The translations under genes were made by a program, and so were the position numbers. The notes below the pieces were generated by a model, which saw only the letters and a program-made list of their open reading frames with translations, was not told where the DNA came from and searched no databases. From Pedobacter sp. BS3 (lineage in GTDB: Bacteria; Bacteroidota; Bacteroidia; Sphingobacteriales; Sphingobacteriaceae): 64,000 nt of DNA. This document shows, in pieces, positions 1 to 64,000 of the stretch (positions within the stretch are counted from its first letter, which is position 1; each line of letters starts with the position of its first letter). The stretch is from NCBI RefSeq assembly GCF_008274585.1, contig NZ_VTRT01000001.1:124001-188000 (forward strand), given 5' to 3'.

Positions 1-1
1 A

Positions 2-439
2 GAAGTGATCAACTTCGATCTGATCAAAGAGCAGATCAAAGTAGCATCGGGCATTCCTATTTCCGGCAAAAACTATACTCCCGAAATGCATGCCATTGAA
101 TGCCGCATCAATGCCGAAGATCCATTTAACGGGTTCCGGCCTTCACCCGGGCGCATCACCAATTTCCACTCGCCGGGAGGTCATGGCGTACGTGTAGATA
201 CACACGTTTATTCCGGTTACCAGATCCCGCCCAATTACGATTCCATGATCGCTAAGCTCATCTGCGTAGCTCAAACCCGCGATGAAGCCATTTCTACCAT
301 GGAGCGGGCGCTAAGCGAATTTGTGATAGAAGGCATAAAGACCACCATACCTTTTCATTTAAAGCTGATGAAAGACCCTAACTTCAGGGCCGGTAATTTC
401 ACCACGAAATTTATGGAAACATTTGAGTACAGCGAGTAG
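2..439 (+). CDS. accC: Biotin carboxylase (acetyl-CoA carboxylase subunit), C-terminal part
   Basis: C-terminal portion, about 145 residues, of the biotin carboxylase that carries out ATP-dependent carboxylation of biotin on BCCP in the first step of fatty acid synthesis. The gene is cut by the window edge: the frame is open from the first bases ([12 protein letters not shown]), so the GTG near the edge is an internal valine and not a start. Family features seen are ECRINAEDP, the FRPSPG block, and the [10 protein letters not shown] segment of the C-terminal domain. The protein ends normally at TAG and a terminator-like hairpin follows. Confidence 0.93.
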
Positions 440-466
440 CCATAATGTCCATGTAAAATAACTGAT

Positions 467-503
467 AATACCATTCTATAATTAAACAGAATGGTATTTT
501 TGC
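467..503 (+). terminator. Rho-independent-type hairpin between accC and tatC
   Basis: A perfect 11-bp inverted repeat (AATACCATTCT at 467-477 and AGAATGGTATT at 488-498) has a 10-nt loop and runs into a T-rich tail. It lies 28 bp after the accC stop and only about 9 bp before the tatC start codon. It could therefore end accC transcription or act as an attenuator for tatC. Confidence 0.7.
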
Positions 504-511
504 TTTTAACA

Positions 512-1381
512 ATGAGCGAGAGAACACAAAACCTGATAGAGACCATTAAGCAAAAAGGGAAGAATATAGAGGCAGAAATGTCTTTTTTCGACCATTTGGA
601 AGTACTCCGCTGGCACCTGATACGGGCGAGTGTGGCCATCGTGGTATTTACCGTACTGGCCTTTGTATATTACGATTTTATTTTCGATACCATTATTATG
701 GGGCCCAAAAGTCCATCATTCTGGACTTACCGGATGATGTGCATTATTGGCGATAAATTTAATCTGGGACCCGATTTTTGCATCAAAGAAATTCCCTTCA
801 ATATTATCAATACCGATATGGCCGGGCAGTTTACCCTGCAAATGAACTCCTCGCTGATCATCGGTCTGGTATTGGGCATCCCCTACCTGTTATATGAATT
901 ATGGCGCTTCATTAAACCCGGCCTTACAGAACTTGAAGCAAAATCGGCCAGTGGTTTTGTATTTTACGCCAGCCTGCTCTTTATGCTGGGCGTATTGTTC
1001 GGGTATTACATCATATCGCCATTATCCATTAACTTTTTGGCTAATTACAAGGTAAGCCAGGTTATACAAAACCAGATCACCATCGATTCGTATTTGTCGT
1101 CGGTGGCTACGCTTACGCTGGGTACAGGTGTAGTTTTTGAATTGCCGATAATCATTTATATCCTGTCAAAGATCGGTATCATGACTCCGGCTTTTATGCG
1201 CTCATCCAGGCGGTACGCTATTGTAATTATACTAATCATTGCGGCCGTGGTAACACCCACGCCCGACATTCTGACCATGATGACCGTAAGCTTCCCACTA
1301 TTTATTTTATATGAGATCAGTATCCTGATCTCGGCCCGGGTGGATAAAAAACGGCAGAGGGAAATTATGGGTAAGGGATAA
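512..1381 (+). CDS. tatC: Sec-independent protein translocase TatC
   Basis: Integral membrane core of the twin-arginine translocase, which binds twin-arginine signal peptides and exports folded proteins. It has the TatC signature near the N-terminus (MSFFDHLEVLRWHLIR, about 23 residues in), about six hydrophobic segments, and the conserved central FKPGLT-type loop (WRFIKPGLTELE). A long periplasmic loop lies between the first two segments. Start: an in-frame ATG at 491 lies inside the hairpin arm and would add MVFLLLT; the ATG at 512 gives the usual Bacteroidota N-terminus and is preferred. No tatA or tatB is next to it. rpiB follows after 30 bp in the same direction. Confidence 0.93.
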   Translation: MSERTQNLIETIKQKGKNIEAEMSFFDHLEVLRWHLIRASVAIVVFTVLAFVYYDFIFDTIIMGPKSPSFWTYRMMCIIGDKFNLGPDFCIKEIPFNIINTDMAGQFTLQMNSSLIIGLVLGIPYLLYELWRFIKPGLTELEAKSASGFVFYASLLFMLGVLFGYYIISPLSINFLANYKVSQVIQNQITIDSYLSSVATLTLGTGVVFELPIIIYILSKIGIMTPAFMRSSRRYAIVIILIIAAVVTPTPDILTMMTVSFPLFILYEISILISARVDKKRQREIMGKG

Positions 1382-1411
1382 ATTTATAGGAAAAACTAAA
1401 ATCACACAATA

Positions 1412-1849
1412 ATGGAAAATATATCAATAGCCATAGGCGGCGACCATGCGGGATTCGAGTATAAAAAAGCGTTAATGGATTTCCTGGCCGGTTACCCGGT
1501 TACCGTAAAAGATTTTGGCACCTACAGTTCAGAGTCTGTGGATTACCCTGATTTTGCCCACCCGGTAGCCAGTGCAGTAGAAAACGGCGAGTTTACCTTT
1601 GGGATATTAATCTGCGGAAGCGCCAATGGCGTTGCTATAACCGCTAACAAACATCAGGGCATTCGTGCGGCTATTTGCTGGACAAAAGAGCTTGCCCAAC
1701 TGGCCCGCGGGCATAATAATGCTAATATTCTGTGCATACCGGCACGTTTTATTTCAGTAGAAGATGCTAAAGCCATTACGCACACCTTTTTAGATACCGA
1801 ATTTGAAGGCGGCCGTCATGCCAATCGTGTGAATAAAATTGTATGCTGA
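1412..1849 (+). CDS. rpiB: Ribose-5-phosphate isomerase B (RpiB/LacAB family)
   Basis: Interconverts ribose 5-phosphate and ribulose 5-phosphate in the non-oxidative pentose phosphate pathway. The protein has 145 residues, the usual length of the family. Motifs seen are GGDHAGFE at the N-terminus (phosphate and active-site aspartate/histidine), the catalytic-cysteine block ILICGSANGVAI, HNNANILCIPAR, and the C-terminal FEGGRHANRVNKI. It lies 30 bp behind tatC and is probably cotranscribed with it. LacA/LacB isomerases are related, but the single-gene context and motif spacing favour RpiB. Confidence 0.92.
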   Translation: MENISIAIGGDHAGFEYKKALMDFLAGYPVTVKDFGTYSSESVDYPDFAHPVASAVENGEFTFGILICGSANGVAITANKHQGIRAAICWTKELAQLARGHNNANILCIPARFISVEDAKAITHTFLDTEFEGGRHANRVNKIVC

Positions 1850-1962
1850 TGAATTAGATGTGAGATATGAGATGCGAGACATGAGACGGTTTTCCGAACT
1901 ATGACCATGAACCTATCGGCTATCTTCATACCTATAACTTACAACTTTTAACCTACAACGCT

Positions 1963-3561
1963 ATGGTACGGTTTGTGAAATGCGGTCTGTTATCCCTTGC
2001 GGGGATTTGCCTGTTTATAAGCAGCTATGCACAGGATGCTGTCGCCCAAAAATACGCAGCTTATATTGATGCAGCTGATGCCCGGAAGCATCTAAGCGTG
2101 TTATCATCAGATGCGTTCGAAGGGCGTGAGACCGGCAAACCGGGAGCGGCAAAAGCAGCAAAATACATTGCAGAGCAATTTAAGGCAATGGGGCTTAAAG
2201 GCCCGGTAAATGGTTCGTATTTTGAAGATGTGCCACTTACCGAAAGCTCATTTCGCATTAAAACATCACTGGTAAATAAAAAGCCGTTCACATTTGGTAA
2301 GGATTTTTACATCACCGGAACCCCGGTGTCGGCATCTGTTTCGGCCAATCAGGTAGTATTTGTAGGCTATGGCATTACATCCGATAATTACGATGACCTA
2401 AAAAACACCAATATTGCCGGTAAAGTGGTGCTGGTCATTAATTCCGGCGAACCGGTTCAGAATGGTATTTCGGCTGTAACAAAAACTAAGGATTTATCTG
2501 ACTGGACATATATTCGCTATAAACGGATTAAATTTCTGCAAAGCAAGAAACCTGCGCTCATCTTAGCGGCAAGCCCCGTTGTAAATCAGTATCTCGCCGA
2601 AGACGCCAACTATTTTACATCGCCTAAACTGGCCATAAAAGGAAAGAAATCTGATATAGACAATAATGTCCCGGTGATCAATATTACTACAGATCTGGCC
2701 GACCGCATTCTGGCTTCATCAGGTAAAACCTATAATGATCTGAAAACGGCCATCGATAATACCCTGTCGCCGAAAACCCAGGTAATTAAAACCGGGATTT
2801 CTTTTGCCTTTGAACAAAAATTGAAGGATGTGCATGCCGCAGACGTTTTGGGTTACCTGGAGGGCAGCGACCTGAAAAATGAAGTGGTAGTATTTTCGGC
2901 CCATTATGATCACATCGGGCTAAACCCTGACGGGCCGGATAAGGTAAATAACGGGGCTGATGACGATGGCTCGGGAACAACAGCCATTATAGAAATTGCA
3001 CGGGCGTTTACACAGGCCAAAAAGGAAGGACACGGGCCTCGCCGCAGCATCTTGTTTTTAAGTAACGTGGGCGAAGAAAAAGGATTGCTTGGCTCGGAGT
3101 ATTATACGGATTTCAATCCCATTATTCCGTTAGAGCGTATTGTAACCGATCTAAATATCGATATGATCGGTCGTGTTGACCCGGCGCATTACAAAAACCC
3201 GGATTATTGCTACCTGATAGGTTCTGACAAATTAAGCACCGAGCTTCACCAGATCAGCGAAAAGGCCAATGCAACCTATACCAGGCTAACCATTGATTAT
3301 AAATATAACGATCCGAACGATCCGGAGCAGATCTACTATCGCTCAGACCACTATAATTTTGCCAAGCATAACATCCCGATAATCTTTTATTTTAACGGCG
3401 TTCACGAAGATTACCACAAGCCGGGCGATGAGATCAGCAAGATACATTTTGACCTGCTGGTAAAACGTGCTCAACTGGTATTTTATACCGGATGGGAAGT
3501 TGCCAATCGTGATAAGCGCCTGGTTGTAGATGTAAAAAGCGATATGCGCCCGGAAAGGTAG
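1963..3561 (+). CDS. Secreted M28-family metallopeptidase with PA domain
   Basis: Zinc aminopeptidase of family M28, 532 residues, with a Sec signal peptide (hydrophobic core at about 6-22, ending SSYAQ). A protease-associated (PA) domain spans about residues 125-255. The catalytic domain starts near 290, with metal-ligand blocks FSAHYDHIGL (about 311-320) and GADDDGSG (about 331-338), and the catalytic glutamates in GEEKGLLGSEYY. It is expected in the periplasm or outside the cell, trimming peptides. It stands alone: the 113 bp upstream is AT-rich with no clear promoter, and a repeat-rich spacer follows. A second, shorter M28 lipoprotein lies at 29.8-31.1 kb. The exact peptide specificity cannot be read. 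Confidence 0.9.
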   Translation: MVRFVKCGLLSLAGICLFISSYAQDAVAQKYAAYIDAADARKHLSVLSSDAFEGRETGKPGAAKAAKYIAEQFKAMGLKGPVNGSYFEDVPLTESSFRIKTSLVNKKPFTFGKDFYITGTPVSASVSANQVVFVGYGITSDNYDDLKNTNIAGKVVLVINSGEPVQNGISAVTKTKDLSDWTYIRYKRIKFLQSKKPALILAASPVVNQYLAEDANYFTSPKLAIKGKKSDIDNNVPVINITTDLADRILASSGKTYNDLKTAIDNTLSPKTQVIKTGISFAFEQKLKDVHAADVLGYLEGSDLKNEVVVFSAHYDHIGLNPDGPDKVNNGADDDGSGTTAIIEIARAFTQAKKEGHGPRRSILFLSNVGEEKGLLGSEYYTDFNPIIPLERIVTDLNIDMIGRVDPAHYKNPDYCYLIGSDKLSTELHQISEKANATYTRLTIDYKYNDPNDPEQIYYRSDHYNFAKHNIPIIFYFNGVHEDYHKPGDEISKIHFDLLVKRAQLVFYTGWEVANRDKRLVVDVKSDMRPER

Positions 3562-4031
3562 GGCAGATCCTGTTCTTCTAAAGCTTCAGCTTTATCAACT
3601 CTTATTTTTTCAATAGTATCTCATAGCGAGCAACTATTTTATTTTTTTACATGCAGCTAATTTCAGTTTATATCAAAAAGGCTGTCTAAGAACATGTTTA
3701 AATTTCATATATGTGGTAAATTGAGGAGCTGACCGTTTGAAACGCTCCAGGTAAAGCCTCCGTATTTATTCTTTGTTTTGACATCTCTTAAAATTAATCA
3801 GCAAGCCGGAGGCTTGAGTGTACGCGAACGAAGCTGGAGCTTCGCCCGATCAGAAAATTAAATGGACGGTGAAGACACCGTCCATGGTCTCAGTTGCTGC
3901 TGGTGGGGGACACCAGCAGCAATAAAAACATGATTTCATAAATTTAAACATGCTCTAAAAAGCTCCCGGCCAGCCAGGCAATGTCTTTTGACTTTTTAGA
4001 CAGCCTCTTATTTGCTTGTTGTATTATCCGC
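3562..4031. repeat. Non-coding spacer carrying a MITE-like repeat element (3679-4006)
   Basis: No gene is seen in these 470 bp. An element of about 328 bp is bounded by an 11-bp inverted repeat (AGGCTGTCTAA at 3679-3689 and TTAGACAGCCT at 3996-4006). A second, inner inverted repeat lies at 3693-3705 (CATGTTTAAATTT) and 3940-3952. Inside are two hairpins: arms ATGGACGGTG (3862-3871) and CACCGTCCAT (3876-3885), then TTGCTGCTGGTG (3894-3905) and CACCAGCAGCAA (3911-3922). The hairpin pair recurs at 42852-42907 and the element ends recur near 14246-14376. There is no open frame for a transposase, which fits a non-autonomous element or an intergenic repeat family. Confidence 0.65.
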
Positions 4032-4868
4032 TTAGCGCAAATCTTTAATGGCAACAGCGTCCATATCAGAATATACCAGGTTTTCGCCGGCCATAGCCCA
4101 GATAAAACCATAGTTTGAGGTACCTCCGCCCGAGTGGATAGACCACGGCGGTGATAGAATTGCCTGATCATTTTGCACCACTAAATGGCGGGTTTCCTGC
4201 GGCTGACCCATAAAATGGAAAACCACCTGGTCTTGGGGAACATCAAAATAGAAATAAGCTTCCATCCGGCGGTCATGCACATGCGATGGCATGGTATTCC
4301 ACACACTGCCAGTGCTTAAAATGGTAAGACCCATTACCAGCTGACAGCTTTTAGCGCCTTCCAGGTGGATGTACTTGTAAATGGTACGCTCATTAGCGGT
4401 GTCTTTACTACCTACAGTGGTTGGTAATGCCGCTTCCTTTTTAATCAGCTGATGCGGATATTCTTTATGCGCCGGAACGGAATACAGGTAAAACTTGGCC
4501 GGATTTTGTGCCGATACACTTTTAAATACCACACTTTTAGATCCTTTACCCACGTAAACAGCATCCAGGCGATTAACCTGGTAAACCGTGCCGTCTATGT
4601 TTACTTCGCCATCGCCGCCAATGTTAATGATACCCAGTTCACGACGCTCCAGGAAATAATCTGCACGCAGGTTATCATAAACCGGTAATTCAAGCGCTTG
4701 GTTAACCGGCATTACACTGCCAACAATGGCCCGGTCGTAATGCGAGTACGTAAAGCTGAATTTATCCGGTTGCATCAGGTCTTCGATCAGGAAATTTTCC
4801 CGTAATTCGGCAGTGCCAAGTCCCGCAACCTCTTTAGGACTTTGTGCATAGCGTTGATTCATATTCAT
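4032..4868 (-). CDS. kduI: 5-dehydro-4-deoxy-D-glucuronate isomerase
   Basis: Converts 5-keto-4-deoxyuronate to 3-deoxy-D-glycero-2,5-hexodiulosonate in unsaturated-uronate (pectin-type) catabolism. It has 278 residues, matching the family. The cupin fold is recognisable, with the zinc-ligand stretch PSHVHDRRMEAYFYF (first two histidines spaced H-x-H) and the C-terminal SPPWSIHSGGGTSNYGFIWAMAGEN block. kduD lies upstream on the same strand with an 84-bp gap, so the two probably form one transcript. KduI is also known to act on free hexuronates in Escherichia coli, which may matter beside a glucuronoxylan locus, but that link is inference. Confidence 0.93.
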   Translation of the reverse strand: MNMNQRYAQSPKEVAGLGTAELRENFLIEDLMQPDKFSFTYSHYDRAIVGSVMPVNQALELPVYDNLRADYFLERRELGIINIGGDGEVNIDGTVYQVNRLDAVYVGKGSKSVVFKSVSAQNPAKFYLYSVPAHKEYPHQLIKKEAALPTTVGSKDTANERTIYKYIHLEGAKSCQLVMGLTILSTGSVWNTMPSHVHDRRMEAYFYFDVPQDQVVFHFMGQPQETRHLVVQNDQAILSPPWSIHSGGGTSNYGFIWAMAGENLVYSDMDAVAIKDLR

Positions 4869-4952
4869 GTTATCAGATTTTAATGTTTTAACGAGATAAA
4901 CATCCGCCTAAGCGCAATTTTATCTCAACTTATTATTAGTCTTCAACTCATC

Positions 4953-5723
4953 CTATCGTCCCATCCAGCCGCCGTCAACGGTTACAATGGTTCCGTTTAC
5001 ATAATCGGATGCTTTGGATGCCAGGAACACCGTCACTCCCTTAAAATCTTCGGGCTCACCCCAGCGGTTTGCCGGAATACGATCCAGGATAGATTTGCTG
5101 CGTACAGGATCATTTCGTAGGGCTTCGGTATTATCGGTAGCGATATAACCGGGCGCAACGGCATTTACATTAATGCCTTTTGATGCCCACTCGTTTGAAA
5201 ATGCTTTTACCAGACTGCCTACAGCGCCCTTGCTGGCTGCATATCCGGGTACATTAATCCCGCCCTGGAAAGTAAGCAGCGAAGCAGTAAAGATAATTTT
5301 GCCTGAGCCTTGCTCCAGCATCCGTTTACCGATCTCGCGGGTGATGATAAACTGGCTGTTCAGGTTAATGTTAATTACCTTATCCCAGTATTCGTCCGGA
5401 TGTTCGGCAGCAGGAGCACGTAAAATAGTGCCTGCATTATTTACCAGTATGTCTATCCTCGGATTTTCTGCCAGCACTTTCTGCAAGAAGCTTTTCACGG
5501 AATCGCGGCTGTTCAGATCGGCCTGGTAAGCTTTAAATGATCGGCCCAAAGCAGTTACCTGCTTTTCGGTATCGCTGCCCGATGTGGCAATGGATGATGA
5601 TACACCGATAATATCTGCTCCGGCTTCGGCCAATGCTACAGCCATAGCCTGCCCTATGCCCCGGTTGCATCCTGTTACCAGGGCTACTTTCCCCGAAAGG
5701 TCAAAAAGAGATTGTATGCTCAT
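4953..5723 (-). CDS. kduD: 2-dehydro-3-deoxy-D-gluconate 5-dehydrogenase (SDR family)
   Basis: NAD(P)-dependent short-chain dehydrogenase for the step after KduI, giving 2-keto-3-deoxygluconate. It has 256 residues. The Rossmann motif TGCNRGIGQAMA, the NNAG motif (VNNAGTILRAPA), a catalytic Ser in FTASLLTF and the YAASK catalytic pair are all present. The C-terminal YVNGTIVTVDGGWMGR block is typical of KduD-type enzymes. Position directly before kduI on the same strand supports the assignment over a generic SDR. Confidence 0.9.
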   Translation of the reverse strand: MSIQSLFDLSGKVALVTGCNRGIGQAMAVALAEAGADIIGVSSSIATSGSDTEKQVTALGRSFKAYQADLNSRDSVKSFLQKVLAENPRIDILVNNAGTILRAPAAEHPDEYWDKVININLNSQFIITREIGKRMLEQGSGKIIFTASLLTFQGGINVPGYAASKGAVGSLVKAFSNEWASKGINVNAVAPGYIATDNTEALRNDPVRSKSILDRIPANRWGEPEDFKGVTVFLASKASDYVNGTIVTVDGGWMGR

Positions 5724-5919
5724 TTTATTTTTGATTGTTTGGTGCGACCAAATTAAGGCTAATGGCTAACAAATAAAAGTTTAGGACAATAACGCGTACA
5801 AATAGGCCAATAATATGACACTATTGTTGGCTTTTTGAAACATGCAACTGGTACATGTGATACAGAATTGATGCAGTTTAACTATCTAAAACCGGGCTAA
5901 CAAACAGTTAAAGGTACCT

Positions 5920-7008
5920 CTATTTACTATTATAAAATTTATCCGTCCGCTCAACATCAGGTATTAGCTTGCCATTTTCATCAAACTTCAGCGCTACAAC
6001 AGCAGGACGACAGGTAACAGGATATTCCTTACCCCGCTGTCCCCGCGGATTAAAGAACGTGGTAGACCATAGTCCGCCATCTTTACCGGTAAACGTATTA
6101 TTATGCCCGCCTTCCAGGATTGCCGCGTATCTTGGACCATAAGGGCCGTATATATTGTCGGCTTCGGCAACCAAAACATCGTAGCTGATGATGTTGTCAT
6201 TCCTGTTTGCATCCGGGCGGATATAGGTGTACGTTCCGTCAGGCTTTTTAACCGACCAGTAGGTCTGCATCAGCAAGTATTTGCCCTTATGTTTGGTCAT
6301 ATAAATGCCTTCAATATACGGTTCAGGATTAAAAGGAGTCTCTTTCAACCGTTTCATCGGCCCGGCAAGACCGCTCAGATCGTCCTTCATCTTACCGATA
6401 AAATGGTTGTGGCCGAGTAAATACACATCGCCATTATCGTCCTCAAACAGGCTACCATCTATATGATCAAAAATGGGGCCGTCCTCATTTCCCTCAATGT
6501 TAGCGTATGGTCCTTCCGGCTTCCCGCTGGTACTTTTAAGAATAAAAGTGTCGCCGTGACTGATACAAGCTACAATAAGCCATTGCTCTTTGCTTTTGAT
6601 ATAATGGATCTCAGGCGCCCAGATGCCTTTATAAGCCGAAGCTTCTAACTGGGTTTCCGGGTTTTTTGTCCGAACAGGACGCCAGTTTTTCTGCCAGGTA
6701 GCATCTTTGTCCATAGACCAGATACATCCCAGTTCTTTCCAGGTTTTGAGATCGGGTGAGCTCCACAGGTAAATTCCTTTTTTGCCGGGAGGCTTTGAAA
6801 CAGTGCCCGTCATGTAATACAAGCCATCCGGCCCAAGTGTGATATACGTATCGCGGAGCCATTGGTTTAAAACAGGGCGAACGGAGGCGGGCATGGTTAC
6901 ACGTTTATCGCCAACCGGCGCCGTGGGATCGCTGAATTGCTGGGCACTGCAAAAAGAGCTTGCAATTGCCAGAAGTACGATCAAACTGCCTTTAAAATAG
7001 TTGAACAT
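5920..7008 (-). CDS. Secreted GH43-type glycoside hydrolase
   Basis: Five-bladed propeller glycosidase, about 362 residues, with a Sec signal peptide from the chosen ATG at 7008 (hydrophobic LIVLLAIASSFCSA). A further in-frame ATG 10 codons upstream would put polar residues before the signal peptide and is not preferred. GH43-type catalytic features are the N-terminal aspartate in WLRDTYI, the central aspartate in DHIDGSLFEDDNG and the acid glutamate in YIEGIYMTK, with WAPEIHYI between them. Clan members include beta-xylosidases and alpha-L-arabinofuranosidases, so debranching or trimming of xylan is plausible beside the xylan locus. The subfamily cannot be named by eye. No LacI-type operator is seen in its upstream region. 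Confidence 0.8.
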   Translation of the reverse strand: MFNYFKGSLIVLLAIASSFCSAQQFSDPTAPVGDKRVTMPASVRPVLNQWLRDTYITLGPDGLYYMTGTVSKPPGKKGIYLWSSPDLKTWKELGCIWSMDKDATWQKNWRPVRTKNPETQLEASAYKGIWAPEIHYIKSKEQWLIVACISHGDTFILKSTSGKPEGPYANIEGNEDGPIFDHIDGSLFEDDNGDVYLLGHNHFIGKMKDDLSGLAGPMKRLKETPFNPEPYIEGIYMTKHKGKYLLMQTYWSVKKPDGTYTYIRPDANRNDNIISYDVLVAEADNIYGPYGPRYAAILEGGHNNTFTGKDGGLWSTTFFNPRGQRGKEYPVTCRPAVVALKFDENGKLIPDVERTDKFYNSK

Positions 7009-7063
7009 GGTGATATAATATCCACTTAAGCAACGCAAAATAATATCAATAAAAGATTTTTTA

Positions 7064-7100
7064 TATAAGATTTGTAAGAGATGATATAAGTTTTGTAAGA
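7064..7100. repeat. Tandem 16-bp direct repeat in a divergent promoter region
   Basis: TATAAGATTTGTAAGA (7064-7079) and TATAAGTTTTGTAAGA (7085-7100) differ at one base and start 21 bp apart, two helical turns. They lie between the GH43 gene and the TonB-C protein gene, which diverge. They could be a regulator binding site. Confidence 0.4.
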
Positions 7101-7158
7101 TTAGAACCGTGACGGAATTTTTTATACTTTCGCCATCACATAACCTAAATTCTGATCA

Positions 7159-8130
7159 ATGAAAAAAGTATTACTTCTTATCTGCCTGTTAAGCGGCATT
7201 ACGCTTACATACGCACAAAAAAAGCAAAAAGTTTGGTATTTCACCAATGATGGCCGAGAGGTGAATAATAGAGACAGCTCGGACTATACACGTATAGTTG
7301 AGAGTGAAGAAAACGCTAAAAACTTCACTTTGCGGGAATATTATTATCCGAACAACACTCTTAAAACAACGGGTAGCGTATCATCTTTTGACCCGAGATT
7401 GGTTTACGAAGGTGAGATCATATCTTATTATAAGAACGGACAAAAAAAGAGTGTAAAAAATTATGTTAAGGGTCGGCCGGTGGGATTAGCAACTACTTAT
7501 TATACCGATGGAAAGTTAGAGGCACGCATGAATTATTCAGGCGGTATAAATATTAATGAACCCGCCGAGCCAGCCTATATACTTATTGAATATTACGATA
7601 CTCAAGGAAATGCTTTAGTAAAAGATGGAAACGGTAGCTTAAGCAGATGGAATACAGACTCGACTTTTGTTGAAGAAGGCGCTTTCTTAAATGGCGTTAA
7701 GACTGGTACCTGGACTGGGAAAAGTCTAAAAAGCGGATTGTCATACAAAGAGGAATATACTAACGGTAAGTTTGTAAAAGGAGTTACTACTACATCAAAA
7801 GGCAAAAAAATCAGTTATGCAGATATAGTGCAACTACCTCAATTTGATGGTGGTATAAAAAAGTTTTATAAATATATATCAGAAAACTTTGTATATCCGC
7901 CCAGTGCTAAAAAAGATGGTGTATCCGGTATGGAAGTGGTTAGTTTTACAGTTGAAAAAGACGGAAGTATTACCAACGTTAAAGTTTTGCGATCACTGGG
8001 TGCTGCTATAGACCGCGAAGCTATACGCATAATGCAGGAATCTCCCGCTTGGATTCCGGCTAAACGACGTGGCATACCATCGCCTATAAAATATACTATT
8101 CCTATACGATTAAATTTAGAAAGTCGATAA
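7159..8130 (+). CDS. Secreted MORN/YwqK-like repeat protein with TonB C-terminal domain
   Basis: 323 residues with a Sec signal peptide (KKVLLLICLLSGITLTYA). Residues about 55-215 hold repeated YY-x-NG-type units (for example YYKNGQKKSVKNYVKG and YYTDGKLEARMNY) that resemble MORN/YwqK-type repeats. Residues about 235-320 match the TonB C-terminal fold (VSGMEVVSFTVEKDGSITNVKVLRS and DREAIRIM). There is no N-terminal membrane anchor or proline-rich spacer besides the cleavable signal, so it is unlikely to energise TonB receptors directly. The codon use looks AT-richer than in its neighbours. The role is unknown. Confidence 0.75.
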   Translation: MKKVLLLICLLSGITLTYAQKKQKVWYFTNDGREVNNRDSSDYTRIVESEENAKNFTLREYYYPNNTLKTTGSVSSFDPRLVYEGEIISYYKNGQKKSVKNYVKGRPVGLATTYYTDGKLEARMNYSGGININEPAEPAYILIEYYDTQGNALVKDGNGSLSRWNTDSTFVEEGAFLNGVKTGTWTGKSLKSGLSYKEEYTNGKFVKGVTTTSKGKKISYADIVQLPQFDGGIKKFYKYISENFVYPPSAKKDGVSGMEVVSFTVEKDGSITNVKVLRSLGAAIDREAIRIMQESPAWIPAKRRGIPSPIKYTIPIRLNLESR

Positions 8131-8142
8131 GTCGGTTACATC

Positions 8143-9390
8143 TCACTCAGCCCATATTGCAGCCAGGTTCACAATGGTTTGTACCGCTTTTTGCATATCC
8201 TGTACCGACACCCATTCGTGCTTGCTGTGAAAGGCATGCTCACCGGCAAAAATATTGGGGCACGGAAGTCCCATAAATGATAAACGGGAGCCATCTGTAC
8301 CTCCCCGAATGCTTTGCAATTTGGGCTTTAGCCCGCTGCGTTCTACCGCTTTGATGGCATTTGCTGTTATTTGGGGATATTGGTCAAGCACCTTTTTCAT
8401 ATTGCGATACTGCTCTTTGACCTCAAGCCGGTAGCTTGAATGAGGATAAGCTTTTATAACGGATGCGGTAATAGCATCGAGCGTTTGCTCGTATTCGCGG
8501 AGCTTTTCATCGGTAAAATCACGGATAATAAATTCAATGGCAGCCTGTTCAACTGTTCCGCTGATGGCCACCGGGTGAATAAATCCTTCTTTACCCGAAG
8601 TGCTTTCGGGCGATAAATTTGAGGGCAGGGCAGCTACAATTTCCGAAGCGATCTTAATGGCACTTTCCATCTTGCCTTTGGCAAATCCGGGATGAGCGCT
8701 TACTCCCGTGATCATCAGCTTAGCGCCATCGGCCGAAAAGGTTTCATTTTCTATCGAGCCAAGGGTTTCGCCATCAATGGTATAGGCAAAATCGGCTCCC
8801 AGCTTTTGCAGATCAACGTTATCCACGCCGCGGCCAATTTCTTCATCAGGTGTAAATAGAATTTTCAGTACGCCATGCTCCACTTCTGGATGGCTGAGCA
8901 GGAAAGCTACGGCATCCATAATTTCGGCAATACCTGCTTTATTATCGGCGCCCAGCAACGTTGTACCGCTGGCTGTAATAATGTCGTTCCCAAATTGTTC
9001 TTTTAAATCCGGATGATCTGCCAGGCGGATAACCTGCGAGGTATCATCCGGTAAGATCATATCCTCACCCTGGTAATTCTTATGGATAAGGGGTTTGACA
9101 CCCTCGCCGCTGCAATCGGGCGAAGTATCCATGTGCGAGCAGAAACATATTACCGGGATATTATTTTTTGTACTGGTTGCCAGTATGGTAGCATAAACAT
9201 AACCATGTTCATCAACATGAGCATCCTGTACACCGAGCTCAATCAGCTCATTTGCCAGCAGCCGGGCCAGGTTCTTTTGCTTTTCTGTAGACGGGCAGGT
9301 TTGGGAATATGGGTCAGACTGAGTATCAATAGCGACATATTTTAAAAAACGGGGTACAACAGAATACGGATAGTCGTTAAAATTTATCAT
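8143..9390 (-). CDS. pepT: Peptidase T (tripeptide aminopeptidase, M20B)
   Basis: Cytoplasmic zinc tripeptidase, 415 residues, the normal PepT length. Family motifs in order are the first metal block SHMDTSPDCSG, the bridging aspartate in LGADNKAG, the catalytic and metal glutamates in TPDEEIGRG, AYTIDGE, and the C-terminal metal histidine in HAFHSKHEWVS. There is no signal peptide. It is convergent with the TonB-C protein gene (12-bp gap), so the two genes are separate units. Confidence 0.95.
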   Translation of the reverse strand: MINFNDYPYSVVPRFLKYVAIDTQSDPYSQTCPSTEKQKNLARLLANELIELGVQDAHVDEHGYVYATILATSTKNNIPVICFCSHMDTSPDCSGEGVKPLIHKNYQGEDMILPDDTSQVIRLADHPDLKEQFGNDIITASGTTLLGADNKAGIAEIMDAVAFLLSHPEVEHGVLKILFTPDEEIGRGVDNVDLQKLGADFAYTIDGETLGSIENETFSADGAKLMITGVSAHPGFAKGKMESAIKIASEIVAALPSNLSPESTSGKEGFIHPVAISGTVEQAAIEFIIRDFTDEKLREYEQTLDAITASVIKAYPHSSYRLEVKEQYRNMKKVLDQYPQITANAIKAVERSGLKPKLQSIRGGTDGSRLSFMGLPCPNIFAGEHAFHSKHEWVSVQDMQKAVQTIVNLAAIWAE

Positions 9391-9514
9391 TTGAAAAAAG
9401 AATTATTATCAGCATTTTAGCGAAATATAAAAATTCGGGCTGATATTTTTTGTTTGGTAAAAAAAACAGTTATTTTACATCGGCAAACGGTTAATTACTT
9501 AAGATAATATTACC

Positions 9515-10219
9515 TTGAAAAGAACCGCTCTTTTATTGCTTCTAAGTTGCCTCTCGATTGCAGCCTCGGCACAATATAACTATTATCGTATAGCTTTTGG
9601 AATAGGCGGCGGTATGAACCGGTATTTCGGCGATGTTGAGTATAAGCCAAAGTACAAACCAACCATATCGGCAACACTTGATTATAACTTTACACCGTTT
9701 GCATCTGCCGGCATTGAATTTCAGACGGGCACTATATCAGCCGGCGACTCAATACCTGCTCCTGGTAATCCTCATCTTCGTTATTTTAAGAATGGGTATA
9801 AAGCGATCATACTGGGCGGAAAAATACAATTAGGGCAGGTTGTTGACATTCAGTCCAGCGATTTTCTATACTATGTTCGGGGATTTTACCTGGGATCCGG
9901 AGTCGGGGTGGTAATGAATAAAATGAAAGAGATTGTTCGTATTAAGCCTGATGGGAGCAACTATCCATTTCCTGGCTTAAATAAATCAAAAGATCTCCTG
10001 ATCCCGGCCAATATCGGTTTTAATTTTGATTTCCCGGATCAGTGGGGGTATACCCGTTTTATTTTCAATATCAATTATCAATTTAACGTGACCCTTGGCG
10101 AAGGATTAGACGGATATAATGATCCAAAATCATTAGGGTTTAAAAACTCTGCTCCGGATATGTTCCATAACCTCACCATCGGCATTAAATATTGCTTCGG
10201 CCCCGAAGGCTTGTATTAA
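9515..10219 (+). CDS. Outer-membrane beta-barrel protein (hypothetical)
   Basis: 234 residues, starting at a TTG that gives a clean signal peptide (KRTALLLLLSCLSIAASAQ); no ATG is available in a suitable place, so TTG is taken as the real start. The mature protein shows alternating aromatic/glycine strands (YYRIAFGIGGGMNRYFGDV, TLDYNFTPFASAGIEF) and ends in a short strand after IGIKYCFGPEGLY, as in small Bacteroidota outer-membrane barrels. No catalytic motif is seen and the function is unknown. pepT diverges upstream, and the rhomboid gene follows after about 50 bp. Confidence 0.75.
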   Translation: MKRTALLLLLSCLSIAASAQYNYYRIAFGIGGGMNRYFGDVEYKPKYKPTISATLDYNFTPFASAGIEFQTGTISAGDSIPAPGNPHLRYFKNGYKAIILGGKIQLGQVVDIQSSDFLYYVRGFYLGSGVGVVMNKMKEIVRIKPDGSNYPFPGLNKSKDLLIPANIGFNFDFPDQWGYTRFIFNINYQFNVTLGEGLDGYNDPKSLGFKNSAPDMFHNLTIGIKYCFGPEGLY

Positions 10220-10256
10220 TTTGCTTACTTACTGTTTATTGTCTGTGCATCTGCTA

Positions 10257-10264
10257 TATATTTG
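10257..10264 (+). promoter_or_regulatory. Bacteroidota-type -7 element before the rhomboid gene
   Basis: TATATTTG matches the TAnnTTTG consensus of Bacteroidota vegetative promoters and ends 6 bp before the ATG at 10271. If it is used, the message would have almost no leader. The upstream -33 element is not clear. Confidence 0.35.
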
Positions 10265-10270
10265 CAGCTT

Positions 10271-10885
10271 ATGCAGCAATTATTTAACGAAGCCCCCGTA
10301 GCCAGTATTATTTTCCTGTTTACTATTATAACCAGCCTGTATGCATTTTACAATCATAATGTACATGGTAAATTTATGCTGCATCCGTACAGCGTGAACC
10401 GGGGTAAGCATTTGTATACGCTCATTACCAGTGGGCTGATCCATGCCGATTGGGGGCATTTGTTTATGAACATGCTTTCGTATTATTTCTTTGCATTCAG
10501 CCTGGAAACGTTTATCGGCCATTGGCAGTTTGGCGTTTTGTATGTGGCCAGTCTCGCATTAAGCGATGTAACAACCATCCTGAAGCATAAAGACAATTAT
10601 TATTATCATAGTTTAGGTGCGTCGGGCGCTGTGTCTGCGGTGGTATTCAGTTTCATCCTGTATCAGCCTTTAACCAGCATGATGATCTTCCCGCTGCCGA
10701 TACCTATCCCTGCCGTTTTATTCGGAATATTATACCTGGTTTACAGCGCTTATGCGTCCAGGCATTCCAGCTACATTAATCACGATGCCCACTTTCTTGG
10801 TGCTATTACCGGTGTTGTCATTACGGTTATTTTACACCCGGATGTTGTGCCTTATTTTATCCATCAGCTTGCAACAGTATTTTAG
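10271..10885 (+). CDS. Rhomboid family intramembrane serine protease
   Basis: 204 residues, about six hydrophobic segments. Rhomboid hallmarks are the HLFMNM motif in the second segment, the catalytic serine in SLGASGAVSAVVF and the catalytic histidine in NHDAHFLGAITG. It cleaves membrane-spanning substrates within the bilayer; the substrates cannot be inferred here. A TTG three codons upstream is in frame, but the ATG at 10271 is preferred. It is convergent with the CE15 esterase gene. Confidence 0.9.
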   Translation: MQQLFNEAPVASIIFLFTIITSLYAFYNHNVHGKFMLHPYSVNRGKHLYTLITSGLIHADWGHLFMNMLSYYFFAFSLETFIGHWQFGVLYVASLALSDVTTILKHKDNYYYHSLGASGAVSAVVFSFILYQPLTSMMIFPLPIPIPAVLFGILYLVYSAYASRHSSYINHDAHFLGAITGVVITVILHPDVVPYFIHQLATVF

Positions 10886-10917
10886 TCATATCGAAGGAAC
10901 CATCAAAAAGGCTTCTG

Positions 10918-12282
10918 CTAATCGGCAAAATACCTTTCCGCAAACCGAATAAAATAAGGCCAGTTAGGCCCGGTAGTATGACCGCCGCTATGTTGCCTGA
11001 ATGCAATTTCTCCGCCGGTTAACGAGGTTTCAATTAGTGGAAACTCCATGGTACCCAAGCCCTTTTTCCCTAAAAGCTCATACACTTTGCCGGCGTAGGC
11101 GCCACCCAGAAACATTCCTTTAGCATCTACCCAGTTGCCTTCTATCTGCGGCGAACCGGCGCTAATAAATACCGGCCTCGGTGCGCATAGCGCAATCAGT
11201 TCATGAGCGTCTACCGGGAAATCCTGCGGTGTTAAGGGGCCTGCATACTTTATATAATTTCCGGCCATCCAATGGTATTCGGATGAGGATGCCACATTTT
11301 CTACCTGTTCGCCGAATACACGGCGATAAAGTTTTGTTCCTCCCTGACCGGATGAACCTATAAAGGCAATGGCAAATCGCTGGTCATAAGCCATGGTAAC
11401 AATAGCTGCCTTTCCGTAGCGGGAAACGCCTTCAATCCCCACACGCTTAGCATCTACAGCGGTATCCGTTTCAAAATAATCCAGCGCCCGGCTTGCTCCC
11501 CAGGCCCAGGCACGTAAAGCCCCCCAATCGTCAGGTTTACGGCGCTGTCCTTTATTTACCAACCCGATAATGCCCTGGGTAAGCCCGGCACCATTATCGG
11601 CCTGAATACTGGTAGGAACAATAATGGCATATCCCCAACCTTCGGCTAATACCTGCTGTTGCCAGGTTGGCTGGGTATTACTTGAAGGAAAAGAAAAGCC
11701 CGGCGGCATTATAAACCCGAATTCCATCATTACAGGAACCGGTGTTTTGGCATTTGCCGGTGTGGTTAGCGTAAGCTGAATATCAACATTAATAGCCGGG
11801 TAAGCTGAGTTGTCTACATGTCCGATGAGCTTTTTTGTGATAACCGGTATGCCCTCTTGTACCGTGTCTGTTACAGCTATAACCTGCCAGTTTACCGGCG
11901 GCATATATGCAGGTACCCGGCCATAAATTTCCCGGTCAAAATATTCTTTTATCTGGGGCCGGCGTTTTTTCCACCATATAGCAGGCGTCGTTACCTGCTT
12001 ACCGTTGTCGAGTACCAAGGCATCAGGCAGGTCACGGTATGGCGTTGCTTTGGCTTCGTTGGTATTGGCGGCATTGGAAGCCTGTGGATTTCCGGAGGGA
12101 CCGGGACGAAGCGAACTGATATGCAGCGTATGAAGCATTTGCCGGTAATCTTCTTCTGTTAATTTTTTCAGGCTGTCTCTTGCTGCCTTAGAAAGCGGCT
12201 GGGCATAGCACACACCGGTTAACCCGATACAGGCAATTAGCAGCTGCCAGACTTTACAGGAAAAAAAACGTGTTATGATCAT
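10918..12282 (-). CDS. Secreted CE15-type glucuronoyl esterase
   Basis: Alpha/beta-hydrolase of 454 residues with a signal peptide (about 1-27, ending GVCYAQ). The CE15 nucleophile motif G-x-S-R-x-G-K is present as GVSRYGKAA (Ser about 287), followed by the typical GSSGQGG block (about 309-315) and a catalytic-histidine region HSGGHTTGPNWPYF (about 431-444). CE15 enzymes cleave the ester between 4-O-methyl-glucuronoyl groups of xylan and lignin alcohols. It is the last gene of the susCD-led operon, 12 bp after the sialate-esterase-type gene, which fits a glucuronoxylan substrate. A related acetyl esterase activity cannot be ruled out. Confidence 0.88.
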   Translation of the reverse strand: MIITRFFSCKVWQLLIACIGLTGVCYAQPLSKAARDSLKKLTEEDYRQMLHTLHISSLRPGPSGNPQASNAANTNEAKATPYRDLPDALVLDNGKQVTTPAIWWKKRRPQIKEYFDREIYGRVPAYMPPVNWQVIAVTDTVQEGIPVITKKLIGHVDNSAYPAINVDIQLTLTTPANAKTPVPVMMEFGFIMPPGFSFPSSNTQPTWQQQVLAEGWGYAIIVPTSIQADNGAGLTQGIIGLVNKGQRRKPDDWGALRAWAWGASRALDYFETDTAVDAKRVGIEGVSRYGKAAIVTMAYDQRFAIAFIGSSGQGGTKLYRRVFGEQVENVASSSEYHWMAGNYIKYAGPLTPQDFPVDAHELIALCAPRPVFISAGSPQIEGNWVDAKGMFLGGAYAGKVYELLGKKGLGTMEFPLIETSLTGGEIAFRQHSGGHTTGPNWPYFIRFAERYFAD

Positions 12283-12294
12283 ACTTAAAAGATA

Positions 12295-14223
12295 TTAATC
12301 AGTTTTAAAAGGCGATGCCGGTAATCCTTCACGATTGTATAAATTAGCTCCTTCGGGATTATCAGCCCAGGCATAACGCACAGCCACGGGTTTGGCAACC
12401 AGATCGCTCCATACAACTACCTGGTTATTATGTATCTCGGCCTTTGCCCATACAAATTTTTTATCGGCTCCGGCAATGGCAAAGTAGTTCAGGGATGCAT
12501 TTCCCTTTGCCATAAGCCCGCTGCCTGTATTTGAAAAGGAGAGAATGACCTTATTTCCCTCAACCCTCATGGCTTTATAAAGAGGGCCGGAAAAAACAAG
12601 GTTATCAGCTCCATAGGCTATTTTCTCTGCTGCCAGTGCAAGCCGCTTTCCCACGTCGGCCTTATTAAGCGGATGCACGTCATTCCACTCACCAATATCA
12701 ATGGTAACCGCCATTCCGGTGCAGGGGACGGATAATGTTTTCAACTGTGCATCGCGTACCATGGCCCAGTTGCTTTCGCCGGGCTGGTTTTTAACTTCCA
12801 TGAAATTGGCTAACTGAACGTATAAGAACGGGAAATCTCCCTGCTGCCATTTCTGCCGCCAGTTGGCAATAACGGCCGGAAATAACCGGTAATATTCTTT
12901 TGGCTGTGCCGTGTTCGACTCACCCTGGTACCATATCACGCCTTTGATCCGGTAATTTAAAAGCGGGGCGATCATCCCGTTGTATAGTCCACCCGGCTGA
13001 TATTTTATGGTTGTTGTGGCGGGTGTCGGGCCACTAACAGTTCCTGTATTGAATAGCCATATACCTTTCAGATCCATGGTGTCGTTGCCACTGGTGATCC
13101 GGTAAGGCTTATCAGGGACAAACCCACCTTTACCTGCATTGCTGATCACTCTTACCACCAGCACATTTTTACCCGTTTTAAGTATCCCTGCGGGGATCTC
13201 ATATCTGCGGGGCGGGTATTGATAGCTTATCTCTCCAATCTTAGTACCGTTAAGATAGGTAAAATCGGCATCGATAATTCTTCCCAGCAGCAGCCTGGCA
13301 GGTTTGCCGGATAGCCAGGCCGGGATATCGAACTCTTTGCGATACCAGAATGCACCATTCAGCGCTTTTATGCCCTGGTCAAACCAATAGCCCGGTACCT
13401 GTATATTGCGCCAGTTGGTAGCGGGATAAGCCGGATCATACCAGGGTGTTTCTTCATGCAAGCCTCTATCCTGGTCATTGACCTGGCTGTACCAGGCTTT
13501 TACCGCATGTTGGTCGGCATTTTGCAAGCTATCGACAAACGCCCGGTTGCTAAACTTTTCTGCCTGCCTTAGCTGTGCGGGAAACGCTTTGAGCGCATCT
13601 TTACTTAGCCAGGCTTCTGCAGGTGTACCGCCAATACATGCCTTTATCAGGCCTATAGGAACATGGTGTTTCTCATAAAGTGCTCTGGCAAAAAAGTAGC
13701 CTACGGCGGTAAAATTCATAATGGTTTCCGGATTTGCTTCTTCCCAGCGTCCTGAGCGGACGTCTGTATGCGGTAAATTAAAATCATAACTTTCGGGCAC
13801 ATTAAATTGCCGGATAAAGCTGTTTTGTGCATGCGCAATTACGCCGGCATATTTTTCTTTTACCCGTTCCATTGGCAATTCCATGTTCGATTGCCCGCCA
13901 CATACCCAGACATCTCCCACCAGTATATTGGCTAACCGGATGGTGTTATTACCGCTGATCAACATAGTATATGGTCCGCCGGCCTTTAACGGCTGAAGAT
14001 TGAGCTTCCAGGTACTATCTGCTCTGGCAACGGTTGAGTATGTTTTATGCTGAAATGTAACCGATACTTTTTCTCCGGCCGCGGCCCATCCCCACAGTTG
14101 TACCCTGATATCCCGCTGCAATACCATGCCATTGCTGATCAACCGGGGAAGCCGGATATCGCCCAAAGCGGTTTGAAATAACAGTATACTTACAGACAGC
14201 GTAAGGAAGTTCCTTATGTTCAT
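12295..14223 (-). CDS. Secreted sialate O-acetylesterase-type SGNH carbohydrate esterase
   Basis: About 642 residues from the ATG at 14223, which begins a good signal peptide (NIRNFLTLSVSILLFQTALG); an ATG 11 codons upstream adds polar residues and is not preferred. SGNH blocks are VCGGQSNMELPM with the nucleophile serine, and IWYQGESNTAQP. Between them lies a GH2-type jelly-roll region (FWYRKEFDIP to NVLVVRVISNAGKGG). Family members remove acetyl groups from sugars, and those in xylan loci are reported to deacetylate xylan. It lies between the GH10 xylanase and CE15 genes on one strand, so acetylxylan is the likely substrate; that is inference from context. Confidence 0.87.
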   Translation of the reverse strand: MNIRNFLTLSVSILLFQTALGDIRLPRLISNGMVLQRDIRVQLWGWAAAGEKVSVTFQHKTYSTVARADSTWKLNLQPLKAGGPYTMLISGNNTIRLANILVGDVWVCGGQSNMELPMERVKEKYAGVIAHAQNSFIRQFNVPESYDFNLPHTDVRSGRWEEANPETIMNFTAVGYFFARALYEKHHVPIGLIKACIGGTPAEAWLSKDALKAFPAQLRQAEKFSNRAFVDSLQNADQHAVKAWYSQVNDQDRGLHEETPWYDPAYPATNWRNIQVPGYWFDQGIKALNGAFWYRKEFDIPAWLSGKPARLLLGRIIDADFTYLNGTKIGEISYQYPPRRYEIPAGILKTGKNVLVVRVISNAGKGGFVPDKPYRITSGNDTMDLKGIWLFNTGTVSGPTPATTTIKYQPGGLYNGMIAPLLNYRIKGVIWYQGESNTAQPKEYYRLFPAVIANWRQKWQQGDFPFLYVQLANFMEVKNQPGESNWAMVRDAQLKTLSVPCTGMAVTIDIGEWNDVHPLNKADVGKRLALAAEKIAYGADNLVFSGPLYKAMRVEGNKVILSFSNTGSGLMAKGNASLNYFAIAGADKKFVWAKAEIHNNQVVVWSDLVAKPVAVRYAWADNPEGANLYNREGLPASPFKTD

Positions 14224-14465
14224 TTTGACAGGATTACAAGCTCGGCTTAAGAACATGTTTAAAAATAGTTAAGCTGCAAAATATATTTAAGACTGTACCG
14301 GATTATAAATCCGTATTTATAACCGACGGGATTATAAATCCGTCGAGCTAAAGCTAAACTTTTTAGACGCCCTCAACTAATCGGGCCAATAAGTTAAACT
14401 ATAAAAGGCTATCCAAAGTATGGCCGACATTTATCTGGCACACTTTGAATAGCCCGAAGTGAAAC
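14224..14465. repeat. Spacer with a degraded copy of the 3.7-kb repeat element and AATCC hairpins
   Basis: Within the xylan operon, about 14246-14376 carries ends resembling the element at 3679-4006 (AAGAACATGTTTAAA on the left, ACTTTTTAGACGCCCTC on the right). Between them are hairpins CGGATTATAAATCCG (14299-14313) and GACGGGATTATAAATC followed by CGTC (14325-14344). No gene is seen. The hairpins may alter transcript stability between the xylanase and esterase genes. Confidence 0.5.
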
Positions 14466-16583
<2,118 letters not shown>

Positions 16584-16596
16584 TTAACGATATATT

Positions 16597-18405
16597 TTAG
16601 TAATGCGGATTTTGATATTTCGCCCTGTCCGGATCAGTTACGCTTTTTATTTGTGAGTCTGGTATGGGTCTTAATAAATGGTAATCCTGAATATTGGGTG
16701 CACCATCGGGGTTATATTGCTTTACCCGTTGTACCAGTACTTTCCGCATAGCCAGATCGGGCCACCTGACGCTTTCGCCGCATAGTTCCCGTGTGCGCTC
16801 ATCTAAAATAAAGTTCAGGTTAATATCGCCGACACTGATGCGCATTGCCGTTTTTCTGGCTGCAAGCTCAGTATCTGATAATCCGGGCCGGAAAGCGGCA
16901 CGTTCCCTGAGCGTATTGATCAAAGGCACGGCATCTGCCGGGTGTCCATCCTGTAAAGCGGCTTCTGCTGCCAGCAGATATGCTTCAGAGAATTTGCTTA
17001 CTACAAACGGACGTCCCGATACATCCTGGTAGTTTGCCCGTACGGTATCGTCGTATTTTTTCAATGCCGGGTACAGGTTATTTGCGGTGTTTTGATTGCT
17101 ATAATACTCGCTTGGCCCCAATACTTTATATTTTTTACCGGCCGATTTTAATGCGGATGCCCGTGCATCGGATGGTGCAAGGTAAATGGCGGTATCGCCA
17201 ATGGCAAATCCTACGCCTGCCAGCTTGGTTTTAAAGGCTTCCAGATCTGCACCTGTTCTCAGGGTTGCTACCCGCCACAGGGTACGGAAGGTATTATCAT
17301 ACCGGCTATCGTTTATCTTATCGGCAAAGGCCTGCTGCCAGATGTAGGCGGTTGGCGCAAAACGCCTTAACGGACGGCCATATTGCAGAGGCCTGTCGTC
17401 AATAAGCGATACGCCTGATACCACCGCGGCGCCCTGATAATTGGGCTGGAACATGTTTGCTGCAATGTTAACCTTACCATCAAATGTATTCGATGGATCG
17501 GCCACCTCGTTACTCGCATTATTTAGCGGAAGGCGCTCAATGGAAAACAGGATCTCGCGGTTATAATCGTTACCTTGCTTATGGATCATGCCGTAATCGG
17601 CTAATAATTCTACGCCGTACTTCCCTTTATTGTTGATCAACTCCATGGCCGTATTGTAGGCATTTTTAAAATCATCAGCTTGTTTTGCCGAGGAATAAGC
17701 CCGGAAAAGGTATACTTTTGATAACAGATGCAGCGCTGCTGCCTGCGAAACACGGAAGGCGTTAGACGGCCTTGTTACAGGAAGATTCTGACTGGCAAAG
17801 GTCAGATCGTCTATCATGGCCTGGAAGTCTTTCACCAGGATCGCATCTACCGGCAGCCGGTTAAAGCCGGTATAAGGCTGGTTTGTAAAAACAAGATCAC
17901 CTGAGCCCAGATCTACCGGGACAGCGCCAAACTGCTCTACCAACAGCAAATAATTCTGTGCCCTTAAAAAGCGGGCCTCGGCTATAATAGCGTTTTTCTC
18001 AGATTCGTTTAAGTTGCTTATATCGGGTGTAAATTGTAAAATAGCGTTACACAGGTTAATATTGGAATAATTGCGATTCCAGGGGGTCAAAATGGCTCCG
18101 TTGGTTGCAGCAATTTTGTAGGTTCCTAATTCTAAAAATTGCGGCTCCTGTCCGGTAGCTACCTGGTCGCCGTAAGTCCATTCATCGGTACCCATATTGG
18201 CCAGACCGAGGGCTCCTACAGGGCCAAAGTCATAACGTAAGCCTGAATACACAGAAACAATGGCGCTTCGTATACCTTCAGCAGATTTAAAATAATCTGT
18301 GGTAAAGCTGGTATATGGATGCTCCTCTAATCGTTTTTCGCAGCCTGTGCCAAGCAACAGGGCCATGCTTAACAGAACTGGTATTTTATATTTTCTTTTC
18401 ATCAT
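16597..18405 (-). CDS. SusD/RagB-family glycan-binding lipoprotein
   Basis: 602 residues. The lipobox LGTGC puts the lipidated Cys near residue 22. The SusD pattern includes the N-terminal LEEHPYTSFTTDYFKSAEGIRSAIVSVYSGLR segment, TPR-like helices with EARFLRAQNYLLLVEQFGAVPV, and the C-terminal RTRELCGESVRWPDLAMR block followed by YLLPIP-type LLRPIPDSQI. It is the cell-surface partner that captures oligosaccharides for the SusC channel. Its gene lies 50 bp after susC, and xylanase and esterase genes follow, so the ligand is probably xylan fragments. Confidence 0.95.
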   Translation of the reverse strand: MMKRKYKIPVLLSMALLLGTGCEKRLEEHPYTSFTTDYFKSAEGIRSAIVSVYSGLRYDFGPVGALGLANMGTDEWTYGDQVATGQEPQFLELGTYKIAATNGAILTPWNRNYSNINLCNAILQFTPDISNLNESEKNAIIAEARFLRAQNYLLLVEQFGAVPVDLGSGDLVFTNQPYTGFNRLPVDAILVKDFQAMIDDLTFASQNLPVTRPSNAFRVSQAAALHLLSKVYLFRAYSSAKQADDFKNAYNTAMELINNKGKYGVELLADYGMIHKQGNDYNREILFSIERLPLNNASNEVADPSNTFDGKVNIAANMFQPNYQGAAVVSGVSLIDDRPLQYGRPLRRFAPTAYIWQQAFADKINDSRYDNTFRTLWRVATLRTGADLEAFKTKLAGVGFAIGDTAIYLAPSDARASALKSAGKKYKVLGPSEYYSNQNTANNLYPALKKYDDTVRANYQDVSGRPFVVSKFSEAYLLAAEAALQDGHPADAVPLINTLRERAAFRPGLSDTELAARKTAMRISVGDINLNFILDERTRELCGESVRWPDLAMRKVLVQRVKQYNPDGAPNIQDYHLLRPIPDSQIKSVTDPDRAKYQNPHY

Positions 18406-18455
18406 TGTAAGCTTTTTGTATAAAAATTAACGTATTCCTTAGTTAAGTCCGGTAA

Positions 18456-21400
18456 TTAAAACGTGGCGTTGATACCAAACATGAATGAACGGGTAGGTGG
18501 GTACGATGTTCCGATGGTTAAAGCACGGGAAGCAATATTACCCGGATTGGATACACCCTGGTTACCGGTTCCGGTTGGTTCCGGATCAAGCCCGCCTGCT
18601 TTTACATAAGGTGAATATAAAATAAACGGATTCTGGGCTGTTACATAAAATCGTAAGGACTGTGCGTGTATTTTTTTGGCTAAGGTATTGCTAAGGTTGT
18701 ACCCGAAATTGATACTTCTGATCTTTATAAAACTGGCATCATAATAGCCTAATGTGGTCCACGCATCTGTTTGAGGACTGAATTGAGCCTGGGGCATCGG
18801 GAAATCATTAGTAGGGTTGGTAGGTGTCCAGTAATTAACGGCCAACGCATTCCGGCGACCGTCTAATACCGTGAGATAACCTGCCAAAGGCTGATGTATC
18901 TGGCTGATCAGCGTTCCTCCAAAGCGGGCATAAGCCACAAACGACAGATCAAATCCTTTATAGCTGAAACGGTTAGTTATACCTCCCTGGATCTTTGCTT
19001 CTCCGCTGCCAATAACCTTTTTATCGTATTGGTCAATCTTGCCGTCAGGCTGATGGGTTTCCAGTCCTGTAGACGGATCTATTCCGTTGTTATCTTCCAG
19101 CTTGATCTGCCCGGGCACAGCGCCATAAGCAGCAGCTTCGGCAGCTTCATCCAGCTGCCATATTCCGAGTTTCTTGTAATCATAGATCACAGTTAACGGG
19201 TATCCAACAAACAGCTGGTTGTTCAGTAACCGGTCTATATTGCCATTGATCTTAAGCAGCTTATTCCGGTTAAAGAAGAAATTCAGATCGGTATTCCAGT
19301 TAAAACCTCTGCTATTTTTTATGTTAACACTTGATAAGGACACCTCCAGACCATGATTAGCCATTTTACCCACATTGGTTAAGAACTGTGATTCAATACC
19401 TGATGTTGGAGGCAGGGTTATACCGTACAATAGTTTATTGGTTCTGGCTTTGTACCAGTCTATAGTTCCGGTTACACGGTTGTTCAATATCCCGAAATCG
19501 AGCCCTAAATTAATGGTACGGGTATATTCCCAGTCCAGGTTAGGATCAACTATCCTGTTAATGTAGTAACCAACTTCCTGGTCTTCGCCGAAATTATAGC
19601 GTGGGCCTGAGCTTACACCTCCAAGTGTAGAATAAACGGCTACGGCCTGGTTGGAAGTTTCAGCATACCCCACTCTTAATTTCAATGCTGATATGGCCCG
19701 TATATTTTTCATGAACGATTCATTATGAATGCTCCAGCCTGCTGCTACGGCAGGGTACTGGTGCCATTTGTTGCCCTCGCCCAGGCGGGATGAGCCATCG
19801 CGTCTGCCGGTAACAGTGATCATATACCTGTCATCATACACATAATTGGCCCGCAGCATATAAGAGATCAGCGCCGACGACTGTTCTGAGCCGTTGAGCA
19901 CAGCAACAGGAGTAACGGCAGATAATCCCAGGTTATAAAACTGGTTAAAATCGGCAGTGATAGAATCTTTCTGCACCGATGTATTATGTGCATGATTTTG
20001 TTCTAAACTATATAAGCCGGTTAACGACAGACGATGCTTTTTCGCAAAGGTCTTGTCGTACGTAACCATGTTTTGTATTAAGTAGTTATAGGCAACGCTG
20101 TTATTTACACTGGCAGTATTGTATGAGCCCGGTCTGAAATAGCTGTCGGTTCCGCGGAACTGGTCGCCCTCTTCCTGGCTAAAATCAAGGCCGGCTGTGA
20201 AGATATATTTCAGACCATCAATAATTTCATACTGGCCGGTTATGTTGTTAAATGTACGATACCGGCGAACCTGGTCTACCCAGCTATTTTTATCTTGATA
20301 CAGCAGCAAGGGGTTATAGGCACTGTTCTTTTCGTCGATATTACCGGCGGGTTTTTTGTTAATAGTGCCATCGGCATTATAAGCCGGCATCAGCGGGCTG
20401 AGCGACAAAATCGGGAACGTGTTGATGCCAAACTGCGACCCATGGGTAACACTTGCATTGTTCAGGCTGGTAAGGCTCACTTTTATTCGTTTACCGATAT
20501 TAAAATCTCCTGCAGCACGTAATGAATAACGGCCAAAATCCTGCCCCGGCAACACGGCAGTTTGTTTAAAGTAACCGCCTCCAACAGAAAACCTGCCTTG
20601 TGCACTACCACCGGAAATAGTCAGATTGTTATCCGTCATATAACCATCTTTATACATCAGCTCCTGCCAGTCTGTATTTCTTCCAATGGCTATTCCTTCA
20701 AGCTCTTCGGGCTGATATCCTCCAACAAAAGTGGAGAGGTCTCTTAAAGCACGGTATTGGGTGGCGTTGAATACCGGGTATTTGCCTTCGGGAGTGCTTA
20801 TGCCATAGTAAGTGCTTAATGAAACCCTTGTTTCGCCTGCACTTCCGCGTTTAGACGTAATTAAGATCACGCCATTAGAACCTCTCGATCCATAAATAGC
20901 AGTAGCCGAACCATCTTTCAGCACATCTACCGATTCTATGATGTCCGGATTAATATCATTCATTGTACCGGAGTAGGGCACACCATCCAAAACAATTAAA
21001 GGATCATTGGATCCATTGATAGAGCGTTCTCCGCGTATCCTGATCTGAGCGCCCGCACCGGGACGGGTACCAATAGTTTGTACTTCTAAGCCGGCAGCCC
21101 GCCCTTGCAGGGCTTGTTGAAGGTTAGCTGTAGGGACTTCTTTTAACGTTTCTCCCTTTACCGACACGATGGAGCCGGTAACATCTTTACGCCGCTGGGT
21201 TCCGTAACCCACTACCACTACTTCCTCCAGCGAATTTTTTGCAGCAGCAAGACGTACATCAATCACATTTTGGTCGCCTACTGCAACTTCCTTACTCACA
21301 TAGCCGAGGTAAGAAAATACAAGTATGGCAGAAGAGGGTGCGCTAATGATATAGTTTCCATCTGTATCGGTTGAAACACCGACTTTTGTGGTCTTAACCA

Positions 21401-21590
21401 ATACCGACGCTCCAATTAAAGGTTCACCGGTTTCGTCGGTAACACGCCCTTTAACCATTTTTCGCTGTGCATAAAGTTCCTGGATAAATGATCCCTGGAT
21501 AAGTGCTATTATCAAAAATGATAATACATTACGCCATATCTTGTTCTTCACCGATACGGCTGCTTTTGGTTTGGTATTTTTTTCTCTCAT
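18456..21590 (-). CDS. SusC/RagA-family TonB-dependent outer-membrane receptor
   Basis: 1044 residues. After the signal region (ending ELYAQ, about residue 42) comes a carboxypeptidase-regulatory-like domain (VKGRVTDETGEPLIGASVLVKTT), then a plug beginning at LEEVVVVGYGTQRRKDVTGSI with the SusC-typical GSRGSNGVILITSKRG. The long beta-barrel ends in the terminal strand RSFMFGINATF. It imports glycan oligomers with TonB energy. It is the first gene of the susC-susD-GH10-esterase-CE15 operon and diverges from the lacI gene. One perfect LacI-type palindrome lies about 260 bp upstream of its start. Confidence 0.96.
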   Translation of the reverse strand: MREKNTKPKAAVSVKNKIWRNVLSFLIIALIQGSFIQELYAQRKMVKGRVTDETGEPLIGASVLVKTTKVGVSTDTDGNYIISAPSSAILVFSYLGYVSKEVAVGDQNVIDVRLAAAKNSLEEVVVVGYGTQRRKDVTGSIVSVKGETLKEVPTANLQQALQGRAAGLEVQTIGTRPGAGAQIRIRGERSINGSNDPLIVLDGVPYSGTMNDINPDIIESVDVLKDGSATAIYGSRGSNGVILITSKRGSAGETRVSLSTYYGISTPEGKYPVFNATQYRALRDLSTFVGGYQPEELEGIAIGRNTDWQELMYKDGYMTDNNLTISGGSAQGRFSVGGGYFKQTAVLPGQDFGRYSLRAAGDFNIGKRIKVSLTSLNNASVTHGSQFGINTFPILSLSPLMPAYNADGTINKKPAGNIDEKNSAYNPLLLYQDKNSWVDQVRRYRTFNNITGQYEIIDGLKYIFTAGLDFSQEEGDQFRGTDSYFRPGSYNTASVNNSVAYNYLIQNMVTYDKTFAKKHRLSLTGLYSLEQNHAHNTSVQKDSITADFNQFYNLGLSAVTPVAVLNGSEQSSALISYMLRANYVYDDRYMITVTGRRDGSSRLGEGNKWHQYPAVAAGWSIHNESFMKNIRAISALKLRVGYAETSNQAVAVYSTLGGVSSGPRYNFGEDQEVGYYINRIVDPNLDWEYTRTINLGLDFGILNNRVTGTIDWYKARTNKLLYGITLPPTSGIESQFLTNVGKMANHGLEVSLSSVNIKNSRGFNWNTDLNFFFNRNKLLKINGNIDRLLNNQLFVGYPLTVIYDYKKLGIWQLDEAAEAAAYGAVPGQIKLEDNNGIDPSTGLETHQPDGKIDQYDKKVIGSGEAKIQGGITNRFSYKGFDLSFVAYARFGGTLISQIHQPLAGYLTVLDGRRNALAVNYWTPTNPTNDFPMPQAQFSPQTDAWTTLGYYDASFIKIRSINFGYNLSNTLAKKIHAQSLRFYVTAQNPFILYSPYVKAGGLDPEPTGTGNQGVSNPGNIASRALTIGTSYPPTRSFMFGINATF

Positions 21591-21848
21591 AATACTGGTT
21601 GGTTATTAATTTGGAAAATAAACAGTCCTTTACCGGGTATATCCTGCCGGACAGATCTTATAAAATCCTGTTTTTTTAATGCTTATGCTGTACCGAAGCC
21701 TGGCTCTTAACAACATGCATACGTAATGAAGGTGCATCATAGCTGATTAATTAAGGTTTAAAATGTGTCTCCCTGGAATTACTTTTTTAGAACCCCGGGG
21801 GTATGTTAATTAATTGGTTAGGATAAAAGTAAAGAGTTATTTTCATAA

Positions 21849-21864
21849 ATGCAATCGATTGCAT
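21849..21864. promoter_or_regulatory. LacI-family operator 1 (perfect palindrome)
   Basis: ATGCAATCGATTGCAT is a perfect 16-bp palindrome with the central CG typical of LacI-family sites. It lies between divergent susC and lacI. The same core occurs at 21926 and 25658-25695. Confidence 0.8.
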
Positions 21865-21898
21865 AAAATTTTTTATTATTTTTTTATTTATGTTCAGT

Positions 21899-21906
21899 TA
21901 AATTTG
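21899..21906 (+). promoter_or_regulatory. -7 element of the lacI gene
   Basis: TAAATTTG fits TAnnTTTG. A start of transcription about 7 bp later would place operator 2 (21926-21941) inside the 5' leader, suiting autorepression. Confidence 0.45.
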
Positions 21907-21925
21907 TTTTAACCCATATTAAAAA

Positions 21926-21941
21926 ATGCAATCGATTGTAT
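21926..21941. promoter_or_regulatory. LacI-family operator 2, overlapping the lacI start codon
   Basis: ATGCAATCGATTGTAT differs from operator 1 at one base. Its last two bases are the first two of the lacI ATG (21940), so a bound repressor would block its own gene. Confidence 0.75.
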
Positions 21942-22968
21942 GAAAAAGGATAGAGATATTACGATTTATGATATTGCTCATGCACTCCGTATTTCTGCCA
22001 CCACCGTAAGCCGGGGACTGAAAGATCATCCTGCCATCAGTAAAGAAACCAAGAAAAAGATATTGAAAACGGCCGAGCAGATGGGTTACCGGTTTAATGC
22101 TTCTGCCAGCAACCTGCGTATGCGTCGCAGCAATACTATCGGGGTTATTGTGCCCCGGTTAAACAGCAGCTTTATGGCCGATGTAATTGCCGGTATTGAA
22201 AGCGTAGTTAATCAAACAGCTTATAACCTGCTCATCAGCCAGTCGCTGGAAACCATGAGCAAAGAGATATCCGGCACCAAAACCATGTTTACCAATCGCG
22301 TAGACGGCCTCCTGGTATCGCTGGCGTACGATACTTCTTCTATTGACCATTTTATTCCCTTTCTGAATAAAGGCATACCGGTTATTTTCTTTGACCGGGT
22401 GATTGAGCACAAACTTTGCCCTAACATTACCATAGATAACTATAAGGCCGGCTATGAACTTACAGTTCATCTTATTGAACAGGGTTGTAAAAAGCTGGCT
22501 CATGTTACCGGCAATTTATTGCGTAATGTATATGCCGAACGGTACAATGGCTTTTTGCAGGCTCTGGCCGATTATAATATCCCGTTTCATGAAAAGTACC
22601 TGGTGATTAATAACCTCAGCTTATCAGAAGGCCATGTCGCTGCCGATACCTTCATGCAATTGCCGGAACCACCTGATGGTATATTTGTAGCAAACGATGC
22701 CTGTGCAGTGGGGCTTATGCTACAGCTAAAAAAAAGCGGGATACAAATACCGCAGGATATAGCAGTAGCGGGCTTTAATAATGACGCTATGGCTGCAGTG
22801 GTTGAACCGCATTTAACCACCATCAATTATAAGGGCTATGAAATGGGTGAGATAACCGCCCGGCTGCTCACCAGTTATCTTGATAACCAGTCTGATCTTC
22901 AGCAAACCGGTAAAATTGTCCTGCGGTCTGAGCTTATTATACGGGAATCGTCGTTGAAAAAACGTTAG
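21940..22968 (+). CDS. LacI-family transcriptional regulator of the xylan locus
   Basis: 342 residues. The N-terminal LacI helix-turn-helix is at about 7-52 (IYDIAHALRISATTVSRGLKDHP, then ISKETKKKILKTAEQMGYRFN). The ligand-binding domain follows (NTIGVIVPRLNSSFMADVIAGIE, PVIFFDRV, GIFVANDACAVG, VAGFNNDAMAAVVEPHLTTI), resembling periplasmic sugar-binding folds. It probably represses susC, itself and the GH10/GH115 genes through the three ATGCAATCGATTG-type sites, and is released by a xylan-derived sugar or uronate. Xylan loci in Bacteroides more often use hybrid two-component regulators; none is seen here. Confidence 0.92.
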   Translation: MKKDRDITIYDIAHALRISATTVSRGLKDHPAISKETKKKILKTAEQMGYRFNASASNLRMRRSNTIGVIVPRLNSSFMADVIAGIESVVNQTAYNLLISQSLETMSKEISGTKTMFTNRVDGLLVSLAYDTSSIDHFIPFLNKGIPVIFFDRVIEHKLCPNITIDNYKAGYELTVHLIEQGCKKLAHVTGNLLRNVYAERYNGFLQALADYNIPFHEKYLVINNLSLSEGHVAADTFMQLPEPPDGIFVANDACAVGLMLQLKKSGIQIPQDIAVAGFNNDAMAAVVEPHLTTINYKGYEMGEITARLLTSYLDNQSDLQQTGKIVLRSELIIRESSLKKR

Positions 22969-23278
22969 TGTGCCGCTATATCACCCCCGGGCTGAGCTTC
23001 GTGAAGATACGAATGCTGTTAAGTTAAGCCTTCTACACAGCCTGGCGCAAGGTTAAGATTACTTATTTGAATATTTAAAGTTAGACTGCTCAATTATCCA
23101 CTTTTCATTGAGATTGCACTGCTGCGGCTTACCTTTTCATTATAAAAGTCCAGTTGTGCAACAGCCACCTTCACTGGCTTAAGTTTAAGGCTGAGATGAA
23201 TTTTATGGTCATGACAGTCCCGCCTAATGTAAAATATGCAGATATAAGCGCTTTTCTGCGATTGTCCATACCCTGATA
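22969..23278. other. Convergent spacer between lacI and GH3 genes
   Basis: 310 bp with no gene, no copy of the LacI operator and no clear strong terminator hairpin. It reads as a plain intergenic spacer where two transcripts meet. Confidence 0.6.
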
Positions 23279-25471
23279 TCAGTTCACTGTAAAACTTACC
23301 GGCTTTCCTCTGGCAGCCCCAAGTGCCGTACTCCTGTTTAGCGGAGCGGCACCGGCCAGGCTAACCGTATAGGTGCCTTTTTGCAGTACACTTTCGCCGC
23401 GGTCATTGATCGTCTTCATCATATCGGGCGTAATAGTGAAAGCTACCGTTGTGCTTTCGCCGGCCTTCAGGCTAACACGTTTAAAATCTTTAAGCGCAAA
23501 TACAGGCGACTTCACACCACCGTCGGGAGCTGTAATATATAACTGTACCACCTCGTCGCCATCCATTTTACCGGTATTGCTTAGCGTGAACTGTATATTA
23601 ACCGGTGTATTGCGCTTCACTTTCTGAGCTGATAATTTTATAGCTGCATAATTGAATGTGGTATAGCTAAGACCGTATCCAAACGGGTAAAGCGGTTCGG
23701 CGGTCATGTACCGGTACGTGCGACCCTTCATAGAATAATCCTCGTATGGCGGGAGCTGATCCAATGATCTCGGAAAAGTTACGGGCAGCCGTCCCGACGG
23801 CGATCTTTTACCGAAAATGATGTCAGCAATGGCATTTCCGCCTTCTTCGCCAGGATACCAGGCTAAGAGTACAGCATCGGCAAGCTCATGCACTTCGGCC
23901 AGGTTCATTGGACTACCACCGGTTATAATGGCCACTATTTTATTTTTATTGCCTTCGCGAAGCTTTTTCAGAAAATCGATCTGGTTTTGTGGCAGGTTAT
24001 AATCCAGGCGATCCCCGGCATGAGACGAAGCGATAGACTCACCTTCCTCTCCTTCCAACAGTCCGGTAATGCCCATAACCACAAAAGTTACGTCGCACTG
24101 TTTGGCATCGCCGGTTGTCCAGTCAATAGGATTTACATTGGGCCTGTCCAGCAAAATACCCGGCTTATATTGCATCTGGCTGCCGGGTTCTATGCCCGAT
24201 GCCAGGCCTTCCAGAATGGTAGACATTTGCGGATTAATACCATAATAATTGCCAATAAGCGCATCAATAGTAGCTGCATTTGGCCCCGTAACATAATATT
24301 TAGGTAAATTACGCTTTAACGGCAATACACCATTATTTTTTAATAGTACAATAGATTTTAAGGCTGCTTCTTTTGCCAGTGCCCTGTGCTCTGCGCTGTT
24401 AATTACCGTTACCGGGATGTTGGCATACGGGCCGGTAGCTTCTGTATCAAACATGCCGAGCTTAAAGCGGGTGCGCAGCAGGTTAGCCAGGGCGCTGTCT
24501 ATTTCTTTTTCGGTGATAAGTTTTTTCTGAACAGCCTCTGATAAGGCGGCAAACTCATCGCCGCAGTTAAGGTCAACACCACGTTTTACAGCCAAAGCTA
24601 CCGCTTCCGGTTTGCCGGGCACTACGTGATGGCCTTCGTAAAAATCGGCAATAGCACCACAATCGGTAACTACATGACCTTTAAAACCCCATTCGTCACG
24701 CAAAACATCCTGTAGCAGGAATGTATTACCGCAGCAGGCCTCGCCGTTGGTACGGTTATAAGCACACATTACAGCTTCAACGCCGGCATTTACCAGGGCA
24801 TGGAACGCCGGAAGATAGGTTTCACGAAGATCCTTCGCCGAAGCCTCGGCGTTAAACGTATGCCGGAGCTTTTCGGGCCCGCTGTGCACGGCATAGTGCT
24901 TGGCGCATGCAGCAACTTTTAAATGATCGGGGTCTTCGCCCTGCAGGCCCTTTACAAAAGCTACGCCCATCCGCGAAGTAAGCAGCGGGTCTTCACCGTA
25001 AGTTTCCTGTCCTCTTCCCCAACGTGGATCGCGAAAAATATTGATATTGGGTGTCCAGAACGTGAGGCCGCCATAGCGATTATGATAACCTTCTTTTTGA
25101 GCGGCATTATACATAGCACGGGCTTCGTCGGAGATAGCAGAAGATACCTTTTTAATTAATCCGTCATCAAAGGTAGCGCTCAGGCCAATGGCTTGCGGAA
25201 ATATGGTAGCTACACCCGAGCGGCCAACGCCGTGCAGAGCCTCGTTCCACCAGTCGTAAGCCGGAATATTTAGCCGGGGAATGGCCGGACTGGCGTTCAT
25301 CATCTGGTGTATCTTCTCTTCAAGTGTTAAACGGCTTATCAGATCATGTACACGAACGTCAATAGGTTTTGAGGCATCCCGGTACACAGCCGGAGGCTGC
25401 GCTTTGGCCACAAATAAAGTGCACAACAAAAGCAGGCTGGTAATTACTTTTTGATACATGGTAATCATCAT
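23279..25471 (-). CDS. Secreted GH3 beta-xylosidase/beta-glucosidase
   Basis: 730 residues with a signal peptide (MYQKVITSLLLLCTLFVAKAQ type; starting ATG either at 25471 or four codons later). The GH3 N-domain has PNINIFRDPRWGRGQETYGEDP, KHYAVHSGPE and the nucleophile aspartate in GHVVTDCGAI (about 270). The GH3 C-domain has the GLLEGEEGES region, and a fibronectin-III-like end follows (FALKDFKRVSLKAGESTTVAF). The family releases terminal xylose or glucose from oligosaccharides. The xylan context favours beta-xylosidase. It diverges from the GH10/GH115 genes, with the 38-bp operator palindrome between them. Confidence 0.9.
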   Translation of the reverse strand: MMITMYQKVITSLLLLCTLFVAKAQPPAVYRDASKPIDVRVHDLISRLTLEEKIHQMMNASPAIPRLNIPAYDWWNEALHGVGRSGVATIFPQAIGLSATFDDGLIKKVSSAISDEARAMYNAAQKEGYHNRYGGLTFWTPNINIFRDPRWGRGQETYGEDPLLTSRMGVAFVKGLQGEDPDHLKVAACAKHYAVHSGPEKLRHTFNAEASAKDLRETYLPAFHALVNAGVEAVMCAYNRTNGEACCGNTFLLQDVLRDEWGFKGHVVTDCGAIADFYEGHHVVPGKPEAVALAVKRGVDLNCGDEFAALSEAVQKKLITEKEIDSALANLLRTRFKLGMFDTEATGPYANIPVTVINSAEHRALAKEAALKSIVLLKNNGVLPLKRNLPKYYVTGPNAATIDALIGNYYGINPQMSTILEGLASGIEPGSQMQYKPGILLDRPNVNPIDWTTGDAKQCDVTFVVMGITGLLEGEEGESIASSHAGDRLDYNLPQNQIDFLKKLREGNKNKIVAIITGGSPMNLAEVHELADAVLLAWYPGEEGGNAIADIIFGKRSPSGRLPVTFPRSLDQLPPYEDYSMKGRTYRYMTAEPLYPFGYGLSYTTFNYAAIKLSAQKVKRNTPVNIQFTLSNTGKMDGDEVVQLYITAPDGGVKSPVFALKDFKRVSLKAGESTTVAFTITPDMMKTINDRGESVLQKGTYTVSLAGAAPLNRSTALGAARGKPVSFTVN

Positions 25472-25657
25472 GGGTAAGCAGGTTTAATTAAAAGGTTCAC
25501 TGTTTAATGAAGATACTTGTAAAGAACACATCTGTTAATTCAGGTTACGTTGTTCTCAATGCTTCGCATAAGAACTTGCCGGAACCTTATCATCGTAACA
25601 AACTATTGCGCTTTCTCAGGTATCCTTCATTTGGTTAATTACTCAAATATCAGGTAA

Positions 25658-25695
25658 TAAAACAATAAATGCAATCGATTGCATTTATTGTTTTA
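25658..25695. promoter_or_regulatory. LacI-family operator 3 in an extended 38-bp perfect palindrome
   Basis: The core ATGCAATCGATTGCAT (25669-25684) is extended on both sides by matching arms (AACAATAA on the left, TTATTGTT on the right), giving 38 bp of perfect dyad symmetry. It lies between the GH3 gene (minus) and the GH10 gene (plus). The rest of the 395-bp gap (25472-25866) holds no gene. Confidence 0.8.
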
Positions 25696-25866
25696 ATTAT
25701 CCCTATCTTGGCTTTGGTAATCCTTTGCAGATAAGGAATTCTGAATAACTAACCAAACTATTATATTCACTAAAAAATGCATCCAGTGTCATTAAACGTG
25801 TTAATATCATACCTGAAACAGGTTACAAACGGATTATTAAATTCCGTAAGTAAATATGCAAATAGT

Positions 25867-26946
25867 ATGCAAACGTTAGAACAAATAAGGCGTTTCAGGA
25901 GTATTTTACTGCTTATATTTTTACCCCTGACAACCTTTGCTCAAAAGGCAGGGCTGAAAGATTATTATAAAAACTACTTGCCGGTAGGAGTAGCTGTTGC
26001 TCCGGGAAATTTAAACGGCAATGAAGCATCGTTGATAATCCGTGAGTTTAACAGTATAACTCCCGAGAATGCCATGAAAATGGGCCCGATTCATCCCGAA
26101 GAAAACCGTTATTACTGGAAAGATGCCGATTCAATAGTAAACTTTGCACAAAGGCACGGGTTAAAGGTACGCGGACATAATTTGTGCTGGCATGAGCAAA
26201 CCCCTGCCTGGCTTTTCACCGATTCGCAAGGCGATACCGTAAGCAAGGAGGTGCTTTTGCAGCGATTAAAAGATCATATTTATACGGTAGTGAAACGGTA
26301 TAAAGGAAAAATTTATGCCTGGGATGTGGTGAATGAAGCCATAGATGACGACAGCACAAAATTTCTGCGTAATTCGGCGTGGTACAAAATATGCGGCGAT
26401 GAGTTTATTGCCAAAGCTTTTGAATATGCCCATGAGGCCGATCCGCAGGCCCTGTTATTTTATAACGATTATAATACTGAGCGTCCTGAGAAGCGTGAAC
26501 GTGTTTACCGGCTACTTAAGCAGTTGGTTGATCAGGGTGTACCTATAACAGGCGTTGGTTTGCAGGCGCATTGGTCTATTTTCGAACCATCGGCCGGCGA
26601 GCTGCAAACAGCTATTGAAAAATACGCCTCGTTAGGACTAAAAGTTCAGATAACGGAACTGGATGTATCGGTTTATCCCTGGGAGAAGAATATGCGCTCA
26701 CGCAGGCCCGGCGAACAGGATTCCTTCACCCCCGAACTGGAGGAAAGGCAACGGGAACAATATAAAATGATCTTTGATATGTTCAGAAAATATAAAAACA
26801 TAATAACCGGCGTTACATTCTGGAATATATCCGACCGTCATACCTGGCTGGATAACTATCCGGTACCGGGAAGAAAAAATTATCCGCTGTTATTTGACCA
26901 GAACCTGCGTAGGAAACAAGCATACCAGGATGTTATAACATTTTAG
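25867..26946 (+). CDS. Secreted GH10 endo-1,4-beta-xylanase
   Basis: About 359 residues from the ATG at 25867, which gives a signal peptide (RSILLLIFLPLTTFAQ); an ATG 30 codons upstream adds a segment without signal character. GH10 features are ITPENAMKMGPIHPEENRYYW, VRGHNLCWHEQTPAWLF, the acid/base Glu in WDVVNEAID (about 157), GVGLQAHWS and the nucleophile Glu in VQITELDVSV (about 264). Unlike the 699-residue GH10 in this locus it has no inserted CBM. As a single-domain enzyme with an ordinary signal peptide it probably acts in the periplasm on imported oligosaccharides. GH115 follows after 3 bp. Confidence 0.93.
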   Translation: MQTLEQIRRFRSILLLIFLPLTTFAQKAGLKDYYKNYLPVGVAVAPGNLNGNEASLIIREFNSITPENAMKMGPIHPEENRYYWKDADSIVNFAQRHGLKVRGHNLCWHEQTPAWLFTDSQGDTVSKEVLLQRLKDHIYTVVKRYKGKIYAWDVVNEAIDDDSTKFLRNSAWYKICGDEFIAKAFEYAHEADPQALLFYNDYNTERPEKRERVYRLLKQLVDQGVPITGVGLQAHWSIFEPSAGELQTAIEKYASLGLKVQITELDVSVYPWEKNMRSRRPGEQDSFTPELEERQREQYKMIFDMFRKYKNIITGVTFWNISDRHTWLDNYPVPGRKNYPLLFDQNLRRKQAYQDVITF

Positions 26947-26949
26947 ATC

Positions 26950-29823
26950 ATGATGATAACAGGCAAACAACTAAAAAATATGCTGCTTGCAGGTTTAATC
27001 CTGATAAGCACCAGATCATGGGCTATTGATGATAGCTCTTACATTACTTACCAGGATGGCAAAGGCCGGTTTGCGCTTGTGGCTGCCGGAAAGGCAACCC
27101 CATTATTTGTCAGTACCGCCGATTTTTATGGTGTGGTACGTGCCGCCCGCGATTTGCAAAATGATATTTATCAGGTTACCGGAAGCAAACCCTTATTAGA
27201 TACGCTCCATATTCCCACTGTAAAACAGGCAGTACTCATTGGCACATTAGGCAAAAGTCCGCTTATTGACAAGCTGGTGCTGCAAAAAAAGCTGGATGCA
27301 AGCGGACTTTCGGGCAAATGGGAAACGTTTATTATTCAAACTGTCATCCATCCGATGCCGGGCGTAGAAAAAGCGCTTGTAATTGCCGGAAGCGATAAAC
27401 GGGGAACCATCTATGGATTGTATGACCTGTCTGCCCGGATCGGTGTTTCGCCCTGGTACTGGTGGGCCGATGTTCCGGTAAAAAAACACAGCGCCTTGTA
27501 CGTATTGCCCGGAAAGCATACGCTGGGAGAGCCTGCGGTAAAGTACCGTGGAATATTTATTAACGATGAAGCCCCGGCACTTTCGGGATGGGCAAAAGAG
27601 AAATTTGGCGGTTTCAATCATAAATTTTACGCTAAAGTTTTCGAGCTTATTTTACGGTTAAAGGGCAATTACCTTTGGCCGGCCATGTGGGGCAGCGCCT
27701 TTAACGACGACGACCCGCTTAACCCCAAAGTTGCCGACGAATATGGTATCGTGATGGGAACATCGCATCATGAGCCTATGGTAAGGGCGCATGATGAGTG
27801 GCGTCGTTATGGTTCGGGTAAATGGAATTATGCAGAAAATGAAAAAAACTTACAGGAGTTCTGGAGACAAGGCATCAGGCGGATGAACGGTTACGAGAAC
27901 ATTGTTACCATTGGTATGCGTGGCGATGGCGATGAACCCATGACCGAAGGAACGGCCACAGCCCTGCTGGAAAGAATTGTAAAAGACCAGCGGCAAATAC
28001 TGAAAGAAGAAACCGGCAAAGAGCCATCGGCAATACCTCAGCTTTGGGCGCTGTATAAAGAGGTTCAGGATTATTATGATAAAGGTATGCGTGTGCCCGA
28101 CGATGTAACCTTGTTATTGTGCGATGATAACTGGGGCAATATCCGGAAATTGCCCAAATCCGGCGATAGACCCCGGGCGGGGGGCTATGGTATTTATTAT
28201 CATTTTGATTATGTAGGTGATCCGCGGAACTATAAATGGCTTAATACCAACCCCATCACTAAAGTGTGGGAGCAAATGCACCTGGCTTACCGCTATAAGG
28301 CTACTACCATCTGGCTGGTTAACGTGGGCGATATAAAACCTATGGAGTTCCCGACCGAGTTTTTCCTGGACTATGCCTGGTCGCCGGAGAAATGGCCGGC
28401 CGAACGTTTAGAAGACTACACCCGCTTGTGGGCCCGCCGGGAATTTGGCAATAGCTATACTAACGAAATTGCCGCCATAGTTTCGGCATATACCAAATAT
28501 AACGGGCGCCGGAAACCTGAGCTGCTTTCGCCGGATACGTATAGCCTGATAAACTACCGTGAAGCCGAAACCGTGGTTAATGATTACAAAGCTTTAGAGC
28601 AAAAAGCATTAACCATTTACAGGCAGCTTCCGGCCGCTTATCGCGATGCTTTTTACCAACTGGTATTGCATCCTGTTGAAGCATGTGCCAATCTGAATGA
28701 ATTGTATGTAACGGTTGCAAAGAACAGGCTTTATGCTAAACAGGGACGTGCAGAAACCAATGATCTTGCCGCAAAAGCCAGGCAATTATACAATAAGGAT
28801 TCGCTGATAACACGTTACTATAATACAGCGCTTGCCTCGGGAAAATGGAATCACATGATGGATCAAACGCATATCGGGTACACTTACTGGCAGCAACCGC
28901 CATATAATACCATGCCTCAGGTAACAGAAATTACCGTTCCTGCCGTAGCAGATATGGGCATCAGCCTGGAAGGCTCTGAAGATACCTGGCCGCAAAGTCA
29001 GCATAAACCGGTATTACCCATGTTAAACCGGTATGATACATCATCCCGCCGTATTACCTTGTTTAATAAAGGCAGCATACCGTTTAATTTTTCTGTAACC
29101 GCCGGAAAAAGCTGGCTGCTGGTTAGTCCCGCATCCGGAAAGGTTGATAAAACGCAACAAATAAGTATCAGCGTAAATTGGGAAAAAATGCCGGCAGGCA
29201 AATTTACTGTACCCATTACTATAACAGGCCCTGAAAATAAGCAGGTTATTGTTTATGCCGTGGCCGATAACCGGCCGGTAACACTGGCTAAGAATGAATT
29301 TTTGGCTGCTAACGGATATGTATCCATAGAAGCGGCACATTTTACAAAAGCAATTACTGCTAAGGGTATATTCTGGAAAATTTTGCCCGGTTATGGCCGT
29401 ACCTGTGCAGGAATAACGCCTTTTCCCGTAACAGCCTCAAAACAATTGCCGCAAACCGGAAGCCCTTGCCTGGAGTACCGGTTTTTTGTGCCCGATAGCA
29501 CATCTGCAACCGAAGTTCAGGCTTACATTTCGCCATCTATTGATTTTACTGCTTCGGGCGGCTTACATTATGCCATTTCCATTGATGATGAAAAGCCCCG
29601 GGTCATCAATATTCACGCCGATAATTCGGAGGAAGCCTGGAAGCAATCGGTAGCCGATAATATTAAAATACTTAAATCGGTACATAACCGGCTGAAACCA
29701 GGGCGGCATGTATTGCGCTACTGGATGGTAGACCCCGGCGTAGTGCTTCAGAAAATAGTGATCAACCTGGGCGATCTAAAACCAAGCTATTTAGGTCCGC
29801 CCGAAAGTGTTTCGGGAAAGTAA
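26950..29823 (+). CDS. Secreted GH115 xylan alpha-1,2-glucuronidase
   Basis: 957 residues with a signal peptide (KNMLLAGLILISTRSWA). GH115 hallmarks are KYRGIFINDEAPALSGWAKEKFGG, LKGNYLWPAMWGSAFNDDDP, YGIVMGTSHHEPM, VTIGMRGDGDEPM and LLCDDNWGNIRKLP. A C-terminal beta-rich region from about 790 follows the helical part, as in known GH115 enzymes. It removes (4-O-methyl-)glucuronic acid side groups from xylan or its oligomers. It starts 3 bp after the GH10 gene, in the same transcript under the 38-bp operator. With the CE15 esterase it defines glucuronoxylan as the target polymer. Confidence 0.95.
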   Translation: MMITGKQLKNMLLAGLILISTRSWAIDDSSYITYQDGKGRFALVAAGKATPLFVSTADFYGVVRAARDLQNDIYQVTGSKPLLDTLHIPTVKQAVLIGTLGKSPLIDKLVLQKKLDASGLSGKWETFIIQTVIHPMPGVEKALVIAGSDKRGTIYGLYDLSARIGVSPWYWWADVPVKKHSALYVLPGKHTLGEPAVKYRGIFINDEAPALSGWAKEKFGGFNHKFYAKVFELILRLKGNYLWPAMWGSAFNDDDPLNPKVADEYGIVMGTSHHEPMVRAHDEWRRYGSGKWNYAENEKNLQEFWRQGIRRMNGYENIVTIGMRGDGDEPMTEGTATALLERIVKDQRQILKEETGKEPSAIPQLWALYKEVQDYYDKGMRVPDDVTLLLCDDNWGNIRKLPKSGDRPRAGGYGIYYHFDYVGDPRNYKWLNTNPITKVWEQMHLAYRYKATTIWLVNVGDIKPMEFPTEFFLDYAWSPEKWPAERLEDYTRLWARREFGNSYTNEIAAIVSAYTKYNGRRKPELLSPDTYSLINYREAETVVNDYKALEQKALTIYRQLPAAYRDAFYQLVLHPVEACANLNELYVTVAKNRLYAKQGRAETNDLAAKARQLYNKDSLITRYYNTALASGKWNHMMDQTHIGYTYWQQPPYNTMPQVTEITVPAVADMGISLEGSEDTWPQSQHKPVLPMLNRYDTSSRRITLFNKGSIPFNFSVTAGKSWLLVSPASGKVDKTQQISISVNWEKMPAGKFTVPITITGPENKQVIVYAVADNRPVTLAKNEFLAANGYVSIEAAHFTKAITAKGIFWKILPGYGRTCAGITPFPVTASKQLPQTGSPCLEYRFFVPDSTSATEVQAYISPSIDFTASGGLHYAISIDDEKPRVINIHADNSEEAWKQSVADNIKILKSVHNRLKPGRHVLRYWMVDPGVVLQKIVINLGDLKPSYLGPPESVSGK

Positions 29824-29846
29824 AAGCAAGAGGATGAGGCTATCAT

Positions 29847-31136
29847 TCACTTCAATTTGGGAATTCGCCGGGGCGTATCTGTTCCGGCTACAATGCTGCG
29901 GGCGCTCAAACCTATGGCTTCGATAGTAGCGGTGATGTTTTTTATATCCAGCGTTTCAAGCTCATCGTCAACCGTATGGTAAAGTTTGTCTTTATCGATC
30001 TGGTCGGTTGAGATGGTGTGTGCCGGAACACCTAAGGCCGCCAGTGTGGCATTGTCGCTGCGGTAAAACAGGTTTTGTTCGGGGTATGGATCAGGGTAGA
30101 ATTTAAAATCGGTACCGGCCAGGTTCTTTTGCAGGATCTGTCCGAAATCAGATTTATCGTAGCCGGTTATAAACGCTGAGTTCTTTCCAAATTTCGATTC
30201 CTTACCGATCATCTCAATATTGAACATAGCTATTACATCGTCCGGGTTAAGCTGCGACGAGAAATATTCAGACCCGATGCCGCCCAGCTCTTCGGCCGTA
30301 AAGGCCACAAAGATCAGCGTACGCTCGTTGTTGTTCAGCTTTTTATAATATTTAGCTAAAGAAATGACCGCCGTAACTCCCGAAGCATCATCGTCGGCAC
30401 CGTTGGCAATAGAGTCGCCCTGTACGGGTTCAATAATACCCAGATGGTCATAATGCGCCGAAAAAATAACCAGTTCTTTTTCCCTGGATTTACCCGGCAG
30501 CATTCCGGCTATATTCGCCAAAGCTATTCGTTCGGTTTTATTAGTGAAATTTACACGAAATGATTTAGCCTGATGTACGCCCAATAAAAAAACAGCGGCA
30601 CCTTTTTTTACCTCGTTGGTAAGATGCCCGTTCATGACGCTTTCGCGGATGTGGTTAAAGCCGCTGGCAAACTGCTCATCAACAAATACCAGCACTTGTT
30701 TCTCTGAACGGATGATCTCGCGGTAGCGGTTAAAAAAGCTTTGACCGGCTTCAATATGCTGTATCTCTACACCTGGATCTGTATTCCAATTGATGCCCGT
30801 CCGGTCGGTTATTATCAGTACGTTTTGGTCGTCTACCTGATTGCCGTCTATGATCACTTCGGTTGTAGCCGGCTTAATTTGTGTGATGGTAAACGCCTGC
30901 CTGAAATCTTTTGTACCGTTAAGCGATTGTAAGCCAATTTTTTTGAACTCGTCTGCAATAAAGGCAGCCGCTTTTTCTATTCCCGGAGTAGATATGCCAC
31001 GTCCCTGCATGTTATCGGCAGAAAGCGTACGGATAATACGCTCTACATCCTTATTACTTACCTGTCCGGACGGCTTTTGTACGGCGCATGAACCCAATAA
31101 GGCAAGCAGTGTAACAATAATAAACGTTCTTTTCAT
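29847..31136 (-). CDS. M28-family metallopeptidase lipoprotein
   Basis: 429 residues. The lipobox LLGSC places Cys near residue 17. M28 blocks are FSAHYDHLGI, NGADDDASG, TAEELGGIGSEYF and YRSDNATLAALGVPAHTIS. It has the same overall plan as the 1963-3561 peptidase but is shorter, with a smaller PA-like insertion. It probably acts as a periplasmic aminopeptidase. It is convergent with GH115 and not part of the xylan operon. Confidence 0.9.
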   Translation of the reverse strand: MKRTFIIVTLLALLGSCAVQKPSGQVSNKDVERIIRTLSADNMQGRGISTPGIEKAAAFIADEFKKIGLQSLNGTKDFRQAFTITQIKPATTEVIIDGNQVDDQNVLIITDRTGINWNTDPGVEIQHIEAGQSFFNRYREIIRSEKQVLVFVDEQFASGFNHIRESVMNGHLTNEVKKGAAVFLLGVHQAKSFRVNFTNKTERIALANIAGMLPGKSREKELVIFSAHYDHLGIIEPVQGDSIANGADDDASGVTAVISLAKYYKKLNNNERTLIFVAFTAEELGGIGSEYFSSQLNPDDVIAMFNIEMIGKESKFGKNSAFITGYDKSDFGQILQKNLAGTDFKFYPDPYPEQNLFYRSDNATLAALGVPAHTISTDQIDKDKLYHTVDDELETLDIKNITATIEAIGLSARSIVAGTDTPRRIPKLK

Positions 31137-31217
31137 AGTAATTTGAGTCCTACTTGCTATTCAGCAAGTGAAATTACCATTTTGTTTGAAAAGAAAGATG
31201 CCAGGAAAGTAAATCAA

Positions 31218-32327
31218 TCAATCCGGCTCACCTGCTACGCTTAGCCGGGCTTTGATCTGCTGCTTTTTGCGGGCAATCTCGGTTTCTATATGCGTGTCCT
31301 GCACCCCATCGGCTACAGCCACATCCGCATCCCGTTCTTTAAATGAGCTGTGTATAGCCGCTTCTTCCACATTTTGCAGCGCTACGTCGTAAGCTCCCTT
31401 CGGGCTCATCAGCTTGACAAATACCGGCAAACACTCAAACAGGATGAACAGCATGCCGATAAACGATATGGCCAGGTACGTATCCAGATCGCGGGAGCCG
31501 TCTTCACGGAATTTGAGCTGCCCCAGCGCCCAGTTACGGTCGGCAAAACCGGCAACGTTCACCAGGCTGTCTAATTGTTTTCCGCTAAACATCCGCTGCG
31601 ACGACAGACCATCAAAATCCTTACGATTATCAATAAATTTTTCAAGCCGGTCTATTTCCGCACGTACGGCTTTCAGCCTGTCTTCCTTCTGGTTAAGTAC
31701 AGCCTCTTTCTGTTTGGCATAGGTTCCATAACCGGTTATACCCGACGTCTGATTGGTTTTATCGCCAAAAACCTCCTGGTTTAATACATAACGTGAGTGA
31801 TTGATATCCTGCACCAGCGAATCCTGCTCGGCTTTCAGCTCGGCAATTTTGCTTAATTCGATGGAATATTTCTGCTCAAATGTTTTGTTCAGCGTATCAA
31901 TACGCGAGTGCTGTCCGTTGAGGTAGCTTACTTTGAGCTTTTCGCGGATTTCTTTATCGAATATCTTTAATTCCAACGGCCTGGAAATTACAATTCCGAT
32001 CATAATAGCCAGTAATACCCGTGGCAGCGCCAGGCCAATCTGTTGGTTACTGGTTCCGGTTTTGCTGATGCTTGACACGATATAGCGGTCCATATTGAAA
32101 ATGGCCAATCCCCAGATGATACCAAAAAAGAAGGCGAATACTACGGCCGCCGGGTTGCCGGCAAACACAAAGTACATGGCATATCCGCCGGAAAGCGATG
32201 CAAACAATGCGGTAAAAAATATGGTGGCACCAATGCCTACATATTTATTATGGTCGGTAGGATATTTTCTTAAGGTATCAATATGAGCTCCGGAGCAGAA
32301 CCAAAAGAAATCAGTAATTTTTTTCAT
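31218..32327 (-). CDS. DUF4407-type membrane protein
   Basis: About 369 residues from the ATG at 32327 (KKITDFFWFCSGAHIDTLRK, the usual N-terminus of these proteins); upstream in-frame codons give an unlikely extension. Three hydrophobic segments lie in the first 120 residues (YVGIGATIFFTALFASLSGGYAM type), then a long charged coiled-coil region (about 140-255, rich in KAEQDSL and KEDRLKAVRAEIDRLEK), then one more membrane segment (AISFIGMLFILFECLPV). Family members are of unknown function. It stands alone, divergent from the rhodanese gene. Confidence 0.75.
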   Translation of the reverse strand: MKKITDFFWFCSGAHIDTLRKYPTDHNKYVGIGATIFFTALFASLSGGYAMYFVFAGNPAAVVFAFFFGIIWGLAIFNMDRYIVSSISKTGTSNQQIGLALPRVLLAIMIGIVISRPLELKIFDKEIREKLKVSYLNGQHSRIDTLNKTFEQKYSIELSKIAELKAEQDSLVQDINHSRYVLNQEVFGDKTNQTSGITGYGTYAKQKEAVLNQKEDRLKAVRAEIDRLEKFIDNRKDFDGLSSQRMFSGKQLDSLVNVAGFADRNWALGQLKFREDGSRDLDTYLAISFIGMLFILFECLPVFVKLMSPKGAYDVALQNVEEAAIHSSFKERDADVAVADGVQDTHIETEIARKKQQIKARLSVAGEPD

Positions 32328-32459
32328 CGGGAAACAAATATCGGCAAAGCCGTAATCTATTAATAAACGTCCGGTTTGATTTGTTGTTACAGCCCGGTAA
32401 ATTTTTTTGCACAATTACACATTATCAGGCTGTTGTTTCGCTTTTATAAGCGATATTAA

Positions 32460-32467
32460 TACCTTTG
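32460..32467 (+). promoter_or_regulatory. -7 element before the rhodanese gene
   Basis: TACCTTTG matches TAnnTTTG and ends 15 bp before the ATG at 32483. No convincing -33 element was found at the usual spacing. Confidence 0.35.
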
Positions 32468-32482
32468 GAAAAATATTTTTTT

Positions 32483-32800
32483 ATGAAAGAGATTACTGTT
32501 GAAGAACTCAAAGAGAAAATAGATAACCAGGAAGACTTTCAGCTGATCGATGTGCGTGAGCCTTTTGAATATGAAATGTCTAACCTTGGCGGTGAGAATA
32601 TTCCGTTAGCCGGTATATTGATCGAATCGGATAAGATTGCTACCGATAAACCGGTGATTATTCAATGCCGCAGCGGTGCACGCAGCGCTTCGGCCATTAA
32701 CCAGCTGGAGCAACAGCTGGGCTACGAAAACCTGTACAATTTAAAAGGTGGTATCCTGGCCTGGAAAGCGGCTTTTGACCCTGAAATGCAGGTTTACTAA
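32483..32800 (+). CDS. Single-domain rhodanese-like sulfurtransferase
   Basis: 105 residues, one rhodanese domain without signal peptide, so cytoplasmic. The active-site loop is QCRSGARS with Cys about 62. Flanking signatures are LIDVREPFEYEMSNLGGENIPL and LYNLKGGILAWK. It would move sulfane sulfur to a thiol acceptor. The start at 32483 is chosen because it gives the standard KEITVEELK opening; the TTG six codons earlier lies in the promoter element. Confidence 0.88.
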   Translation: MKEITVEELKEKIDNQEDFQLIDVREPFEYEMSNLGGENIPLAGILIESDKIATDKPVIIQCRSGARSASAINQLEQQLGYENLYNLKGGILAWKAAFDPEMQVY

Positions 32801-32910
32801 CGTAAGTCAAAATTAAAAAATCAAAAGTCAAAAAGGCCAAACGACAGGCCAGCTTATATTTTGCGACAAATCAAAAGGCCTATCCCGGTAGCCTGAATGT
32901 TCAAGCACTA

Positions 32911-33105
32911 ATGGGTTTAAAGTTTCTGTTAAATATTATTTATAACATAGGCATTTTTGTGCTTATTGTGTGCCTGGTATGGGCATTTAAACACCAGGAG
33001 TACCCGGTTATGGCTGGCATTGTATTTCTGCTGGCCATGCTGATCTTACTGAAAATCCGGCTGATAAAGCAGGTTAAAGAGCTTACGCGAAATCGCAAGA
33101 GTTAG
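32911..33105 (+). CDS. Small two-helix membrane protein (hypothetical)
   Basis: 64 residues with two hydrophobic segments (NIGIFVLIVCLVWAF, then MAGIVFLLAMLILLKI) and a basic C-terminus (KELTRNRKS). Similar small proteins occur in Sphingobacteriaceae; the function is unknown. It lies 110 bp after the rhodanese gene in the same direction. Confidence 0.6.
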   Translation: MGLKFLLNIIYNIGIFVLIVCLVWAFKHQEYPVMAGIVFLLAMLILLKIRLIKQVKELTRNRKS

Positions 33106-33132
33106 TTTAACCTGAATCTATATCTTCATGCT

Positions 33133-33182
33133 TATCGGGATTTGCAATCCCGATAGATTTAACCCCGGATTTATAATCCGGG
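33133..33182. repeat. Two AATCC-type hairpins, possible bidirectional terminator
   Basis: TATCGGGATT (33133-33142) pairs with AATCCCGATA (33146-33155), and CCCGGATT (33164-33171) pairs with AATCCGGG (33175-33182). They lie between convergent genes. They resemble the hairpins at 14299-14344. Confidence 0.5.
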
Positions 33183-33254
33183 TAACAGCCCGGATGATTT
33201 TTGTATAAGGAATACAAATTACAAATCTGGCATTATCAGCGACGGAATTACAAA

Positions 33255-33710
33255 TCAATCCCGTCGAGCGGATTTTTGCAGCTCTTCTTCAATGATTTTT
33301 TTACATCCGGCTTCGATCATCCGGAAAACAGGTTCAAACAGGCTGTTGTCGTAGTAAGGATCGGGCACGGCTTTATCGCCTAAGAGCAGATACACCTTCT
33401 CCCGGTCGTGCTGATTCCGGGCCAGGCTTAATACATCGGTATAATTGCTTTTATCCATCACGTAAATGCGATCATACTCGTCAAAATCACTTACGCTGAT
33501 CTGCCGGCAGCATTGCCCGGAAATATCCAGTCCGTATTGTTTTGCTATGGCAGTAGAGCGCCTGTCGGGTGCTTCGCCGACGTGCCAGTGGCTGGTACCT
33601 GCCGAATCGACTTCCCAGTCTAAACCTGCTTTACGGGCTTCGTGCTCCATAATACCATGTGCCAGCGGCGACCGGCAGATGTTGCCTAAACAAACCATTA
33701 AGATCTTCAT
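33255..33710 (-). CDS. Low-molecular-weight protein-tyrosine phosphatase
   Basis: 151 residues. The P-loop C-x5-R-S is at residues 7-14 (VCLGNICRSPLAHG), and the general-acid aspartate lies in VPDPYYDN near residue 120. Length and motifs fit the LMW-PTP family, which dephosphorylates tyrosine (or arginine) residues in proteins. The S1/P1 nuclease gene ends 11 bp upstream, so the two are likely cotranscribed. Confidence 0.92.
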   Translation of the reverse strand: MKILMVCLGNICRSPLAHGIMEHEARKAGLDWEVDSAGTSHWHVGEAPDRRSTAIAKQYGLDISGQCCRQISVSDFDEYDRIYVMDKSNYTDVLSLARNQHDREKVYLLLGDKAVPDPYYDNSLFEPVFRMIEAGCKKIIEEELQKSARRD

Positions 33711-33721
33711 GATATCAGTAG

Positions 33722-34522
33722 CTATGAACCAAAAATAGTATTCAGTAAACCGGCAAGCCGAACTCCGCCTTTAAGCAATTGCTGGTTAAGGTCGGCCACG
33801 TAATCAAAGTTATACCGGTAGCTTAAACGGGCTTCCGGCTTAATACCAGCATATATTTTTTGCGCTAATTGATTAGAATCATAGATCCATTTGCTAATGG
33901 GTTGCTGCTGCCATTCAGTACGCTGCGCCGGTGTAGTATAGTTAATTGCTTTGGTATATTCGGTATAGCTGAGCTGCTGGTACTCGATCAATTTTTCGTC
34001 CCAAACAGCATGCAGATTGGTTTGTTGCCCAAACCAGGATACTTTGATCGTGTTTCCACCTTTATCTTCTGTTCGCCCCGTATGTAGGGGCTGATGCAGA
34101 TCGCCCACAATGTGGATAACCAGTTTCAGGTACATCAGCTTCTTATCTGCCGGAAGACTTTTATTTTTCAATTCTTTTACCAGGAAATTGAGTTTGGTGT
34201 ATGCATCGGTGGCTGTATCCTGCTGCAAAAAATCCTGCATCTGTTGGTAAGACAGACTCTGGTCAAAATCAATATAATGCCATTTGCTGAGATAGTTGTA
34301 TGATGGGTCTGACTTGATAAAATCGGGCCAGTTGCTGGCCATAGCCATAGACTCGTTACCTAATATTTTCTGAATTTCAACACGGGCTTTAGCGTTCAGG
34401 TAACTGTTGGCAATTTCGGCAACAATGCGATGTCCCAGCAATCCCCAGGCCATGGAAAATCCCGGAAGGTAAACTAATATACCAGCCAGGATACAAATTT
34501 TTGTGAATGTTTTTTTCATCAT
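33722..34522 (-). CDS. Secreted S1/P1-type nuclease
   Basis: 266 residues with a signal peptide ending FSMA, so the mature protein starts with Trp, which supplies a zinc ligand in this family. Further ligand motifs are WGLLGHRIVAEIA, ASNWPDFIKSDP, KWHYIDFD, HIVGDLHQPLHTG and the NLHAVWDEKL stretch. It is a zinc endonuclease for single-stranded nucleic acids in the periplasm or outside, useful for nutrient scavenging. It is probably in an operon with the LMW phosphatase gene. Confidence 0.92.
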   Translation of the reverse strand: MMKKTFTKICILAGILVYLPGFSMAWGLLGHRIVAEIANSYLNAKARVEIQKILGNESMAMASNWPDFIKSDPSYNYLSKWHYIDFDQSLSYQQMQDFLQQDTATDAYTKLNFLVKELKNKSLPADKKLMYLKLVIHIVGDLHQPLHTGRTEDKGGNTIKVSWFGQQTNLHAVWDEKLIEYQQLSYTEYTKAINYTTPAQRTEWQQQPISKWIYDSNQLAQKIYAGIKPEARLSYRYNFDYVADLNQQLLKGGVRLAGLLNTIFGS

Positions 34523-34703
34523 ACTTGTGTTAAGTCAAAAGTAAAAAGTAAAAAGCAAAAAGTTGAACGAAGCGTCTTCAGAGTAATCCGGGGTTCGGGG
34601 CAAAACTGTAATGATCTTACAATCAATGACATAAACTTACACGTCGATTTATAATTGATTTGGCACCAATGCACAGATTAATAGTTGATACTGCTCACTT
34701 CTG

Positions 34704-35207
34704 CTAATCTATGGGTTTAGGATTACAAATTATTTTTTGTTTTAGCACCAATGTTATTGGTAAATGCTGATCGGGACTTTGCAGATATAATGTATCTGCT
34801 GTGCGCCGTTTTACTATCAATGTTTTAAGGTATAAACCGATACGATGGCATCCTGAAATTTTCTGTTTGTAATCGGGTTTGGTGAATGTGGCGCTGATAA
34901 ACAGGGTATCGTTTCTGAACAGGTAATTTCCTTTGGCATATTCTGTCCAATGCCCGTTCTGATAACAGCTGTCGATAACCGTATTTACTTTGGCTGTGGT
35001 ACTTAACCGGGCATACACAGAATCGCAGGTAAATGTAAACTGATGTTGGGTATATTGCAGCAGCTTATCCTGGTACACTACGCTGTCTTCGTTCCACACG
35101 CCTTGCAGAAATTCAGCTCCTTTGTCCTGTATATTCGGATTTAGTGAGCAGGCCGAAGCCAGTAATCCGGATAACAGAATAAGTAAGAAGCTTAATCGCC
35201 GATACAT
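34704..35207 (-). CDS. Hypothetical lipoprotein
   Basis: 167 residues. The signal ends LLASAC with lipidation Cys near residue 20. The rest is beta-rich and threonine/aspartate-rich (GVWNEDSVVYQDKLLQYTQHQFTF), suggesting a lipocalin-like small barrel; the function is unknown. It has no similarity to fumarase despite lying about 1.3 kb from fumC on the same strand. Confidence 0.7.
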   Translation of the reverse strand: MYRRLSFLLILLSGLLASACSLNPNIQDKGAEFLQGVWNEDSVVYQDKLLQYTQHQFTFTCDSVYARLSTTAKVNTVIDSCYQNGHWTEYAKGNYLFRNDTLFISATFTKPDYKQKISGCHRIGLYLKTLIVKRRTADTLYLQSPDQHLPITLVLKQKIICNPKPID

Positions 35208-35251
35208 TGTAAATGTTGAAGTTTAAAGGTTAAAAGATGAGTCCCGTATCT

Positions 35252-35264
35252 CGAATCGTTCCTC
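35252..35264. repeat. Short intergenic repeat shared with 42504-42516
   Basis: CGAATCGTTCCTC occurs here and at 42504-42516, each followed by a GGAC-containing stretch that can pair with an upstream GTCC/TCCC. It is one of several spacer repeat families in the window. Confidence 0.4.
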
Positions 35265-35375
35265 CTCGGGACAGGCAAGTAATATTCACTTTTCGGGTTA
35301 TCCCCAACAGGTCAGAAGAGGGAAAAATAATTAAGTCTGTCCAAACCATGTATCACAGATGTAATTAAACGCTAT

Positions 35376-35939
35376 TTATAGTAAAGTATGCAAGTAATTT
35401 GCAGTATCATTCAAACCGCTTTTTCTAAGCATATCCAAAACCTGATATTCATCAAGCTCAGGGTTCTTTTTGTGTAAAACCATTTCTTTAAACGCTGTCA
35501 CCGCCTGTTCGTGATTCAAATCTATAATATCAGTTAAAAAGTCATCTGCTGATTTAACCTTCAAACCAAATGAATCTAAATATTCTTCCGGAAAATCTTT
35601 TAGATTATTTGTTACAATTACATTTGCATTGATTTTGATTGCGGCAGCCAATATATGACAATCATCAGGGTCGGGCAATTCCAGGTTTTTTAAAAGCCCA
35701 TCATAATTATTAACTAAAGCATCAGGAAAAGCTTTGTTAGCTATCTGAACCCTTTTTTGAATTTCCTCTTTTGATACACCTTTCTCCTCCATCACTCTTT
35801 CCCATTCAATAAAAATTTGCTTGCTCCATTTTGGAGTGTACAGATCATAGTGAGCAAACCAAAATAACAGATCCCGTATAATTACCGGATAAATGACATT
35901 TGTATCTAATACAGCTTTAAATCTTACACTATGAATCAT
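35376..35939 (-). CDS. PIN-domain ribonuclease, probable toxin
   Basis: 187 residues. PIN acidic residues are seen in AVLDTNVIYPVI (first Asp), in the IEWERVMEEKG helix, and in LPDPDDCHILAAAI (third acidic cluster), with VIVTNNLKDFP after it. PIN enzymes of VapC-like systems cut RNA. The start overlaps the end of the HTH gene by 11 bp, the order expected for antitoxin then toxin. Both genes look AT-richer than neighbours, hinting at acquisition. Confidence 0.85.
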   Translation of the reverse strand: MIHSVRFKAVLDTNVIYPVIIRDLLFWFAHYDLYTPKWSKQIFIEWERVMEEKGVSKEEIQKRVQIANKAFPDALVNNYDGLLKNLELPDPDDCHILAAAIKINANVIVTNNLKDFPEEYLDSFGLKVKSADDFLTDIIDLNHEQAVTAFKEMVLHKKNPELDEYQVLDMLRKSGLNDTANYLHTLL

Positions 35940-36384
35940 AGAGACCTATTTCTTCATCAAAATTCATTATGTCAATAATATGTCTCTTTTGCTCTTCCTT
36001 CAGCTGCTTTTTATATTTTAAAATATCTTCGAATTTAATCCTTCGATGTTTCCCTACTTTAGTAAATTCAATTTTACCATCCTCTAATAGTTTTACCAAA
36101 TGTGGACGGGAACAACCTAAAATTTCGGCAGCTTTTTGGGTTGTTACTTCTGTAGCAACCGGAACGAGCGAAATGGGTTTTCCCTGGCTCATTGCCCTGA
36201 GAATATCGCTTAAAAATTTTAATGCCCTGACAGGGATCACAATTTTATCTTTAGTTCCCTCAATCCCGATCTCTGTTTTATCTGAATTAATTTGCTTGAT
36301 TACCGACGCCAATGTATTATAAGACTCTATTGCAACCTTTTGCTCAACTTTTGAAGGTTTTCTTATTTTTTCCAGCGTGTTCAT
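35929..36384 (-). CDS. HTH (excisionase/MerR-like) antitoxin paired with PIN protein
   Basis: About 151 residues from the ATG at 36384 (MNTLEKIRKPSKVEQ); an ATG 35 codons upstream gives an odd aromatic-rich extension. The DNA-binding helix-turn-helix of the excisionase type lies at about 90-140 (TTQKAAEILGCSRPHLVKLLEDGKIEFTKVGKHRRI). It is expected to bind its own promoter and neutralise the PIN toxin encoded just downstream. The toxin-binding part is probably the N-terminal half or the basic C-terminus; this is not visible. Confidence 0.8.
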   Translation of the reverse strand: MNTLEKIRKPSKVEQKVAIESYNTLASVIKQINSDKTEIGIEGTKDKIVIPVRALKFLSDILRAMSQGKPISLVPVATEVTTQKAAEILGCSRPHLVKLLEDGKIEFTKVGKHRRIKFEDILKYKKQLKEEQKRHIIDIMNFDEEIGLYDS

Positions 36385-36543
36385 TTTATAGGATATTAAT
36401 AAAAGATCAGGTGTAAATTTAACGAAATAAACGAAACGATCAAAATATTCGAAACGTGGAAAAACCGATCTGAGAAGCGATTTCGACAAATAAGAGAAGG
36501 TGCAATAAGCTTCTCATGCATTACTGCACCTTTTGAATCAGCG

Positions 36544-37941
36544 TTATTTCAAACTACCGATCATATCTTCCGGACGAACCCACTCGTCAAACTGTTCGCT
36601 GGTTAGTAAGCCGAGTGCAATAGCGGCTTCGCGTAGCGAAGTATTTTCTTTCAACGCCTTTTTAGCAATTTTAGCAGCATTTTCGTAACCAATGTGCGGG
36701 TTTAACGCGGTTACCAGCATCAATGAATTTTCAAGATGCTTCTTAATGCCTTCGTAATTAGGCTCAATGCCTTTGGCGCAGTTTTCTGTGAACGATACGC
36801 AGGCATCGCCAATAAGGCGGGCTGATTGTAAGAAGTTAGCGGCCATAACCGGTTTGAACACGTTCAGCTCGTAATGTCCGTTAGAGCCTCCTACAGAAAT
36901 AGCGACATCGTTACCCATTACCTGTGCGGCAACCATGGTTACAGCTTCGTTTTGAGTAGGATTAACTTTACCAGGCATAATGGATGATCCGGGCTCGTTA
37001 TCAGGAATATGAATTTCGCCGATACCTGAACGTGGCCCTGAAGCCAGCAGACGGATATCGTTAGCTATTTTCATCAGCGATACGGCTATTTGCTTTAAAG
37101 CTCCGTGGCTTTCAACAATAGCATCATGTGCAGCCAAGGCTTCGAATTTGTTTTCGGCGGTACGCAAAGGCAGTCCGGTAAATTTGGCAATGTATTCGGC
37201 AACTTTTACATCGTAACCTTTAGGTGTGTTAATGCCGGTTCCCACGGCGGTTCCACCTAAAGCCAGTTCAGAAAGGTGGTCGAGCGTATTTCTTAACGCT
37301 TTTAAACCATGATCCAGTTGCGAAACATATCCTGAAAATTCCTGGCCCAGGGTAAGCGGCGTAGCATCCATTAAGTGCGTACGACCAATTTTTACCACGT
37401 TTTTAAAGGCTTCGGATTTTGCTTTCAGCGTATCGCGAAGCTTTTCAACGCCGGGAATAGTTACCTCTACTACCATTTTATAAGCGGCAATGTGCATGGC
37501 CGTAGGAAAGGTATCGTTAGATGATTGCGATTTGTTCACATCATCGTTCGGGTGAATGAAGGTTTTGCCCTCGCCCAGCTTATTGCCCTGCAGTACATGG
37601 GCACGGTTGGCAATTACTTCATTTACGTTCATGTTCGATTGTGTACCTGAACCGGTTTGCCAGATCACCAGCGGAAACTCGTCATTCAACTTTCCTTCCA
37701 GTATTTCATCGCACACCTTGGCAATCAGATCGCGTTTTTCGGCAGGCAGAACGCCACAGTCGGTATTGGTATAGGCCGCCGCTTTTTTAAGATAAGCAAA
37801 GGCATTAATAATTTCCTTAGGCATTGACGCCTCGGGACCTATTTTAAAGTTATTACGTGAGCGTTGTGTCTGGGCTCCCCAATATTTATCGGCAGGAACC
37901 TGTACTTCGCCCATGGTATCGTGTTCAATTCTGTAAGCCAT
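36544..37941 (-). CDS. fumC: Class II fumarate hydratase
   Basis: Converts fumarate to L-malate in the TCA cycle. It has 465 residues, the family length. The superfamily signature [11 protein letters not shown] is present, as are [20 protein letters not shown] near residue 100, [20 protein letters not shown] and [11 protein letters not shown]. There is no iron-sulfur motif, as expected for FumC. It is a single gene with an AT-rich upstream region. Confidence 0.96.
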
Positions 37942-38178
37942 AATTGTTAAATTTTAGAGCGCAAAGTTACAATATTCAGGCATTTAATCCACGTAGCAGC
38001 GGTAATATTGCAGTATTTTAACCCGTGGAATAAGGGTTATATTTTTACTTCCGGTTAGCTTCGGCAGTTGAAGTAATCTCTTCGATACTTAGTATATTAA
38101 ATAAAACGGTAAGTAAAGGATATGCCTTCATTAAATTAACATTATGAAAGTAGCAGGCGTAGCTGTATCTTTAACGTA

Positions 38179-38391
38179 ATGAATGAGTTTAACAGACAAA
38201 ACCCTAACTTCTGGAAAGGGTATTTTATCTATATAAACCCCAATGACCCGGCCATTTGGGTGAAGAAGCGTAGCGGCTTAGGCTGGACACTGAACTTTGC
38301 GCATCGGAAATCTTACTTCATTATGGGCGGTATACTCTTAGCTGCTGCCGCTATAGCCTTAATTTCTGCATATTATAAAAACAGTAGTTAG
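38179..38391 (+). CDS. Small DUF5808-like membrane protein
   Basis: 70 residues. The central block NPNDPAIWVKKRSGLGWTLN (then FAH) resembles DUF5808, and one C-terminal hydrophobic helix follows (GGILLAAAAIALISA). The function is unknown. It is isolated between fumC and the acyltransferase-type gene. Confidence 0.65.
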   Translation: MNEFNRQNPNFWKGYFIYINPNDPAIWVKKRSGLGWTLNFAHRKSYFIMGGILLAAAAIALISAYYKNSS

Positions 38392-38555
38392 CTGCCCCCT
38401 CTGCCTGCATGCTATCACTTTCCTGAAACCGCGTAGGAACATAGCTTTTTTTCGTCTAAAGGATGCAAGTTACCTATATCAGGATGGCTCTGCATCTATA
38501 TAGTTACAGTGTTATCCATCACATCACCCCAAAGCCATCCGATTAACAATCAAAC

Positions 38556-39710
38556 CTACACTTTAATAATGATCTTCCGGTTATACATCCACCATAAAAT
38601 ACCCAGCCAGATCAGTACAAATGTAATGGCTCCGGCCAGCGATGCGTTCACCGGAGAAAAATACGGCACATAAAATGTTTGATACAGCCATTCCTTGCCG
38701 CCAAGCTCCTCGCCTGCCGGCGTTTTTATACGTATCATATTCAGGATACGCGGAATCAATCCCGAAAGGAAAAATACCGTAATAGCATTCACGCCATATA
38801 CCACAAAAGGTTTTGTCCAGCGGTTATAACCCTGCACATCAATAATCCAATAAAATAGCGCTAAGGCCGTAGTCGCCAGTCCGCCGGTGTATAAAACAAA
38901 TGAGCTGGTCCATAGCGATTTATTAATGGGAAATTCCAGATCCCAGATCAAGCCCAGAATTCCTGCTGTTGTGCCAACGGTAAACAGCCAGGCTACTTTG
39001 GTACTTGCATACACATTTTTCTTTCGCAGGAACGTGCCCACCAGCACACCGAACAAGCCGGTAGCTACAGCAGGGATGGTGCTTAATATACCTTCCGGAT
39101 CCCAGGTTTTAGAAACTTTCCATAAATGCGCTTCGCCCAATAAAGTACGGTCTATCCAGGCACCCAGGCTGGTCTCTTTTCCCATGTTCGGGTAACCGAC
39201 ACCCGGTGCCGGAACAAACATCACCAGCGCCCAATACACTATCAGCAATATCCAGAACAGGTAAAGCTGCGTTTTGCGGGTTGTTTTAACAAAAATAACG
39301 GCACAGATAAAAAACACAACGGCAATACGTTGCAGTACACCGGGAATACGTACAGATGCAAACGCTTCTGCCGGATTAGTAAATATTTTAGGAAATAACG
39401 ACAGGAAAAGTCCTAACCCAAAAAGGATCAGTGCACGTTTCAATGCCCTTAAAATGATCTGACCATGCGCCTCATGATTTTCCTTTTTACTGCCCAGCGC
39501 AAAGCTGATAGAAACGCCCACAATAAACAAAAAGAACGGGAAGATCAGATCGGTGGGCGTGCAGCCGTTCCACCCGGAATGCTCCAGTGGCGGATAAATA
39601 TGCCCCCAGTCGCCCGGGTTGTTCACCAATATCATGGCGGCCACGGTAATGCCGCGAAACACATCCAGCGACAACAGCCGCTTAGATTGCTGTACCAGGT
39701 TCTGGCTCAT
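38556..39710 (-). CDS. Heparan-alpha-glucosaminide N-acetyltransferase-like membrane protein
   Basis: 384 residues with about ten hydrophobic segments. The N-terminus has RLLSLDVFRGITVAAMILVNNPG, then the HSGWNGCTPTDLIFPFFLFIVG block that defines the HGSNAT/DUF5009-type family. Eukaryotic members acetylate glucosamine across the lysosomal membrane; bacterial ones are thought to modify or scavenge amino sugars, but the substrate is unknown. It is monocistronic here. Confidence 0.85.
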   Translation of the reverse strand: MSQNLVQQSKRLLSLDVFRGITVAAMILVNNPGDWGHIYPPLEHSGWNGCTPTDLIFPFFLFIVGVSISFALGSKKENHEAHGQIILRALKRALILFGLGLFLSLFPKIFTNPAEAFASVRIPGVLQRIAVVFFICAVIFVKTTRKTQLYLFWILLIVYWALVMFVPAPGVGYPNMGKETSLGAWIDRTLLGEAHLWKVSKTWDPEGILSTIPAVATGLFGVLVGTFLRKKNVYASTKVAWLFTVGTTAGILGLIWDLEFPINKSLWTSSFVLYTGGLATTALALFYWIIDVQGYNRWTKPFVVYGVNAITVFFLSGLIPRILNMIRIKTPAGEELGGKEWLYQTFYVPYFSPVNASLAGAITFVLIWLGILWWMYNRKIIIKV

Positions 39711-39883
39711 ACAAGAGGATTTAGGTATACTTCACATAAATGTAGCGGTCAGAAGCCAGAATTCAAAGTTATTATTTTTAGAAAAGCATGAATATAGGGC
39801 TACAACGTATGGACGGGAACCACCTTCGTCAAAGAACGTTGCACGTGCTTTTCAAAAAACAGGCATTTGCACGCTGACAGGAT

Positions 39884-40930
39884 TTACTTTACCTGCTTTT
39901 TAGGGAACAGCAACGAGACTACAACACTTGCTGTGAGGATAAAGAGGATAATTACCAGCGAATGCAGCGTGGTAAATCCCCATTGCTGTAACCAATGATG
40001 CGCCAGCATTTTAAAGCCGATAAAGGACAACAAAATGGATAACCCGATTTTGAGGTAATGGAATTTGTGGATAATATTTACCAGCAAAAAGAACATGGAA
40101 CGCAGGCCCAGAATAGCAAAAATATTGGAGAAGAATACAATATAGGGGTCTTTGGTTATTGAAAATATGGCGGGAATAGAATCTACAGCGAATATCAGAT
40201 CGGTAAATTCAACAATGAGCAACACCAGGAATAAGGGTGTAATAAACGCTTTTCCCTGGTTACGGATGAAGAATTTTTTACCGGCAAATTCGGGGTAAAC
40301 CCTGAAATATTTTGATGCAAACCGGATAACGGGGTGATTTCTGGTGTCGATTTTTTCTTCTTCGTTACGGTTGATAAACAGCATAATGCCGGTGTAAACC
40401 AGGAAAGCTCCGAAAAGATACAGTATCCAGTTAAAACGGGTGATTAATACGGCGCCTAAAAATATAAATATGAAACGCATAATGAGGGCGCCGATAATGC
40501 CCCAGAACAATACGCGGTGGTAATATTTTTCGTTAACCTGGAATGCATTGAAAATAAGCACAATAACAAATATATTGTCTACAGACAGGGCATATTCTAC
40601 CAGGTAACCGGTTAAAAATTCAAGGCCAAGGTTTTGCTTATAGAGTTGCAGGCTTTCGTAAAAGTTACCGGGTATGAGCTGGATATTGTGCAAATGTTTT
40701 TTGGTAATTGCGGCCAGCTGATCGTAATTGGTTATGCCATGCAGTTCATGCCCTTCGGTGATAAGCAAAAAATAAAAGCCTATGGCCAGCGATATCCAGA
40801 TACCGCTCATAATGGCGGCCTCCTTGATGCTTACTACATGGTCTTTTTTGTTAAAAAGGCCCAGATCTATAGCCAGCATCAGGATGATGAATAAAATGAA
40901 GGCGCTGAAGAATAGTATCTCGTTAGACAT
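39884..40930 (-). CDS. TerC/Alx-family integral membrane protein
   Basis: 348 residues with about nine hydrophobic segments. TerC features are ALSVDNIFVIVLIFNAFQV, FWGIIGALIMRFIFIFLG, LLIVEFTDLIFAVDSIPAIFSITKDP and FSNIFAILGLRSMFFLL. The acidic residues inside membrane segments (Asp in SVDN, Glu/Asp in EFTDLIFAVDS) are those linked to metal ions; Alx-type relatives export manganese. It follows the polyprenyl synthase gene by 2 bp, so the two share a transcript. Confidence 0.93.
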   Translation of the reverse strand: MSNEILFFSAFILFIILMLAIDLGLFNKKDHVVSIKEAAIMSGIWISLAIGFYFLLITEGHELHGITNYDQLAAITKKHLHNIQLIPGNFYESLQLYKQNLGLEFLTGYLVEYALSVDNIFVIVLIFNAFQVNEKYYHRVLFWGIIGALIMRFIFIFLGAVLITRFNWILYLFGAFLVYTGIMLFINRNEEEKIDTRNHPVIRFASKYFRVYPEFAGKKFFIRNQGKAFITPLFLVLLIVEFTDLIFAVDSIPAIFSITKDPYIVFFSNIFAILGLRSMFFLLVNIIHKFHYLKIGLSILLSFIGFKMLAHHWLQQWGFTTLHSLVIILFILTASVVVSLLFPKKQVK

Positions 40931-40932
40931 GC

Positions 40933-41904
40933 TTATTTTTTTCGCTCGGTAGTAAAGCGAACTAATTGCTCTAATCCTAACCGTGATTCGTGCTCGGGAA
41001 ATGTGTTCAGAATGTCAAAGGCTTCTCCCTGGTACCGGTGCATTTGCATTTCTGCGTAGGCCAGCCCCCCGCTGTTGCGCACAAAATGGATGACTTCGGC
41101 AACTTTGTCTGGTTCTTCGTTATGATTTTTTACCAGGTTTATCATCCTGCGCTTTTCTGTCCGCGACGATTTGTTGAGGGCGTATATCAGCGGAAGTGTT
41201 ATTTTCTTTTCCTTGATGTCGATGCCCAGCGGCTTGCCTACATCGTCGGTACCAAAATCGAACAGGTCGTCTTTAATCTGGAAGGCAATGCCGATTTTTT
41301 CGCCGAACAGGCGCATTTTTTCAACGGTTCCGGCGTCGGCTCCGGCAGATGCTGCTCCACAGGCACAGCAGGAGGCAATGAGGGAAGCGGTTTTCTGGCG
41401 GATAACTTCGTAGTAGATTTTTTCGTCGATATCTAAACGACGGGCTTTTTCTATTTGCAACAGCTCGCCTTCGCTCATTTGCTTAACGGCTTCGCTTACA
41501 ATTTTCAGCAAGGCGAAATCTTCGTTATTTACGGATAGCAGCAGTCCCTTGGCCAACAAGTAATCGCCTACCAGAACGGCTATTTTGTTTTTCCACAGGG
41601 CATTGATTGAAAACATCCCCCGGCGCTCATAGGCATTATCCACCACATCGTCGTGTACCAGGGTGGCCGTGTGCAGCAGCTCAACCAGGGCTGCCCCACG
41701 ATAGGTTGCTTCGGTTATGCCTCCGCACAGGCTGGCAGAAAAGAATACGAACATCGGACGTATCTGCTTTCCCTTGCTTTTAACAATGTAATGGGTTACC
41801 CGATCCAGCAAAGGAACAGTGCTCCGCATGGCTGCCTTGAACTTATCTTCAAAAACATCCAGCTCGGTAGCTATCGGCTTTTTAATCTCGTCTAATTTCA
41901 GCAT
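40933..41904 (-). CDS. Polyprenyl diphosphate synthase (trans-prenyltransferase)
   Basis: 323 residues. The first aspartate-rich motif DDVVD is in LVHDDVVDNAYERRG (about 85-89), and the second is in FQIKDDLFDFGTDDVGKPLG. KGKQIRP near residue 50 binds diphosphate. It builds long all-trans chains from IPP, most likely the side chain of menaquinone. The chain length cannot be read without structural comparison, so no IspB-type symbol is given. It is cotranscribed with the TerC gene. Confidence 0.92.
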   Translation of the reverse strand: MLKLDEIKKPIATELDVFEDKFKAAMRSTVPLLDRVTHYIVKSKGKQIRPMFVFFSASLCGGITEATYRGAALVELLHTATLVHDDVVDNAYERRGMFSINALWKNKIAVLVGDYLLAKGLLLSVNNEDFALLKIVSEAVKQMSEGELLQIEKARRLDIDEKIYYEVIRQKTASLIASCCACGAASAGADAGTVEKMRLFGEKIGIAFQIKDDLFDFGTDDVGKPLGIDIKEKKITLPLIYALNKSSRTEKRRMINLVKNHNEEPDKVAEVIHFVRNSGGLAYAEMQMHRYQGEAFDILNTFPEHESRLGLEQLVRFTTERKK

Positions 41905-41981
41905 TCAATCCGTTGTTAGGCGGGCACGTTAATCAAAGTACCTTTTCCGGATGCAAACATACTTAAAAAGCTGAATTTGCT

Positions 41982-42278
41982 TTAAATGTAATTGTTAATC
42001 ACTGCCTCAAGCTCATGTGCCTGCACAACGCCTGACTGCCGCCATTTTGATTCGCCGTTTCTAAACAGGATAAATGTTGGCACACCCTGGATATTCAGAG
42101 CCGATGCCGCCTGCGGGTTTTTATCAATGTCTACTTTAATGATGGTTGCCTTATCGCCGATTTTCTTTTTAACATCTTCTAATATAGGCGACATGACTTT
42201 ACAAGGCCCGCACCAGGTTGCAAAAAAGTCGACTAAAACGGGTTTGTCTGAATGTATCAGCTCTTTAAAACTTGCCAT
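41982..42278 (-). CDS. trxA: Thioredoxin
   Basis: 98 residues, a minimal thioredoxin fold. The redox pair is in [10 protein letters not shown] (Cys 23 and 26), the cis-proline motif is [12 protein letters not shown], and [13 protein letters not shown] lies between. There is no signal peptide, so it is a cytoplasmic general disulfide reductase. It is a separate unit from the prenyltransferase gene. Confidence 0.94.
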
Positions 42279-42579
42279 AACAATTGTTTTTTTATATAAC
42301 CCGTAATTTTAAAGTTAGTTTATGCAGAATAACAATCGCAAATAGTGAAGTTTTAATATTTACTACATGACATTTTTAACCACATAGGTACATAGACCTA
42401 CAATCGTTTCCAAAAAACTTTTTAGTCACACATAAGCCGCTGAAGCAAAGCTTCAGTAGAACTATGTCTCCTTTTAAATCGCTAAAAACCTATGTTTCTA
42501 TCCCGAATCGTTCCTCTCAGGACAAAATGGTGTGGTTTATTATTTTTTGTCATGTACTAAAATTTTGCTGTCCCTTAAC
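42279..42579. other. Spacer upstream of the tRNA-Ser pseudogene
   Basis: 301 bp without a gene. A hairpin CTGAAGC/GCTTCAG lies at 42440-42456, and CGAATCGTTCCTC (42504-42516) repeats 35252-35264. A weak promoter-like AAATTTTG at 42560-42567 sits just before the pseudogene, at the place where the intact tRNA-Ser genes have TAnnTTTG. Confidence 0.5.
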
Positions 42580-42728
42580 GGAGAGGTGTTTGAGTGGTTG
42601 TCCGAAGGCCCCCTTTACCCAAGGGACTCCTTTGGAGGGGAAGGAGCATGCCTGGTCCACGAGACTCCGGAGGAGAAAATGTGTATACGCCAAAAGTGTA
42701 TCGAGGGTTCGAATCCCTCTCTCCGCCA
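42580..42728 (+). pseudogene. tRNA-Ser(GGA) pseudogene with insertions in D loop and anticodon loop
   Basis: The segment matches the intact tRNA-Ser(GGA) at 44765-44855 in order along its whole length, with two inserts. A 40-nt insert (42601-42640) lies after GAGTGGTTG in the D loop. A 20-nt insert (42656-42675) falls in the anticodon loop between GG and A of the anticodon GGA. The 3' acceptor strand lacks 2 nt (CCCTCTCTCC instead of CCCTCTCTCTCC), and the anticodon stem has a C-A mismatch. The variable arm and T arm (TGTATACGCC, GGGTTCGAATCCC) and the 3' CCA are intact. The first insert contains CTCCTTTGGAG, the core of a dispersed hairpin also seen at 63787-63807. Confidence 0.8.
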
Positions 42729-42737
42729 GCAAAAGAG

Positions 42738-42778
42738 AAGCCCGGCAAGAGTGGGATTTTTCCATTTTTGCCGGGCTT
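42738..42778 (+). terminator. Hairpin after the tRNA-Ser pseudogene
   Basis: AAGCCCGGCAA (42738-42748) pairs with TTGCCGGGCTT (42768-42778), an 11-bp perfect stem. The tail is only weakly T-rich. It is the kind of hairpin that follows the intact tRNA genes at 44864 and 45051. Confidence 0.55.
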
Positions 42779-42851
42779 GCTCAAATAAAAGCACTAAGAG
42801 TATGTTTAGAGCCTGTTTAAATTTCAGATAAAGATTTCACAGGTTTAATTA

Positions 42852-42907
42852 ATGGACGGTGAAGACACCGTCCATGGCTTCCTGCCGCTGCTGGTGACAC
42901 CAGCAGC
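42852..42907. repeat. Second copy of the paired-hairpin repeat
   Basis: ATGGACGGTG (42852-42861) and CACCGTCCAT (42866-42875), then GCTGCTGGTG (42887-42896) and CACCAGCAGC (42898-42907), repeat the hairpins at 3862-3922. Flanks GAGCCTGTTTAAATTT and TTTTTAAGCAGGCCC (about 42808-42950) also resemble the ends of that element. A more degraded trace is at about 46748-46785. Confidence 0.65.
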
Positions 42908-42987
42908 TCCTCCGTATAACTTCACGTTTTCTATTTTTAAGCAGGCCCTTATATCTGTGAGGAAATAATTGCATAACTGATCTCAAA

Positions 42988-44562
42988 TTATTTCTTAGAC
43001 TTTTCCGTTAGAGGCCCCCAAGCTGAAGAACTGTTAAATCCACCGGGAGTCACGCTTGCCTCCCATCTTTTATTTAATAATACGGATAGTTCTTCGACTG
43101 TACTCTTATAGTTCTTGTCGCCTGCTACATTGACATTTTCTCCCGGATCAACTTTGTGGTCATATAGCTCTCTTCCCACAATTGCTCCATTAGCTACACG
43201 TATCCATTCTGTATACCGGTAATCTTCTGTACGCATACTATGTCCCATGATTTTACCTCCCTCTCTTGGATATTGACTTAATGCCGCTTCCTTCCATGGA
43301 ATATTGTTATCCAATAGTAAGGGAACAAAACTATTTCCCTGAAGATTGGCAGGGCCGTCGAGCTTACATAGTTGTGTTAAGCTTGGAAATATATCTACGG
43401 TTTCAATTAACTTATCACTCTTTTTGTCGATAGCACTTTCTATCCATGGTACACGAACTACAAGTGGAATATTGGTATCTATTTCAAAGTTGGTATGCTT
43501 AGCCCATCCATGATGCTCTCCTACTTTTGCGGCATGATCGCTCCAGAAAACAACTATGGTGTTTTTGTCTAATCCCTGTTTTTTAAGCTCATTTAAAATC
43601 ATTCCGGTAAGTGCATCGGCGTATGAAATAGATGCCTGATACCCTCTCAATATTATCCTGGCTAAAGAATCGGATACCATTTCCTGATATTTAGGCATGT
43701 TGGCATATCCGTCTATTTCACTTGTTTTATTCATGGAATATTCTAACATGTTTTTCGGATTATAAAAATTATCCGGTAACCGGATACTTTCCGGAGGGTA
43801 CATATCCCAATACTTTTTAGGAGCTCTAAAGGGAAGATGAGTGGAACTCAAACCAACGGCCATAAAAAATGGCTTTCCTCCCTTCTTCAGTTGCTTTAAC
43901 TCACTAATAGCAGCGACAGTACTTTTCCCGTCTGCGTAAGAAGTGTCAGATACATCGGCCATATCCCAGGCAGGTCCTTTTGCCGTTTTCGCTTTAGGAT
44001 GCTCTTGTTGATATTCTGCTATTATTTTTTTGGACTCAGGAGAGAGATATCCTTTTCCAACCCAACTACCTTTAGCCTTGATTGTCTTATCCCAGATCAT
44101 GTTGTCTTCCTTACCGCCTGATACTACTCCTCCTATCTTTACGGTTGTATATCCATTATTGTGAAACACCTGCGTTAGGGTTGTTACGTCAGGACTATTT
44201 TTATGCAAGGGGGTTTGGTTATCATAAACTTTAATTGCATCTGGCCTGAGGCCGGTAAGCAAAGTAAGTCGCGAAGGGTTACAAACTGCCTGATGGACGA
44301 AGCAATGTTGAAACGTAAATCCGGTTTGCGATAGTTTATCTATAGTTGGCGTATGCATATAGTCAGCACCGAAACTACCTAGTCTTTGTGCCTGGACACC
44401 ATCCCATACTATGAGTAAAATATTGGGTTTATCGGGGGCCTGAGTTTTAGTATCTTTTGTACTCCTGACGGTACCGGCTCTTTGAAAACTGCTTAGCAGA
44501 ATAATAAGAGAAAGTAATAGTAAATTGCATAGATAGATCTGCCTGGCTTGTTTTTTTATCAT
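42988..44562 (-). CDS. Secreted sulfatase (iduronate-2-sulfatase-like)
   Basis: 524 residues, with an N-terminal hydrophobic signal or anchor (LCNLLLLSLIILLSSF). The formylglycine motif C-x-P-S-R is present as VCNPSRLTLLTGLRPD (Cys about 94), so the enzyme needs an anaerobic- or FGE-type maturase, not seen in the window. Metal-site parts are NILLIVWDG at the start of the domain and VFWSDHAAKVGEHHGWAKH later. It removes sulfate esters from a glycan, unidentified here. It lies alone between a tRNA-Ser pseudogene and an intact tRNA-Ser, in AT-richer sequence. Confidence 0.9.
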   Translation of the reverse strand: MIKKQARQIYLCNLLLLSLIILLSSFQRAGTVRSTKDTKTQAPDKPNILLIVWDGVQAQRLGSFGADYMHTPTIDKLSQTGFTFQHCFVHQAVCNPSRLTLLTGLRPDAIKVYDNQTPLHKNSPDVTTLTQVFHNNGYTTVKIGGVVSGGKEDNMIWDKTIKAKGSWVGKGYLSPESKKIIAEYQQEHPKAKTAKGPAWDMADVSDTSYADGKSTVAAISELKQLKKGGKPFFMAVGLSSTHLPFRAPKKYWDMYPPESIRLPDNFYNPKNMLEYSMNKTSEIDGYANMPKYQEMVSDSLARIILRGYQASISYADALTGMILNELKKQGLDKNTIVVFWSDHAAKVGEHHGWAKHTNFEIDTNIPLVVRVPWIESAIDKKSDKLIETVDIFPSLTQLCKLDGPANLQGNSFVPLLLDNNIPWKEAALSQYPREGGKIMGHSMRTEDYRYTEWIRVANGAIVGRELYDHKVDPGENVNVAGDKNYKSTVEELSVLLNKRWEASVTPGGFNSSSAWGPLTEKSKK

Positions 44563-44743
44563 ATTGATTAATTTAAGTTCATTTGTTTGAAAATAGATAG
44601 TAAAGTTAGTGAAATACCAAGTTTTTTGAAGCGTATTATCTCTAAAATATTACACAACAAGCTACGTATTCTTGATGGGTGGGACTTTTAGCAATAAAGT
44701 AACTTTAACAGGCTATCCCCCGTTACAATTAAGAAAATAATCC

Positions 44744-44751
44744 TACTTTTG
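44744..44751 (+). promoter_or_regulatory. -7 element of tRNA-Ser(GGA)
   Basis: TACTTTTG fits TAnnTTTG and ends 13 bp before the tRNA. The same arrangement (TATTTTTG at 44934-44941) precedes tRNA-Ser(CGA). Confidence 0.5.
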
Positions 44752-44764
44752 CGCTTCATTAATA

Positions 44765-44855
44765 GGAGAGGTGTCCGAGTGGTTGAAGGAGCACGCCTGG
44801 AAAGTGTGTATACGCCAAAAGTGTATCGAGGGTTCGAATCCCTCTCTCTCCGCCA
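44765..44855 (+). tRNA. tRNA-Ser (anticodon GGA)
   Basis: Class II tRNA. The acceptor arms GGAGAGG and TCTCTCC pair. The anticodon stem-loop is CACGC-CTGGAAA-GTGTG with anticodon GGA, reading UCC/UCU. There is a long variable arm (TATAC...GTGTA), a T arm GAGGG-TTCGAAT-CCCTC, discriminator G, and an encoded CCA. It is followed by a terminator hairpin at 44864-44889. Confidence 0.93.
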
Positions 44856-44863
44856 AGCAATTG

Positions 44864-44889
44864 AAAAGCGCACTATTTGGTGCGCTTTT
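44864..44889 (+). terminator. Terminator after tRNA-Ser(GGA)
   Basis: AAAAGCGCAC (44864-44873) pairs with GTGCGCTTTT (44880-44889), with a 6-nt loop and a T-rich end. Confidence 0.75.
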
Positions 44890-44933
44890 CTTGTTCCGGG
44901 TATTTCAACCCCTGAAATTTTCAAAAAGAACCT

Positions 44934-44941
44934 TATTTTTG
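44934..44941 (+). promoter_or_regulatory. -7 element of tRNA-Ser(CGA)
   Basis: TATTTTTG fits TAnnTTTG and ends 17 bp before the tRNA, after the preceding terminator, so the two serine tRNAs have separate promoters. Confidence 0.5.
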
Positions 44942-44958
44942 CTCACGTTCGATTTTAA

Positions 44959-45045
44959 GGAGAGATGCCGGAGTGGTTGAACGGGGCGGTCTCGAAAACC
45001 GTTGTGCGGGTAACCGTACCCAGGGTTCGAATCCCTGTCTCTCCG
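44959..45045 (+). tRNA. tRNA-Ser (anticodon CGA)
   Basis: Class II tRNA. The acceptor arms are GGAGAGA and TCTCTCC. The anticodon loop is CTCGAAA between CGGT and ACCG, anticodon CGA, reading UCG. The long variable arm contains GCGGGTAACCGTAC, the T arm is CAGGG-TTCGAAT-CCCTG, and the discriminator is G. CCA is not encoded (CCT follows), unlike the neighbouring tRNA-Ser(GGA). Confidence 0.93.
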
Positions 45046-45050
45046 CCTTC

Positions 45051-45084
45051 GCCCGCCGAAGTTTTAACGAAGGCGGGCTTTTTT
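45051..45084 (+). terminator. Terminator after tRNA-Ser(CGA)
   Basis: GCCCGCC (45051-45057) pairs with GGCGGGC (45072-45078), followed by a run of T. Confidence 0.8.
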
Positions 45085-45149
45085 ATGTGACAACTTCCAC
45101 CTTTGGTTATAACTTTCTGTAGCGGGCTTCGGACGCTTGCGCCAGAGCT

Positions 45150-45215
45150 TCAGCGTCGGCACACGGATGAGTACGATACTATAACCAGGAATAGAAAGAT
45201 CACACTCTTTTTCAT
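45150..45215 (-). pseudogene. Orphan signal-peptide stub of a lost gene
   Basis: On the minus strand, 12 bp after the stop of the propeller-like gene, an ATG starts a perfect-looking export signal (MKKSVIFLFLVIVSYSS) that runs into VCRR and a stop after 21 codons. The sequence beyond is an intergenic-repeat-like stretch (CTGGCGCAAGCGTCCG) and then the tRNA terminator. This looks like the 5' end of an exported-protein gene whose body was deleted. A real 21-residue protein is less likely. Confidence 0.5.
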
Positions 45216-45226
45216 TTTATTATTTC

Positions 45227-46207
45227 TTATAAATTATCATTACAAACCCTGATTGTGCTTCCCGGCTGATAGCTGAAGCTGTTTTCTATAAACCACCGGG
45301 CCTTATACATTTTTAAACCTTCCTGCTTAAATATTACCGGTTCGTTAAGAGAATGAATATCATCTGTCCACCATGCTTTATAAGTATTTTCAGGCGCAAT
45401 TAATAGGGTAGGATAGCCTCCTGGCCCCGAGCTAATGCTTTTTACATCCTTATAAGGAACAGATATCTTCTCAAGCTTTTTCGTGTTTATATGATATTTA
45501 AAAACAGACGTAGTATTAGATATCCAAAGCGCATTTTTACCATAAACAGGAAAAAGATCATGAGCTTGTGCTCCCGGTAAACCGATAGAATCTGTCAGAA
45601 GCAGATCGGGCATTTCACAGTTAAAATTATATGTATAGATTTTGAGTTTATTATTTGAGGCTGTCCATAGTACTTTATTTTTTTTATCCCAAACCACGTT
45701 GTGGGCAAAAGCAACCGGTATGTTTTTATGATAGACATGATCCGGAAAATTAAGTGTATCCGTTCTAAATACTGTAATATAATTGCCGTTACTGGAAGCG
45801 GTAACAATATTACCGTCGGGCAATAATTCTGCTGAATGGGTATTACCGCCGGCATAGGCATAAAACATGAGCTTTTTATCAGATATTCTGACCAATGCTA
45901 CGCCGCCGCCCGATGCAGTGGTAAGAATATATTCGCCATTGTAAACAGCCTTTGCATCCGAGATGTGTTTAAACCACGTAAAATGTTCGGGCTTTATTCC
46001 TGAGAGTTTAGCTCTCCATTCCCATACGATCTTTTTTTGCGTAAGATCCAGTATGGCTGCCCTGTCAACAGATTGCTCGGAAAGAACGATGCATTTTTTA
46101 CAGTTTTTAAAATCGGGCGGGGCAGCGTGCTGCCCCTTTACTGTTTGAATGAAAACAAGATTGACCAGCATCATCATCAGGCAACACGTTTTATATAATA
46201 CTTCCAT
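45227..46207 (-). CDS. Secreted beta-propeller-like protein (DUF6528-like, hypothetical)
   Basis: 326 residues with a signal peptide (MMMLVNLVFIQTVKGQ). Repeating strand motifs such as ILDLTQKKIVWEWRA, AVYNGEYILTTASGGGVALV, ELLPDGNIVTASSNGNYITVF and VLWTASNNKLKIYTYNF suggest a six- or seven-bladed propeller. No catalytic motif is recognised. Similar proteins occur beside glycoside hydrolases and sulfatases in Bacteroidota, which fits the sulfatase and GH27 remnant here. The comparison with DUF6528 is from memory and unverified. Confidence 0.65.
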   Translation of the reverse strand: MEVLYKTCCLMMMLVNLVFIQTVKGQHAAPPDFKNCKKCIVLSEQSVDRAAILDLTQKKIVWEWRAKLSGIKPEHFTWFKHISDAKAVYNGEYILTTASGGGVALVRISDKKLMFYAYAGGNTHSAELLPDGNIVTASSNGNYITVFRTDTLNFPDHVYHKNIPVAFAHNVVWDKKNKVLWTASNNKLKIYTYNFNCEMPDLLLTDSIGLPGAQAHDLFPVYGKNALWISNTTSVFKYHINTKKLEKISVPYKDVKSISSGPGGYPTLLIAPENTYKAWWTDDIHSLNEPVIFKQEGLKMYKARWFIENSFSYQPGSTIRVCNDNL

Positions 46208-46238
46208 TTTAAGTCTTTTTCTGAAAGGTAACTTTTTT

Positions 46239-46592
46239 TCAGGACTTAACCTGCCTGATTCTCAATAAAAGGACACCACGAGACGGAACTTCTGCCTCAT
46301 ATCCACGTTTAAAAGAACCCAGATCTTTTTGCCGCCACAGATCCACTTCGGCTCCCCATTTCCATACTTCCCCTCTTCCATATTGGCATAAGTTGAAAAC
46401 AATATCTCTTTTTTGAGCTTTAAGCAAAGAGCCCATTAACCTATAAGGTTTCTGCAGCATTTGAGCAGCATTTTCCAGTTTAGCGTAAGAGCACCAGTCA
46501 TACTTTAAAAAATCAAATCCCCAATCTGCAAATTGTTTGGCATCCTGTGCCTCATATCCATAACTACCCGTGAAGCCATGTATTTTTATATT
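46239..46592 (-). pseudogene. GH27 alpha-galactosidase remnant with internal deletion
   Basis: The reading frame keeps two separated parts of a GH27 enzyme. First is the barrel segment HGFTGSYGYEAQDAKQFADW, then FDFLKYDWCSY with the nucleophile aspartate, then NLCQYGRGEVWKWGAEV. It jumps directly at about 46343 to the C-terminal domain DLWRQKDLGSF, then YEAEVPSRGVLLLRI. The signal peptide and first strands are missing too: upstream of about 46590 the frame is unrelated sequence ending in the 53-bp repeat at 46680. A full GH27 has about 400 residues and the acid/base region lies in the missing middle, so it cannot be active. The neighbouring propeller-like gene follows on the same strand. Confidence 0.8.
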
Positions 46593-46679
46593 GATGAAGC
46601 AAGCAAAGAAAAAAGATACTACTAATAATACTATAAAGAAGAAGTCTGTATCTATATCTATGGAGGAGTTGACTAAAAA

Positions 46680-46732
46680 CCCTCGCTGGCGCAAGCTTAA
46701 GTGGTTGCCTGTGCGCTGGCTTAGCTTGTGCC
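46680..46732. repeat. 53-bp dispersed repeat, copy 1
   Basis: Begins CCCTCGCTGGCGCAAGCTTA and ends GGCTTAGCTTGTGCC; the two ends form an imperfect inverted repeat. Copies 2 and 3 are at 54236-54288 and 54529-54581, with one base different here (G for A near the centre). Confidence 0.85.
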
Positions 46733-46810
46733 CTATCTAAAAGCGATTCATGGCTCCAGCCGCTGCTGGCAGAGGCACCAGCATGATCTGCCGGTAAGCA
46801 AACCCTTTGT

Positions 46811-47755
46811 TCAGCCCGCCTTTTTCTCTAATAAGCTGTTTACATGCTTCATACTTATTTTGGCATGATCCAGGTGGTCTTCCATTGCCTTCAGGGCAGT
46901 GTTGAATTGTTTGGCTAACAATGCTTCCAAAATGGCTAAATGCTGATTCAGGACCCTTTTTATTTTAACTTTATCGTATTCTATCTGCCAGAGGTGAAAG
47001 AAAATTAACGTAAAAACAGAGTCGTACGATTCTTCCAGGAAGCGGTTGCGGCTGGCCTTGATAATAGTGGTATGGAAAGCACGTTCAATATCACGCATTT
47101 CTGCCAGTTTAATACGAGACTGCTTTAATAATGTCCGATGCCGCTTCTCCAGCTGAATGAATGCGTTCCATACCGGGTCATCTTTTGCTGCAAACTGCAT
47201 TGTTTGTATCGCGTATCCCTCATAAAGTTTACGGATAGCCGCTATCTCATCGATCAGGGAAGGAGAAAGCTCCACAACTTCCCATTTCTGGTGCGGATGC
47301 TTTTTAATGATACCGCTCTGGGCAATTTTTAATAACGCTTCCCGGGTAATAACGGTGTTGCTGCCTATTTTCTTTGCCAATTCAAGCTCCGAAAAACGAT
47401 CGCCCGGTTTCAATTCATACGATGATAATTTTTTAAGAATTTGTTTTTCGGCAATATCAGATTTTGAATTATCAATTTCCTCCATTGAGAAATAATCAGA
47501 AGGCAAAGGCTTGCGCAACAGCACCTTGTTGGTTCCATCCTGCCGGGCAATGCCTTTTTTGCATAAAATTTCAATCAGTTTCTGAACTGTGGTACGGCTA
47601 ACATTTAATTGTTTGATGAGTGTTGTCACAGATGGTAGCCCGCAAGGCACCTCCGGTAGTTCCTGCAGGATATCTAACAGCCGGTTGGTGGTTTTTAATA
47701 ATAGCTTACTATGTTCTTTTGCCATGGGCATACGCTCTGCTGCTGTTTTTTGCAA
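46811..47755 (-). CDS. GntR/FCD-type regulator with two winged-helix regions
   Basis: 314 residues. Two DNA-binding-like regions occur in series: about 25-75 (GLPSVTTLIKQLNVSRTTVQKLIEILCKKGIARQDG) and about 98-165 (AEKQILKKLSSYELKPGDRFSELELAKKIGSNTVITREALLKI). An all-helical FCD ligand domain follows (about 170-305), with histidines in ERAFHTTIIKASRN, NQHLAILEALL and DHLDHAKISM of the kind that bind a metal. FCD regulators respond to sugar acids or related carboxylates. It diverges from the sugar-acid operon at 48113 and is its probable regulator. Confidence 0.85.
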   Translation of the reverse strand: MQKTAAERMPMAKEHSKLLLKTTNRLLDILQELPEVPCGLPSVTTLIKQLNVSRTTVQKLIEILCKKGIARQDGTNKVLLRKPLPSDYFSMEEIDNSKSDIAEKQILKKLSSYELKPGDRFSELELAKKIGSNTVITREALLKIAQSGIIKKHPHQKWEVVELSPSLIDEIAAIRKLYEGYAIQTMQFAAKDDPVWNAFIQLEKRHRTLLKQSRIKLAEMRDIERAFHTTIIKASRNRFLEESYDSVFTLIFFHLWQIEYDKVKIKRVLNQHLAILEALLAKQFNTALKAMEDHLDHAKISMKHVNSLLEKKAG

Positions 47756-48112
47756 AGATAATTGTCATTTCAGTCACCCGCCAAATCAGGTGAGGCCAAA
47801 TCCAAAGGTTCCATTAAACCTTATGTAGCATCATAGCAACTGTTGTATTTTCCCATCACACTACCAAAAATATTTTTTTGCCGATCTGCCTGTATAAGGC
47901 TCTAAATATAATACAGAAATATTTGTTTATTATATTTATTTATCAAATGTTTAATTATTATTTATAATAAATCACAAATTCTTATTATTGTAATATTGTT
48001 CGGGCTTGTTTGTGCTGATAGTTCACCGTTAAAAATGCCTTAAAGATCAATAGTGATGATGGATCTAAAGATCCGCCCGGAGACATTAAAATAGCAGGAA
48101 AATTAAAATAAC
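47756..48112. promoter_or_regulatory. Divergent control region of the sugar-acid operon
   Basis: 357 bp without a gene, very AT-rich at 47870-48000. A 7-bp inverted repeat TTATTAT/ATAATAA lies at 47955-47970 and ATTTG...CAAAT arms lie around 47931-47947. These are possible sites for the GntR-type regulator, but no consensus can be confirmed. Confidence 0.4.
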
Positions 48113-48899
48113 ATGAACAATAGTCAGAAAACGGTACTGATTAGCGGCGGGCTCGGCGATATCGGCCGGGCAATAGCCATAGCGTTTGGCCGGGAGGGAT
48201 TTCGTGTTGCCGTAGGAGACATGCCTGAGGAGCCGGAGGCCGGTCAGCTGCTGGAAGAAATGCGTTCTAAAGGCTGTAAAGAGCTGTTTTACTATAAAGC
48301 AGATGTTACTTCCGAACAGGAAACAGCCGGCTGGCTTGAAGCCGTAGCTCAAAAATGGGGCCTTCCTCAGGTTATTGTGCCCAATGCCGGAATTGTAGTC
48401 AGCGGATCACTGACCGATGACGCTATGACTACCGGACAGGCCCGCCGGCAACTGGAAGTAAATTTCTGGGGAAGCTACAACCTGGCTGTGCAGGCGGCAA
48501 AAAAGCTGAAAGCCCATAACCTTCCCGGAAGAATTATTTTTATGGGTAGCTGGGCCGCCGAAAGGCCAACCGCCCGTATCTCTTCTTATTATTGCATTTC
48601 CAAAGCCGCCGTGCGGATGCTTTGTAAAACACTGGCGCTTGAGCTGGCAGCGCATAATATCCTGGTCAATGAAGTTGCTCCCGGCATTGTAGCCGGCGGG
48701 CCTGTCGAAGAAAAATCAGCAGAAAGATCCTGAACTGTTAAAAACACATTTAAATGCGGTGCCGGTACATGGCCTTGTCACGGTTGAAGAAGTTGCAAAG
48801 CACGTGCTGCGGCTCAGTGATTTTGAAGATATGAACATGACCGGAAGCACGCTGCTTGTTGACGGCGGTCTATCCTTAACCTCAAAAATGACCCCGTAG
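48113..48899 (+). pseudogene. SDR-family oxidoreductase, frameshifted near the C-terminus
   Basis: The first 207 codons give an SDR with GGLGDIGRAIA (cofactor), PNAGIVV, a catalytic Ser in MGSWAAE and YYCISK (Tyr and Lys). The frame then breaks at an A5 run (48711-48715) and stops at 48733. In the +1 frame the missing tail is intact from NQQKDPELLKTH to the standard MTGSTLLVDGGLS end, stopping at 48899. Removing one A restores about 261 residues. This is either a recent mutation or a sequencing error. The stop at 48899 abuts the next ATG, so it was the first gene of this operon. Confidence 0.8.
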
Positions 48900-49628
48900 A
48901 TGACTGAATTTATCGTAATTCTGGTAGGATTTACCATAGCCGGATGGATACAGGGGCTGCTGGGTTTCGGGTTTGCCGTTGCCACCACGCTGATGCTGGT
49001 GAACCGGATAGACTTTACCATGCTTGTTTTTCTCAACCTCTGCATGTCGGTGCTAACATCCCTGATCGCTATGCTTTCGGGTAAAAACCTAAGATCTATT
49101 CATAAAAGCACTTTATGGAAACTGATGGTCAGTTCGCTGATAGGCTTACTTATCGGTACCGCTATGCTGGATCTGATCAATGCCTTGATACTCAAAAAAA
49201 TAACGCTGCTGGTTATTCTGATGGCCTCGCTTGTATCGCTGACCAAAAACAAGCGGCTATTTGCTCATAATTACATGACATGGATCAGCGGATTTTTCAG
49301 TGGCGTGCTTACCCCGTCTACCGGCATCAATGGCCCGCTGGTTGCTTTACATCTCAATGCAGCTTTTACAGATAAAGAACCAACCCGCAATACCATGCTT
49401 TCTTATTTATTCCTGATCATGGTTTTCGGGGTAATAGCAATGAGCATACAAGGTAGCTTGCCGGCAGAAACCTGGAATACCTTACCCAAAGTTATCATCC
49501 CGTCTGTTGCCGGTTACGTGTTGGGAATGTTGTCCTTCCGGTTATTATCGCATGGCGTATTTAAAACAATGGTCACCTTATTCCTGATCATTTCATCACT
49601 CTCATCATTCATTTATTTGATCCTGTAA
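48900..49628 (+). CDS. TSUP (TauE/SafE-like) membrane permease
   Basis: 242 residues with about eight hydrophobic segments. The N-terminal half has GFTIAGWIQGLLGFGFAVATTLMLV and the second half has the repeat-type GFFSGVLTPSTGINGPLVALHL. TSUP proteins carry anions such as sulfite, sulfoacetate or organic acids. It starts immediately at the end of the SDR gene (no gap), so a carboxylate linked to the pathway is the likely cargo; this is inference. Confidence 0.87.
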   Translation: MTEFIVILVGFTIAGWIQGLLGFGFAVATTLMLVNRIDFTMLVFLNLCMSVLTSLIAMLSGKNLRSIHKSTLWKLMVSSLIGLLIGTAMLDLINALILKKITLLVILMASLVSLTKNKRLFAHNYMTWISGFFSGVLTPSTGINGPLVALHLNAAFTDKEPTRNTMLSYLFLIMVFGVIAMSIQGSLPAETWNTLPKVIIPSVAGYVLGMLSFRLLSHGVFKTMVTLFLIISSLSSFIYLIL

Positions 49629-49648
49629 TCTGTAGAAAAGTCAACAAT

Positions 49649-50557
49649 ATGAATTCAATAACATCACTTAGAGGAATTTATCCCATTTTGGGAACATGTT
49701 TTTACGACGATGAACGTATTGATTACGAAAGCCAGGAACATCTGATCAATTTTTGTATTGAGAACGGGCAGCACGGACTGGTTACGCTGGCCAATGCTTC
49801 AGAAGGCCACTTAATGGCCGATGATGAAAAAAAAGAGCTGCTTTCGTTTGTTATTAAAACGGTCGGCGGGCGAATCCCGGTAGTGGTCACCGTTAACCAT
49901 CCTTCTTCTTCCTGTGCCGCAGCAATGGCCCGCTTTGCAGAAGCAGAAGGCGCTGCTGCCGTAATGTGCATGCCGCCTTTCTTCGGGCGCTGGCGCTCAG
50001 GTTTGGGAGAGATCGAATCTTATTTCAAAACGATTGATGAGGCAGTACATATTCCCATTATTTTACAGGATCACCAGTTAAGCGATATTTCCCTTCCGGT
50101 AGATTTCATTGCAGAGCTTTCTGCAAAGCTTCAAAACCTGAGGTACGTTAAACTGGAATTCGGCAATATCATCCATAAAGCCAGAAAATTGCTGGCACAT
50201 CCGCATGCTTCCCTGCATGGAGTGTTTGGAGGCAACAGTGGCATATTTTTACCGGAAGAATACCAGGCAGGCTGCTGCGGAACGATGCCGGCCTGCTATA
50301 TGCCGGATAAGTTCAGCCGAACCTGGAAACTGCTGGAAGCGGGAAAACTGAAAGAAGCCATCGATTTTTTTACACCTTTCTCCAGGCTGGCCGCTTACGA
50401 AAAAGATGTAGCCAATCGCTGTTTATGGAAAGAGATCCTGGTAAGAAGAGGCGTCATCAGATCGGCAAAAACACGCGATCCAAAACCTGCTTTTTTTGAT
50501 GAATGGAGCATTAACCAGCTATTACAAGTGGCGGAACATGCCGGAATAGAATTCTGA
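49649..50557 (+). CDS. DapA/NAL-family lyase or dehydratase of a sugar-acid pathway
   Basis: 302 residues, (beta/alpha)8 class I aldolase fold. The Schiff-base lysine is in LRYVKLEFGN (Lys about 168). The substrate loop is HGLVTLANASEGHLMADDE, different from the usual GTTGE. At the position of the conserved YNxP tyrosine there is IILQDHQLSD, so the usual catalytic Tyr is absent. It is therefore unlikely to be a true dihydrodipicolinate synthase; a 2-keto-3-deoxy-sugar-acid aldolase or dehydratase fits the operon with an enolase-superfamily dehydratase. Confidence 0.82.
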   Translation: MNSITSLRGIYPILGTCFYDDERIDYESQEHLINFCIENGQHGLVTLANASEGHLMADDEKKELLSFVIKTVGGRIPVVVTVNHPSSSCAAAMARFAEAEGAAAVMCMPPFFGRWRSGLGEIESYFKTIDEAVHIPIILQDHQLSDISLPVDFIAELSAKLQNLRYVKLEFGNIIHKARKLLAHPHASLHGVFGGNSGIFLPEEYQAGCCGTMPACYMPDKFSRTWKLLEAGKLKEAIDFFTPFSRLAAYEKDVANRCLWKEILVRRGVIRSAKTRDPKPAFFDEWSINQLLQVAEHAGIEF

Positions 50558-50612
50558 GAACCTCTAAAAACAGCGTAAAACCAATTGAGCAAAACCTTTA
50601 ATAAAACCAGAA

Positions 50613-52184
50613 ATGCATCCCGGACTTTCCCTGCTTGATTCTGCCGTATTCGGGCTTTATATTTTAGGTGTTTTAGCTTTAGGGATATATGCATCCCGTA
50701 AAGGATTAAAGACCAAACGGGATTATTTCCTGGCCGGAGATAAATTGCCCTGGTGGATGATCGGCGGAAGCATTATTGCAGCCAACCTGAGCAGCCACCA
50801 ACTGGTAGGCACAATGGGTGTGGCTTACAGCCGGGGATTTGTGGCTATCATTACTGAATGGGGAGCTATCCTTTTGGGATATAATGCCCTGCTCTGGTTA
50901 TTTCTGCCGTTCTACATACGCAATGGCTTTTATACCATGCCCGAATTTCTGCAGCGGCGTTTTGGCGGAAGCGCCCGGGCGGTTTATTCTGTTTTAGTAG
51001 TATTTACTTACATTTTTGTGGAAATAGGAGCAGTACTGTACCTGGGGGCGCTTTCGGTACACTCGCTGTTAGGTATCCCGATGTGGTGGAGTATCCTGGC
51101 GCTGGCTGCCGCAACCGCGTTATATACCATTGCGGGCGGGCTCCGTGCCGTGATCTGGACAGAAATGATGCAGCTAATCGTGCTGATAATGGGCATGCTG
51201 GCCCTATCATACTTTACTATCGAAGCGGCAGGCGGTGTTTCTGCTGTGTTAGAAACCTCTAAAAACTGGGATATGCTGCTTCCGGCCGGCGATCCGGATT
51301 TTCCCTGGACCATGTACCTGGGCGGTGCTATCTGCATCAGTGTGTTCTACTGTGCTACCAACCAGTTTATTGTACAGCGAACCCTGGCCGCCAAAAATGA
51401 GTGGCATGCCCGGATGGGAGTGATATTCGGCGATTACCTCAAGTTTATGATCCCGTTTATGATCATCGGCCCGGCGCTTGTTGCTCCGCAGTTGTTTCCC
51501 GGCCTACCCAAAGCCGACCTGATCTTTCCCACGCTGGTAGAGAATCTGCTTCCCTCAGGTCTGGTAGGTCTGGTGATGGCCGGCCTGATCGCTGCTATCA
51601 TGTCGCACCTCTCGGGCGCTATCAATTCCTGTACAACCATCATGACCATGGATGTTTATTTGCCTTATATCAACAAAAATGCAACTGAAATTCAGTCGGT
51701 ACGTTTCGGAAGACTGGCAGGAGTAATTATTGTAACGCTCGGAATTATATGCACCAGCCTGCTGGTAACGCATTCAAATAAGCCCGTGTTTTTGTACCTG
51801 CTAAGCGCTTACGGGCTTTTTACTCCCGGCATAGCTACCATGTTTCTGATGGGGATACTCTGGAAACGCACCACCCATACCGGGGCCCTGGCCGCCGGAA
51901 TTCTCACCATTCCCTTATCCTTTATTATCGAATTTTTCTTTCCGCAAATGCCTTTTTACAACCGGACAGGCATTGTGTTCTGGGCTTGTATGCTGACTTG
52001 CTATGTAGTGAGCTTATATACTAAACCGAAGCCTGAAAGTGAGTTGCAGGGCCTGATATGGACACGGGACAGTTTGTCGCTCCCACCCGGACTGCGGGAG
52101 CAGCACCGCGGGTTTCGCAACCCTGCCATCTGGTGGGCTATTGTTACTGCACTGGTATTGTTTTTCTACGTACGTTTTGCTTAA
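50613..52184 (+). CDS. Sodium/solute symporter (SSS family)
   Basis: 523 residues, about 14 hydrophobic segments. SSS features are RDYFLAGDKLPWWMIGGSIIAANLSSHQLVGTMGVAYS, LYTIAGGLRAVIWTEMMQL, and GLVMAGLIAAIMSHLSGAINSCTTIMTMDVY. It co-transports Na+ with a sugar or carboxylate. Its place between the lyase and dehydratase genes suggests it brings in the sugar acid or sugar that starts the pathway. Confidence 0.9.
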   Translation: MHPGLSLLDSAVFGLYILGVLALGIYASRKGLKTKRDYFLAGDKLPWWMIGGSIIAANLSSHQLVGTMGVAYSRGFVAIITEWGAILLGYNALLWLFLPFYIRNGFYTMPEFLQRRFGGSARAVYSVLVVFTYIFVEIGAVLYLGALSVHSLLGIPMWWSILALAAATALYTIAGGLRAVIWTEMMQLIVLIMGMLALSYFTIEAAGGVSAVLETSKNWDMLLPAGDPDFPWTMYLGGAICISVFYCATNQFIVQRTLAAKNEWHARMGVIFGDYLKFMIPFMIIGPALVAPQLFPGLPKADLIFPTLVENLLPSGLVGLVMAGLIAAIMSHLSGAINSCTTIMTMDVYLPYINKNATEIQSVRFGRLAGVIIVTLGIICTSLLVTHSNKPVFLYLLSAYGLFTPGIATMFLMGILWKRTTHTGALAAGILTIPLSFIIEFFFPQMPFYNRTGIVFWACMLTCYVVSLYTKPKPESELQGLIWTRDSLSLPPGLREQHRGFRNPAIWWAIVTALVLFFYVRFA

Positions 52185-52221
52185 AAAGGTATGATGCGGT
52201 GAAATTTAACATGAATAAAAA

Positions 52222-53436
52222 ATGAAAATCCAAAACATAGCGGTTTTTGCCTTTAAATACGATCATCATTATCGTTTAGGCGGGCATACGGATGCACCGA
52301 ACCGCCTTCCCGGCACCGATTATTATTTTGAGCCGCAGTGGAAGCACGCTTACAGCCGCTTAACAGAATCCTGCCTGGTGAAAATCACAACCGATACCGG
52401 CCTGACCGGCTGGGGAGAAGCCCAGGCGCCGCTGGTTCCCGAGGTACCGGCCACTTTAATTGCAAAATTATTCGGCCCGGCAATTATCGGCCTTGATCCG
52501 GAAGCACCGGAACTTATTTATGACCGTTTATATCATCTTAGCCATGTACGGGGCCATACCGCATCGTATACCATTGATGCAATTACCGGTATTGATATTG
52601 CCCTTTGGGATATCAAAGCGCAGGCTGCCGGGCAACCCCTGAATCAACTATTGGGAAAAGTCAGCTCTCCCCGGCTTTCACTCTATGTTTCGGGATTAAG
52701 AAGGTCATCATTGGCAGAACGCCGGCAACTGGCAAAAGAAAAAATTGCTGAAGGTTTTAAGGGTGTAAAAATCTTTATCGGGGATACCGCAGAAAAGACC
52801 ATTGAAGAATGTGCTGCCATACGTTCGGCGATCGGGCCGGACGCTCAGCTTGCCTTTGACGCCATTTGCCGCCATGATTATCAAACGGCGTACCAGATCG
52901 GTCTGGGCCTGGATGATTTGAATGCCGCCTGGTTTGAGTCGCCGATCGACCCGGAAGATATTGCCGGACATGCCGCCCTGGCAAAAGCGATCAAGACCCC
53001 GCTGGCTATTGGCGAACCGCTGCGGACAGTGCGGGAGTTTGAACCCTGGATAGCACAGAAAGCCATGCAAATTGCCCAGCCGGATATTGCTCGCTGCGGC
53101 ATTACCGGCGGACAGCGTATCATACAACTGCTGCAGGAAAATAACCTGCAAGCGGCTCCGCATATCGGCGTGTGCACCGCTATCGGAATAGCGGCCACCT
53201 GGCATGTTGCTTCGGTGCTTGCCCAGCCTGTGATGCAGGAACATCAGCTGGATATGTTTGAAGTGGCTAATAGAGTGCTGTATAAGCCGCTTCAGGTAAC
53301 ATCGGGACAAGCGGTTGTGCCAGATGGAACCGGCCTTGGAATACGTGTAGATGAAGAATTTGTAACAGAAAACAGTCCCGAAAAATGGCTGATCTCTTTG
53401 CAGGGTATCCGGCACGAGGTGAAAAATATAAATTAA
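52222..53436 (+). CDS. Enolase-superfamily (mandelate racemase-type) sugar acid dehydratase
   Basis: 404 residues. Metal ligands fit Asp about 213 (LAFDAICRHD), Glu about 239 (AWFESPIDPED) and Glu about 265 (AIGEPLR). The His/Asp dyad of the mandelate racemase group fits His about 314 (APHIGVCTAIG) and Asp about 288 (QPDIARCGITGG). The second-strand KxK motif reads K-I-F (GVKIFIG), so one of the two usual lysines is Phe. These features suit acid-sugar dehydratases that use the His only. The substrate cannot be named. Confidence 0.87.
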   Translation: MKIQNIAVFAFKYDHHYRLGGHTDAPNRLPGTDYYFEPQWKHAYSRLTESCLVKITTDTGLTGWGEAQAPLVPEVPATLIAKLFGPAIIGLDPEAPELIYDRLYHLSHVRGHTASYTIDAITGIDIALWDIKAQAAGQPLNQLLGKVSSPRLSLYVSGLRRSSLAERRQLAKEKIAEGFKGVKIFIGDTAEKTIEECAAIRSAIGPDAQLAFDAICRHDYQTAYQIGLGLDDLNAAWFESPIDPEDIAGHAALAKAIKTPLAIGEPLRTVREFEPWIAQKAMQIAQPDIARCGITGGQRIIQLLQENNLQAAPHIGVCTAIGIAATWHVASVLAQPVMQEHQLDMFEVANRVLYKPLQVTSGQAVVPDGTGLGIRVDEEFVTENSPEKWLISLQGIRHEVKNIN

Positions 53437-53446
53437 TTATCAGAAT

Positions 53447-54208
53447 ATGTATCAGAAACGTTATCAGGAACAGATCATTATTGTTACCGGAGGTGCAGAA
53501 GGCCTGGGGAAAAGTTTAGCAGCCCGTTATCTTTTGGAAGGAGCGGAGGTTGTGTTATTTGACCGCAATGAGGCGGCACTGAAGCAAACGGTCGCAGAAC
53601 TCCGGGAGAAAGGTTTGAACAGCGTATCGTACATACCGGTGGATATTTCAGATCAGAAAGCCGTTGAAGAAGCTTTTGATCATTTTGACAACAGGCATGC
53701 TACCCTGGATGTTATGGTTAATTGTGCCGGAATTGTTGGCCCTTCTAATGTTAAAATTACAGAGGTGGATGTTGCCGATTTTGATAAGGTTTACCAGGTA
53801 AACCTCCGGGGCAGCTTTCTGATGGCCAAATATGCCATTATCCGGATGAAAAAAAAGAATTATGGGCGGATACTCCTGGTAGCATCTATTGCCGGCAAAG
53901 AAGGAAATTCAGGAATGGTATGCTATTCAGCCAGTAAATCGGGGGTTATTGGCCTGGTTAAATCGTTAGGAAAGGAATTTGCCCAAACCAATATTACGAT
54001 CAACAGCATTGCGCCCGGTGTTATCCGCACGGCATTGGTAGATGCTATGCCCGAGCCACAGGTAAAATATATGACGGATAAAATACCCATGCAACGCTGC
54101 GGAACGCTGGAAGAATTTGCTTCATTAGCAAGCTGGATCACTTCGCCGGAAGCCTCTTTTAATACCGGATTTGTATTTGATCTGAGTGGCGGCCGGGCAA
54201 CGTACTAA
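53447..54208 (+). CDS. SDR-family dehydrogenase of the sugar-acid operon
   Basis: 253 residues. TGGAEGLGKSLA cofactor motif, VNCAGIVG, a catalytic Ser in LLVASIAGK and YSASK are present, with the C-terminal NTGFVFDLSGGRATY. It lies 10 bp after the dehydratase gene and closes the operon. Together with the frameshifted SDR there are two dehydrogenases: probably one oxidises the sugar (or lactone) and one a later keto-deoxy acid, as in non-phosphorylative routes for fucose or rhamnose. That assignment is inference. Confidence 0.88.
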   Translation: MYQKRYQEQIIIVTGGAEGLGKSLAARYLLEGAEVVLFDRNEAALKQTVAELREKGLNSVSYIPVDISDQKAVEEAFDHFDNRHATLDVMVNCAGIVGPSNVKITEVDVADFDKVYQVNLRGSFLMAKYAIIRMKKKNYGRILLVASIAGKEGNSGMVCYSASKSGVIGLVKSLGKEFAQTNITINSIAPGVIRTALVDAMPEPQVKYMTDKIPMQRCGTLEEFASLASWITSPEASFNTGFVFDLSGGRATY

Positions 54209-54235
54209 TATATAGAAGGTACTACGAAACGTATC

Positions 54236-54288
54236 CCCTCGCTGGCGCAAGCTTAAGTGGTTGCCTGTGCACTGGCTTAGCTTGTGCC
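54236..54288. repeat. 53-bp dispersed repeat, copy 2
   Basis: Same 53 bp as copy 1 at 46680-46732 apart from one base. It lies 28 bp after the last gene of the sugar-acid operon. Confidence 0.85.
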
Positions 54289-54528
54289 TGATATTAACAG
54301 TTTTGACAACTTTTAAAAAGTTGTCAAAGACAAGTTAGCACTGAGTTTACAGCACTATCCCGGCCAATCTAAACAGGATGGGAGCGGATACCGGCCTTGT
54401 GCGTAATGCCCCACGACCTTACCGCAGACAGCGTTTGAAACGCTGTCTGCGGTGTAATAAGGTAATAGTTGTGCTTAGCGTATAGATTGATAGCTCTACC
54501 AACAGGACGCATCTTTCATTCTTGTTAT

Positions 54529-54581
54529 CCCTCGCTGGCGCAAGCTTAAGTGGTTGCCTGTGCACTGGCTTAGCTTGTGCC
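54529..54581. repeat. 53-bp dispersed repeat, copy 3
   Basis: Identical to copy 2. It is followed by TTATCTAAA, similar to the TATCTAAA after copy 1, so the conserved unit may extend about 10 bp further in two of the copies. Confidence 0.85.
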
Positions 54582-54843
54582 TTATCTAAAGTTTTGTCAA
54601 AGCGAATACAATCGCTGTTTTCAGGCATCCGCGTTGCAAACGCGGATGAGCTTGCGCCCTGATCTCTTGCAATAATAGCAGCACCGGCTGTAGTTAACTA
54701 AACCCAATTGCAGCGGATACCGGCCTGTGCGTAATGCTTCGCAGGCGTATGAGCGAAAAGTGGGGCTACCTGTTCAAAAATGATACCGGCCGTGCTTTTC
54801 AAAAATTAACTAAACTACTAATTATTTACTTTTCGGAATATTA

Positions 54844-54863
54844 TTTGTGACAGAGATCACAAA
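54844..54863. promoter_or_regulatory. Crp/Fnr-family binding site upstream of the cbb3 operon
   Basis: TTTGTGACAGAGATCACAAA is a perfect 7+6+7 inverted repeat matching the TGTGA-N6-TCACA consensus. It lies 65 bp before the ccoI start. CACCTTTG at 54905-54912 is a candidate -7 element, which would place the site about 65 bp upstream of transcription start, a usual activator position. Confidence 0.65.
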
Positions 54864-54928
54864 AGCGGATAACTGCTGTCATTTGCCCGGCTACGGTTAG
54901 TGGTCACCTTTGGTTGTTAAAATTCCGT

Positions 54929-57319
54929 ATGGCCGTAGCAACCTCAAACGGCACATTGTGCTACCATTGTGGCAACGAATGTGCAGATGATCATTACACG
55001 TTAGATAATAAAACATTTTGCTGTGCAGGCTGCCAGGGCGTGTACCAGATATTAGCCGAAAATAACCTGGGCAATTATTACTGCTATAACAGTAATCCGG
55101 GGCAGACCCTGAAACCGGGTAATACGCACTTTGAATACCTGGATGAACCCCGCGTGGCATCGCAGCTGGTTGATTATGCAGATAAGGAGATAACTGTGGT
55201 TACGTTTTACATCCCGGCAATACATTGCAGCTCCTGCATCTGGCTGCTGGAGCACCTGCATAAGCTGAACGCCTCGGTTGTGCACTCGCGGATAGATTTT
55301 CTGAAAAAGGAATTATCGGTTACGTTCCGTCACGAAGGGTTATCGTTACGGCAACTGGCCGAACTGCTGGTTTCAGTTGGATATGAGCCGCTTATCAGCC
55401 TGCAGGATGTGGTGAAAGAGAAAAAGGGATCTGTAAACCGGCAGCTGATCATGAAAATTGCGGTGGCCGGCTTTTGCATGGGCAACGTGATGTTGTTCAG
55501 CTTTCCTGAATACCTGGGACTTTCGGCAGTTGAGCAGCAATTTAAACAGCTGTTCAGCTGGCTTAACCTGGCTTTTGCCATACCGGTTACTTTTTATTGC
55601 GGTCGCGATTTTTTTGTTTCTGCCTGGGCGGGGCTTAAGAACCGGCTCATTAACCTGGATGTTCCGCTGGCGTTGATCATTGCCATATTATTTCTGCGCA
55701 CCGCTTTTGAAATTATTACGCAAACCGGGCCGGGCTTTACCGATACCCTGAGCGGATTGGTGTTTCTGCTGCTGATGGGCCGGTGGGTAAAGCAACGGAC
55801 GTATCAGCACCTGTCGTTTGAGCGTGATTACCGATCTTATTTCCCGGTGGCTGTTACCGTTATCCGGGATAATGAGGAAAAGCCTGTAGCAGTTAGTGAG
55901 CTTGCCGTAGGCGACCGGATACTTATCCGGAATAATGAGATTGTGCCTGCCGACAGTATCCTGATGAAAGGCGACGGCTTCCTGGATTTCAGCTTTGTAA
56001 CCGGCGAATCGATGCCGGTACAAAAAGTATTGGGAGAAATTATTTATGCCGGAGGCCGCCAAATGGGCGAAGCTGTGGAGATGGAAGTGGTTAAGCCGGT
56101 TTCGCAAAGTTACCTTACCCGGCTGTGGAATAACGAGGCCTTTAAAACGCCGGAAAATAAGATACGCAATTTTAACGATAGCATTGCCCGGTATTTCAGT
56201 GCGGTGGTGCTGGCACTGGCAGTTTGTGCAGCGCTTTACTGGATAAAAATGGACGACACGGGCAAAGCGTGGGCCGCTTTTACTGCTGTGCTTATTGTGG
56301 CCTGTCCCTGTGTGCTGGCGTTAAGCACGCCGTTTACACTTTCGGCTGTGCTTGGTGTATTTGACCGTCATAGGTTTTACCTGAAAAATACCGACATGGC
56401 AGAGCAGCTGGCCCGCATCAATACCCTAGTATTTGATAAAACCGGAACCATTACCTCGCCGGGATCGGCCGATCTTTCTTTCAGCGGTCATTTATCCGGC
56501 TATAACCAGGCGCTTATCGCATCGTTAATGCGAAATTCCATACATCCGCTTAGCCGCGAGATCATCCGCTGGCTGGGCAATTCTGCCAAAGGAGAAATAA
56601 CAGATTATCTTGAAACTCCCGGTAAGGGGATTTCGGGAATAGTTAACGGACACGAGGTGTTGATCGGAAGCGCATCGTTTGTTTGTCCCGTTCCATCCGA
56701 TACCATGGCCTCATCTGTAGTGCATGTTAAAATTGATAACGAATACCTGGGCTTTTTTAAGCTGAAACAGCAATTGCGCACGGGCTTAAAAGATGTGATA
56801 CCGGCCTTAGCCCGTAAAGTCTCCTTTCATGTAATATCCGGCGATAATAATAGCGACCGTCCTTTGCTGGCCAGGCTGTTTCCGGCAAGTACGCCGCTCA
56901 GCTTTATGCAAAGTCCGCAGGATAAGCTGGAATATATCCGGGGGCTTCAGGCAACAAAGCATAAGGTAATGATGCTTGGCGATGGTCTGAATGATGCCGG
57001 CGCCCTGAAGCAAAGCGATATGGGCGTTGCCGTAACGGATGATATCAACAATTTCAGCCCGGCCTGCGACGCCATTCTGGACGGGGCGGCCCTGCATAAG
57101 CTTCCGCAGTTTATTGCCCTGGCAAAAGATGCGGTAAAAACCATAAAAATGAGCTTTGTTATTGCCGGTTCGTATAACTTAATTGGGATTTATTTTGCCG
57201 TCCAGGGGGTGCTCTCGCCTCTTACGGCAGCGGTGCTTATGCCGCTCAGTACAGTAACTATCATCACGTTTACTACGCTGGCAACCCGCTTTCATGCCCG
57301 CAAAAACCGTTTACAATGA
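54929..57319 (+). CDS. ccoI: Cu+-type P1B ATPase for cbb3 oxidase assembly
   Basis: About 796 residues from ATG at 54929 (a TTG five codons upstream is also in frame). The N-terminus has Cys-rich LCYHCGNECADD and FCCAGCQGVYQIL, then an HMA-like region with AIHCSSCIWLLEHL. The transmembrane metal site is CPC in VACPCVLALSTPF, the phosphorylation motif is DKTGTIT, HP is in SIHPLSREI, and the hinge is GDGLNDAGAL. It exports copper to load the cbb3 oxidase. The gene overlaps ccoS by 4 bp. Confidence 0.93.
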   Translation: MAVATSNGTLCYHCGNECADDHYTLDNKTFCCAGCQGVYQILAENNLGNYYCYNSNPGQTLKPGNTHFEYLDEPRVASQLVDYADKEITVVTFYIPAIHCSSCIWLLEHLHKLNASVVHSRIDFLKKELSVTFRHEGLSLRQLAELLVSVGYEPLISLQDVVKEKKGSVNRQLIMKIAVAGFCMGNVMLFSFPEYLGLSAVEQQFKQLFSWLNLAFAIPVTFYCGRDFFVSAWAGLKNRLINLDVPLALIIAILFLRTAFEIITQTGPGFTDTLSGLVFLLLMGRWVKQRTYQHLSFERDYRSYFPVAVTVIRDNEEKPVAVSELAVGDRILIRNNEIVPADSILMKGDGFLDFSFVTGESMPVQKVLGEIIYAGGRQMGEAVEMEVVKPVSQSYLTRLWNNEAFKTPENKIRNFNDSIARYFSAVVLALAVCAALYWIKMDDTGKAWAAFTAVLIVACPCVLALSTPFTLSAVLGVFDRHRFYLKNTDMAEQLARINTLVFDKTGTITSPGSADLSFSGHLSGYNQALIASLMRNSIHPLSREIIRWLGNSAKGEITDYLETPGKGISGIVNGHEVLIGSASFVCPVPSDTMASSVVHVKIDNEYLGFFKLKQQLRTGLKDVIPALARKVSFHVISGDNNSDRPLLARLFPASTPLSFMQSPQDKLEYIRGLQATKHKVMMLGDGLNDAGALKQSDMGVAVTDDINNFSPACDAILDGAALHKLPQFIALAKDAVKTIKMSFVIAGSYNLIGIYFAVQGVLSPLTAAVLMPLSTVTIITFTTLATRFHARKNRLQ

Positions 57320-57483
57320 CCATAATCTATTTTCTTATCGGATGTAGCATTGTGATGGCGCTCATTTTCCTGGGCGCCTTTTTCTGGTCGCTTAAAAACG
57401 GGCAGCATGACGATATGCATACGCCCGCCATACGCATGTTGTTTGATGATGACAGCCCGGAAGATGAAGAGGATGAGGCATAA
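57316..57483 (+). CDS. ccoS: cbb3 oxidase maturation protein CcoS
   Basis: 55 residues, too short for routine gene calls. One N-terminal membrane helix (IIYFLIGCSIVMALIFLGAF) with FFWSLKNGQHDDM, then an acidic tail (DDDSPEDEEDEA), is the CcoS pattern. The ATG overlaps the ccoI stop (ATGA), showing translational coupling. CcoS is needed for cofactor insertion into the oxidase. Confidence 0.88.
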   Translation: MTIIYFLIGCSIVMALIFLGAFFWSLKNGQHDDMHTPAIRMLFDDDSPEDEEDEA

Positions 57484-57524
57484 TTATTAAACCGTTAAAA
57501 CGGTTTCTGCTCATAGCCATTCTC

Positions 57525-57558
57525 ATAGCCCACGGTTTAAACCGTGGGCTATAAAAAA
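57525..57558. terminator. 28-bp perfect palindrome followed by A-tract
   Basis: ATAGCCCACGGTTT (57525-57538) pairs with its complement up to 57552, with AAAAAAA after it; AAACCGTTAAAACGGTTT at 57489-57506 is a second hairpin. In the minus orientation the T-tract would be on the wrong side, so it may be a repeat family and not a strict terminator. The 235-bp gap to ccoNO has no gene. Confidence 0.45.
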
Positions 57559-57718
57559 ACAGCGTTTCATAATGGTTTTAACCATTTAAATAAATAGAAA
57601 TACATGGCATCTTCAAAAACGTGACGAAGATCATATATTTTGACCAATCGGCATCATGTCTCTGCCCACTGGCTACCGGTAATTTTACACCCATAAAATT
57701 TCAATTCAATCTTTCTTT

Positions 57719-59851
57719 ATGCAGCTTGAAAAATTTAACTACGACAACAAGATTGTACGCAATTTTGCCATCGCTACCATTGTATGGGGCATAGTTGGCA
57801 TGACCGTGGGCCTGTTGGTTGCCATGCAATTATTTAAACCGGCCATGAACATGGGCTCGCAGTATTCCACGTTTGGACGTATCAGGCCGCTGCACACCAA
57901 TGCGGTAATTTTTGCCTTTGTGGGTAATGCCATCTTTATGGGCGTTTATTATTCGTTGCAACGCCTGCTTAAAACCCGGATGTTTAGCGATGTGCTCAGT
58001 AAGATCCATTTCTGGGGGTGGCAGCTTATCATTGTAGCGGCGGCTATTACCCTGCCGTTGGGCTTAACTACATCGCACGAATATGCCGAGCTGGAATGGC
58101 CTATTGATATCGCCATTACGCTGATCTGGGTGATTTTTGGCATCAACATGTTCGGTACCATTATTAAGCGTCGCGAAAGGCACATGTATGTAGCCATCTG
58201 GTTTTACATTGCCACTTTTGTTACGGTAGCGGTGCTGCATATTGTTAACTCGTTCGAGCTGCCCATATCCTTTTTCAAAAGCTATTACCTGTATGCCGGC
58301 GTTCAGGACGCCCTGGTGCAGTGGTGGTACGGACATAACGCCGTGGCGTTTTTTCTCACCACGCCATATTTAGGCATGATGTACTATTTCCTGCCTAAAA
58401 TGGCTAACCGGCCGGTTTACTCCTATAAATTGAGCATCCTGCACTTCTGGTCGCTGATATTTATTTATATCTGGGCCGGGCCGCACCACTTGTTATATAC
58501 CTCGCTGCCCGGATGGGCGCAATCGCTGGGTGTGGTATTTTCCATCATGCTTATTGCACCGAGTTGGGGCGGTATGATCAACGGTTTGCTTACCTTACGC
58601 GGAGCATGGGATAAAGTGCGTGATAATCCCATACTGAAATTCATGGTAGTGGGTCTTACCGCTTATGGTATGGCCACTTTCGAAGGGCCGATGCTGTCGT
58701 TAAAACAGGTAAACGCCATTGCACACTTTACCGACTGGATCGTAGCTCACGTGCACGTGGGCGCCCTGGGCTGGAACGGCTTCCTGACGTTTGCCATTCT
58801 TTATTGGCTCATTCCCCGCATTTATCAAACCGAGCTGTTCTCCAAAAAGCTGGCGTCTTTCCATTTCTGGATAGGTACATTGGGAATTTTATTTTATGTA
58901 GTGCCGATGTACTGGTCGGGCTTTACACAAGGACTGATGCTGAAAGAGTTTACTCCCGAAGGCATATTGAAATACCCGGCATTCCTGGCCACTACGCTAC
59001 AAATTATCCCGATGCACGTGTTCAGGGCCATTGGCGGCAGCATGTACCTGGTTGGGGTTATCGTGATGACCTATAACCTGGTTAAAACCATGCAGGCAGG
59101 CCAGCTGCTGGCTAACGAACCTGCCGAGGCGATGGCTTTAGCGCCGGTGTTTGTACCCAACGCATCAGAAAAAACAACACACCGTGTATTGGAACGCCGG
59201 CCTATGCAATTTATGATCGTTTCGCTGATTGTTATCCTGATTGGTGGAATGGTTGAAATGATGCCTACGTTCATGATATCATCTAACGTAGCTACCATTG
59301 CCAGTGTAAAACCCTATACGCCACTGGAATTACAGGGACGAGATTTATATATCCGCGAAGGCTGCGTGAACTGCCACTCGCAAACGGTGCGTCCGTTCCG
59401 CTCAGAAACCGAGCGCTACGGTGAATACAGCAAGGCCGGCGAGTTTGTGTACGACCACCCGTTTTTATGGGGCTCAAAACGTACCGGGCCCGACCTGCAA
59501 CGTGTTGGAGGCAAATATTCTGATGCCTGGCATTTCAATCACCTGATGGATCCGACAACCATGTCGCCGGGAAGTATCATGCCTCCCTATCCCTGGCTGA
59601 TCGAGCAGAAGCTGGATACATCTACCACGGCAAGCAAAATTAACGCCATGCGTAAGCTGGGTGTTCCTTACAATGCCGGTTATGAAAAAACGGCTAACCA
59701 GGAGCTCAGCCAGCAGGCGGAAAAAATTGCCCAAAGCCTTGCGCACGATAATATCAAGGTTAAAAGCGACAGGGAGATTGTAGCCATCATTGCTTACCTG
59801 CAACGCCTGGGAACCGATATCAAGGCCAGTAAAACAGCAAATAATAATTAA
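57719..59851 (+). CDS. ccoNO: Fused cbb3 cytochrome oxidase subunits I and II (CcoN-CcoO)
   Basis: 710 residues. Residues about 1-470 are the heme-copper oxidase core CcoN, about 12 membrane helices with RPLHTNAVIFAFVGNAIF, YGHNAVAFFLTTPYLGMMYYFLPK and WIVAHVHVGALGWNGF (heme and CuB histidines). After a linker, about 530-710 are the CcoO cytochrome c domain: CVNCHSQTVRPFRSETERYGEYS, GPDLQRVGGKYSD, and PGSIMPPYPWL. Fusion of CcoN and CcoO is common in Bacteroidota. It reduces O2 to water with proton pumping at low oxygen. Confidence 0.95.
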   Translation: MQLEKFNYDNKIVRNFAIATIVWGIVGMTVGLLVAMQLFKPAMNMGSQYSTFGRIRPLHTNAVIFAFVGNAIFMGVYYSLQRLLKTRMFSDVLSKIHFWGWQLIIVAAAITLPLGLTTSHEYAELEWPIDIAITLIWVIFGINMFGTIIKRRERHMYVAIWFYIATFVTVAVLHIVNSFELPISFFKSYYLYAGVQDALVQWWYGHNAVAFFLTTPYLGMMYYFLPKMANRPVYSYKLSILHFWSLIFIYIWAGPHHLLYTSLPGWAQSLGVVFSIMLIAPSWGGMINGLLTLRGAWDKVRDNPILKFMVVGLTAYGMATFEGPMLSLKQVNAIAHFTDWIVAHVHVGALGWNGFLTFAILYWLIPRIYQTELFSKKLASFHFWIGTLGILFYVVPMYWSGFTQGLMLKEFTPEGILKYPAFLATTLQIIPMHVFRAIGGSMYLVGVIVMTYNLVKTMQAGQLLANEPAEAMALAPVFVPNASEKTTHRVLERRPMQFMIVSLIVILIGGMVEMMPTFMISSNVATIASVKPYTPLELQGRDLYIREGCVNCHSQTVRPFRSETERYGEYSKAGEFVYDHPFLWGSKRTGPDLQRVGGKYSDAWHFNHLMDPTTMSPGSIMPPYPWLIEQKLDTSTTASKINAMRKLGVPYNAGYEKTANQELSQQAEKIAQSLAHDNIKVKSDREIVAIIAYLQRLGTDIKASKTANNN

Positions 59852-59877
59852 AAACGGTAAAAATTAATCGTTCAACC

Positions 59878-60048
59878 ATGTTTAAACAATTTATTGATAA
59901 AGTTTCGGGAGGTGAGTGGTATCTCATTACGTCCCTGTGGATATTCCTGGTATTCTTCATTATTGTGGGTATCATGCTCATCAGGAGCAATAAAAACCAT
60001 ATTGCGTACATGAGCAGGCTTCCGTTAACCGACGAAAAAAACGACTGA
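59878..60048 (+). CDS. CcoQ-like small membrane subunit of cbb3 oxidase
   Basis: 56 residues, below usual gene-call length. One hydrophobic helix (ITSLWIFLVFFIIVGIMLI) follows a short amphipathic start (MFKQFIDKVSGGEWYL); the tail is YMSRLPLTDEKND. It sits between ccoNO (26 bp) and ccoP (1 bp), the place of CcoQ. Family identity is by position and shape only. Confidence 0.75.
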   Translation: MFKQFIDKVSGGEWYLITSLWIFLVFFIIVGIMLIRSNKNHIAYMSRLPLTDEKND

Positions 60049-60049
60049 T

Positions 60050-60943
60050 ATGAAACCGTTAAGATTTTTTGCTATACTGCTACCGGCTGTCAGCACAGTA
60101 TCAGCCTTTGCACAGGACGCCGCAGCACCAGCTACACCGGACGCTTCTTCGAATATTCCTTATTCACAAATTACGTTTGTAGCCTTTATTCTGGCTATCC
60201 TGATCTTGCTGATAGCTATCCTGGTGCTGCTGCGGGCCATCAAGATACTTTCCAAAGAATTACTCAATCCTACACCACTCCCGGCTCCGGTTTCCGAAGA
60301 AATGGTAGAATGGTCTGCATGGGCCAAAAAGAAAAAAAACAAGCCGGGTATTATGAGTAAGATACTGGGTTTACGGCCACTGTCGGAGGAAAAGGAGCTC
60401 CTCATGGAACACGAGTTCGACGGCATTACCGAGCTGGATAACCCTACGCCACGCTGGTTTATGTGGCTGTTCTATGCTACTATTTTCTTTGGCGTGGCTT
60501 ACCTGTTTAACTATCACATACTGGGTTGGGGCAAATTGCAGGACGAAGAATACGTGGCCGAAATGCAGAAGGCCGAAAAAGACAAAGCGGCGCACCTGAC
60601 ACAGTCGGCAGATAATGTAGATGAAAATACGGTAAAAGAAAATACCGATGCTGCGGTTATATCAGCAGGCGAGGCCATTTTCAAACAGAATTGTGTGGCC
60701 TGCCACGGCGATAAAGGCCAGGGAATTGTGGGCCCTAACCTAACCGATGAATACTGGCTGCATGGCGGAAAGATCAATAACATCTTTAAAACCATTAAAT
60801 ACGGCATCCCCGAAAAGGGTATGATATCCTGGGAAAAAACACTGACCGCTAAACAGATCTCTGATGTGGCCAACTACATTAAATCACTTAAAGGCACAAA
60901 TCCGCCAAACCCGAAAGCGCCCCAGGGCGATAAGGAAGGGTAG
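60050..60943 (+). CDS. ccoP: cbb3 oxidase subunit III, cytochrome c (CcoP)
   Basis: 297 residues. Signal-like N-terminus (ending SAFAQ), a membrane helix at about 40-68 (FVAFILAILILLIAILVLL), a second near 135-155 (WFMWLFYATIFFGVAYLF) with the CcoP-typical ELDNPTPRWF before it. One cytochrome c domain has the heme site CVACHGDKGQG and methionine in EKGMISWEKTL. Only one CxxCH is present, where many proteobacterial CcoP have two. It feeds electrons to CcoO. Confidence 0.93.
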   Translation: MKPLRFFAILLPAVSTVSAFAQDAAAPATPDASSNIPYSQITFVAFILAILILLIAILVLLRAIKILSKELLNPTPLPAPVSEEMVEWSAWAKKKKNKPGIMSKILGLRPLSEEKELLMEHEFDGITELDNPTPRWFMWLFYATIFFGVAYLFNYHILGWGKLQDEEYVAEMQKAEKDKAAHLTQSADNVDENTVKENTDAAVISAGEAIFKQNCVACHGDKGQGIVGPNLTDEYWLHGGKINNIFKTIKYGIPEKGMISWEKTLTAKQISDVANYIKSLKGTNPPNPKAPQGDKEG

Positions 60944-61249
60944 GAAGGTTGTAGGTTTTACGCGGTACGTAGTTTATAGTCCGGAAGTCAGAGAAGTCCG
61001 GAAGCAGCAAGAACATAGAAGCAAGCAACAAGACATAGAACACAGTCTTACTCCCCTCTCTTTCGGAGAGGGGTTGGGGGTGAGGCCAGGCAAGAAATCT
61101 GCTTGCGCTCGTTTGTAAAACGAGTGCATAAATATCCGGCGTTTGTAACGCCGTAATTGCAGCGATTTTACAAGTGAGAACGTAGTCCAGAACGAATAAC
61201 AATTTAGCAATCTCTTGTCACAATACTCATTACGCAATACTCAACATAC
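60944..61249. repeat. Repeat-containing spacer between ccoP and ccoG
   Basis: 306 bp without a gene. Hairpins are CCCCTCTC/GAGAGGGG (61053-61073), GCGCTCGTTT/AAACGAGTGC (61105-61127) and CGGCGTT/AACGCCG (61137-61153). Low-complexity text with AAGCAAGAACATAGAAGCAAG-like runs (about 61000-61040) is mirrored in reverse complement near 63930-63960. Confidence 0.55.
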
Positions 61250-62599
61250 ATGCAAGAATCAAAAGGTCGGGAATGGATTTATCCTAAGCTGGTTAAAGGT
61301 AAGCTTTACCGTTACCGGGATGCATTAAGCTGGTCGTTATTATTCCTGCTTTTTGCCGGGCCTTTTATTAAAGTAAACGGCGAGCAATTGCTTTTGCTGG
61401 ATGTGTTGAATGCCAAATTTGTATTTGCCGGACTGGTGTTTCAGCCGCAGGATTTTTACCTCTTTGTGCTGGCCATGCTCATCTTTATCGTGTTCATTGT
61501 GCTGTTCACAGCCGTCTTCGGACGGGTCTGGTGCGGCTGGGCATGTCCGCAAACCATTTTCATGGAAATGGTATTCCGTAAAATAGAACGATGGATCGAG
61601 GGCGACGCCGTTCGGCAGAAAAAGCTCGATCAGTCGCCGTTAACTGTCGAAAAGATCCTGAAAAAAGGAGCCAAGCATACTATATTTCTACTGATATCGT
61701 TCCTGATCGCCAACATTTTTCTGGCCTATATTATCGGCTCTGATGCCTTGCTGACCATTATCCGTGAGCCGGTAAGCCAGCACCTGGCGGGATTTATCGC
61801 CATACTGATCTTCACCCTGGTGTTTTATGGTGTGTTCGCTTATGTTCGCGAAATAGTTTGTACAGTTATTTGTCCTTATGGCCGTTTGCAGGGTGTTTTG
61901 CTCGATAAAAAAAGCATGATCGTCGGGTACGATTACGGTCGTGGCGAGCCGAGGGGAAAATTCAGAAAGAACCAGGAAAACGTATATGGCGACTGTGTGG
62001 ATTGCGGTTTATGCGTGCAGGTTTGCCCTACCGGTATAGATATCCGCAACGGAACACAGCTGGAGTGCATCAACTGCACGCTTTGCATTGATGCCTGCGA
62101 TATGGTGATGGACAAATTGCAGCGTCCACGCCGTTTAATTGGCTTTAAATCGGAAGAAGAGATTGAAACCGGCAAACCGTTTAAGCTGGGCAAACGTATC
62201 TACGGCTACAGCGCTGTATTATTGGTATTGATCAGTGTACTGGCTTTTATGCTGATCCGGCGTACCGATATTGAAGCCACCGTGCTCAGGGCCGGCGGAA
62301 CGCTTTACCAGCTGCGTGATGATAAAACGGTAAGCAACCTGTACAATGCCGAGCTTATCAACAAAACCAATCATACTATTCGTTTTGATATTACGCCGGA
62401 AGAACCATCGGCTAAAATTGCGTACATCCGCAAAATAGATTCGGTACCGCAGGGCGGAAGCATCAAGCTTACTTTCTTTATTATTCAGCCACAGGCAAAT
62501 ATCGCTACCTATAAATCAACCGTAAGGTTAAATGTGGTTTCGGGCAACAAGGTGGTCGACCGTATTGAAACTGTTTTTATTGCACCTCCAAATCTTTAA
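61250..62599 (+). CDS. ccoG: Cytochrome c oxidase accessory protein CcoG (FixG/RdxA)
   Basis: 449 residues. Membrane helices in the first half with the conserved GRVWCGWACPQTIFMEMVFRKIE, and EIVCTVICPYGRLQGVL. Two [4Fe-4S] ferredoxin-type clusters are in CVDCGLCVQVCPTGIDI and CINCTLCIDACDMVM. A C-terminal immunoglobulin-like domain follows (about 340-449). CcoG reduces Cu(II) to Cu(I) for delivery to the oxidase. The gene is followed by ccoH after 4 bp. Confidence 0.94.
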   Translation: MQESKGREWIYPKLVKGKLYRYRDALSWSLLFLLFAGPFIKVNGEQLLLLDVLNAKFVFAGLVFQPQDFYLFVLAMLIFIVFIVLFTAVFGRVWCGWACPQTIFMEMVFRKIERWIEGDAVRQKKLDQSPLTVEKILKKGAKHTIFLLISFLIANIFLAYIIGSDALLTIIREPVSQHLAGFIAILIFTLVFYGVFAYVREIVCTVICPYGRLQGVLLDKKSMIVGYDYGRGEPRGKFRKNQENVYGDCVDCGLCVQVCPTGIDIRNGTQLECINCTLCIDACDMVMDKLQRPRRLIGFKSEEEIETGKPFKLGKRIYGYSAVLLVLISVLAFMLIRRTDIEATVLRAGGTLYQLRDDKTVSNLYNAELINKTNHTIRFDITPEEPSAKIAYIRKIDSVPQGGSIKLTFFIIQPQANIATYKSTVRLNVVSGNKVVDRIETVFIAPPNL

Positions 62600-62603
62600 A
62601 GCT

Positions 62604-63032
62604 ATGAGCTGGGGAACTAAAATAATTATCGGGATGGGCGTTTTCATGGCATTTATTGTTGCTATGGGGGCAAAAATGATATGGAGCTCAGGCAGCGACG
62701 GCCTGGTAGAACAAAATTATTATGAGCACGGACTCAAATATGATCAGGATTATATCCGGAAAAGTAATGCTGTCCGCGATTCGATAGTTCCCGATTTTTT
62801 TGCCGATAAATACGGCCTGACCATATCATTCAGGTTTCCTGTTCAGTATAAGCTGAATTGCCGTTACCTGGCTAATGCCAGATTTGACAGGGTCTTTGAG
62901 GGATATACCGATGAAGACGGCTGTATCATTATTCCACGCAAGAAACTAAAAAAGGGAATGTGGCTGTTCCGCCTGGAGTTTACGGTAAACAATATCCCTT
63001 ACCTGGTTGAACGTACAATGAAAATACCATGA
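62604..63032 (+). CDS. ccoH: FixH-family protein (CcoH)
   Basis: 142 residues from the ATG at 62604, which follows the ccoG stop directly; a longer frame reaching back into ccoG is not plausible. One N-terminal membrane helix (TKIIIGMGVFMAFIVAMGA), then a periplasmic domain with EQNYYEHGLKYDQDY and a C-terminal KKGMWLFRLEF. This is the FixH pattern, a factor for cbb3 assembly. It overlaps the next gene by 4 bp. Confidence 0.88.
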   Translation: MSWGTKIIIGMGVFMAFIVAMGAKMIWSSGSDGLVEQNYYEHGLKYDQDYIRKSNAVRDSIVPDFFADKYGLTISFRFPVQYKLNCRYLANARFDRVFEGYTDEDGCIIIPRKKLKKGMWLFRLEFTVNNIPYLVERTMKIP

Positions 63033-63712
63033 GCCTTTATGCACTCGCTTTTTTTACCGGCCTGTTCGGAAGCTTACACTGCATTGGCATGTGCGGTCCA
63101 CTGGCTTTAGCTATTCCTTCGTTTAAAAAAGGTTTCTGGCTGATCTGGGATAAGCTGCTTTATAATGGCGGACGTATTGCCGGTTATTCGGTGCTGGGCT
63201 TATTGGTCGGGTTAGCCGGAAGCAGGTTGTGGCTGTTGGGTATGCAATCGGGTTTAAGCATCGCAAGCGGTGTATTGATCGTTGCGGCTGCCTTATCGCA
63301 ACTGTTCAGCTTTAGCTGGATTAAGGCATCGTTTTCCTTAAAGCTGCTTCGCCCGTTCAACCGTTTGCTATCGTATGCAGTTAAACACCGGGCCGGGCAC
63401 TTTTTCATTGGTTTGCTGAACGGTTTTTTGCCCTGCGGGTTTGTGTATATCGCCCTGGCCGGAGCGTTAAGTGCCGCCACAATCAGCCAGTCTGTGGGAT
63501 ATATGGCCTGGTTTGGCGTAGGCACGCTTCCGCTGATGTTTATTGCCATGATTTCCGCCGGTTTTGTAACTCCGGCAATACGCGTCAGGCTGAATAAAAG
63601 CGTTCCTTACCTGCTGTTGCTGATGGGTTCCTGGTTTATTTTACGGGGCATGGAACTTAATATTCCGTATATCAGCCCGGTAATATCTACTGCTGCTGCT
63701 GAATGCAGATAA
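63029..63712 (+). CDS. TSUP/UreH-domain membrane protein of the cbb3 cluster
   Basis: 227 residues with about six hydrophobic segments. Metal-binding-type motif GLFGSLHCIGMCGPLALAIP in the first helix and GLLNGFLPCGFVYIALAGAL in the second half, the pattern of the UreH-type sulfite exporter-like family found with cbb3 genes, thought to help copper or heme supply. Start overlaps ccoH (ATGA), so it is translationally coupled. Confidence 0.85.
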   Translation: MSLYALAFFTGLFGSLHCIGMCGPLALAIPSFKKGFWLIWDKLLYNGGRIAGYSVLGLLVGLAGSRLWLLGMQSGLSIASGVLIVAAALSQLFSFSWIKASFSLKLLRPFNRLLSYAVKHRAGHFFIGLLNGFLPCGFVYIALAGALSAATISQSVGYMAWFGVGTLPLMFIAMISAGFVTPAIRVRLNKSVPYLLLLMGSWFILRGMELNIPYISPVISTAAAECR

Positions 63713-64000
63713 GATGGGCAATGCGATTTAGATTGCTGAATTGTTCTATTGTTAAATTGCTGCAGGTTATAAAGCCTCATTCCTAACCCTTCTCCTTTGG
63801 AGAAGGGAACCGGACAGTGCGATTTGTCTTGTTTCTTTATTCTTGTTTGGCCCACCCCAACCCTCCCAACCGCGTGCCGCCTTAGCTTTAGCGGTGGCGC
63901 AAGGGAGGGAGCTTAGTTTTTGCTCTTTGTCTTGTCTCTTGCGTCTATGTTCTTGCTTCTATCATAGCCTTCTACGTAAAACGTACCACGTAAAACTTAC
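63713..64000. repeat. End-of-window spacer with CTCCTTTGGAG-type hairpins
   Basis: No gene is seen. Hairpin CCCTTCTCC/GGAGAAGGG (63787-63807) and a longer one from CCCTCCC (63861-63867) to GGGAGGG (63903-63909) enclosing a smaller stem. The CTCCTTTGGAG core also occurs in the D-loop insert of the tRNA-Ser pseudogene (42628-42638). Confidence 0.5.

Follow-up and report, generated by a model that had tools for sequence, protein, structure and literature searches.

The window analyzed, a stretch of DNA of 64,000 nucleotides, contains at positions 42580-42728 (forward strand) an interrupted and decayed copy of a tRNA-Ser(GGA) gene, referred to here as the odd copy, which was delimited by its alignment to an intact tRNA-Ser(GGA) gene located 2.2 kb away on the same strand (44765-44855). 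This working paralogue, which was used as the reference for all comparisons, is accompanied by an intact tRNA-Ser(CGA) gene (44959-45047, forward strand), and both were recognized by ARAGORN and Rfam. ARAGORN called these two intact tRNA-Ser genes alone in the window, and the same result was obtained with Rfam at gathering scores, the odd copy being called by neither. On one side of the odd copy lies a thioredoxin gene (41982-42278, reverse strand; PF00085, E 2.1e-28; tblastn), a neighbor that is shared with relatives, and on the other side a sulfatase gene (42988-44562, reverse strand; PF00884, E 4.6e-44) separates the odd copy from the intact tRNA-Ser(GGA); these two labels, as well as that of the polyprenyl synthetase mentioned below, were assigned by Pfam. 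A 203-bp stretch bearing 14-nt inverted repeats at its ends (42359-42561, unstranded) separates the thioredoxin gene from the odd copy, which is followed by a hairpin with 17-nt arms (42738-42778, forward strand) and by a MITE-like repeat, about 142 bp long, that is bounded by terminal inverted repeats (AGAGCCTGTTTAAA...; 42808-42949, unstranded, ends set by eye).

As proposed in a previous sequence-only reading of this DNA, the odd copy is colinear with the intact tRNA-Ser(GGA) gene. In a global alignment 85 of the 89 aligned bases are identical, and the alignment score of 128.2 compares with a mean of -3.7 (sd 6.2, maximum 19.6) for 1000 dinucleotide shuffles; homology between the two copies is demonstrated. 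The coordinates formerly given for the odd copy are correct, and its aligned blocks (42580-42600, 42641-42655, and 42676-42728) are interrupted by two clean inserts, i.e., insert 1, of 40 nt, in the D loop (42601-42640) and insert 2, of 20 nt, within the anticodon (42656-42675), with the boundaries of both fixed to within about one base. The 2 nt that had been described as missing correspond to a deletion that falls within a CT run, on the 3' side of both the T stem and the acceptor stem, and apart from this deletion the long variable arm, the T arm, and the CCA end are identical to those of the intact copy, as had also been claimed. The four substitutions are all transitions (three C-to-T and one G-to-A) and, in a cloverleaf reading, they sit in the D and anticodon stems, where pairing persists as G-U at three of the sites and the G-to-A change leaves the anticodon stem with a C-A mismatch. 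A recognized cloverleaf with an intact anticodon loop, as expected of a functional tRNA-Ser, is absent from the odd copy, which presents instead the features of a duplication pseudogene, i.e., disabling lesions together with an intact paralogue in the same genome.

When the search was made permissive, the 3' part alone of the odd copy was matched, both by RF00005 (17.0 bits, E 2.1 in the genome) and by the tRNA-Sec family (23.4 bits versus a gathering score of 47). The top permissive match, a plastid 3'UTR Rfam family on the minus strand that overlies the conserved tRNA 3' part, was rejected, its 36.3 bits being below the gathering score of 68. The intact tRNA-Ser genes of the genome comprise GGA, CGA, GCT, and TGA, and because all of these remain, the odd copy looks dispensable. 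The sequence-only reading had also suggested that a 3' hairpin and a remnant promoter are retained. The hairpin at 42738-42778 is real, perhaps a former terminator, and by eye it resembles the hairpin that follows the tRNA-Ser of locus L012; a strict terminator scan accepted neither this hairpin nor any other terminator at the odd copy. The promoter proved to be weaker than claimed. Of the 15 intact tRNA-Ser genes compared (2 from the window and 13 from relatives), 12 have the motif TAnnTTTG, which we take to be the -7 promoter box of Bacteroidota, in the 35 nt upstream; it was not found in the corresponding interval before the odd copy, where the nearest word is AAATTTTG. The earlier description thus holds except for this promoter remnant.

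The same site was then compared in relatives. Both in G001, the one congeneric genome compared, and in G012, an uninterrupted tRNA-Ser(GGA) gene begins close to the start of the thioredoxin gene (at 102 and 88 bp, respectively), and like the odd copy it is encoded on the opposite strand. The corresponding distance in the window is 301 bp, and the 203-bp stretch at 42359-42561 would account for the difference. The insertion model had been said to fail if relatives showed no intact tRNA-Ser at this position and the inserts were not repeated elsewhere, and this combination was not observed, since in two relatives the same thioredoxin gene has, at about 100 bp, a tRNA-Ser(GGA) that is not interrupted. 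The pseudogene reading is supported by the lack of an ARAGORN or Rfam call, the split anticodon, the absence of the -7 box, and the uninterrupted gene of these two relatives. As to the wider distribution of the gene, tRNA-Ser(GGA) was present in 4 of 24 polyprenyl-synthetase loci of relatives scanned with a flank of about 1.5 kb, and a single intact tRNA-Ser(GGA) was present in 7 of 10 larger polyprenyl-synthetase loci that were fetched (the other 3 were without it), those 7 having been chosen for a tRNA-Ser match already known nearby. Among the ten fetched loci, thioredoxin was matched only in those of G001 and G012 and the sulfatase in none (tblastn, E 1e-6), and no second tRNA-Ser was found by ARAGORN in any of them.

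The 399 family genomes were scanned with a pattern that describes a tRNA-Ser-like gene lengthened by about 40-69 bases, and two of them gave a match, the genome of the window itself and G187. The G187 stretch was rejected as an interrupted homologue since, by eye, the beginning of another tRNA lies within it, so one of the 399 genomes showed the interrupted form in a search that demands exact anchor words and that would therefore let diverged forms, forms with other anchors, or forms with the 20-nt insert alone escape. The pattern scan of genome_contigs, a collection that may omit records very near the window, returned four stretches, titled Alphaproteobacteria, Desulfuromonadales, Bathyarchaeota, and Rhizobiales, and no homologue: two are ordinary tRNA-Ser genes (L090 and L093), one keeps by eye a tRNA-like 3' end alone (L091), and one resembles by eye an intron-containing archaeal tRNA (L092). 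The scan of viral_contigs, which may likewise omit records very near the window, returned four stretches, all of them adjacent Ser and Asn tRNAs, and no homologue. The Bathyarchaeota tRNA-like gene (L092:100-300) is an observation in its own right; its apparent insert in the anticodon region is probably an ordinary archaeal intron, and the gene is not called by ARAGORN.

Insert 1 consists of a bulged hairpin of 36 nt, TCCGAAGG...CCTTTGGA, plus GGGG. Its outer stem is formed by TCCGAAGG/CCTTTGGA and its inner stem by CCCTT/AAGGG (-16.4 kcal/mol), and 26 of 200 shuffles of the insert alone fold equally well. The pattern TCCGAAGG N10-40 CCTTYGGA, after merging the rows from both strands of one place, was found at four loci of the genome, i.e., at three besides insert 1, versus one forward and one reverse match for the reversed control, and it had no match in the congener G001. 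The 8-bp outer stem, with both of its arms, is accordingly present at more than one locus of the genome. One of these loci (C22:289443-289478) is, like the hairpin of insert 1, 36 nt long, shares its 8-nt arms exactly, and folds with a z of -3.4; for another (C1:89908), 47 of 200 shuffles fold as well. A stricter two-part pattern gave three loci including insert 1 versus none in the control, and when insert 1 was compared by BLAST with the genome the other matches were weak (best E 0.004). The claim that insert 1 carries the core of a dispersed hairpin was confirmed, as it has the CTCCTTTGGAG core common to a larger dispersed hairpin of the genome, and CTCCTTTGGAGNGGG (15 letters, up to one mismatch) gave 31 genome matches including insert 1 versus 0 in the reversed control. 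Compared by eye with 30 fetched loci of the CTCCTTTGGAG hairpin, which include insert 1 itself (L071) and one locus out of register (L069), insert 1 is without the extended CCCT...AGGG arms of the dispersed family and its usual ctggggtgaggc-like tail. The looser pattern CTTTRTCCAWAGGACTCC, from the inner part of insert 1, showed no excess (16 matches versus 16 in the control). The words GTAG and CGTC and their complements are absent, by eye, from 42601-42640, and no target-site duplication was seen at the inserts. The genome contains three Y1 transposase-like matches (Y1_Tnp), and the three hairpin motifs searched, a set to which the TCCGAAGG stem does not belong, are absent from the loci fetched around them (about 3.2-3.3 kb each); within this scope, no link between the hairpin and a Y1 transposase emerged. 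The BLAST comparison, the core matches, and the outer-stem patterns support that insert 1 would be a small, presumably mobile hairpin repeat of the genome placed in the D loop, the copy number of its own type being low.

Insert 2 resembles part of insert 1, with 14 of 19 positions alike between 42657-42675 and 42619-42637, a level reached by 2 of 1000 shuffle pairs. It had no BLAST match of its own in the genome, which at 20 nt is a weak test, and it may be either a partial second copy of the insert 1 repeat or a local duplication. The suggestion that a tRNA gene served as target of small palindromic repeats is thus supported for insert 1 alone. The similarity between the inserts also fits an explanation in which both would be local expansions within an already dead gene, with no mobile repeats involved, arising by template switching at palindromes or, for insert 2, by the local copying of a segment of insert 1. 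Palindromes do promote template-switching and duplication errors. However, because insert 1 has a relative of equal length on another contig, its origin is not purely local, and we regard this explanation as rather unlikely.

The two inserts also pair with each other when the full-length odd copy is folded in a model. An 11-bp helix (42627-42637/42665-42675), with pair probabilities of 0.98-1.0, replaces the hairpin of insert 1 (-55.9 versus -49.2 kcal/mol with the hairpin forced), and the acceptor and T-stem pair probabilities are 0.90-1.0. Such a fold could be expected of a functional tRNA-like RNA, comparable to the bacterial pseudo-tRNAs that act outside translation, in which the 11-bp helix joins the inserts and tRNA-like ends are preserved by the acceptor, variable, and T arms; a pseudo-tRNA with a regulatory role has been described (PMC3399842). 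Nevertheless, 115 of 1000 shuffled insert pairs bind equally well, which does not support the co-folding of the inserts, and the whole fold has a z of -1.9, with 7 of 200 shuffles as good. The restriction to 1 of 399 family genomes, the lack of a homologue in the genome_contigs and viral_contigs scans, and the absence of the -7 box likewise argue against this possibility, which appears very improbable, and the odd RNA keeping tRNA ends that had been offered as an alternative received no positive support. Its most specific version, in which a tRNA-derived RNA about 150 nt long and particular to the species would have its two palindromic inserts co-folded in an 11-bp arm and its tRNA ends kept, is harder still to credit; if true, it would represent a new regulatory or decoy RNA made from a dead tRNA through repeat insertion.

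Two further explanations were considered. According to the first, the odd copy would be the remnant of an attachment site, a tRNA 3' end duplicated through the integration of a mobile element, in line with a BLAST match to the intact gene that spans the 3' part alone and with the location between the two copies of a sulfatase gene unmatched in the ten fetched loci of relatives; the 5' half is nevertheless present and colinear, and there is very little chance that this explanation is correct. A tRNA gene with one or two spliced introns is extremely improbable, because, although one insert occupies the anticodon, the usual intron place, splicing would be needed in the D loop as well, the spliced product would still be 2 bases short near the 3' end and carry the anticodon-stem C-A mismatch, and group I introns, the kind known in bacterial tRNAs, are much longer than these inserts of 20 and 40 nt.

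The intergenic stretch around the odd copy has evidently gathered small repeats. The 203-bp stretch includes a 26-nt piece of a dispersed repeat (42499-42524), whose other copies read GAGTCCCGTATCCCGAATCGTTCCTCTCGGGACAGGCAGTACGGG; among the matches listed (E up to 1), 16 of the 22 at other places in the genome are due to this piece. In the region of the MITE-like repeat, at about 42803-42980, fall 42 of the 45 matches listed in the window's own genome, many of them partial and two or three rows representing the same place on the opposite strand (40 of 95 candidates were scored), and neither of the two G001 matches listed falls there.

Other tRNA-derived loci were observed in the same genome (G000). 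At about 546301-546736 of C1 (L104:302-737, minus strand), three identical 120-bp tandem units precede an intact tRNA-Met(CAT), and in each unit the 5' part of that tRNA continues, past the anticodon, into a CCGCCAAAGGGCGG hairpin and ends in a 3' portion foreign to it; these units constitute a second hairpin-bearing tRNA-derived pseudogene in this genome, tandemly amplified. On C12, two tRNA 3'-end fragments located about 39 kb apart (68482-68555 and 107434-107478; L106 and L113) have an exact 33-nt repeat in common and look like the attachment sites of an integrated element, with a 29-bit tRNA match (C12:102764) lying between them.

We consider it probable, with good confidence, that the locus is a redundant tRNA-Ser(GGA) copy, now dead, that was broken among small repeats, one of which lies in its D loop. 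The tRNA-Ser(GGA) gene would have been duplicated, with the odd copy occupying the thioredoxin-adjacent site of the relatives' working gene, and selection would then have been relaxed on one of the two copies. In the order that seems most plausible to us, a small hairpin repeat would have entered the D loop, and a second, related short insert would have split the anticodon; the transitions in the stems, the slippage deletion in the CT run, and the loss of the -7 box may have followed or accompanied the inserts, and the locus presumably yields no product. The retention of the T arm, the variable arm, and the CCA end, and the low number of substitutions between the copies (four, of which three retain a G-U pair), speak against a dead gene, and the involvement of repeats is weakened by the fact that insert 2 has no demonstrated repeat family and that the type of insert 1 occurs at three other loci alone.

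The odd copy clearly exemplifies the presence of a small hairpin repeat within a structural RNA gene, and it illustrates one way in which a redundant tRNA gene copy can disappear. Known biology is little altered by it, and tRNA finders rightly skip it. Among the literature matches listed, no title or abstract opening reports a palindromic repeat within a bacterial tRNA gene, which does not prove that such reports are absent. Bacterial tRNA pseudogenes derived from duplicated tRNA genes do occur, and the odd copy is like them in being a near-identical duplicate by a working paralogue, with a small deletion and a lost promoter box, but it differs from the ordinary ones in the two clean inserts that come on top of point decay. 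Insert 1, being a palindrome inside a gene, can be likened, by description and not by sequence, to the Rickettsia palindromic elements, which are longer and fitted to coding frames. It also recalls the REPs, small palindromic repeats some of which lie within genes according to PMC3733652 (where RPE-1 is also mentioned), since it is a short, dispersed hairpin DNA of the kind that is sometimes intragenic; in contrast to those REPs, it has no GTAG/CGTC word and few copies of its own type, and its host is a tRNA gene. Finally, the pseudo-tRNA tRNA-Other of Bacillus cereus occurs in some Bacilli besides its host and its deletion has a phenotype (PMC3399842), whereas the odd copy was seen in a single genome and no product of it is known; what the two have in common is that both are tRNA-like loci outside translation.
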